From the NCBI RefSeq assembly GCF_028864145.1, contig NZ_JARBHJ010000032.1, forward strand, positions 1-32,112: a DNA stretch of 32,112 nt. Reading direction: 5' to 3'. A model generated the notes under the pieces. That model made no database searches. It saw nothing but the letters and a program-made list of their open reading frames with translations, and was not told the origin of the DNA. Below, in pieces: positions 1 through 32,112 of the stretch. Origin of the DNA: Actinotignum schaalii. GTDB taxonomy: Bacteria; Actinomycetota; Actinomycetes; Actinomycetales; Actinomycetaceae. Each line of letters starts with the position of its first letter. Within the stretch, counting starts at the first letter, position 1. The position numbers and the translations under genes are program-made.

Positions 1-1197
<1,197 letters not shown>

Positions 1198-1226
1198 CCC
1201 GCGCCCCTTGAGAGCGGGTAGCCCGT

Positions 1227-2651
1227 TTAGAGCGTGTAGTACAGCTCGAATTCGTAAGGGTGCGGGCGGGCGCGCAGGGGCGTGACTTCCGCATCCATCT
1301 TGTACTTAATCCAGGTGGCGATGAAATCCTCCGTAAAGACATCCCCTTCGAGAAGGAAATCGTGATCGGCTTCCAGCTCGGCCAAAGCCTCATCGAGGGA
1401 GGCGGGGATCGTCTCGATATCCGCGTATTCTTCCGGAGGTAGCTCGTAAATATCCTTGTCGATGGGGGCGGGCGGTTCGATCCGGTTACGGATGCCGTCC
1501 AGGCCCGCCATGAGCTCGGCGGAGAAAGCCAGATAGGGATTAGCGGTGGGATCGGGAACCCGGAATTCAATACGCTTGGAGGCCGGAGAATTTCCGCTGA
1601 GCGGAATCCGGATCGCGGCTGAGCGGTTGCGCGCCGAATAGACCAAATTAATGGGAGCTTCGAAACCGGGAACCAGGCGCCGGTACGAGTTCACGGAGGG
1701 GTTGGTGAAGGCCGCGAGTGCCTTCCCGTGCGCCAGCAGGCCGCCCACGTACCAGCGGGCCAGGTCCGAAAGCTGGCCGTAGCCGCGCGGATCATGGAAA
1801 AGCGGCTGGCCATCCTTCCAGAGCGACATATGGCAGTGCATCCCCGAGCCGGCTGAATCAAAAAGCGGCTTGGGCATGAATGTGGCAGTTTTCCCGCATT
1901 CATCGGCGGCCCGGCGAATCACGTACTTGAATTTCATGAGGTCATCTGCCGCGGCGCGCAGGGAATTGAAACGGTAGTTAATTTCCTGCTGGCCGCCCGC
2001 ACCCACTTCGTGATGGGCGCGTTCCACATCCAGGCCCACCTGCGCCAAATATTGGCACATGACATCGCGTACATCCTCATTGGCATCCACCGGTGCCACC
2101 GGGAAATAACCCTGCTGGTGCGGAATCTTGTAGCCGGTATTCCCGCCCGGCTCCGGCCGGCTCGAATTCCACGATCCCTCATTGGAATCGATGACGTACA
2201 TAGAATGATTGACCGCGGTGTCATAGCGTACGTCGTCGAATAAATAAAACTCTGCTTCCGCACCCACTGAAATCGTGTCCGCAATTCCCGTGGAACGCAG
2301 GTAGGCTTCGGCACGTTCGGCAACATTGCGCGGATCGCGCGCAAAGGGCTCATCCGTATAGGGATCCACCACGTTGAAATTCATGATGAGGGTGGGCTCC
2401 GCGCGGAAAGGATCCACGAAAGCGGTGGACACATCCGGGAGCAGTTTCATATCCGATTCGTGAATCGAGGTGAATCCGCGGATAGAGGAGCCATCAAACA
2501 TGTAGCCCTCGTTCATTTTTTCCGCGGTTGCCTGGGTGGCGGGCACCGTGAAATGTTGCATAACGCCGGGCAGGTCGCAAAAACGAATATCGAGGAACTG
2601 GATTTCGTGCTCCGCGATAAACTCGGCAGCTTCGGCGACACTTGTGAACAT
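1227..2651 (-). CDS. glnA: Glutamine synthetase type I
   Basis: Makes glutamine from glutamate, ammonia and ATP as a cytoplasmic dodecamer. At 474 residues it has the normal GSI length. Family landmarks are visible in order: the N-terminal beta-grasp ([15 protein letters not shown]), [10 protein letters not shown] near residue 50, the metal/substrate segment [68 protein letters not shown] in pieces, and the C-terminal adenylylation loop DIYELPPEE with the modifiable tyrosine at about residue 402. That tyrosine makes it an adenylylated GSI-beta enzyme, consistent with glnE next door. The start is well supported: GGGAGGAG lies just upstream of the ATG. DUF4191 precedes it on the same strand 173 nt away, as beside mycobacterial glnA1. 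Confidence 0.97.
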
Positions 2652-2703
2652 GGTGGACTCCTCCCGGCGCGCGGCTCGGCTAGCGGTGCGGTTTACCCCA
2701 TGT

Positions 2704-2732
2704 ATTTTAGCGCGCTACGCCCTGCTCAAAAA
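2704..2732 (-). promoter_or_regulatory. Candidate glnA promoter with palindrome
   Basis: Read on the minus strand there is TAAAAT (2709-2704), about 50 nt before the glnA start, and a poor -35 candidate TTTTTG (2732-2727) at 17-nt spacing. The perfect 10-bp palindrome TAGCGCGCTA (2708-2717) overlaps the -10 and spacer and could be an operator. No GlnR-type box was recognised. By eye only. Confidence 0.35.
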
Positions 2733-2824
2733 CCTGCGGACACGCCTCCGCCCGGCGGAACTCGTGTGGAATTCCCCGGGCGGATAGCGAAAATTGCGTT
2801 GAATATGTACGACGGCGGCGCGGC

Positions 2825-3526
2825 CTACTGGCCGCCCAGGGCCCGCCGATTAGCGCGAATATTAGTGGGATCAATGCCCTTGGGGATATTGAGCGCCTTA
2901 TTCCCCAATGCGTCGAGGCGCTGGGACAGGGCCGAAACTTCCTGGGCGGAAATTTCCTTCTTAAGCTTCTTAATAGCCCGCTCGAGCTTGGCGAGCGGAA
3001 CCTGGCCTTCGCCATTACCCATGAAAATAGCGTGCACCGGGGCATTCGGTGCTACCCGGCGAATAGCGCGGCGCTCATCATCAATGAGCTTGCGGGTGCG
3101 TGAGATAGGGCCTTCGGCGACGAGAACCACGCCGGGCCGCCCGATGAGCCGGAAAACGAAATCTTGGTGGCGCGCGTTGAAACGTACCGGTTCGGTTTGC
3201 TTGACCCACGAGCCGCGCAACGAATCGAGAATCGCGGAGGTTGCCCCCGGCATGCCATCTAGCTGCGCGTAGCTGGCCGACCGCACCGCCCGGGTGAGAA
3301 GCAGCATGGGGAGCAGGAGCATGAGGAGAATACCGAAAACGGTCCACGCGATCCAGCTCTTCGTAAGGAAGCCGAGGAGAATGCCGATCCCCAGGCCCGC
3401 GAGCCCGGCCAGGGCAAGCCACCAGCCTAGATGCCGGTAGGTACGCTTCGCGATGGTGAATGCGTCACGCAGAGTCTTGAAAAAGCCCGGCTTCTTCTTC
3501 GCGCCCTTGTTCTTATCCTGTGCCAT
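2825..3526 (-). CDS. DUF4191 family membrane protein
   Basis: A 233-residue conserved actinobacterial protein of unknown function. It has a basic Lys-rich N-terminus (residues 1-31) and two hydrophobic segments at about 34-54 and 57-77. A soluble, probably cytoplasmic, C-terminal domain follows, with motifs such as AQLDGMPGA, GRPGVVLVAEG and RAIRRVAP that match DUF4191 (for example Rv2219 of M. tuberculosis). The start is supported by AAGGA seven nucleotides upstream of the ATG. It lies directly upstream of glnA on the same strand, as in mycobacteria, where lipA and lipB come next; here those genes are absent and the next gene is an unrelated hypothetical on the other strand. Family assignment is confident; no role is claimed. 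Confidence 0.88.
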   Translation of the reverse strand: MAQDKNKGAKKKPGFFKTLRDAFTIAKRTYRHLGWWLALAGLAGLGIGILLGFLTKSWIAWTVFGILLMLLLPMLLLTRAVRSASYAQLDGMPGATSAILDSLRGSWVKQTEPVRFNARHQDFVFRLIGRPGVVLVAEGPISRTRKLIDDERRAIRRVAPNAPVHAIFMGNGEGQVPLAKLERAIKKLKKEISAQEVSALSQRLDALGNKALNIPKGIDPTNIRANRRALGGQ

Positions 3527-3730
3527 CTGATTCCTTTTAAATCCTTCTCGATAGTCCCCGTCGATTCTAGACGATAGCGCCGGCTTTGTTGAGCACCGGG
3601 CCCAATCTCACGCCTGTGGGCAGCTTGAGGAGCGCCGCTGACCCGTGCGACTTGTGGAAAACGACGCCGCGGCAAGCTCGCCTGTGGATGGTCCCTGGAC
3701 GGGATGGGGCGGTGGTGGTGAACTGTCCCT

Positions 3731-4246
3731 ATGTCCGGGGAAGGGAAGACGAAGCCGGTGGCTCTCCTGGTGCGATTATGCGTTTTCGGGATGGTCGCGG
3801 GCATACTCGCGGGAATGGTTCTCGGTGCTCTTGTTCCCGGTATGAAGGAGGCGCGCACCGGCCCGCAGCAGGCGGCCAATGCGGAGCTTCGCGGCGGTCG
3901 GGAGCCGGAAGCGCTGGCGGTGGCCCGCCAGCTGGTAGCGGCTCGCGATGCTGCACTCACTGCTGGTGATACCGCTTCTTTGAGTAGCTTGAGCGTTCCG
4001 GAGGGCGCCGCGGCGGCAGTAGATGCACAGTTGCGCAGCGCATTGGAAACCTCTCCGATTGCGAAGGTGGAAACCGAGGTGCGGAAAGCGGCGTGGGTGG
4101 GGGAGGATCTCCTTGAGGTCATCACCGTGCAGCGGCGCCTCGTGCTTGCCAACGGGGAAACTGTCGGGCCGCAACCGGAGCGGTGTGCGCGGTGGCAGCT
4201 GAGTCCACAGCCGTGGCGGATTGTGGCGGTTCACCCGTGTTTGTAA
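3731..4246 (+). CDS. Hypothetical membrane-anchored or secreted protein
   Basis: A 171-residue protein I do not recognise. Residues 8-38 (from KPVALLVRL to ALVPGM) form a hydrophobic segment after a short Lys-containing N-terminus, so it is probably a signal anchor with the rest outside the cell. The soluble part is Ala/Glu-rich, starts with a likely helix (about residues 42-85) and ends in a segment with ITVQRRLV and RWQLSPQPWRIVAVHPCL. That ending resembles the small alpha+beta folds of secreted actinobacterial lipoprotein-like proteins, but this is only an impression. ATG 3731 is the first possible start after an in-frame stop at 3719; no clear ribosome binding site is present. GC content and codon use look normal for the window. 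It may be real but poorly conserved. Confidence 0.6.
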   Translation: MSGEGKTKPVALLVRLCVFGMVAGILAGMVLGALVPGMKEARTGPQQAANAELRGGREPEALAVARQLVAARDAALTAGDTASLSSLSVPEGAAAAVDAQLRSALETSPIAKVETEVRKAAWVGEDLLEVITVQRRLVLANGETVGPQPERCARWQLSPQPWRIVAVHPCL

Positions 4247-4373
4247 GCGGGCCGCCTGTGTTTATCACCGCCGAGACAATTGACCGGTTACTAACATCAC
4301 CAGGCGTGTTCGTAAGATTAAACGACACCCCAAGTACAGGCTTAGCAACAACAGGTTTGCGGTAGCGATACCG

Positions 4374-4413
4374 GGGCGGGTTAGTCGCATCCAGGGCGGG
4401 TTAGTCGCATCCA
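4374..4413. repeat. 20-bp tandem duplication
   Basis: GGGCGGGTTAGTCGCATCCA occurs twice head to tail (4374-4393 and 4394-4413). A degenerate start of a third copy (GGGCCGG) follows at 4414. Confidence 0.95.
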
Positions 4414-4560
4414 GGGCCGGTGCGTTGTGGAGTGTTAGGGACGCAGAATGTAGGTCACGGATATAGAACCGCAGAAAAAACTGTTACCCACGTGCATACT
4501 GTTAGCTGGCCCTGCCGTGGTCACTCGCTCGACATGGGCAAGCGTGGACGATGCGAGCGG

Positions 4561-4770
4561 TAATACCCATAAATAGCAACGCGCCAACAGTGAAGCCCCC
4601 AGGATGCGCCCTCCCGGCAGGAGGCCCCCACAAAAAGCAACCTCACGACAGTGGGCCCCATAAAAAGCAACATCTCGACGGGCAGCTCTTCAGAATGCAA
4701 CCCCACGACAGTGGGTCCCACAGGATGCAACCCCACGACAGTGCGCCCCACAAAAAGCAACCCCACGACA
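4561..4770. repeat. Degenerate 30-bp tandem array with hairpin cores (about seven units)
   Basis: Five clear units begin at 4621, 4651, 4681, 4711 and 4741. Two more diverged, one-base-shifted units precede them. The core is GCAACCCCACGACAGTGGG followed by CCCCACAAAAA or a variant. CCCAC-GACA-GTGGG is a perfect stem-loop, and the next unit's CCCAC can pair with the same GTGGG, so alternative hairpins are possible. Because 30 is divisible by three, both strands stay open: plus encodes PHKKQPHDSG-like and minus GLLFVGPTVV-like decapeptide repeats. Coding is not claimed. It is not a CRISPR array, since no part of the unit is a unique spacer. Confidence 0.85.
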
Positions 4771-4908
4771 TCAAAACAATTTCTTAATGTAGCTGCCGTT
4801 GCATTTTGATTTCGGGCAAACGCGGCTGCCTTCCCGCGAGAGTCTCATGGGTTTCACGAACTTCAATAGTCACACCGGCCTCTGGGGAGGGGGCTCTGTT
4901 TTCATAAC

Positions 4909-4939
4909 TGTACTGCGCTTGTCGTACATGCGCAGTACA
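4909..4939. repeat. Perfect 10-bp inverted repeat, 11-nt loop
   Basis: TGTACTGCGC (4909-4918) is mirrored by GCGCAGTACA (4930-4939). No T run follows on either strand, so an operator or a structured RNA element is more likely than a terminator. No adjacent gene explains it. Confidence 0.7.
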
Positions 4940-4980
4940 TCCCGGGAAAACACCCCCTCCCCGCCGGCGCGGCAGGCGGT

Positions 4981-5029
4981 GGGCGGCGAGGCAAGGCAGC
5001 AGGCGGCGCGGCGGGCGGCGAGGCAAGGC
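4981..5029. repeat. 17-bp exact direct repeat in a GC-rich stretch
   Basis: GGGCGGCGAGGCAAGGC occurs at 4981-4997 and again at 5013-5029. Similar GGCGGCG-type sequence lies between and around the copies. Likely slippage-prone non-coding DNA. Confidence 0.9.
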
Positions 5030-5266
5030 GGTGGGTGGCACAGGCCCCAATCAGCGTTTCAGCGCGGTGATACAGCGCAATGCTCAGGCGCGGTGGTCCG
5101 GTGCAGTGCTCCAGATTCGCGGGTCAGCCAGGCAGCCCGGCTAGGTAAAGTGCGAGTGCGGGACATCGCCTCCCACAGGATGCGCGTAAAGGACACGAAA
5201 CCATCCCGAAAGGGTGCTCTCCCTCGGACTTTGTTTCCGGGCACGGTTCGTGCAGCTCCGACTGTC

Positions 5267-5296
5267 TATTAACCCTATTAACCCGTCTATTAACCC
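5267..5296. repeat. Three copies of TATTAACCC
   Basis: Copies lie at 5267-5275, 5276-5284 and 5288-5296, immediately next to the hairpin at 5301-5348. Confidence 0.9.
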
Positions 5297-5300
5297 GAAA

Positions 5301-5348
5301 GCTCCCCGGTTCCGATAATGCCCATGAGCACTATCGAAACCGGGGAGC
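5301..5348 (-). terminator. Strong hairpin downstream of sucB, likely terminator
   Basis: Two 17-nt arms (5301-5317 and 5332-5348) pair at 16 of 17 positions around a 14-nt loop. It lies 90 nt past the sucB stop on the minus strand, and TTTCGGG follows the stem on that strand. The tail is not a classical T run, but stem strength and position fit the end of the lpd-sucB transcript. Confidence 0.65.
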
Positions 5349-5437
5349 ATCTTCACGCGCGGTCACGCGTGCGGCCGAGGTTGTGTTAGTAAGCTACTTT
5401 GCTACCCAGGTGCTGAGTAGCCCACTAACCGAGTTCC

Positions 5438-7210
5438 TTAGAACGCACCCTCGAAATCGGCTTCTTCCAGGCGAGCCTTGAACTCCTTGAGGAAGCGGCC
5501 CGCATCTGCACCGTCGACCAAACGGTGATCGTACGTGATGGCGGGGTAGAGGTAGGAACGAATACCGATGGATTCGTTGCCGTCCGCATCCTTGACGATG
5601 CCAGGTTCGCGCATAATCGCACCGATCCCCAGAATGGCTACCTCCGGCTGGTTGATGACCGGGGTGTCAAACATGACGCCGTTAGAGCCGGTATTCGTAA
5701 TGGTGAAGGTACCGCCGGTGAGGTCATCAACCGCGGCTTCGCCATTGCGTACCTTGGCGGCACCGGTGTTAATGGCGCGTGCCAGGCCCGCGATATTGAG
5801 ATCACCGGCGTTCTTGATCACCGGGACGAACAGGCCCTTGGGGGTATCCACCGCGATGCCGATGTTCTCGTAATCGAAGTACTCCACTTCGTTGTCCTTG
5901 ATGGTGGCGTTGAGCTTCGGGTGGTTCTTCAGGGTATCGACAGCAGCCTTGACGAAGAAGGGTAGGTAGGTCAGCTTGGTGCCTTCACGTTCTGCGAAAG
6001 CAGCCTTATTGGCTTCCCGAAGCTTGACGATCTTCGTGACATCCACCTTGATAACGGTGGTCAGCTGCGCCGAAATCTGGAGGGATTCCACCATGCGCTT
6101 GGCGATGGTCTGGCGCAGGCGCGTCATCTTCGCGGTGGTACCACGCAGCTGAGCCGCCTCAGCGGAAGGCGCGCTCGGCGTGGCCTTCTTTGCCGGGGCG
6201 GGGGCCGCAGCTGCGGCCGGGGCCGGCTGAGAAGCGGCAGCCTGGGCACGCGCGGCTTCTTCCGCGGCCTTCTGTGCGGCAGCGGCTGCCTCTTCCACAT
6301 CCTGGCGGCGAATACGCCCACCCACGCCGGAGCCCTTGACCGCGGAGAGATCCACGTTCAAGTCCTTGGCCAGCTTCCGCACGATCGGGGTGATATAAGC
6401 ATCGGGTTCGGAGAATCCGGTACCGGCAGCAGCCGAATCCAGATCCGGCGTATGCGCCTGGTTTTCCTGCTGGGCAGGGGTGCCGTGCTGCGGGGTACCG
6501 GAAGCCGGTTCTTGGACCGCTGCCACACCGGCCGGTGCTTCAGCCGGGGCCGCGCCGGCGGCGGGAGCCGCGGGAGCGGGCGCGGCTGCGCCGTCGCCGA
6601 TATAAGCGATCACGGTACCCACCGCAACCGTTTCATCTTCCTGGACCACAATCTTCTGAATGGTGCCAGCGGCCGGGGCCGGAACTTCCGAATCGACCTT
6701 ATCGGTGGAGACTTCCACGATGGGCTGGCCGGCTTCGACTTCCTCACCTTCGGCCACCAGCCACGAGGTGACGGTTCCTTCACTAACCGATTCACCCAGG
6801 GCCGGCATTTTCACTTCCACACCGGTGGTAGCCGAGCCGCCCTGCTGCGGGGCGGGAGCTGCTGGTGCAGGAGCGCTCGGAGCGGGGGCCGGTGCCGCCG
6901 GAGCAGCAGCCGGGGCCGCTTCTTCCGCGTGGGCCGCGTTGCTGGCGGGAGCCGCCGGAGCAGCCACGCCGGAGCCATCACCGATATAGGCGAGGATGGC
7001 ACCTACTTCAACTTCTTCGTCTTCCTGGACGAGGATCTGTTCGATAACACCTTCCGCGGGAGAGGGAACTTCCGAATCGACCTTGTCTGTGGACACTTCG
7101 ACAATCGGCTCATCGAGCGACACGGTATCGCCCACCTGCTTGAGCCAGGCGGTCACGGTACCGGTGGTGACGGATTCGCCCAGGGCGGGCATCTTCAACG
7201 GTTCAGACAT
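5438..7210 (-). CDS. sucB: 2-oxoacid dehydrogenase E2 (dihydrolipoamide acyltransferase, SucB/DlaT type)
   Basis: E2 core subunit of a 2-oxoglutarate or pyruvate dehydrogenase complex; it moves the acyl group from lipoate to CoA. The 590 residues show two lipoyl domains (about 2-79 and 131-207) with lipoylated lysines in VSTDKVDSE at K43 and K171. Ala/Pro-rich linkers join them to a peripheral subunit binding domain (ITPIVRKLAKDLNVDLSAVKGSGVGGRIRRQDVEEA in pieces). The catalytic domain ends with DHRLVDG (catalytic His about 562, Asp about 566). Two lipoyl domains match actinobacterial SucB/DlaT, which can serve both complexes. The start has GGGAG upstream of the ATG. It follows lpd by 18 nt on the same strand, so one operon is likely. 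The lipoate-attachment genes expected nearby in mycobacteria are absent here. Confidence 0.95.
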   Translation of the reverse strand: MSEPLKMPALGESVTTGTVTAWLKQVGDTVSLDEPIVEVSTDKVDSEVPSPAEGVIEQILVQEDEEVEVGAILAYIGDGSGVAAPAAPASNAAHAEEAAPAAAPAAPAPAPSAPAPAAPAPQQGGSATTGVEVKMPALGESVSEGTVTSWLVAEGEEVEAGQPIVEVSTDKVDSEVPAPAAGTIQKIVVQEDETVAVGTVIAYIGDGAAAPAPAAPAAGAAPAEAPAGVAAVQEPASGTPQHGTPAQQENQAHTPDLDSAAAGTGFSEPDAYITPIVRKLAKDLNVDLSAVKGSGVGGRIRRQDVEEAAAAAQKAAEEAARAQAAASQPAPAAAAAPAPAKKATPSAPSAEAAQLRGTTAKMTRLRQTIAKRMVESLQISAQLTTVIKVDVTKIVKLREANKAAFAEREGTKLTYLPFFVKAAVDTLKNHPKLNATIKDNEVEYFDYENIGIAVDTPKGLFVPVIKNAGDLNIAGLARAINTGAAKVRNGEAAVDDLTGGTFTITNTGSNGVMFDTPVINQPEVAILGIGAIMREPGIVKDADGNESIGIRSYLYPAITYDHRLVDGADAGRFLKEFKARLEEADFEGAF

Positions 7211-7228
7211 AGAGTTTTCTCCCTCGAT

Positions 7229-8602
7229 TTAGTGGTTGTGGAGCGGCTTGCCCGCGAGGACCAGTGCCGCTTCGCCGATTGCTTCGTTCTGGGTGGGGTG
7301 GGCGTGGATAAGACCATCGAAGTCCTGCGCGTAAGCTTCCCAGGCCACCATGAGTTCACCTTCACCGATCTGTTCGGACATACGTGCCCCGATGGCGTGG
7401 AAGCCCACGATGGGGCCGTCCTTGACCGCGACCAGCTTAACGAAACCGGCCGCACCCAGCATCTGGGACTTGCCATTACCGGTGAGGTTGAAGGTGGCGG
7501 TGGTGATATTTTCCTTGCCGTATTGTTCCTCGGCCTTGTCCTGATTGAGGCCGACCGAGGCGATTTCCGGGGTGCAGAAAGTCACGCGCGGAATCTTCGT
7601 TTCGTCAATCACCTTGGGGTTGAGACCCGCAATATCTTCCGCAACGAAAATACCCTGGAGGAAACCGCGGTGTGCCAGCTGGAGGCCGGGCACAATATCG
7701 CCCACCGCGTAGACTCCATCAATGTTGGTGCGCAGCCGCTCATCAGTGAGGACGAAACCACGATCCATCTTTACCCCGACTTCTTCGTAGCCGAGGTTCG
7801 CGGTGGCCGGACCGCGCCCGATAGCGATGAGTAGATAATCCGCCTCGAATTCCTTGCCGTCCTGGGTGAAAACCTTGACGGAATGATCGGTCTGTTCGAG
7901 GTGATCAAACATGGTTCCGGTGGCGAATTTAATTCCGCGCTTGCGGAACTGGCGTTCCAGATTCTTGGAAACTTCCGGATCCTCATTGGGGACCAGGTGC
8001 GGCAGGCCCTCAATAATCTGGACTTCTGCCCCGTAGGAGCGCCACGCGGAGGCGAATTCCACCCCGATGACTCCGCCGCCCAGCACGATCACAGATCCGG
8101 GGGCTTCACCCAGCTCCAGTGCTTCGGTGGAGGTGAGCACACGGCCGGTGATCTCCTGGCCGATGGTCTTCGAATAGGAGCCGGAGGCAAGCACCACGTG
8201 CTTGCCGCGGTAGTGCACGCCATCAACGGCGATGGTGTCTTTCGCAACAAGCCTGCCCCAGCCCTGCACAATCTCAACTCCGCGCGAGGAGACCAGGCCG
8301 GTCAAGCCCTTGAACATCTTTTCGATAACGCCATTCTTGTAAGCCTGCAAGGTAGGCATATCGATGCCCTCAAAAGAGCCCTTCACACCGATGGAGGGGC
8401 CTTCGCGCATTTCATCGGCAACATCAGCGGCGTGCAGCAGTGCTTTGGTGGGGATGCACCCGCGGTGCAAACAGGTACCGCCGAGTTTGTCAGCCTCAAT
8501 GAGAGCAACGGTCAGGCCCAGCTGACCGGCACGAAGCGCGGCCGCGTAGCCGCCGCTGCCGCCACCGAGGATGACGACGTCGTACTCTTTCGTTTCTGCC
8601 AC
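7229..8602 (-). CDS. lpd: Dihydrolipoamide dehydrogenase (E3)
   Basis: FAD flavoprotein that reoxidises dihydrolipoamide with NAD+ for the 2-oxoacid dehydrogenase complexes. From the GTG at 8602 it is 457 residues. Visible are the FAD-binding GGGSGG at about 13-18, the redox disulfide GGTCLHRGC (C44, C49), the NAD-binding GGGVIGVEFA, the second FAD motif YAVGDI, and the C-terminal catalytic His-Glu pair in AHPTQNEAIGE (H about 435, E about 440). An ATG further upstream at 8644 would add 14 residues absent from the family. I chose the GTG because AAGGGA sits at normal spacing and the protein then begins AETKEYDVVILG, as usual. First gene of the operon with sucB; divergent from the small gene at 8728. 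Confidence 0.95.
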   Translation of the reverse strand: MAETKEYDVVILGGGSGGYAAALRAGQLGLTVALIEADKLGGTCLHRGCIPTKALLHAADVADEMREGPSIGVKGSFEGIDMPTLQAYKNGVIEKMFKGLTGLVSSRGVEIVQGWGRLVAKDTIAVDGVHYRGKHVVLASGSYSKTIGQEITGRVLTSTEALELGEAPGSVIVLGGGVIGVEFASAWRSYGAEVQIIEGLPHLVPNEDPEVSKNLERQFRKRGIKFATGTMFDHLEQTDHSVKVFTQDGKEFEADYLLIAIGRGPATANLGYEEVGVKMDRGFVLTDERLRTNIDGVYAVGDIVPGLQLAHRGFLQGIFVAEDIAGLNPKVIDETKIPRVTFCTPEIASVGLNQDKAEEQYGKENITTATFNLTGNGKSQMLGAAGFVKLVAVKDGPIVGFHAIGARMSEQIGEGELMVAWEAYAQDFDGLIHAHPTQNEAIGEAALVLAGKPLHNH

Positions 8603-8715
8603 AGGATTTCCCTTCGCAATACAACATTTTGGAATGCGGTACAAGAGCCGCTATACCTATATTCTGCCATGCCGAGGTGTTATCTGGAACGCATCACGCT
8701 CCCAGCGAGGGTCGC

Positions 8716-8721
8716 TAAAAT
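8716..8721 (+). promoter_or_regulatory. -10 hexamer TAAAAT, leaderless start candidate
   Basis: TAAAAT ends 6 nt before ATG 8728 and no Shine-Dalgarno is present, so transcription would begin at or next to the start codon. Confidence 0.55.
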
Positions 8722-8727
8722 CACCGT

Positions 8728-9042
8728 ATGGGTCTTTTTTCGCGTCGCTCCCGTTCCCGTGCTGCTCACGGCGGTGTTCGCCGTTCGACGACGGCGAAAC
8801 ACTTCGCCGATTTCATCGAGACTCGCGCGGGGGTGGAAGCCTATTTTGAGGTGGAAACTCCGCGTGAGCCAGCAGCTCTTCTTCTCGTTGCTCGCACGGG
8901 GGAGTGGACCCGCCGGCGGGTGCCCGATCTGGCGGCAGGAGCGCAACTTGCTCGGGAACTGGGCATACCTTTCTACGAAATTAACCGCACCGGCTACCCC
9001 GAGTCGGTACGTCGTTGGAATGCGGAGCACCGGCGCGCTTAA
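8728..9042 (+). CDS. Conserved hypothetical protein, 104 aa
   Basis: A small soluble protein with a very basic N-terminus (several Arg in residues 5-20). A compact alpha/beta region follows, with motifs such as AAHGGVRR, HFADFIETRAGVEAYFE, LLLVARTGEWTRRRVPD and LGIPFYEINRTGYPESVRRWN. I believe the last motif is conserved among actinobacterial homologues but cannot name a family. No catalytic or metal site stands out. It is transcribed away from lpd, and its stop lies just before the next gene on the same strand. The ATG is preceded by a -10-like hexamer rather than a ribosome binding site. Confidence 0.75.
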   Translation: MGLFSRRSRSRAAHGGVRRSTTAKHFADFIETRAGVEAYFEVETPREPAALLLVARTGEWTRRRVPDLAAGAQLARELGIPFYEINRTGYPESVRRWNAEHRRA

Positions 9043-9123
9043 AGGTTTATGATGGTACGTCGTCTCCGCGGTCGATCCCGCGAAGGAGACGCACAGCCAG
9101 TGCAGGATTCTGGGAGGAGCCAG

Positions 9124-9549
9124 GTGACTAGTGAAATGATTCGAGACGAGAGGCGCACCGCCGTGGGCTGGCCTCTCTTCCTCCTCATTGCGCTGAGCCT
9201 GGGGGCCGCTATTTTCGTGTGGCGTGCCATCGTCGCGGGCACCGAAGATTTTCAACTGGGCTATCCCGGGCGCATGGCTACCACGCTGGTTGCAGCGCTC
9301 GTCTGGGTGCTTGCCTGCGCTGGCTCACTCCACAACGGGCGGCGGATGCGCTGGGTGGCCACCACTTGCTGGAGTGCCAATATTGTGATGGCCGTGGTGG
9401 GCGTGGTGATTCCTGATCTTTTCCACCAGGTGAGCCCCTGGTACCAGGCCGGAGCCACCTATTATTACCTTCCTACCCTCGGGGCCATTGCCGGGCTGGC
9501 CTGGATCATGTGGTCGCGGCCAGCCAGCATCGCCCAGCGCAATCTTTAG
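9124..9549 (+). CDS. Conserved four-helix membrane protein, unknown function
   Basis: A 141-residue integral membrane protein with four hydrophobic segments, roughly residues 16-35, 50-68, 77-96 and 112-129. Short charged loops separate them (for example HNGRRMRW). The open frame begins at 9049, but I place the start at GTG 9124, because GGAGGA (9113-9118) stands five nucleotides upstream while the 9049 ATG has no good site and would add a hydrophilic tail. It follows the 104-aa gene on the same strand and may be cotranscribed. I recognise no domain. The stop codon lies within a short direct repeat. Confidence 0.72.
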   Translation: MTSEMIRDERRTAVGWPLFLLIALSLGAAIFVWRAIVAGTEDFQLGYPGRMATTLVAALVWVLACAGSLHNGRRMRWVATTCWSANIVMAVVGVVIPDLFHQVSPWYQAGATYYYLPTLGAIAGLAWIMWSRPASIAQRNL

Positions 9550-9571
9550 AGCTTTCGTTGCAATCTTTAGA
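9539..9571. repeat. 12-bp direct repeat spanning a stop codon
   Basis: GCAATCTTTAGA occurs at 9539-9550 and 9560-9571, a 21-bp spacing. The first copy contains the last codons and the TAG stop of the upstream membrane protein gene. Confidence 0.9.
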
Positions 9572-9638
9572 TTTTCGCCCGCGCCCCTGCGCCCGCACCT
9601 GGGCCCCGGCACCGAGGTCTAATTTTTGAGTTACGGGC

Positions 9639-10334
9639 CTAGCTCTTAGCGGCGCGCTTGGTTTCTTTCTTCGCTTCCCGCGCCTTCTTCAGGTCAGCGG
9701 GAGTGCCGCCCTCGGGATACTCACCGAATTTCACCATGGGGCGGGGCATACGCCAACGCCGCGGGGTGAAGCCGCGTGACATCATCTGCCCGACCAGACG
9801 ATCCGGAGTTTTATCTTCCCCGAATTTGTATTCCACCAGGGTGCGAACCTGGCGGGCGCGCCACCACGCCTCCAAGGCCATGAGCACCAGGACCGCGTAG
9901 CAGGTAATAACAAATACATTGAAGACCAGCGGATAGCGGGTGAGGGTGAACACGCCCACGATCATAATGATGGCGAGGCCAAGCATGAGCGAGGAGAACT
10001 GGAAACGCGAATCAAGCGCATCGCGCGCGAAAGCTCGCTGCACACCCGCGTGGGCGAGGGGCATATTCCGAATATCCCCCGTTTTCATCGCGGTTTGTTC
10101 GCGTTCCCAACGTTCGGACGAGCGGGCGCGTTCCTCGGCCTTGCGGGCCTTCTTTTCCTCGCGCGTCATGGAGGATTTGTCAGAAATAATCGGCCGGCGG
10201 TGGCGTGCCTCCACGTCCTTGCGCTTCGGGGTGGGAACTCCCTTGCCCGGTGTGTATCCCTTGGGATGAGTAGGGGCGGGGGCTGCCTGTTCTTGCGCCT
10301 GTTCTAGTGCCTCTTTCTTGCGGCCGAATGCCAT
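9639..10334 (-). CDS. DUF3043 family membrane protein
   Basis: A 231-residue conserved actinobacterial protein. Residues 1-90 are hydrophilic and charged, including KGVPTPKRKDVEARHRRPI, the family signature, and an Arg/Lys/Glu-rich helix. Two hydrophobic segments follow at about 111-131 and 136-156. A basic C-terminal part with SRGFTPRRWRMPRP ends in a Lys/Ala-rich tail. The topology suggests both ends in the cytoplasm. AGGAG stands six nucleotides upstream of the ATG. It is divergent from the M20 dipeptidase, an arrangement I recall from other actinobacteria. The function of the family is unknown. Confidence 0.87.
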   Translation of the reverse strand: MAFGRKKEALEQAQEQAAPAPTHPKGYTPGKGVPTPKRKDVEARHRRPIISDKSSMTREEKKARKAEERARSSERWEREQTAMKTGDIRNMPLAHAGVQRAFARDALDSRFQFSSLMLGLAIIMIVGVFTLTRYPLVFNVFVITCYAVLVLMALEAWWRARQVRTLVEYKFGEDKTPDRLVGQMMSRGFTPRRWRMPRPMVKFGEYPEGGTPADLKKAREAKKETKRAAKS

Positions 10335-10513
10335 CTCAACTCCTGCGTCGTCGCCAACTATGCCTTGAACGAGAATAGTCTAACCGTTCGCGCGCGACCG
10401 TCCTGTCCATTACGTGCGCGTGCACGGCCCGCGGCCGCTCCGTTTGCCGCATGCGCACGGCCGGCGCCGTCGTCGTTCAGCACCCGCCCGCGCGGGCGCG
10501 GGCGCGAACCCGG

Positions 10514-10519
10514 TACCCT
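10514..10519 (+). promoter_or_regulatory. -10 hexamer TACCCT, leaderless start candidate
   Basis: TACCCT ends 7 nt before ATG 10527 of the dipeptidase gene, which has no convincing ribosome binding site. Confidence 0.45.
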
Positions 10520-10526
10520 AGGACGT

Positions 10527-11882
10527 ATGAGTAGTGATCTTGTTGCGCGCGTAGATGAGGCCTTGCCCGTCCATCGCGCTTTGCTTGAGGACCTTGTCCG
10601 TATCCCCTCCGTCTCCGCTGACGCTTTTGACCAGGCTAAAGTGCGTGAATCTGCGGAATTCGTGGCGCGCATGGCCCGCGAACGCGGCTTCGACGTCGAT
10701 ATTATTGAATTGGAAACGCCCCAGGGGAAGGGCCGTCCGGCAATTCTCGCCCATAAGCACGTTGGGGATGATAAGCCCACCATTCTTCTCTACGCGCACC
10801 ACGATGTGCAGCCGCAGGGAACCTTGGAGGGATGGGAATCCGATCCCTTTGAGCCGGTAGAAAAGAACGGGCGGCTGTACGGGCGGGGCACCGCTGACGA
10901 CAAAGCGGGTGTGCTTGTCCACATGGCGGCGATCTCGGCCCTCGGTGATGACCTGGCCGTGAACGTCACCCTCTTTATTGAAGGTGAAGAAGAAATCGGT
11001 TCGCCTACCTTCCACGCTTTCCTGGAAACCTACCGTGATCGCCTCCAGGCTGATGCTATTGTGGTGGCCGATTCGGGTAACTGGAAGGTGGGGGTGCCCT
11101 CCCTGACCACCTCCTTGCGCGGCGTTGTGCGCCTGGGCGTGGAAGTATCCACCCTTACTCACGGCGTGCATTCGGGCCAGTACGGCGGGCCCACCCTCGA
11201 TGCGGTGACCGCCCTCGCGCGGATTATCGCGACTTTGCACGACGAGAACGGTGACGTTGCGGTTCCCGGTTTGGATGCCTGGGACGACGCCGACGTCGAT
11301 TACGAAGAAGAGCACCTGCGCCGCGATGCCGCGATTCTGCCCGGCATGCAGCTGCTAGGAACCGGATCCTTCAATTCGCGCATGTGGACGAAACCCTCCA
11401 TCGCCGTTATCGGCATGGATGTTACCTCCACCGCAGAAGCCTCCAATACTGTGATTCCCTCCGCGCGGGCCTTCCTGTCCATGCGCGTGGCCCCCGGTCA
11501 GGATCCGCAGCGCGCCGGCGAACTGCTGGCCGAATACATCGAAGCGCAGGCACCCTTCGGGGCCACTGTGGTCACCGAAGTTGCGGAAGCAGGTTCCGGT
11601 TTCAAGGCCGGGGAGGATACCCCCATCATGCATCTGGCCCGCGAAGCGCTCAGCGAAGCCTTCGGTCACGAATCGGTGGATATCGGAACGGGTGGATCCA
11701 TTCCCTTCATTTCTGACCTCGCGGAGGTATTCCCGGAGGCGGAGATTTTGGTGACCGGCGTGGAAGATCCGGATGCACGCGCTCACGCTCATAACGAATC
11801 TCTGCATCTGGGTGATTGGCGCAACGCTATTCTGGCGGAGGCGCTTCTCCTGGAAAAGCTGGGTCAGGGCGAAAGCCGCTAA
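10527..11882 (+). CDS. M20 family metallopeptidase (dipeptidase)
   Basis: Cytoplasmic di-zinc peptidase of the M20/CNDP-like group, hydrolysing dipeptides. From ATG 10527 it is 451 residues. Metal-site motifs appear in family order: YAHHDVQP (H91, D93), GRGTADDKAG (bridging Asp about 124), IEGEEEIGSP (catalytic and metal Glu about 155-156), VADSGNW (Asp about 182), then a dimerisation/lid domain starting near GVVRLGVEV, including THGVHSGQYGG. The C-terminal HNES has the last metal His. The frame is open 54 codons upstream, but that stretch is Arg/Pro/Ala-rich and unlike the family. ATG 10527 gives the usual N-terminus (VDEALPVHRALLEDLVRIPSVSA). Substrate specificity cannot be read from the sequence. 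Confidence 0.92.
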   Translation: MSSDLVARVDEALPVHRALLEDLVRIPSVSADAFDQAKVRESAEFVARMARERGFDVDIIELETPQGKGRPAILAHKHVGDDKPTILLYAHHDVQPQGTLEGWESDPFEPVEKNGRLYGRGTADDKAGVLVHMAAISALGDDLAVNVTLFIEGEEEIGSPTFHAFLETYRDRLQADAIVVADSGNWKVGVPSLTTSLRGVVRLGVEVSTLTHGVHSGQYGGPTLDAVTALARIIATLHDENGDVAVPGLDAWDDADVDYEEEHLRRDAAILPGMQLLGTGSFNSRMWTKPSIAVIGMDVTSTAEASNTVIPSARAFLSMRVAPGQDPQRAGELLAEYIEAQAPFGATVVTEVAEAGSGFKAGEDTPIMHLAREALSEAFGHESVDIGTGGSIPFISDLAEVFPEAEILVTGVEDPDARAHAHNESLHLGDWRNAILAEALLLEKLGQGESR

Positions 11883-11946
11883 GCGCGGGTACGCGAAGGC
11901 CGTGGCGTGCTCGAACGGCGCGGACGGGACGAAGAAAGTGACATTG

Positions 11947-12948
11947 ATGGGAAAGAAAATTCTTGCGGGATGCACGGCAGCCTTGCTCGCGTGCGGCCTT
12001 ACGGCATGTTCGGGTGGGAACGACGGCGCAGCTAGCTCAACACCGGCTGCTTCGGAATCCGCGAGCGCTGAGGCAAGCGGTACGGTAGAAAGCCCCGCCC
12101 CCGGGGAAACACCTGAGATTGTGTATTCGGAGGAGGGCATGCCGTCCCTGGGTGGTACGGCGCAGGCACCGCTGCTGGAGTTCCCGAAGGGGGAAGCTCC
12201 CGCGGATGTGCGGGTGCGGGTGCTGGAACAGGGTAGCGGCGCGGAATTGGGCGCTGATGCGGTAGCCAAGGTCAATTACGTGGGCCAAGTGTGGGGGAAG
12301 AACGAGCCTTTTGATTCTTCCTACTCGCGTAACGCCCCGGCTACCTTCCCGCTCGCCCAGGTGATCCCGGGCTGGAGTCACACTCTGGCCAAGGCCCACG
12401 TGGGGGACAAGCTGATTTTGTCCATCCCGGCCAAGTGGGGGTACGGCCCCTCGGGCGGTACCCAGGATGGGTCCATCGGAGCAACCGATACCATTGCTTT
12501 CTACGTGGAAATTCTGGATGCCTGGAATGCTAAGAGCACGGGCGAGGCCGGTGCCACGGTGGAAACACCCGCAGATGCGCTCCCGGTGGAATACACGGGT
12601 GAGCTGGGCCAGCCCATTACCGAGATCCGGGTGAAAGAAGGGGCAGAAGCTCCCGCGGAGCTCAAGGCCACGGTTATTGCCCGGGGTAGCGGGGCTCCGC
12701 TCCCGGAGAAGGGCACCTATGTGCTCCAGTTCGCGGCCGCCCAATGGGATAACGCCCACGCGGAAAATACCTGGGTTCCCACAACTGCGAACTACCCGGC
12801 CGGGCCGCGCTCGGTTCCTTCCACCCAGCAGATTTTCGCACCTCTGGCCGGGGTGCCGGTTGGCTCACGAGTTCTGCTGAGCGTGCCGAATAAGGATAAT
12901 CCGGCCCAGGCCATCGCCGTGGTAGTGGACATTCTTTCGGCGGTGTAG
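11947..12948 (+). CDS. FKBP-type peptidyl-prolyl isomerase lipoprotein
   Basis: A 333-residue exported lipoprotein. The N-terminus has Lys residues, a short hydrophobic core and the lipobox LTAC with lipidated Cys 21, then a Ser/Ala/Glu linker to about residue 60. Residues 106-194 form an FKBP domain: VNYVGQVW, PFDSSYSRN, ATFPLAQVIPGW, VGDKLILSIPAKWGYG and DTIAFYVEILD are diagnostic and include the active-site aromatic and Asp positions. A second, diverged FKBP-like half (about 230-333) keeps VGSRVLLSVP and AIAVVVDIL but lacks the FDSS and VIPGW motifs, so it is probably not catalytic. I chose ATG 11947 because it gives a clean signal peptide and GAAGAAAG lies upstream. It follows the dipeptidase by 64 nt. 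Probably a fold catalyst for secreted proteins. Confidence 0.9.
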   Translation: MGKKILAGCTAALLACGLTACSGGNDGAASSTPAASESASAEASGTVESPAPGETPEIVYSEEGMPSLGGTAQAPLLEFPKGEAPADVRVRVLEQGSGAELGADAVAKVNYVGQVWGKNEPFDSSYSRNAPATFPLAQVIPGWSHTLAKAHVGDKLILSIPAKWGYGPSGGTQDGSIGATDTIAFYVEILDAWNAKSTGEAGATVETPADALPVEYTGELGQPITEIRVKEGAEAPAELKATVIARGSGAPLPEKGTYVLQFAAAQWDNAHAENTWVPTTANYPAGPRSVPSTQQIFAPLAGVPVGSRVLLSVPNKDNPAQAIAVVVDILSAV

Positions 12949-13010
12949 CTAGCGGGTGATTACCGGGTAGCTAGCGGGTAGTTGCCGGATAGCTACCGGG
13001 TGGTCACCGG
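12945..13010. repeat. Three 22-bp tandem repeats at a gene end
   Basis: Units at 12945-12966, 12967-12988 and 12989-13010 share the pattern GTAGCTAGCGGGT, a variable part, then CCGG. The first unit starts inside the last codon of the FKBP gene, so each unit carries a copy of its TAG stop region. Confidence 0.92.
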
Positions 13011-13046
13011 CGGTTTCGGATAGGGCCAAAATGGCCCGGATAGCGT

Positions 13047-13082
13047 AAGGGCGAGGTACCTCAGTAGAGGAGCCTCGCCCTT
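13047..13082. terminator. Hairpin between convergent genes, likely bidirectional terminator
   Basis: AAGGGCGAGG (13047-13056) pairs perfectly with CCTCGCCCTT (13073-13082). It sits between the convergent FKBP lipoprotein and superoxide dismutase genes. There is no T run beyond the stem's own TT. Confidence 0.65.
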
Positions 13083-13145
13083 CGTGCTATCTAGGAAGGA
13101 TGTCGCGCGTATCTATGAATAGCGCCGGCGCGGTGTGTGCGTGAG

Positions 13146-13772
13146 TTATTTGCGAATGAGGAGGCCGGTGGCTTGCTCCTGGGCGGTGGCCAAACGCTGC
13201 CCGGCTTCATCCCAATTGACAATATTCCAGATCGCCTTGACGTAATCGGCCTTGACATTGAGGTAGTCAAGGTAGAAGGCGTGCTCCCACATATCGAGCT
13301 GGAAAACGGGCAGCACCCCGGCAGGCACATTATTGGCCTGGTCGTACATTTGGTAGATCACCAGTTTGCCGGCCACGGAATCGTAGCCGAGCACCGCCCA
13401 GCCCGAGCCTTGGATGCCGGTGGCCACGGCCGTGAACTGCTTCTGGAAGGTAGCGAAATCACCGAAGGAATCCTTGATTGCTTCGGCAAGCTCGCCTTCC
13501 GGTTGTCCGCCGCCGTTGGGGGAGAGCAGGGTCCAGAAAATCGAGTGGTTAATATGGCCGCCCAGGTTGAAGGAAAAATCCTTCGTGTACTGGTTCACTG
13601 CCGCGAAATCGCCCTTCTCGCGAGCCTCGCGAAGGTTCTCCAGGGCTTTATTGGCCCCGTCAACGTAGGTCTTGTGGTGTTTATCGTGGTGGAGCTCCAT
13701 GATCTTTGCGGAAATATGCGGTTCGAGTGCCGCGTAATCGTAGGGAAGATCGGGGAGGGTGTAGGTTGCCAT
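13146..13772 (-). CDS. sodA: Superoxide dismutase, Mn/Fe family
   Basis: Dismutates superoxide to hydrogen peroxide and oxygen with a single Mn or Fe. From ATG 13772 it is 208 residues, the normal size. Metal ligands are visible: His 28 in MELHHDKHH, His 76 in GGHINHSIFW, and Asp 160 and His 164 in LDMWEHAFYLDY. Tyr 36 and the QGSGW segment also fit. The GGHINH form suggests manganese, but metal use cannot be decided by sequence alone in this family. An ATG two codons upstream (13778) is only one nucleotide from GGAG; the 13772 ATG has seven, so I prefer it. No signal peptide, so cytoplasmic. Confidence 0.96.
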   Translation of the reverse strand: MATYTLPDLPYDYAALEPHISAKIMELHHDKHHKTYVDGANKALENLREAREKGDFAAVNQYTKDFSFNLGGHINHSIFWTLLSPNGGGQPEGELAEAIKDSFGDFATFQKQFTAVATGIQGSGWAVLGYDSVAGKLVIYQMYDQANNVPAGVLPVFQLDMWEHAFYLDYLNVKADYVKAIWNIVNWDEAGQRLATAQEQATGLLIRK

Positions 13773-13907
13773 TCTCATACTCCAATTCTGGGCGGCATCG
13801 CGGTGCCACCCCGCTTAGATATGTTCGGAATCTCCGAACAGTAATTGAATGCGAATATCATCAGTATATGTGGTGTCCGGCACATAGGTGGCGAGAATGG
13901 GGGAGGT

Positions 13908-15701
13908 TTAGCGCTCAGCCAAGCCGGGCGATTCTTCCCCGCCCGGGAAGGAAGTCGGGAAACGATGGGCTGAGGTGAGGGGCACCGCGAGGGGAATCTC
14001 GCCCTCGACGGCGAGTACTCGCGAGCGCGGATCGGTAAGCCAGGCGGCAAGGAGCTGGGTTTCCTCCGGGTGCGCGTGCTCGGCGGCGCGGGCGGGAGCC
14101 GCAAGCAGGGGAGTTGCATTGCGGAGCTCTGCGGCATGTTCGGGAACATCGCGGGCTTCGCTGACAGTTGCGGTACCAAGCAGTCTGCCGTAACTCGCGA
14201 GGATGATTTCCCAGTGATCCTCACGCTTAGACGCGGCGACGACGCAGCGTGCCCGCCACAGCGGAACCAGCAAGTCCCGCCGCTGGGCTGCGGTGAGAAG
14301 CGCCAAAAGCCGGTCGCGCTCCACCATCGCTTCTTCGAAACGCTCCTGGGCGGCCAGGCGGGCAATGCGGGCCATCTGGTGGTCCCATACTTCGGCAAGG
14401 GAACCAGCTAACAGCCGTCGGGCGCGAGCGAGGGCTACTGGCCCGGTATTGACGGTGCCCCGCGGGGCCAACGCGCAAGGTGCGTGGGAAACGAAGTGGC
14501 ACGGGCAATCGCTCAGATCGGCCTTGCGTGGCACGTTGAGGCCGGCAGGGTTGAGCCCGGCTTCATCGCCGATGAGTTCGGCGGCGCGCCGGGCGGCGGT
14601 GCGGGAGCCGAAAGGCCCTAGTGAGTTTGCCACCTCCGTTGCCGAACAGCTGCGCGTAGTTTTCAGGCGTGCCACGGGCGTGGTATCGAGGCTGATCCAG
14701 GTGCGGGTGTGGGGGCGGCGTGAGCGGCGATTATAGGGCGGATCGAAGCGAGTAATATCGCGCAGCTCCACCACCCGTGCCTCGAGGAGAGTGGCGGTTG
14801 GGGTGCTTTCTACCCGGGTGGCCAGGTCCACCATCTCCGCCATGCGGTGGCGTTTTTCCGCGGCGGTGAAATATTGGCGTACCCGCCGGTACATATTCCC
14901 GGAGCTGCCCACGTACAGTACTTCGTTATTCGGGCCGATGAAACGGTAGCTGCCCGGGCTGTGCGGTACCTGATCGGCGAGTACGGCGCGGCGGCGCCGG
15001 CGGGCCGGAACCGGGTTGGAGGCGGTGAGCAGGTCCTCGATATGTGTGACACCGAGCGGGCCGAGCCGCCCGATCATCGCGTGGAGCACATCCACGGTAG
15101 CCCGCGCATCATCGAGGGCACGATGGCTTGGTTGCACCGCGGCCCGGCAGTATCCCGCCAGGGTGCTTAGTTTGTGATTGGGAACTTCATCGCGGCTGAA
15201 AAGGCGCCGCGCCAGTCCGAGGGTATCGAGGACGCGCAGCCGCGGCCACGCCATATCTATCGCTTCGCAAGCTCCGCGCAAATGGGACATATCGAAGCGG
15301 GCATTATGCGCCACGAGCACCGGGGCGGTGGGGCCAAGGAAATTGAGAAAAGCGGGGAGAACTTCATGCAGCGGGGGAGCGCTCACCGTCATCGCGGTGG
15401 TGATTCCGGTGAGCACGGTGATCTGGGCCGGGATGGGGACCCCGGGATTGACGAGTGAGGAAAACTCTTGCACCACCTCCCCTCCGCACACTTTCACCGC
15501 ACCAATTTCGGTGAGCGCATGCGCCCCGGGCCTCCCTCCGGTGGTTTCCACATCTACCACCACGAAAGTAACCTCATCCAGAGGAGTCCCCAGATCCGCA
15601 AATTCCAACTGGCGGGGAGCCAAGATGTGGCCGGACCGATACACCTCAATAGGTTCGGTATCGACCCGGGTGCCGGGCCGCGGAATATGCCGTGCTGTCA
15701 T
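13908..15701 (-). CDS. DEDDh exonuclease fused to GIY-YIG nuclease (DnaQ/UvrC-N-like)
   Basis: A 597-residue two-nuclease protein. Residues 45-212 are a DnaQ-like 3'-5' exonuclease: VVVDVETTGG (D50, E52), HNARFD (D137) and PSHRALDDA (H193, D198) supply the DEDDh catalytic set. Residues 245-330 are a GIY-YIG endonuclease domain of the UvrC/Cho type (GSYRFIG then VLYVGSS, with RRVRQYF). A long region follows that contains CPCHF and CAL (about 400-412), resembling the Cys cluster of UvrC-like proteins, and a helical ERFEEAMVERDRLLALL segment like a UVR motif. This fusion occurs in actinobacteria (Rv2191 type) and is thought to act in DNA repair. The start has AGGG eight nucleotides upstream. Domain calls are secure, the role is inferred. 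Confidence 0.9.
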   Translation of the reverse strand: MTARHIPRPGTRVDTEPIEVYRSGHILAPRQLEFADLGTPLDEVTFVVVDVETTGGRPGAHALTEIGAVKVCGGEVVQEFSSLVNPGVPIPAQITVLTGITTAMTVSAPPLHEVLPAFLNFLGPTAPVLVAHNARFDMSHLRGACEAIDMAWPRLRVLDTLGLARRLFSRDEVPNHKLSTLAGYCRAAVQPSHRALDDARATVDVLHAMIGRLGPLGVTHIEDLLTASNPVPARRRRRAVLADQVPHSPGSYRFIGPNNEVLYVGSSGNMYRRVRQYFTAAEKRHRMAEMVDLATRVESTPTATLLEARVVELRDITRFDPPYNRRSRRPHTRTWISLDTTPVARLKTTRSCSATEVANSLGPFGSRTAARRAAELIGDEAGLNPAGLNVPRKADLSDCPCHFVSHAPCALAPRGTVNTGPVALARARRLLAGSLAEVWDHQMARIARLAAQERFEEAMVERDRLLALLTAAQRRDLLVPLWRARCVVAASKREDHWEIILASYGRLLGTATVSEARDVPEHAAELRNATPLLAAPARAAEHAHPEETQLLAAWLTDPRSRVLAVEGEIPLAVPLTSAHRFPTSFPGGEESPGLAER

Positions 15702-15753
15702 GATTTTTACCCTAGCGCGGAGCTACGACATGAATTCGCGGAGAAGTAGCGCG

Positions 15754-16263
15754 CTACAGGCGGGCGCCGTCGTCGTACGGATCGGTATCTTCGCGGGCGG
15801 GTGCCGTCAAAATAATGGCGACCACAACGCCCACCAGGGCTCCACCGGCCAGGATCAACGCGGTCAGGCGCGGGGCGGGCAGCAGGCCGATAAACATGAG
15901 CGCACTGATGAGAACCAGCACCCCGGTGGCCACCCAGGCGAGGCTCGCGTAGCGGTGGGCAGGGGCCTGGGGAACATAATATTCTTCGCGGGAGGCCGGG
16001 TTGAAAGTGGCGTCGTCGTCGGAAAAATCTGAATCTTCCGGCGCCGGGGACCAATCGCGCGGACCGGCCGCTCGCCCGCCACCCAGCGCCCACGCGGCAT
16101 CGGTGTAGCGCGGGGAAACATCCACCGGCGGCAGCGCGGCATCACTATCCCGGGTGGTATTGATATTCGCTCCCACACCCTCGGCTTCCAGCTCGCGCGC
16201 GATCTTGTCCCATTGCGCATCGAAGCTATTATCCGAGTGCCTGCCTGTAGGTCCTTCTCCCAT
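15754..16263 (-). CDS. Two-TM actinobacterial membrane protein, unknown function
   Basis: A 169-residue protein from ATG 16263. The first 100 residues are hydrophilic and acidic (QWDKIARELEAEGVGANIN, DVSPRYTDAAWALGGG, ending in Pro/Asp-rich FVPQ-like sequence). Two hydrophobic helices follow at about 107-124 and 130-152, then a short charged tail (REDTDPYDDGARL). This layout matches a widespread unnamed actinobacterial family that carries a tail beginning DPYDDGA and two TM helices; the cytoplasmic part is expected to be N-terminal. An upstream ATG (16293) would add ten residues but lies beyond the likely -10 element. Downstream on the same strand, 53 nt away, is the exonuclease/GIY-YIG gene. 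Confidence 0.75.
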   Translation of the reverse strand: MGEGPTGRHSDNSFDAQWDKIARELEAEGVGANINTTRDSDAALPPVDVSPRYTDAAWALGGGRAAGPRDWSPAPEDSDFSDDDATFNPASREEYYVPQAPAHRYASLAWVATGVLVLISALMFIGLLPAPRLTALILAGGALVGVVVAIILTAPAREDTDPYDDGARL

Positions 16264-16270
16264 GAAAGAC

Positions 16271-16290
16271 ACTATAGCTGCGGGTATAAT
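16271..16290. promoter_or_regulatory. Back-to-back -10 elements of a divergent promoter pair
   Basis: On the minus strand TATAGT (16276-16271) ends 7 nt before ATG 16263, fitting a leaderless transcript. On the plus strand a perfect TATAAT (16285-16290) would give the phosphofructokinase gene a leader of about 35 nt that contains its GGAAGG site. Only eight bases separate the two hexamers, so polymerase binding should be mutually exclusive. Confidence 0.55.
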
Positions 16291-16332
16291 CAACAGCGGA
16301 ATAATCCCCCAATCAGAAACGGAAGGTTAACG

Positions 16333-17547
16333 ATGACTGTCCGCCGCGTTGCGCTCTTGACCGCCGGAGGTTTCGCCCCGTGTTTGTCCTCGGCCGTGGG
16401 TGGCCTCATTGAGCGCTATACGGAAATTGCGCCCGATGTGGAAATTATCGCCTACCAGCATGGCTACCACGGGCTGCTCACCGGGAATTACATCACCATC
16501 GATAAAGAAGGGCGCGAACAAGCCCATATCCTGCACCGTTTCGGCGGTTCACCCATCGGTAACTCCCGCGTCAAGCTGACCAATACCGAGGATCTGGTCA
16601 AGCGTGGCCTCGTGGAAGAAGGCGTGAACCCGCTGGAATTCGCCGCCCAGCGTCTCGTGGAAGATGGCGTGGATGTGCTCCACACCATCGGCGGTGATGA
16701 TACAAATACCACCGCGGCTGATCTGGCCGCCTACCTGGAAGAAAACGGGCATCACCTCGTGGTGGTGGGCCTTCCCAAGACCATCGATAATGACATTATT
16801 CCGGTGCGCCAGTCCCTGGGCGCCTGGACCGCCGCGGAAGAAGCCTCGCTCTACGCCCAGCATATTATTGGTGAGCATCGCTCCAACCCGCGTATGCTCA
16901 TCGTTCACGAAGTCATGGGCCGTAATTGCGGCTACCTTACCGCGCAGGCCTCCAAGTACTACCACGATTGGGTCCAGGAGCAGGAATGGGCTCCGGCGCT
17001 GGGCTTGACCAAGGAACGCTGGGATGTGCACGCCGTGTTCCTGCCCGAAATGGCCTTGGATATCAGCGGGGAAGCCGAACGCCTCAAGAAGATTATGGAT
17101 GAGATCGGCAACGTCAATATCTTCCTTTCCGAGGGTGCGGGCGTGGATGAAATCGTGGCCGAAATGGAGGCCGCCGGCCAGGAAGTACCGCGCGATCCCT
17201 TCGGACACGTCCAGCTCGATAAGGTCAATCCGGGCCGCTGGTTCGCTGAGCAATTCGCGCAGAAGCTCGGCGCGGAAAAGGTCATGGTGCAAAAGTCCGG
17301 GTACTTCTCCCGCGCCTGGCACGCCAACGCTGAGGACCTGCGCCTCATCAAGGGCATGGTGGACCTGGCCGTGCAGTGCGCCCTGGAAGGTAAGCCCGGC
17401 CTCATCGGGCACGATGAGGAGAACGGTAACGTCCTCACCAATATCGCTTTCCCGCGGGTGAAGGGCCACAAGGCCTTCGATATCACCCAGGATTGGTTCG
17501 TGGAGACCATGCAGGCCATCGGCCAGGAGGTCCGCCCGCACGCCTAA
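16333..17547 (+). CDS. PPi-dependent 6-phosphofructokinase
   Basis: Cytoplasmic glycolytic enzyme phosphorylating fructose 6-phosphate. The 404 residues have LLTAGGFAPCLSSAVGG at the N-terminus, GGDDTNT at 120-126 and PKTIDND at 148-154. The Asp in GGDD (Gly in ATP-using enzymes) and the Lys in PKTIDND are the two residues that favour pyrophosphate over ATP as donor, so the reaction is probably reversible. EVMGRNCGYLT and the KVNPGRWFAEQFA segment are also typical. GGAAGG stands six nucleotides upstream of ATG 16333; the frame is open 40 codons further but that part is not family-like. It is divergent from the two-TM protein gene and followed by a hairpin. Confidence 0.93.
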   Translation: MTVRRVALLTAGGFAPCLSSAVGGLIERYTEIAPDVEIIAYQHGYHGLLTGNYITIDKEGREQAHILHRFGGSPIGNSRVKLTNTEDLVKRGLVEEGVNPLEFAAQRLVEDGVDVLHTIGGDDTNTTAADLAAYLEENGHHLVVVGLPKTIDNDIIPVRQSLGAWTAAEEASLYAQHIIGEHRSNPRMLIVHEVMGRNCGYLTAQASKYYHDWVQEQEWAPALGLTKERWDVHAVFLPEMALDISGEAERLKKIMDEIGNVNIFLSEGAGVDEIVAEMEAAGQEVPRDPFGHVQLDKVNPGRWFAEQFAQKLGAEKVMVQKSGYFSRAWHANAEDLRLIKGMVDLAVQCALEGKPGLIGHDEENGNVLTNIAFPRVKGHKAFDITQDWFVETMQAIGQEVRPHA

Positions 17548-17603
17548 TGCGGCTGCGTCGTGGGCCCGGGCTGCCCGGGTGCCCCGTATCCACACGTGAA
17601 TGT

Positions 17604-17653
17604 TCGCCCCGTACCGGTTATCTGGTGCGGGGCGAGCTTGTGTGCAGATCATT
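17604..17653 (+). terminator. Candidate terminator after phosphofructokinase gene
   Basis: TCGCCCCGTACC (17604-17615) pairs with GGTGCGGGGCGA (17624-17635), 11 pairs plus one G-U, around an 8-nt loop. A short TTTTT run follows about 15 nt later. Confidence 0.6.
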
Positions 17654-17732
17654 TTTAGTGTGGTGCGCGCCTTTGCGTGCAGGCTGCGTCTCATGGCGTT
17701 GACGCAATTCTGCCCGCGCCTCCGTTCCGGGC

Positions 17733-17738
17733 TAAGAT
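17733..17738 (+). promoter_or_regulatory. -10 hexamer TAAGAT, leaderless start candidate
   Basis: TAAGAT ends 7 nt before ATG 17746 of the DAHP synthase gene. No Shine-Dalgarno is visible. Confidence 0.55.
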
Positions 17739-17745
17739 TTCGATT

Positions 17746-19104
17746 ATGTTTGAGGACGATACGCATAAAATTGCTGCGCTGGCCCACGCCTGGCGCGATA
17801 AGCCTGCTCTGCACCAACCTCATTACGAGGATGAAGCAGAGCTTGCTGCCGTCATGCAGCGCCTGGCGAAAATGCCGCCCCTCGTTTTTGCGGGTGAATG
17901 CGATCGGCTCCGCGAAAGTATCGCGGCCGCGCAACGCGGCGAAGCTTTCGTCCTCATGGGTGGGGATTGCGCGGAATCTTTCGAGCAAATCACCGCGGAT
18001 CGCATCCGTGCCAAGGTTCGCACCCTGCTGCAAATGTCGGTTATTTTGACCTACGGGGCTTCGGTGCCGGTAGTGAAAATCGGGCGGATGGCCGGCCAAT
18101 ACTCCAAGCCGCGCTCCCAGGCCACCGAAACTATTGGTGATACCAGCTTGCCCTCCTATTTGGGCGATTCCATTAACGGGCACGAATTCACGGCCGCGGC
18201 GCGCCGCCATGATCCGCACCGTTTGGAGGAGGCGTACCTGTACTCGGTGGCCACCCTCAACCTCATGCGTGCTTTCACGCGCGGTGGTTTCGCTGACTTG
18301 CGTTCGGTTCACGATTGGAACCGCGGTTTTATTGCCAATCCGGCTTACGTGCGGTACGAAAAAACAGCGAGCGAGATTGATCGCGCTATGCGTTTTGTGA
18401 CCGCGGCCGGGGTCGACGGCGCGCAGCTGGCAGAAACGCAAATTTATTCTTCCCACGAAGGCCTGGTGCTGCCCTTCGAGGAAATTATGATGCGCATCGA
18501 TTCGCGTACCCACGATCCTTACCTCACCTCCGCCCACTTCCTGTGGATCGGGGAACGCACCCGGGATGTCAACGGTGCCCACGTGGAGATGTTCTCCCAC
18601 GCACGTAACCCGATCGGGGTGAAATTAGGTCCGACGACGACGCCAGATACCGCTCTCGCCCTTATCGACAAACTCAATCCGGAAGGCGAACCGGGCCGAC
18701 TCACCTTCATTACTCGCATGGGGGCTGGTCGCGTGGAAGAAGCCCTGCCGCCCCTGGTGGAAGCGGTGCAGCGTGATGGCCGCCCGGTTACCTGGGTTTC
18801 GGACCCCATGCACGGAAATACCATCAAAGCATCCAATGGAATTAAGACCCGCCGCTTAAGCGATATCATGGCGGAAATCCGCGGGTTCTTCGCGGTCCAC
18901 GAAGCTTTAGGTAGCCATCCGGGCGGTATCCACGTGGAACTGACCGGGGATGACGTGACAGAGGTGCTGGGTGGCTCGGAAGAAATCTTCGAAGAGACCC
19001 TGACCGAACGCTACGAATCCTTGGTCGATCCGCGTCTCAACCACCAGCAGTCCCTCGAGCTGGCTTACCAGCTGGCCGAAATGCTGCGCGACGTCCACCT
19101 GTAA
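17746..19104 (+). CDS. aroG: 3-deoxy-7-phosphoheptulonate (DAHP) synthase, class II
   Basis: First committed step of the shikimate pathway: phosphoenolpyruvate plus erythrose 4-phosphate gives DAHP. From ATG 17746 it is 452 residues, the class II length. Characteristic segments are GGDCAESF (72-79, metal-binding Cys), VKIGRMAGQYSKPRS, LNLMRAFTRGGFADL, YSSHEGLVLPFE, HFLWIGERTR, VKLGPTTTP, FITRMGAGR, WVSDPMHGNT (metal His) and VELTGDDVTECLGG-like VELTGDDVTEVLGG. The longer frame from 17677 adds residues not seen in the family. The gene is followed 91 nt later by the convergent PASTA kinase, matching the aroG-pknL neighbourhood of mycobacteria. Confidence 0.96.
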   Translation: MFEDDTHKIAALAHAWRDKPALHQPHYEDEAELAAVMQRLAKMPPLVFAGECDRLRESIAAAQRGEAFVLMGGDCAESFEQITADRIRAKVRTLLQMSVILTYGASVPVVKIGRMAGQYSKPRSQATETIGDTSLPSYLGDSINGHEFTAAARRHDPHRLEEAYLYSVATLNLMRAFTRGGFADLRSVHDWNRGFIANPAYVRYEKTASEIDRAMRFVTAAGVDGAQLAETQIYSSHEGLVLPFEEIMMRIDSRTHDPYLTSAHFLWIGERTRDVNGAHVEMFSHARNPIGVKLGPTTTPDTALALIDKLNPEGEPGRLTFITRMGAGRVEEALPPLVEAVQRDGRPVTWVSDPMHGNTIKASNGIKTRRLSDIMAEIRGFFAVHEALGSHPGGIHVELTGDDVTEVLGGSEEIFEETLTERYESLVDPRLNHQQSLELAYQLAEMLRDVHL

Positions 19105-19195
19105 AACGGGGCGCGCCGCAGCCTGGGATCGCAGTGGCCCTGCTTGGGTGCGTCCCGTGACTGAATGACCGGGTGCCAGCGCGAGTGCGGCCTGG

Positions 19196-20872
19196 CTACC
19201 GCGCCGCAATTATGAGGGTGATGTGCTGCCCGGAGGCAGCACTCACTCCCGGTCCGGGATCCTGGCGCAACACGGTGCCCGGCGCGGCCGCCCGGGTTTC
19301 CCGGTAGCGCACCTGCACCTGGAACCCCGCTTTTTCTAGCACGGCACGCGCCTCTGCCTCCGCCATATCCGCCACGTCGGGAACGGCTGCATCACGGGTT
19401 GCGCCGGCAATAAGAAGTTGAACCGTGCTCCCCGGGCGCACTCGGCTACCTGCCTCCGGATCGCTACCCAGCACGGTACCCGGTAGCGCCCCGCTCCCGC
19501 CCCGCACCTCCGTCTCCACTGTTAGCCCGAGGGCCTCCATCTGGCCACGCGTTTGGGTGAGCCCGGTGGCAAGTTCGGGAATCGTCACCCGTGCCCACGG
19601 GCCCGCCGTGAGAGCCCACGTCGCGCCGCCTGCCCCAGCAAGCAACGCGATTGCGCATACCCAGGCGGCAATCCGCCACGCGCGGGCGCGCCGCCGCCCA
19701 GCGCTACGCTGCCGTGGTTTTCCCGCGCCGCGCTGCGGTCGGGCCGTACCTTGTTGCGAGCCAGCCTGGCTCACCTTTAATTTCCGGGTGGGGCGGAGGA
19801 CTGACGGGGCACGGTGCGCAGGTGCGTGCACCGGAACGGTTGCATCCGCGCCAGCATTGAGCGTGGCGGCGCGCTCCGTGCTTGCGGCAGCCGCGGTCTC
19901 CAGTTCAGCGCCACCAACACCGCCAGCCACATCCTCACGGTGCACCGGCTGCGGGCGGCGCGGCGTGACCGGAATGCGCCGTAGCGCGGCATCATCAGCG
20001 ATGCTAGCCCGCAGCCCCCGCAGCAATTCGCGGGCCTCTCCGGCGCTTGCCGGGCGATCCGCCGGATTTTTCGCGGTGAGCACCCCGATAAAAGAATCCA
20101 CCTCCGCCGGCAACCACGGATTATCCCCCGCAAGGCGCGGTAAATCTTCCCGCGCTTGTGCCGCCGCGAGCTGGGCGGCTGAGTATCCGGCCCAGGGCAG
20201 GCGCCCGGCAAGTAACTCAAAGAGCACCAGGCCGGTGGCGTAAACATCGCTAGCCGGGCTCGCCGCCCGCTGCTCCAGAATTTCCGGTGCGGTATAAGCC
20301 AGGGTTCCCCAGCGCGGCAGCGCCCCCGAGGATGCGCTCACCGCATGGGCGAGTCCGAAATCGGTGACCGTCACGGCGAGCTGGGGAAGGCTAATGGGGG
20401 AGGGTTGCGGGCAGGCGTCGTCGAATAAAATATTTTCCGGCTTGATATCCCGGTGAATAATGCCGGCCCGGTGGGCAGCGGCCAGACCCTGGAGGACCTG
20501 ATCGCAAATCTCCAGGGCGGTGCCGAGCTGGAAGGATCCCAGGCGCTCCAGCTCGTGGCGCAGCGTGGGCCCGGGGACGTATTCCATGACGAGGTAGGCA
20601 CGCTCGGTTGCGCCGTCGTTCCACATCCCACGGTCGTAAATGGTGACGATATGCGGGCTACTCAGCGCGGCGACCGCCCGGGCTTCCCGCCGGAAGAGCC
20701 GGGTGAAATCATCAAGGGCCGCTAGGTCGGGGTGCATAATCTTGATCGCCACCACGCGATCGAGCTTCGTATCGTAGCCGCGGTACACCGTGGCCATCCC
20801 GCCGCGCGCCACCGGGGCGTCGAGACGGTAGCGGCCCTCAAGCCACCCGGACGGCAGGGAAGGAATAGTCAC
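19196..20872 (-). CDS. Ser/Thr protein kinase with two PASTA domains (PknL locus)
   Basis: Transmembrane sensor kinase, 558 residues. The cytoplasmic kinase domain (about 14-290) has the glycine loop ARGGMATVY, Lys 44 in AIKIM, HRDIKPEN (140-146), DFG (171-173) and APE (195-197). A basic Pro/Arg linker leads to one membrane helix at about 399-421. Two extracellular PASTA repeats follow (about 427-492 and 494-558; VTIPELATGLTQ, VRPGSTVQL and VPDVADMAEAEARAVL are typical) that usually bind peptidoglycan fragments. The start is GTG, supported by a TACCCT hexamer 6 nt upstream. The locus corresponds to mycobacterial pknL, which as I recall lacks PASTA domains. An Rv2175c-like gene, the known PknL substrate family, lies 0.7 kb away. 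Confidence 0.93.
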   Translation of the reverse strand: MTIPSLPSGWLEGRYRLDAPVARGGMATVYRGYDTKLDRVVAIKIMHPDLAALDDFTRLFRREARAVAALSSPHIVTIYDRGMWNDGATERAYLVMEYVPGPTLRHELERLGSFQLGTALEICDQVLQGLAAAHRAGIIHRDIKPENILFDDACPQPSPISLPQLAVTVTDFGLAHAVSASSGALPRWGTLAYTAPEILEQRAASPASDVYATGLVLFELLAGRLPWAGYSAAQLAAAQAREDLPRLAGDNPWLPAEVDSFIGVLTAKNPADRPASAGEARELLRGLRASIADDAALRRIPVTPRRPQPVHREDVAGGVGGAELETAAAASTERAATLNAGADATVPVHAPAHRAPSVLRPTRKLKVSQAGSQQGTARPQRGAGKPRQRSAGRRRARAWRIAAWVCAIALLAGAGGATWALTAGPWARVTIPELATGLTQTRGQMEALGLTVETEVRGGSGALPGTVLGSDPEAGSRVRPGSTVQLLIAGATRDAAVPDVADMAEAEARAVLEKAGFQVQVRYRETRAAAPGTVLRQDPGPGVSAASGQHITLIIAAR

Positions 20873-20878
20873 ACACCT

Positions 20879-20884
20879 AGGGTA
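20879..20884 (-). promoter_or_regulatory. -10 hexamer TACCCT, leaderless start candidate
   Basis: On the minus strand TACCCT ends 6 nt before the GTG start of the kinase gene. The intervening AGG is a weak alternative ribosome binding site. Confidence 0.4.
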
Positions 20885-20908
20885 GCGCGCCGCCTCAAAA
20901 CGCCGCGT

Positions 20909-21406
20909 TTAGAAACTCTTAGCTGCGCGCAAGATCCGCAGCACGTACTTTTGGGTAGACGGGTACGGCCCCGCCTCCCGCAGGCGCGCCAAACCCTGGT
21001 AGTAGGCGGCAATAGCCTCATGCGTACTGGCGGTGTGGCGCTGCAAATAGCGGATAATCGCAACGCCTGCGGTGATATTATCCGCGGGAATAAGCCAGTC
21101 CAGATCCCGGCCGACCATCCGCCCCGCCCATCGCGAAGCCGCGGGAATCAGCTGCATCACACCCGCCGCCCCGCTGGGGGAGAGCGCGCGGGAATTGAAA
21201 CCGGATTCGATATAGGCATGCGCCATTGCAAGTCGAGGATTGACGCCCATAAGCGCCGCCGTATCACGCACCATCTTCTGCGTTTCCGCCCGGCTCGGGG
21301 CGATAATCGCATTCAAACGCGCCGCGATTTCCGCGTGCGAAAGTTCGTAGCGCGGGGCCGGTACCTGCGCCCGCAAACGCGCCAGATTCGCCTTCGATCC
21401 CACCAT
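20909..21406 (-). CDS. SLT-family lytic transglycosylase, short form
   Basis: A 165-residue protein dominated by a soluble lytic transglycosylase domain that cleaves peptidoglycan glycan strands. MGVNPRLAMAHAYIESGFNSRALSPSGAAGVMQLIPA (in pieces, about 53-89) carries the catalytic Glu 67 and the GVMQLIP motif; NITAGVAIIRYL and AYYQG complete the fold. The start is firm: AGGAAG lies six nucleotides upstream of the ATG. Oddly, there is no signal peptide, membrane helix or LysM domain; the first 40 residues are hydrophilic. Homologues at this locus in other actinobacteria are, as I recall, longer and exported. Export may need another route, or the gene has lost its N-terminus. It is upstream of the PASTA kinase on the same strand (36 nt gap). 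Confidence 0.88.
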   Translation of the reverse strand: MVGSKANLARLRAQVPAPRYELSHAEIAARLNAIIAPSRAETQKMVRDTAALMGVNPRLAMAHAYIESGFNSRALSPSGAAGVMQLIPAASRWAGRMVGRDLDWLIPADNITAGVAIIRYLQRHTASTHEAIAAYYQGLARLREAGPYPSTQKYVLRILRAAKSF

Positions 21407-21463
21407 TTCTCACTTCCTGGCCGGTGCGGGGGACATTCGATTGCGCCCCGGCCGCTGTTCCAC

Positions 21464-21511
21464 TTGTGACAATAGTGCACTGTTGTGAAAATGTCACCAG
21501 AATGTGACGAT
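21464..21511. promoter_or_regulatory. Three 19-bp-spaced TGTGA direct repeats, candidate operator
   Basis: TTGTGACAAT (21464-21473), TTGTGAAAAT (21483-21492) and ATGTGACGAT (21502-21511) recur with an exact 19-bp period between the divergent transglycosylase and Rv2175c-like genes. Palindromes overlap them: AGTGCACT (21474-21481), GTGA-N5-TCAC (21485-21497) and GTCAC-N6-GTGAC (21493-21508). On the minus strand the copies read GTCACA/TTCACA. Confidence 0.6.
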
Positions 21512-21570
21512 TTTGTAATGGCGACGACGCCGCGCCCTCGCCCACCTGCGCGCCTGCGCGGCCGCGGCAT

Positions 21571-21576
21571 TAAGAT
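21571..21576 (+). promoter_or_regulatory. -10 hexamer TAAGAT, leaderless start candidate
   Basis: TAAGAT ends 7 nt before GTG 21584. The same hexamer and spacing precede the DAHP synthase start. Confidence 0.5.
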
Positions 21577-21583
21577 GGGAAGC

Positions 21584-21946
21584 GTGGAAAAAGAGAATAC
21601 AACTGTGACGTGGTTGAGCCTTCCGGAGCTGGCCGATTACCTCAAGACCGATCTGCGTACGGTACGCTCCCAGCTGCGCGATGCCCGTTTCCTGGCGGTG
21701 CGGCGCGGGGAAAATAACGCCCTCTACGCCGACGCGGGACAATTCGTGATGAAAGACGGGCAGCGCGTGCCGCTACCCTCGCTGCGCGGCACCATTATTT
21801 CCCTGCGCGATGCCGGGTATAACGATGACGAAGCCCAAGAATGGTTGCGGCGCTTCGAACCGGAACTACGTGACACCCCGCTGGGTGCACTCATTGCCGG
21901 GCACACCCACGCGGTGCGGCGCGTCATCGCCGGCCTGGCCTTCTAG
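21584..21946 (+). CDS. Rv2175c-like DNA-binding protein
   Basis: A 120-residue protein with a winged-helix/excisionase-like HTH: LSLPELADYLKTDLRTVRSQLRDARFLAVRR. The C-terminal part (LPSLRGTIISLRDAGYNDDEAQEWLRRFEPELRDTPLGAL in pieces, then AGHTHAVRRVI) aligns with M. tuberculosis Rv2175c by motif order. Rv2175c is phosphorylated by PknL on an N-terminal threonine, which lowers DNA binding. Here the N-terminus also has threonines (ENTTVTW), and the kinase gene is close by. I chose GTG 21584 from the -10 position; an ATG at 21575 would add three residues. The stop codon shares bases with that of the convergent prenyl synthase gene (CTAG at 21943-21946). Confidence 0.85.
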   Translation: MEKENTTVTWLSLPELADYLKTDLRTVRSQLRDARFLAVRRGENNALYADAGQFVMKDGQRVPLPSLRGTIISLRDAGYNDDEAQEWLRRFEPELRDTPLGALIAGHTHAVRRVIAGLAF

Positions 21947-22983
21947 TGGGTGCGTGAACGCAGGCGCTGGAGGAGTTCCCCTAAGCTGTCGCGGGCGGCC
22001 TCGTTCAGGCGCGGCAAGATAGCCCGTGCACGATCTTCACGGTGGCGAATCATGTTTTCCACGTGAGCCCGCGCTCCAGAGTCCTCCATGAGGGCCTGAG
22101 CACGAGCGACGTCGTCGCCCTCCAACCGTTTCCCGCGTAAGGACCGCAGCCACCGGGCATCCACCTCGCTGACCCGCTCCAGCGTTTCGAGGAAGAGGAA
22201 GGTGTTTTTCCCTTCGGTGAGGTCATCACCGGCAGGTTTACCCGTGATAGCTGGATCCCCGAAAATCCCGAGGATGTCATCGCGCAATTGGAAGGCCTCA
22301 CCGAAAGGCGTGGCAAAAGCCCGCAAATCTGCGATTGTTTCCGGCTCGGGCGGCTCGGCGAGCGCCGCCCCGATGAGCAGGGGGAAGAGTGCGGAATACG
22401 ACACCGTTTTATGCGTGATAATCGCGCTGATATCCTCCCGGGTAGCCGCGCGGGTGTATTCGCAGCGGATATCGAGGAATTGGCCGATGCCCACGTCCTC
22501 GCACATGGTGAAAAACGGCTCGAGGGGAGCACTACGCCCGGCACTCACCGCTTCCTGGGAAGCCAGCGCTAGCACGGCATCGCCCACAATCAAACCGGAG
22601 CGGAAACCGTAGCGCTCGGGGGAACCATCCCAACCGGATACGCGGTGATAATTCTCCAGCTCCGCATGTACCGTGGGGACCCCGCGGCGGGTGGCAGAAG
22701 CGTCGATAATATCGTCGTGAATAAGGGCCGCGAGCTGGAAAAGCTCCACGGCCGCGCCCAAACGCACCGCCGCCACCATATCCGGGCAAGTAGGCTCCGG
22801 GAGAGTGGCCAGCATCCCGGCCCGCACCAACCGCGCCCGGGTCCGCTTACCCCCGGCCGCAAGTGCGGTAACCGTATTGATGAAATCCTCCACCTCGGGC
22901 TGATTCCAGCGACGCAAGGAATCCAAACGCGCCTCGATACGGCTATCAACCCCGTTGGTGAAATCGCGAGTGCTCCACTCCAT
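21943..22983 (-). CDS. Polyprenyl (geranylgeranyl-type) diphosphate synthase
   Basis: Chain-elongating trans-prenyltransferase, 346 residues from ATG 22983. It condenses isopentenyl diphosphate with allylic diphosphates. GGKRTRARL (44-52) binds substrate, DDIID (90-94) is the first Asp-rich motif, and DDILGIFGD (235-243) the second, followed by GKPAGDDLTEGKNT. The first motif has the short DDxxD form, typical of C20-C25 type synthases, but product length cannot be read safely; residues before it include LFQLAALIH. The position matches idsA2 (Rv2173) beside Rv2175c in mycobacteria. GGAG-type sites precede the ATG. An ATG 26 codons upstream was rejected because it adds a stretch not seen in the family. 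Confidence 0.92.
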   Translation of the reverse strand: MEWSTRDFTNGVDSRIEARLDSLRRWNQPEVEDFINTVTALAAGGKRTRARLVRAGMLATLPEPTCPDMVAAVRLGAAVELFQLAALIHDDIIDASATRRGVPTVHAELENYHRVSGWDGSPERYGFRSGLIVGDAVLALASQEAVSAGRSAPLEPFFTMCEDVGIGQFLDIRCEYTRAATREDISAIITHKTVSYSALFPLLIGAALAEPPEPETIADLRAFATPFGEAFQLRDDILGIFGDPAITGKPAGDDLTEGKNTFLFLETLERVSEVDARWLRSLRGKRLEGDDVARAQALMEDSGARAHVENMIRHREDRARAILPRLNEAARDSLGELLQRLRSRTH

Positions 22984-23090
22984 TGCTCCTGCTCCGCTTC
23001 TTTTATCCACAGATCCGTGAGGTGCGCGCCCCATCCACAGGGTACCGGCACTCGCGAGCACGCGGTTGCCGAAGCTGGTTATCTAGCCCT

Positions 23091-24422
23091 ATGGACACAA
23101 TCACACTTCATCATCCGCGCGATGCCCTCGCTGTTATTCCCCATCTGCTGGGCTATCACCCGCGCCACCACTTCGTACTCTTCGGGGGAAGCCCGGAATT
23201 GCATCGGGGTCTGGGCCCGGAAGGTGAGGAACTACCGCAATGGTTCGGTTCGCTGGAATCTTCGCAGCGTCCGGAAGTTGCCGTGGCCGGGGGTGAAACG
23301 CCACTCATTCGGGTAGATCTGCGTGCCGGCCCTATCTCGCCCTATGTTGCCCGGCAAATAACTGACACGGTAGCTGCCTGCCGCATGTTCAGCTGCGTGG
23401 CGGTGGTCTACTGTCCAAGTTTTATTCGCTTCGCTCACACCCGTGAATTTGCTTCGGTGCTGGCCCTCCTTGAGCTGCTCTGCGCTGCTCTTTCCCGACT
23501 CTGGGACGGTGACCCGGGCACTCGCGATGCGTGGAGCTGTGATTTTTTTATTGCCGATAACGAAGGGTTTATGGATATGGGAGAAGAAACATTTTGCCGC
23601 TGGGAAGAATTGGAATCTACCGAGGCGGCGGCTGCTCTCGTTTACAAGGGGTCGGCACCTCTGGAAGAAGAACCGCGCCGGGATATCGTCAAGGCCAGCC
23701 CCACTCGAATGCGTAATACCGCCATAGTCTTGGAAGAAGCGCGCGGGGAGGAAGACACAGCACTGGAAGAGCACTGGGATATGCTCCTTGCTCGGGTGGT
23801 GCGCCGCCGCCAAGCCGGCCCACCGCGCATCACCACCCGCGAAGCGGGGCGAGCCTTGGCCGGGCTCTTACGCATCCCTATTCGGGACAAAATCTTGCAG
23901 GTCTCCCTTGAGCATGATCCGCTGTTACCGATGTCTTCCGTTGATCCCGCGGTGGGTTTTGCTACCGGGGTGGGGGAGCGTCCCAATATTGTGCGGGCTT
24001 TAGGGATGATGGCGCTTCTGGATGAATTGGCTCGGCTGGCTCCGGAAGGAGTGGAGGTCCCCTATGCGTGCTCGGCCTATTTAGCCTGGTGGGTGGGGCA
24101 AAATTCCATGACCGCGCTGCGCGCTCAGGAAGCGCTGGAGATAAATTCAGGCTCGCGCCTGGCGCGCATGCTCAAAGATGCGGCCGAATGGAACGCATTG
24201 CCTCCCTGGTTGGTAGGCGCGAATGAGGGCGGGAGGTGCTCGCGCGCCAAAGCTGGTGGTAGCGATGAGGCGGAAGTGGATAGGGGCGGTCCTGGAAACG
24301 CGGATGGTGACGGGCATGGTGAAGCGGCTACACCGTGCGGTTCGGAGGATATTGAGTCGGAAGCTCTGGACCGAGAGCCGGAAACTATGGACCGGTACGG
24401 ACCTGGCAGGCAAGCAGCCTAA
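23091..24422 (+). CDS. DUF4192 family protein
   Basis: A 443-residue actinobacterial protein of unknown function. The N-terminus HHPRDALAVIPHLLGYHPRHHFVLF is the DUF4192 signature, a domain that runs to about residue 380 with ACSAYLAWWVGQNSMTALRAQEALEINSGSRLARML in pieces as its conserved end. A poorly conserved, Asp/Glu/Gly-rich tail follows (SDEAEVDRGGPGNADGDG). No signal peptide or membrane helix. ATG 23091 has no clear ribosome binding site; TTATCT 6 nt upstream might be a weak -10, so a leaderless start is possible. It is divergent from the prenyl synthase and lies 243 nt upstream of sigA on the same strand. Confidence 0.85.
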   Translation: MDTITLHHPRDALAVIPHLLGYHPRHHFVLFGGSPELHRGLGPEGEELPQWFGSLESSQRPEVAVAGGETPLIRVDLRAGPISPYVARQITDTVAACRMFSCVAVVYCPSFIRFAHTREFASVLALLELLCAALSRLWDGDPGTRDAWSCDFFIADNEGFMDMGEETFCRWEELESTEAAAALVYKGSAPLEEEPRRDIVKASPTRMRNTAIVLEEARGEEDTALEEHWDMLLARVVRRRQAGPPRITTREAGRALAGLLRIPIRDKILQVSLEHDPLLPMSSVDPAVGFATGVGERPNIVRALGMMALLDELARLAPEGVEVPYACSAYLAWWVGQNSMTALRAQEALEINSGSRLARMLKDAAEWNALPPWLVGANEGGRCSRAKAGGSDEAEVDRGGPGNADGDGHGEAATPCGSEDIESEALDREPETMDRYGPGRQAA

Positions 24423-24507
24423 GTGGCTGGGTGCGTGAAGTAGGTATGTGCACCGGTGGGGGAGTTCGCGGCAGCGGAAGTTCACGCAGGCGTGGAAGTG
24501 GGACAAC

Positions 24508-24513
24508 TATAGT
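24508..24513 (+). promoter_or_regulatory. Candidate sigA promoter -10 (TATAGT)
   Basis: TATAGT stands about 150 nt upstream of the sigA start codon, in the 243-nt gap after the DUF4192 gene. No good -35 was seen. Weak evidence. Confidence 0.25.
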
Positions 24514-24665
24514 CGCCGAGGATAAGAATGCCGTGTGATGATCGGCACCTTAGGGAGGGTGGGGAACAAAAAGTGGGTGGGGTGCGTTCCGCTAAGTAGC
24601 TCTTTGGGGTGGATACCCCGTGCCGGTTTTCGGCATTCGTTGATAACACTAGGGAAAGGTCTCAC

Positions 24666-26468
24666 GTGGCCACAAAGTCTGCCAGTGCACAAGAAACCGC
24701 TGCCGTGGAAAAGGACACCGCGGTCTCCGCATCCGCTTCGGGTACGAAGAAGAAGGCGGCCTCTCGCTCCTCCAGTCGCACGGCATCGGCCACCTCGGCA
24801 GCTACCGCTTCTGAAAGCACAACGGCTGCGAAGAAGCCGGCGGCCAAGAAGGCCGGTACAGCCAAGGCCACCACTACCAAGAAGGCGGGCACTAAGCAGA
24901 CCACCTCTAAGGCAAGCGAATCGAAGGCCTCCGAATCCAAGGCCGCTTCTTCGGCATCTTCCACGAAGAAGGCCACCACCGCGAAGTCGGCTGCGGCGAA
25001 GTCTGCAGCCTCAAAGTCCACCGCGGCGAAGAAACCGTCCGCGAAGAAGGCAGTCGCTGAAAGCGAGGCATTGGAAACGGCACCGTCCGCCGCGGAGGCG
25101 AGCGCGGCCGCAACGGAAGCTACGGAGGATAAGCCTGCTTCTAAGAAGCCGGCCACTCGCAAGGCGTCTACGAAGAAGACAACTTCGAAGGCCTCCGAAT
25201 CCAAGACGGCTTCCACCGCGAAGAAAGCTACCTCGAAGCGCGCCACCGCTAAGCAGGAAGAACCGGAAGATCCTGAAGAACATGAGGATCTCGAGGATGA
25301 AGATTTCGATGTCGATGCTGAAGATGTTGATGCCGAGGATCTAGACGACGATCTCGAGGATGATGAGGATCCCGAGCACGATTCTGAGGACGCCGAAGAG
25401 GAGCCCGAGGAAGAAGAAGAGGACGAAGCCGATAAGGAAACGGATAGCGTCGCTAAAACAGAAACAACCGGGCGTAATTCCCGAGGTGGGTTCACCGTTA
25501 AGGACTCCGATGATTCGGATGAACCGGCGGTGCGCGTTCACGTTGCCGGTGCCACCGCGGATCCGGTCAAGGACTACCTCAAGCAGATCGGTAAAGTTCC
25601 CCTGCTCAACGCTGCGGAAGAAGTGGAACTCGCCAAGCGGATCGAGGCCGGTCTCTACGCCCAGCACCTGCTTGATCAGGGCAATCTCGATAAGGAGAAG
25701 GATCACGCCTATATTCGTGAACTGCGGATTATCGCCCGCGATGGCAAGCACGCCAAGAACCACCTGCTCGAAGCGAATCTTCGCCTGGTAGTTTCCCTGG
25801 CTAAGCGCTACACGGGCCGCGGGATGCTCTTCCTTGATCTTATTCAGGAAGGGAATTTGGGGCTGGTGCGCGCCGTCGAAAAGTTTGACTACGCCAAGGG
25901 CTACAAGTTCTCCACCTACGCTACCTGGTGGATTCGCCAGGCCATTACCCGTGCTATGGCAGACCAGGCTCGTACCATCCGCATTCCGGTGCATATGGTC
26001 GAAGTCATCAACAAGCTCGCGCGGGTTCAGCGCCAAATGCTCCAGGAACTCGGGCGGGAACCAACCACCGAGGAACTGGCGAAAGAACTGGATATGACCG
26101 AAGAAAAGGTCGTCGAAGTTCAAAAGTACGGCCGGGAACCCATTTCCCTGCACACCCCGCTCGGTGAAGATGGCGATTCCGAATTCGGTGACCTCATTGA
26201 GGATTCCGAAGCGGTGGTCCCGGCGGATGCCGTCGGCTTCACCCTGCTCCAAGAGCAGCTCCATCGTGTTCTCGATACCCTGTCCGAACGGGAAGCCGGG
26301 GTGGTTTCGATGCGCTTTGGCCTCACCGACGGCCAGCCGAAAACCCTGGACGAAATCGGCAAGGTTTACGGGGTTACCCGCGAACGCATTCGCCAGATCG
26401 AATCCAAGACCATGTCTAAGCTGCGCCACCCGAGCCGTTCGCAGGTGCTGCGCGACTATCTGGAGTAA
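24666..26468 (+). CDS. sigA: Primary RNA polymerase sigma factor
   Basis: Housekeeping sigma-70 factor (SigA/HrdB/RpoD), 600 residues from GTG 24666, with GAAAGG six nucleotides upstream. Residues 1-197 are Lys/Ala/Ser/Thr-rich and histone-like, with repeated AKKA and SKAS units; about 198-262 are strongly acidic. From about 299 the conserved part begins: region 1.2 ([29 protein letters not shown] in pieces), region 2 ([37 protein letters not shown] in pieces), region 3, and region 4 ending in [20 protein letters not shown], which reads the -35 element. The upstream ATG at 24609 is unlikely, because the GTG has the ribosome binding site. Its last 53 bases overlap the convergent exonuclease gene. 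Confidence 0.97.
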
Positions 26469-27171
26469 AACCAGGCGCGGCAGGTTCCCGGCGCGCGCGG
26501 CGCACACCGGGAAACTCCACCTCAAATAGCGGGGTGGGCCAAATAATCTCAGCGGCGTGGAGGCGAGCATCGTCCCACGCCGCTGCTGTTATTTCCCGCC
26601 CGTCTCGGCTGTAAGCATGGGTGGCGTAGCGCTCTCCGCGTGCCTCCCGGCGCAGATATTCCGCCAGGAGCCGCCCGCACATGCGCGCATCCGTGATGGC
26701 GCGGTGATGTTCTTCTATCTCTATTCCCGCACGCTGGGCCACGGCCATAAGGGAATGGCGCCCCTCAGGAACGTAAATGCGCGAAAGATCCATCGTGCAC
26801 ACTGCGGCGCTGAGCGGGATACGTAGCGGGCTTCCGGCGCGGCGAAAAGCCTCGTTAAGGAAACCCAGGTCAAAGCGGGCATTATGCGCCACGAGAATAC
26901 GCCCGCGCAGCAACCGTTCCACGTGGGGGAGCAGTTGTGAGAACGACGGCGCCTGTGCCACTTCCGCAGCGTGTACTCCGTGAATCTCCGTAGCTCCCAT
27001 GGGCCGCAGCGGGTTCACCAGGCTTTCCCATTCGCGCTCCGGCTTGCCTTGCTCATCTAGAAGCACCACCCCGATCTCTACAATCCGGTCAGCGCGCGCA
27101 TCTAAACCGGTGGTTTCCAGATCGAGGGCAGCGTAGCCAGAAGAAATACCGTGCGCCTGAGAAACACCCAT
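26416..27171 (-). CDS. DEDDh 3'-5' exonuclease (DnaQ epsilon-like)
   Basis: A 251-residue exonuclease resembling the proofreading subunit of DNA polymerase III. Catalytic residues are visible: D17 and E19 in ALDLETTG, D101 in HNARFD, and H156 with D161 in HHRAITDA. The domain ends near residue 175. The rest ([21 protein letters not shown] and a Pro/Ala/Gly-rich tail) is not recognised; the tail is encoded within the last 53 bases of sigA on the opposite strand. TAAGCT lies 6 nt before the ATG and there is no Shine-Dalgarno. It is smaller than the exonuclease/GIY-YIG fusion at 13908 and lacks any polymerase-binding feature I can see. Repair or nucleotide processing is likely; the exact role is open. 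Confidence 0.88.
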
Positions 27172-27177
27172 GCGTTC

Positions 27178-27183
27178 AGCTTA
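27178..27183 (-). promoter_or_regulatory. -10 hexamer TAAGCT, leaderless start candidate
   Basis: On the minus strand TAAGCT ends 6 nt before the ATG of the DnaQ-like exonuclease gene, which lacks a ribosome binding site. Confidence 0.45.
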
Positions 27184-27252
27184 CCGAGAGCACGGGCCCG
27201 GGGTGATCTTCTCCTCAGGAATAAGCGCGCCCTTTTATGCTTTGATAGGTAT

Positions 27253-27447
27253 GTGAGTACTACATTGACTGAATTAGCTCCCTTGACCGCGCAGGATCGT
27301 TGCGATGCCTGCGGAGCCCAGGCTTACGTTCGGGTACGCCTGCCTTATGGAGAACTTTTCTTCTGCGGCCATCATGCTTCCCAGCACCTCGATAAGCTGC
27401 GTGAAGATGCCCTTGAGATTCAAGACGAACGCGAAAATATCGCCTAG
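27253..27447 (+). CDS. DUF7455 small Cys-rich protein
   Basis: A 64-residue protein typical of the sigA-gyrB/parE interval in actinobacteria. LTAQDRCDACGAQAYVRV is the family signature. C17, C20, C38 and H40 or H41 (CDAC and FFCGHH) form a plausible zinc site; the C-terminal third is helical and acidic. Function unknown. Start GTG 27253 gives the usual N-terminus; TATGCT at 27236-27241 may be its -10, leaving a leader of a few bases, and TAGG is only a weak ribosome binding site. It ends just before a strong terminator. A type II topoisomerase subunit gene would be expected next, but restriction-modification DNA follows. Confidence 0.85.
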   Translation: MSTTLTELAPLTAQDRCDACGAQAYVRVRLPYGELFFCGHHASQHLDKLREDALEIQDERENIA

Positions 27448-27468
27448 CTTCTCTTCGATCTCACCACC

Positions 27469-27492
27469 AGCGGCCCACCCGGGCCGCTTTTT
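27469..27492 (+). terminator. Rho-independent terminator after the DUF7455 gene
   Basis: AGCGGCCC (27469-27476), loop ACCC, GGGCCGCT (27481-27488), then TTTT. A perfect 8-bp GC-rich stem followed by T residues, 21 nt past the stop. Confidence 0.9.
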
Positions 27493-27608
27493 CGTGGTCA
27501 AGCCGAAACCCACGGTATTGACGTGCCAATAGTGGATGAGTTTTCCGTTCTGCCAGTAGGCTTAGGGAAGTTGATCGTTGCTGGCGAGATACCCGGAAAG
27601 GGAATGTG

Positions 27609-28706
27609 ATGAGCACTCAGATGCACCCAAACGATAATCTCACTACTGTTCAGAGAAGCGTGGAGAGCAAAGTCCAGGTATCTGGCCAGGATATTCCGGT
27701 GGAATCGAATGCTTTGGATGCTCAGCGAGAATCAACGCGCAGCGTAAACGCTTTCGATGAGCTGCTCGCCGAATACCGGGATTTATCCGATTCGGTACGT
27801 GCGCAAGGCAACTTGTTTGAGCAACTCATCCGCTCATATCTTCTCAAAGACTCGCAGATGAGCCGCCAATTTGGCGCGGTGTATCTGTGGCGTGACTGGC
27901 CCGGGCGGGCCGGACGGCCCGATACCGGCATTGATCTGGTTGCAATCGATATCGAAGACATGCCCGAAGATGGCAGCGAACCAGACGCGCATACACCGGC
28001 CGTAGCTATCCAATGTAAGTTCTACGAGCAGGGCCGTACCATCAGTAAGGCCCAGCTTGATTCTTTCCTTGCGGACTCGGGTAAAGAACCCTTCAAGCGC
28101 CGGATTTTCGTGGAAACCACGGGTGTGCCCTGGGGAGCTAATGCAGAAGATGCGATCCGAGGCCAGAGCAAACCCGTCACTCGTATCGGCCTTACCGATT
28201 TGCGTAACTCCGATATTGACTGGAGCACATATTCTTTCGCGAAACCTTCCGAAACTCCGCAGCTCAAGCCGCGTAAAACGCTGCGGGACCATCAGGTCAA
28301 CGCGATTCGTGATGTGTTTACCGGCTTCCAGGATCATGATCGCGGAACTTTGGTTATGGCTTGTGGAACGGGTAAAACATTTACGGCTCTGAAAATAGCC
28401 GAACGGCTCACCGATGATTTGGGCGGGAGCGCCCGGATCATGTTCATGGTTCCCTCCCTCGCGCTGATGAGCCAGACCTTGAATGAGTGGGCTGCTGAAG
28501 TTCAAGTTCCGTTCTCCGCCTGGAGTGTGTGCTCAGATACGAAAGTGAACCGGAAACGCCAGGAGCGCCAGGACGTGGCGGATATCGCGATGGTGGACTT
28601 GAAAACTCCGCCAACAACCAAGCCGGCCACCCTTGCCGCATCCTTGATTAAGCACGCGGGGGGGGGGTGGACTCCAGGTAATCTTCGCGACGTATCAGAG
28701 CATTGA
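27609..28706 (+). CDS. Type ISP restriction-modification enzyme, N-terminal part (frame broken at poly-G)
   Basis: First part of a single-chain restriction-modification protein of the LlaGI/LlaBIII class. Residues 60-210 are an Mrr-like nuclease: E71 in NLFEQLIRS, D109 in GIDLVA and QCK at 135-137. From about 222 (KTLRDHQVNAIRDV) an SF2 helicase/translocase domain begins, with Walker A ACGTGKTF at 251-258 and MVPSLALMSQTLNEW as motif Ia. A run of ten G (28658-28667) then changes frame, and the peptide ends after a few unrelated residues. In the next frame the domain continues directly with VIFATYQSIDIVHQAQE. The start ATG 27609 has AAGGGA upstream; GTG 27606 is an alternative. Base composition looks less GC-rich than the flanking core genes, consistent with acquisition. 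Confidence 0.9.
   Translation: MSTQMHPNDNLTTVQRSVESKVQVSGQDIPVESNALDAQRESTRSVNAFDELLAEYRDLSDSVRAQGNLFEQLIRSYLLKDSQMSRQFGAVYLWRDWPGRAGRPDTGIDLVAIDIEDMPEDGSEPDAHTPAVAIQCKFYEQGRTISKAQLDSFLADSGKEPFKRRIFVETTGVPWGANAEDAIRGQSKPVTRIGLTDLRNSDIDWSTYSFAKPSETPQLKPRKTLRDHQVNAIRDVFTGFQDHDRGTLVMACGTGKTFTALKIAERLTDDLGGSARIMFMVPSLALMSQTLNEWAAEVQVPFSAWSVCSDTKVNRKRQERQDVADIAMVDLKTPPTTKPATLAASLIKHAGGGWTPGNLRDVSEH
28658..28667. repeat. Poly-G tract (10 G), candidate phase-variation switch
   Basis: Ten consecutive G between codons for KHA and the helicase strand VIFATYQS. With nine (or twelve) G the reading frame runs through as HA-GGGG-LQVIFATYQS and joins both halves of the gene. With ten it is out of frame. 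Confidence 0.95.
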
Positions 28707-31700
28707 TATCGTTCACCAGGCCCAAGAGTTGGCCGGTAATGATTGGCGTGATTTCGATCTGATTATTTGCGATGAAGCCCACCGCACCACCGGCGTCACC
28801 CTCACCGGGGAAGATGAATCCTATTTCACCCGCGTTCACAATAACGACTACCTGCGGGCTGATAAACGCTTGTATATGACCGCCACCCCGAAGATTTTTA
28901 ATCCGAAAGTTAAAGACGCGGCGAAAGAAAAAGATGCAGTCCTCGCCTCTATGGACGATGTCGCGTTGTTCGGCCCGGTCTTCCACCGCCTCGGGTTCGG
29001 AACTGCGGTGAGCTTGGGTCTGCTCACCGATTACAAAGTTGTTGTTCTGGCGATCCCAGAAGACCAAGTCACCCCGATCTACCAACAGGGCGCCACCTAC
29101 GGGGAGCTTCCGCTACCTGAGACAGCGAAACTGGTGGGATGTTGGAACGCGCTTGCTAAACGTAAAAGCGGTTTCACGGACATCCAGTACGGAAGTGATA
29201 CGACGCCGATGCACCGGGCGGTTGCCTTCGCGAAGGATATTAAAACCTCCAAGCAGATCGCATCTGAGTTCCCGGAGCTCGTCAATAAGCATTTGCGAAA
29301 CCTCATGAATAATGAGGTCAGTGATGACCTGGGTGTTCAGTGCCGTCATGTTGATGGAACGATGAATGCCATTGAGCGCGGGGAAGCTCTTGATTGGCTG
29401 AAAACAGATGTGGAGAGTGAACATCCGGTCTGCCGGATTCTCACTAACGCGCGCTGCCTTTCCGAGGGGGTAGACGTGCCGACCTTGGACGCGGTGTTGT
29501 TCTTGAATCCGCGCCGCTCTCAAGTGGATGTGATCCAGGCCGTTGGCCGGGTCATGCGTAAGGCTGAAGGAAAAGAATTCGGGTATATTATCCTCCCCGT
29601 TGCGGTTCCTGCTGGGACGACACCGGAGGATTCCCTCAGCGATAACCAGCGTTACGCGGTTGTATGGCAGGTACTCCAAGCTATCCGCGCCCACGATGAA
29701 GATTTTGAAGCCAAGCTGAACGCTAGCCAATACAACGGCACGCTCCCGGAAAACATCATCGTTGACTACGTTGACCTCAAACCCGCACCAAAGGTTGATC
29801 CGTTCTCTGGAAGCGCTGGAGGCGATGACACTGAAGTTATTGATGGTGGTTCGGGCTCCGGGCCCGGGGGCGAATCCGATAGCCGTCAAATGCAGTTGGA
29901 GCTCTTCCTCCAGGCCAACGAATGGAAGGATGCTGTCTACTCGAAAATCGTGAAGAAGGTTGGGGACCGGCTGTATTGGGACGACTGGAGCAAGGATATC
30001 GGTGATATTGCAAGCCGCTATATCAACCTAATCGAACAGCTTCTGGAAGACCCGATCAATCAGGATTACTTCACGTCTTTCGTTACGGCCCTGCAGAAAA
30101 CCCTCAATCCGGCAGTGGACGGGGCGCAGGCGGTTGAAATGCTAGCTCAGCATCTGATCACGAAGCCTTTGTTCGACGCGATGTTCCCCTCTCAGGAATT
30201 CACTTCCCAGAACCCGGTGAGCCAGGCCATGCAGAACATTTTGGACCGGCTCGCCACCAATAAGGTGTTCGAGACTGAGCGCGAGCCGTTGGCTAAGTTT
30301 TATGACGCAATGACGCAAAAGATCCGTGCTGTCACAACGCTTGACGGCAAGCAGGAGATCATGCGTACCCTTTACGACAAGTTCTTCGCGAAAGCATTCC
30401 CGTCTATGCAAGACCGCCTGGGCATCGTCTTCACGCCTGTCCCGGTGGTGGACTATATCTTGCGCTCGGCTGACGTGGCACTGCGCCGTCATCTAGGGAA
30501 AAGTTTAGGGGATGAGGGGATCTCCATTATCGAACCCTTCCTGGGTACGGGTACCTTCATAACCAGGCTCCTGCAATCTGGCCTCATTAAGCCTGAGCAG
30601 TTGGAACGTAAGTACTTGCGGGAAATTTTCGCTAACGAAATCGTGCTGCTCAGCTACTACATTGCTTCTATCAATATCGAAGAGGTCTATCGCCAGATTC
30701 GGATTGAGCAAGGTGCGGGGGATGAGTACGTGGAATTCCCTGGCCTCAGCTTGACGGACACGTTCCAAATTCACGAAGAAGAAAACCGATTTGACGAGGT
30801 GGGGGACTTCGCTGCCAATATGGAGCGCGTCGCGCGCCAAAAAGAAGCGAAAATACGCGTTGTGGTGATGAACCCGCCTTACTCTGCCGGGCAGAAGAGC
30901 GCGAACGATAACAACCAAAACCTGAAATATGCATTCTTGGATAAGCAGATCGAAAGCTCGTATGCCGCTAGATCAACGGGAACCAATAAAAACAGCCTCT
31001 ATGACTCCTACTACCGGGCTTTGCGGTGGGCAACTGACCGTATCGGCCCCGAGGGTGTCATCGCTTTTGTTTCAAACTCCAGTTTTATCGACGGCAATAC
31101 CGCGGACGGAGTACGTCTGAGTTTGGTTGAGGAGTTCTCTGATATTTACGTTTATAACCTGAAGGGGAATCAACGTACTCAAGGGGAGCGCTCTCGCCAG
31201 GAAGGCGGAAAGATTTTTGGTAGCGGATCGAGAACCGGGGTCGCTATTACTGTTCTCGTCAAAACTTCCGATAAGTCCGGCCCGTGCAAGATTCATTATG
31301 CCGAGATTGCTGATTATCTGGCCCGGCAAGAAAAACTCGATGTCTTGAGCGAAGAGAACTCGATTGCTGGCACCGATTTCGAGGTCATTACCCCGAATAG
31401 TCACGGCGACTGGATCAACCAGCGTGACGATAGGTACCTTACTTACCAGCCGATTGGAGACAAAGTCACTAAGGGCAAAACAGATACGCTTGGCTTGTTC
31501 ATCCAGTATTCGCGTGGTCTTGCCACTGCCCGGGACGCATGGTGCTACAACTTCTCGAAGCCCGCCGTCGCTGAGAATATGCAGCGCATGATCTCTAACT
31601 ACAACACCGAGGTTCAGGAATCTAGAACTTCAGGAGATGCTAACGGAGACCCAACGCGCATCTCATGGAACCGGCAGTTGTACAGGGACTTGGATAAACG

Positions 31701-32106
31701 TAAGTTGCATATTTTCCGTTCAGAATCGGTACGTTCTGCTATCTACCGTCCCTTCTGCAAACAGGCGGTTTACTTTGATCGGTCAATGAATGACATGATC
31801 TACCAGCTTCCGCATATTTTCCCCACACCGGCCCAACCGAATCTGACGGTGGGACTAAACGGAACCGGGATGTCTAAAGAGTTCGCGGTTTATATGTCGG
31901 ATACCTTGCCTGATGTTCAGCTCATGCCTAATGGTCAGCAATTCCCCCTCTACACCTGGGAACACGTCACCGATAATGACCCTCAAGGTTCACTTCTTGA
32001 GGGTCAAGTCCTGGTTAGTGGTGTATCTGTGTTCTCGAATCATGATTGTCATTGTCTGGTTTCGATACTAATAAGGACTGGATATCAGACACAGGTCAAG
32101 CAATAA
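28666..32106 (+). CDS. Type ISP restriction-modification enzyme, helicase/methyltransferase part (C-terminus abnormal)
   Basis: Continuation of the same enzyme in the next frame, open from 28648; the first possible start after the tract is TTG 28729. Visible are Walker B/DEAH (nt 28771-28782, ICDEAHRTTG), YMTATPK, motif VI-like QAVGRVMRK with FGYIILPV, a coupler of several hundred residues, then an N6-adenine methyltransferase with motif I PFLGTGTF (nt 30535-30558) and catalytic NPPY (nt 30871-30882). The target-recognition region begins near 31100 and matches the family to QQFPLYTWEHV and NDPQGSLL. After about nt 32000 the sequence (VLVSGVSVFSNHDCHCL and onward) no longer resembles it, and TAA comes at 32104. 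Known enzymes run to about 1570 residues, so roughly a hundred or more are missing. Confidence 0.88.
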   Translation, partial: GGLQVIFATYQSIDIVHQAQELAGNDWRDFDLIICDEAHRTTGVTLTGEDESYFTRVHNNDYLRADKRLYMTATPKIFNPKVKDAAKEKDAVLASMDDVALFGPVFHRLGFGTAVSLGLLTDYKVVVLAIPEDQVTPIYQQGATYGELPLPETAKLVGCWNALAKRKSGFTDIQYGSDTTPMHRAVAFAKDIKTSKQIASEFPELVNKHLRNLMNNEVSDDLGVQCRHVDGTMNAIERGEALDWLKTDVESEHPVCRILTNARCLSEGVDVPTLDAVLFLNPRRSQVDVIQAVGRVMRKAEGKEFGYIILPVAVPAGTTPEDSLSDNQRYAVVWQVLQAIRAHDEDFEAKLNASQYNGTLPENIIVDYVDLKPAPKVDPFSGSAGGDDTEVIDGGSGSGPGGESDSRQMQLELFLQANEWKDAVYSKIVKKVGDRLYWDDWSKDIGDIASRYINLIEQLLEDPINQDYFTSFVTALQKTLNPAVDGAQAVEMLAQHLITKPLFDAMFPSQEFTSQNPVSQAMQNILDRLATNKVFETEREPLAKFYDAMTQKIRAVTTLDGKQEIMRTLYDKFFAKAFPSMQDRLGIVFTPVPVVDYILRSADVALRRHLGKSLGDEGISIIEPFLGTGTFITRLLQSGLIKPEQLERKYLREIFANEIVLLSYYIASINIEEVYRQIRIEQGAGDEYVEFPGLSLTDTFQIHEEENRFDEVGDFAANMERVARQKEAKIRVVVMNPPYSAGQKSANDNNQNLKYAFLDKQIESSYAARSTGTNKNSLYDSYYRALRWATDRIGPEGVIAFVSNSSFIDGNTADGVRLSLVEEFSDIYVYNLKGNQRTQGERSRQEGGKIFGSGSRTGVAITVLVKTSDKSGPCKIHYAEIADYLARQEKLDVLSEENSIAGTDFEVITPNSHGDWINQRDDRYLTYQPIGDKVTKGKTDTLGLFIQYSRGLATARDAWCYNFSKPAVAENMQRMISNYNTEVQESRTSGDANGDPTRISWNRQLYRDLDKRKLHIFRSESVRSAIYRPFCKQAVYFDRSMNDMIYQLPHIFPTPAQPNLTVGLNGTGMSKEFAVYMSDTLPDVQLMPNGQQFPLYTWEHVTDNDPQGSLLEGQVLVSGVSVFSNHDCHCLVSILIRTGYQTQVKQ
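31977..32006. repeat. Perfect 11-bp inverted repeat at the point where the R-M gene diverges
   Basis: TGACCCTCAAG (31977-31987) and CTTGAGGGTCA (31996-32006) flank an 8-base loop. The left arm still encodes family-typical NDPQG; sequence after the right arm does not match the enzyme. Confidence 0.9.
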
Positions 32107-32112
32107 TTTCCT
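32007..32112. other. Unrecognised, less GC-rich sequence at the window edge
   Basis: The last 106 bases read on as a nonhomologous tail of the R-M frame. All three plus-strand frames were inspected for the expected C-terminus and none shows it. The stretch may be the end of an insertion element or recombined DNA, but no transposase or known terminal repeat can be named. Confidence 0.5.

Follow-up and report, generated by a model that had tools for sequence, protein, structure and literature searches.

Homopolymer runs that break a reading frame can mark a switch, a dying gene or a faulty assembly. Which of these applies is the question raised by an isolate of Actinotignum schaalii, in which exactly ten G at positions 28658-28667 shift the frame of a single-chain restriction-modification gene. 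The window that we analysed spans all 32112 bases of contig C25 in the draft assembly of genome G000, which has 77 contigs. From sequence comparison, we conclude that the ten-G run is very probably a phase-variation tract, that the gene around it is of Type ISP, the restriction-modification type built as a single polypeptide, and that this assembly captured an off length.

The ten-G run and the split gene

The first open reading frame of the gene (27606-28706, 366 aa) stops 12 codons past the run. Beyond the run, the gene continues in another frame that is open to 32106, and the two frames lie one base apart. The exact count and the ORF and frame analysis agree with the original prediction that ten G breaks the frame, and its arithmetic, in which nine G would restore it, was right. 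As in a contingency gene, a long run within coding sequence changes the frame. Overlapping matches to ten G number 41 in the window, one from the run and 40 from a stretch of 49 C where the contig begins (57-105); the mean in the shuffled window is 0.40. A promoter scan upstream of the gene returned no promoter-like sites, and two terminator-like sites versus 1.5 expected.

The 5' part of the gene (27609-28706, forward strand) runs from an ATG at 27609, with a GTG at 27606 as another possible start, to the stop after the frame break. It encodes an Mrr-like nuclease and the first half of a helicase-like ATPase (Pfam Mrr_cat_2, 4.3e-34; ResIII, 6.8e-15; motifs DTGIDLVA, QCKF and GTGKT), with the Mrr_cat_2 domain at 27849-28247 (forward strand; residues 82-214 of the 366-aa ORF). 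The remainder of the gene up to an inserted element (28668-32001, forward strand) encodes the second ATPase half, a coupler, an N6-adenine methyltransferase and the start of a specificity domain (Pfam ResIII; Helicase_C; ISP_coupler, 1.8e-40; Eco57I; Type_ISP_C, 2e-39, positions 2-160 of 342; motifs DEAH, TATP, QAVGRVMR, FLGTG and NPPY). The partial Type_ISP_C domain lies at 31495-31980 (forward strand), and the C-terminal rest of the gene is found at G000:C39:105-857. All eight catalytic motif patterns that were sought are present. In the helicase-like domain, the run itself falls between the Walker A motif (GTGKT) and DEAH. There it occupies a Gly-rich loop directly before a conserved ATYQS stretch; the original prediction, too, had a Gly-rich loop ahead of the DEAH box.

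An intact relative of the gene (L079) matches the structure of LlaBIII (PDB 4xqk) almost end to end, and the gene's relatives match both LlaBIII and LlaGI (PDB 5ffj). The domains, the motifs and the LlaBIII match of L079 identify the gene as one for a Type ISP restriction-modification enzyme, as predicted: the Mrr-like nuclease, SF2 ATPase, coupler, N6-adenine methyltransferase and C-terminal specificity domain all belong to one gene, and in the A. schaalii isolate the chain is split by both the run and an insertion sequence (IS). Enzymes of this type methylate one strand of an asymmetric site and cleave upon the collision of translocating enzymes from two unmodified sites (PMC11842806, in the part of the text available).

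The run in A. sanguinis and a second lesion in A. schaalii

Among named relatives of the gene, the nearest belongs to Actinotignum sanguinis DSM 26039 (L009/L077; 89% identical protein). It has the same ten G, with 200-base flanks that are each 98.5% identical, and no other break. Since this is a separate assembly, the run is not a one-off assembly error. Both Actinotignum copies are ten G; between the two copies compared, no length change is seen at this site.

In the A. schaalii isolate, an IS256-family element has inserted into the specificity domain at 32001/32002. Its left end fills 32002-32112 and the contig ends within the element. The 9-bp target-site duplication, CTTCTTGAG, lies at 31993-32001, with its second copy at G000:C39:111-119, and is found once at the matching place in A. 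sanguinis. The last 111 bases of the window have six copies in this genome, every copy at a contig end; as these bases are IS, we rejected 32106 as the true end of the gene. Another Actinotignum genome (G054) has copies of the element with both ends matched; the copy at L175:1501-2965 is ~1465 bases long, and the transposase is 438 aa (NCBIfam transpos_IS256, 8.9e-98; Pfam Transposase_mut, 8.7e-130). Contig C39 opens with the right end of the element, after which comes the missing C-terminal part of the gene, 93% identical to A. sanguinis.

Because the insertion interrupts the specificity domain, the gene of the A. schaalii isolate is, as assembled, off at any run length, and the run alone cannot switch it on. 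In staphylococci, IS256 is itself known to act as a reversible switch through its insertion and excision (cited in PMC6346686). A gene that is otherwise intact, so that a length change would give product, is found in A. sanguinis and, owing to the IS, not in this isolate. The insertion argues against a working switch in the A. schaalii isolate, not in the lineage, where a switch is still supported because A. sanguinis has the same run in an otherwise open gene. The original prediction had said that a fixed ten G with other inactivating mutations would refute it. This is nearly the state of the A. schaalii isolate, with its IS, but not that of A. sanguinis.

DNA similarity to A. sanguinis is largely lost within the specificity domain, at 31606-31941 (one 78% stretch), and is back to 95% at 31942, as if the recognition specificity had been exchanged.

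G and C runs in Type ISP genes of the Actinomycetaceae

A Type ISP match was found in 37 of 213 genomes of the family, and all 37 were examined. Thirteen have a G or C run of at least nine inside the gene. The rest comprise one gene with a run of seven (G044), 15 that are full-length, open and run-free, and eight that are partial or otherwise broken and run-free. From each genome's own run density, 0.69 genomes with a run of at least nine would be expected. The estimate takes genome sizes as rounded values, sets the gene at 5 kb in each of the 37 and counts 91 runs for G000; it is conservative because these 91 runs are inflated. The probability of 13 or more is 7e-16 if the genomes are treated as independent, which the 13 are not, and that of five or more, counting the five sites alone, is 3e-4.

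The runs occur at five places in the gene, numbered here on the L079 protein. Site A (~250), between Walker A and motif Ia, is where the run lies in nine genomes, eight from the genus g3 and a ninth from the genus g11. Two of these runs, both of 10, are in frame; six (9, 11, 10, 11, 10 and 9) break the frame; and the run of 7 in G044, whose relatives carry 9-11 there, is again in frame. Site B (~328) is that of Actinotignum, the run at 28658-28667. Site C (~735) is a run of ten G in Trueperella bonasi (G194), out of frame in the linker before the coupler; site D (~575) is a run of ten C in G166, in frame in the second helicase-like domain; and site E (~1437) is a run of eleven G in G133, out of frame in the specificity domain of a gene with another frame break. 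On a quick gene tree six changes are required, an approximate number given that the outgroup does not form one side of a branch and that long branches meet. The tree has 34 rows, 31 of the 37 family genomes and three outgroup rows; G046, G070, G081, G157, G161 and G200 were omitted as too partial.

Of the 13 run-bearing genes, three keep their frame across the run (G012, G031 and G166, each with a run of ten) and ten are out of frame, near the one in three of random lengths. Comparison with relatives gave ten G in both copies at site B, and at site A lengths of 7, 9, 10 and 11 among close relatives with the flanks kept, as expected of contingency genes. Several of these genomes may be long-read assemblies, prone to one-base errors in G runs; such errors would weaken one-base differences, not the presence of the runs or a difference such as 8 versus 13, seen in the genus (below).

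Outside the family, no G or C run of at least eight was found in the gene at any of 66 loci, 49 of them near full length. These loci comprise 40 of 47 from one search, with family taken from the record title (some titles of metagenome-assembled genomes (MAGs) name no family), and 26 of the 38 matching non-family genomes; two of them, L031 and L045, have a middle stretch in common. The longest A/T run among the 66 is A9, in the Type ISP gene of a gammaproteobacterial MAG (L036:7653-7661). When viral contigs were searched for further copies, one distant relative (50%) was found, and no exact match to a site-A flank.

Two observations concern the surroundings of these genes. Near the Trueperella bonasi Type ISP locus, outside the gene, there is a run of 19 G (L019:11287-11305). 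In G195, from the same genus as T. bonasi, a 48.6-kb insert (G195:C1:1712836-1761437; L208-L210) interrupts the Type ISP gene at methyltransferase motif I. The insert encodes two serine recombinases and carries a phage tail gene; Type I HsdR and HsdM genes lie at its edge. A similar end sequence lies at methyltransferase motif I in G070 (L211), with HsdR and HsdM genes alongside, and perhaps in G157 (L212). The G195 insert would appear to be an element that landed in one restriction gene and brought another.

Selection past the run and gene decay

Between A. schaalii and A. sanguinis, dN/dS is 0.026 before the run (349 codons, three non-synonymous changes), 0.094 after it (931 codons), and 0.174 over the 1101 codons up to the insertion, where the specificity domain diverges. 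For the G037/G026 pair, both out of frame, dN/dS is 0.26 with zero stops in ~1460 codons. The six site-A pairs give 0.16-0.34, mostly above the two run-free pairs (0.17 each). On these values, the DNA past the run is still under purifying selection as protein, with slight signs of relaxation in the run-bearing genes. The frame past the run is thus kept by selection, as in a contingency gene.

This result bears on the possibility that the run is just the first lesion of a gene being lost, since G runs grow freely in dead genes. Second lesions point that way: besides the IS256-family insertion in the A. schaalii isolate, G017 is without a large part of the gene, G133 and G031 have further frame breaks, and the G007 gene lies across two contigs. 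Judged by these lesions, some run-bearing genes are decaying. The eight partial or otherwise broken run-free copies in the family, and the somewhat higher dN/dS of most site-A pairs, fit loss as well. However, six genes (A. sanguinis, T. bonasi G194, G037, G026, G051 and G088) are broken at the run alone, selection continues past it, and G012, G031 and G166 carry runs of ten that leave the gene in frame. We therefore consider simple gene loss unlikely, and phase variation the better account of the run.

Other runs in the genus Actinotignum

Homologous run groups in four Actinotignum genomes differ in length in 10 of 11 cases. The groups, formed by flanks, draw on all runs of at least nine in G052 (12), G054 (8) and G053 (13), plus 12 of the 106 runs of at least eight in G000; of 20 G000 stretches, nine (L065, L066, L068-L074) were discarded as G/C-rich junk or as near contig ends. 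Some groups contain two copies from G053, and the flanks of one (12/10) are merely 75-82% alike. The clearest case is a methylase-specificity fusion gene, with G10 in frame in G000 (L061; G000:C44 ~18027) and G11 out of frame in G054 (L157; G054:C1 ~724827; N6_Mtase and Methylase_S in L157), whose 200+200 flanking bases are 100% identical. It would be a second, cleaner phase-variable restriction gene.

Other runs precede or fall inside what, by eye, is the signal-peptide region of long surface-type proteins. These proteins have Rib or FIVAR domains or else anchor-like motifs, which score under the curated cut-offs. In one such group the lengths are 8, 9, 10, 11 and 13. One-base differences among the run groups could partly be sequencing error; the wider spread is not easily explained so. 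The surface-type genes with G or C runs near the 5' end are L141, L151, L152, L154, L169-L171, L063, L067, L142, L159, L162 and L149, and in the grouped ones the lengths vary between Actinotignum species. In G053, G/C runs also coincide with or closely precede the start of two further genes, one for a HicA-like toxin and one for a KAP NTPase (L164, L165).

These length differences tell against programmed transcriptional slippage or ribosomal frameshifting at the run, by which a ten-G gene would constantly yield some full-length enzyme. In its favour, both Actinotignum copies carry ten G, and the protein frame is conserved before the run as well as after it. Yet a dedicated slippage site should keep one length, and site A has in-frame and out-of-frame lengths whilst nearly all the genus run groups change; we hold this explanation to be very improbable.

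Poly-C or poly-G of up to ~90 bases stands at many G000 contig ends, including window positions 57-105, and is most likely sequencing junk. We rejected the same reading for 28658-28667; it fits many of those listed among the 106 runs of at least eight in G000, not this one. Although such contig ends show that the assembly contains junk, an artefact of two-colour Illumina poly-G or of long-read homopolymer error has scarcely any credibility for a run that sits inside a contig with continuous coding sequence around it, has the same length in another assembly and, at site A, has counterparts in five single-contig genomes (G017, G026, G037, G051 and G088).

Phase variation as first proposed for this gene thus draws support from the family comparison, from selection and from the runs of the genus, and is tempered by the IS256-family insertion in the A. 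schaalii isolate, which the original prediction had missed. More broadly, we think it probable that Type ISP enzymes of the Actinomycetaceae have repeatedly become phase-variable, through five separate G/C runs at five places, and that in Actinotignum a poly-G contingency programme spans the whole genus and switches surface proteins along with restriction enzymes.

Discussion

In the simplest account, slipped-strand replication errors at the run would add or remove bases, so that the whole enzyme, a single chain of nuclease, translocase, methyltransferase and specificity domain, would either be made or not be made. Out of frame, translation would stop 12 residues past the run and leave a fragment of ~366 aa, with the nuclease and half of the helicase-like domain, that should neither translocate nor methylate. 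Switching would be reversible, and might be used against phages or for population-level differences in methylation. The earlier expectation that self-restriction is avoided would hold in one direction. On switching off, nuclease and methyltransferase would be lost together, which would make this step safe; on switching on, a new enzyme would meet an unmodified chromosome, and presumably this is the risky step.

LlaBIII and LlaGI have the same single-chain domain order as the gene described here, which differs in its frame-breaking G run; we know of no phase variation of either enzyme. The best-known phase-variable restriction genes are those of Proteobacteria and Campylobacterota. In Type III mod and Type I hsd systems, the phasevarions, repeats or recombination switch methylation and with it the expression of many genes; methyltransferase and nuclease are separate subunits there. 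Type IIG enzymes have no helicase-like translocase, and the PglX chain has neither nuclease nor translocase.

As far as the accessible portions of the sources go, several of these systems resemble what we propose. A phasevarion also switches methylation (PMC12707154). The Type IIG gene cj0031 of Campylobacter jejuni, a host from a different phylum, is likewise a restriction-modification gene switched by a repeat tract, and its switching changed the expression of 219 genes and phage resistance; it is phase-variable in few of the strains that hold it, like the Type ISP gene in the Actinomycetaceae (PMC8355987). Closer in taxonomy is pglX of the Pgl (BREX type 2) system of Streptomyces coelicolor, also an actinobacterial phage-defence N6-adenine methyltransferase gene with a G tract, for which high-frequency phase variation was measured: the tract reportedly goes from 8 to 7 G and back, and Pgl switches at 10^-2 to 10^-4 (PMC4365076). 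PglX differs as a methyltransferase that works with PglW, PglY and PglZ (PMC4365076).

Closer in enzyme type are HP0667-HP0669 and JHP0612-0613 of Helicobacter pylori, Type ISP genes with frameshifts that are figured alongside putative phase-variable genes; the methyltransferase part, HP0669, is active alone (PMC3936762, from the available excerpt). However, that excerpt describes the HP0667-HP0669 frameshifts as not arising from sequence repeats and terms that of JHP0612-0613 an authentic frameshift (PMC3936762).

Our literature search, in which most subscription journals lay outside coverage and sources were available in part, turned up neither a Type ISP enzyme that varies in phase through a homopolymer run nor a paper naming phase variation in Actinotignum. 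This agrees with the original prediction, whose author knew of no well-described phase-variable Type ISP enzyme in actinobacteria, with the qualification that a G-tract switch is known in an actinobacterium, in pglX (PMC4365076, as far as its available text extends). Contingency-gene logic is thus already known from pglX and from other restriction types. What would be new is its presence in Type ISP genes, where we found it undescribed, and its repeated independent origin would be the striking part.

If the reading is true, the repeated independent birth of the switch would show that all-or-none switching is selected for when one chain holds both nuclease and methyltransferase. These genes would offer natural material for asking how cells survive switching from off to on, and the G runs in surface-type genes of Actinotignum would matter for work on the genus.
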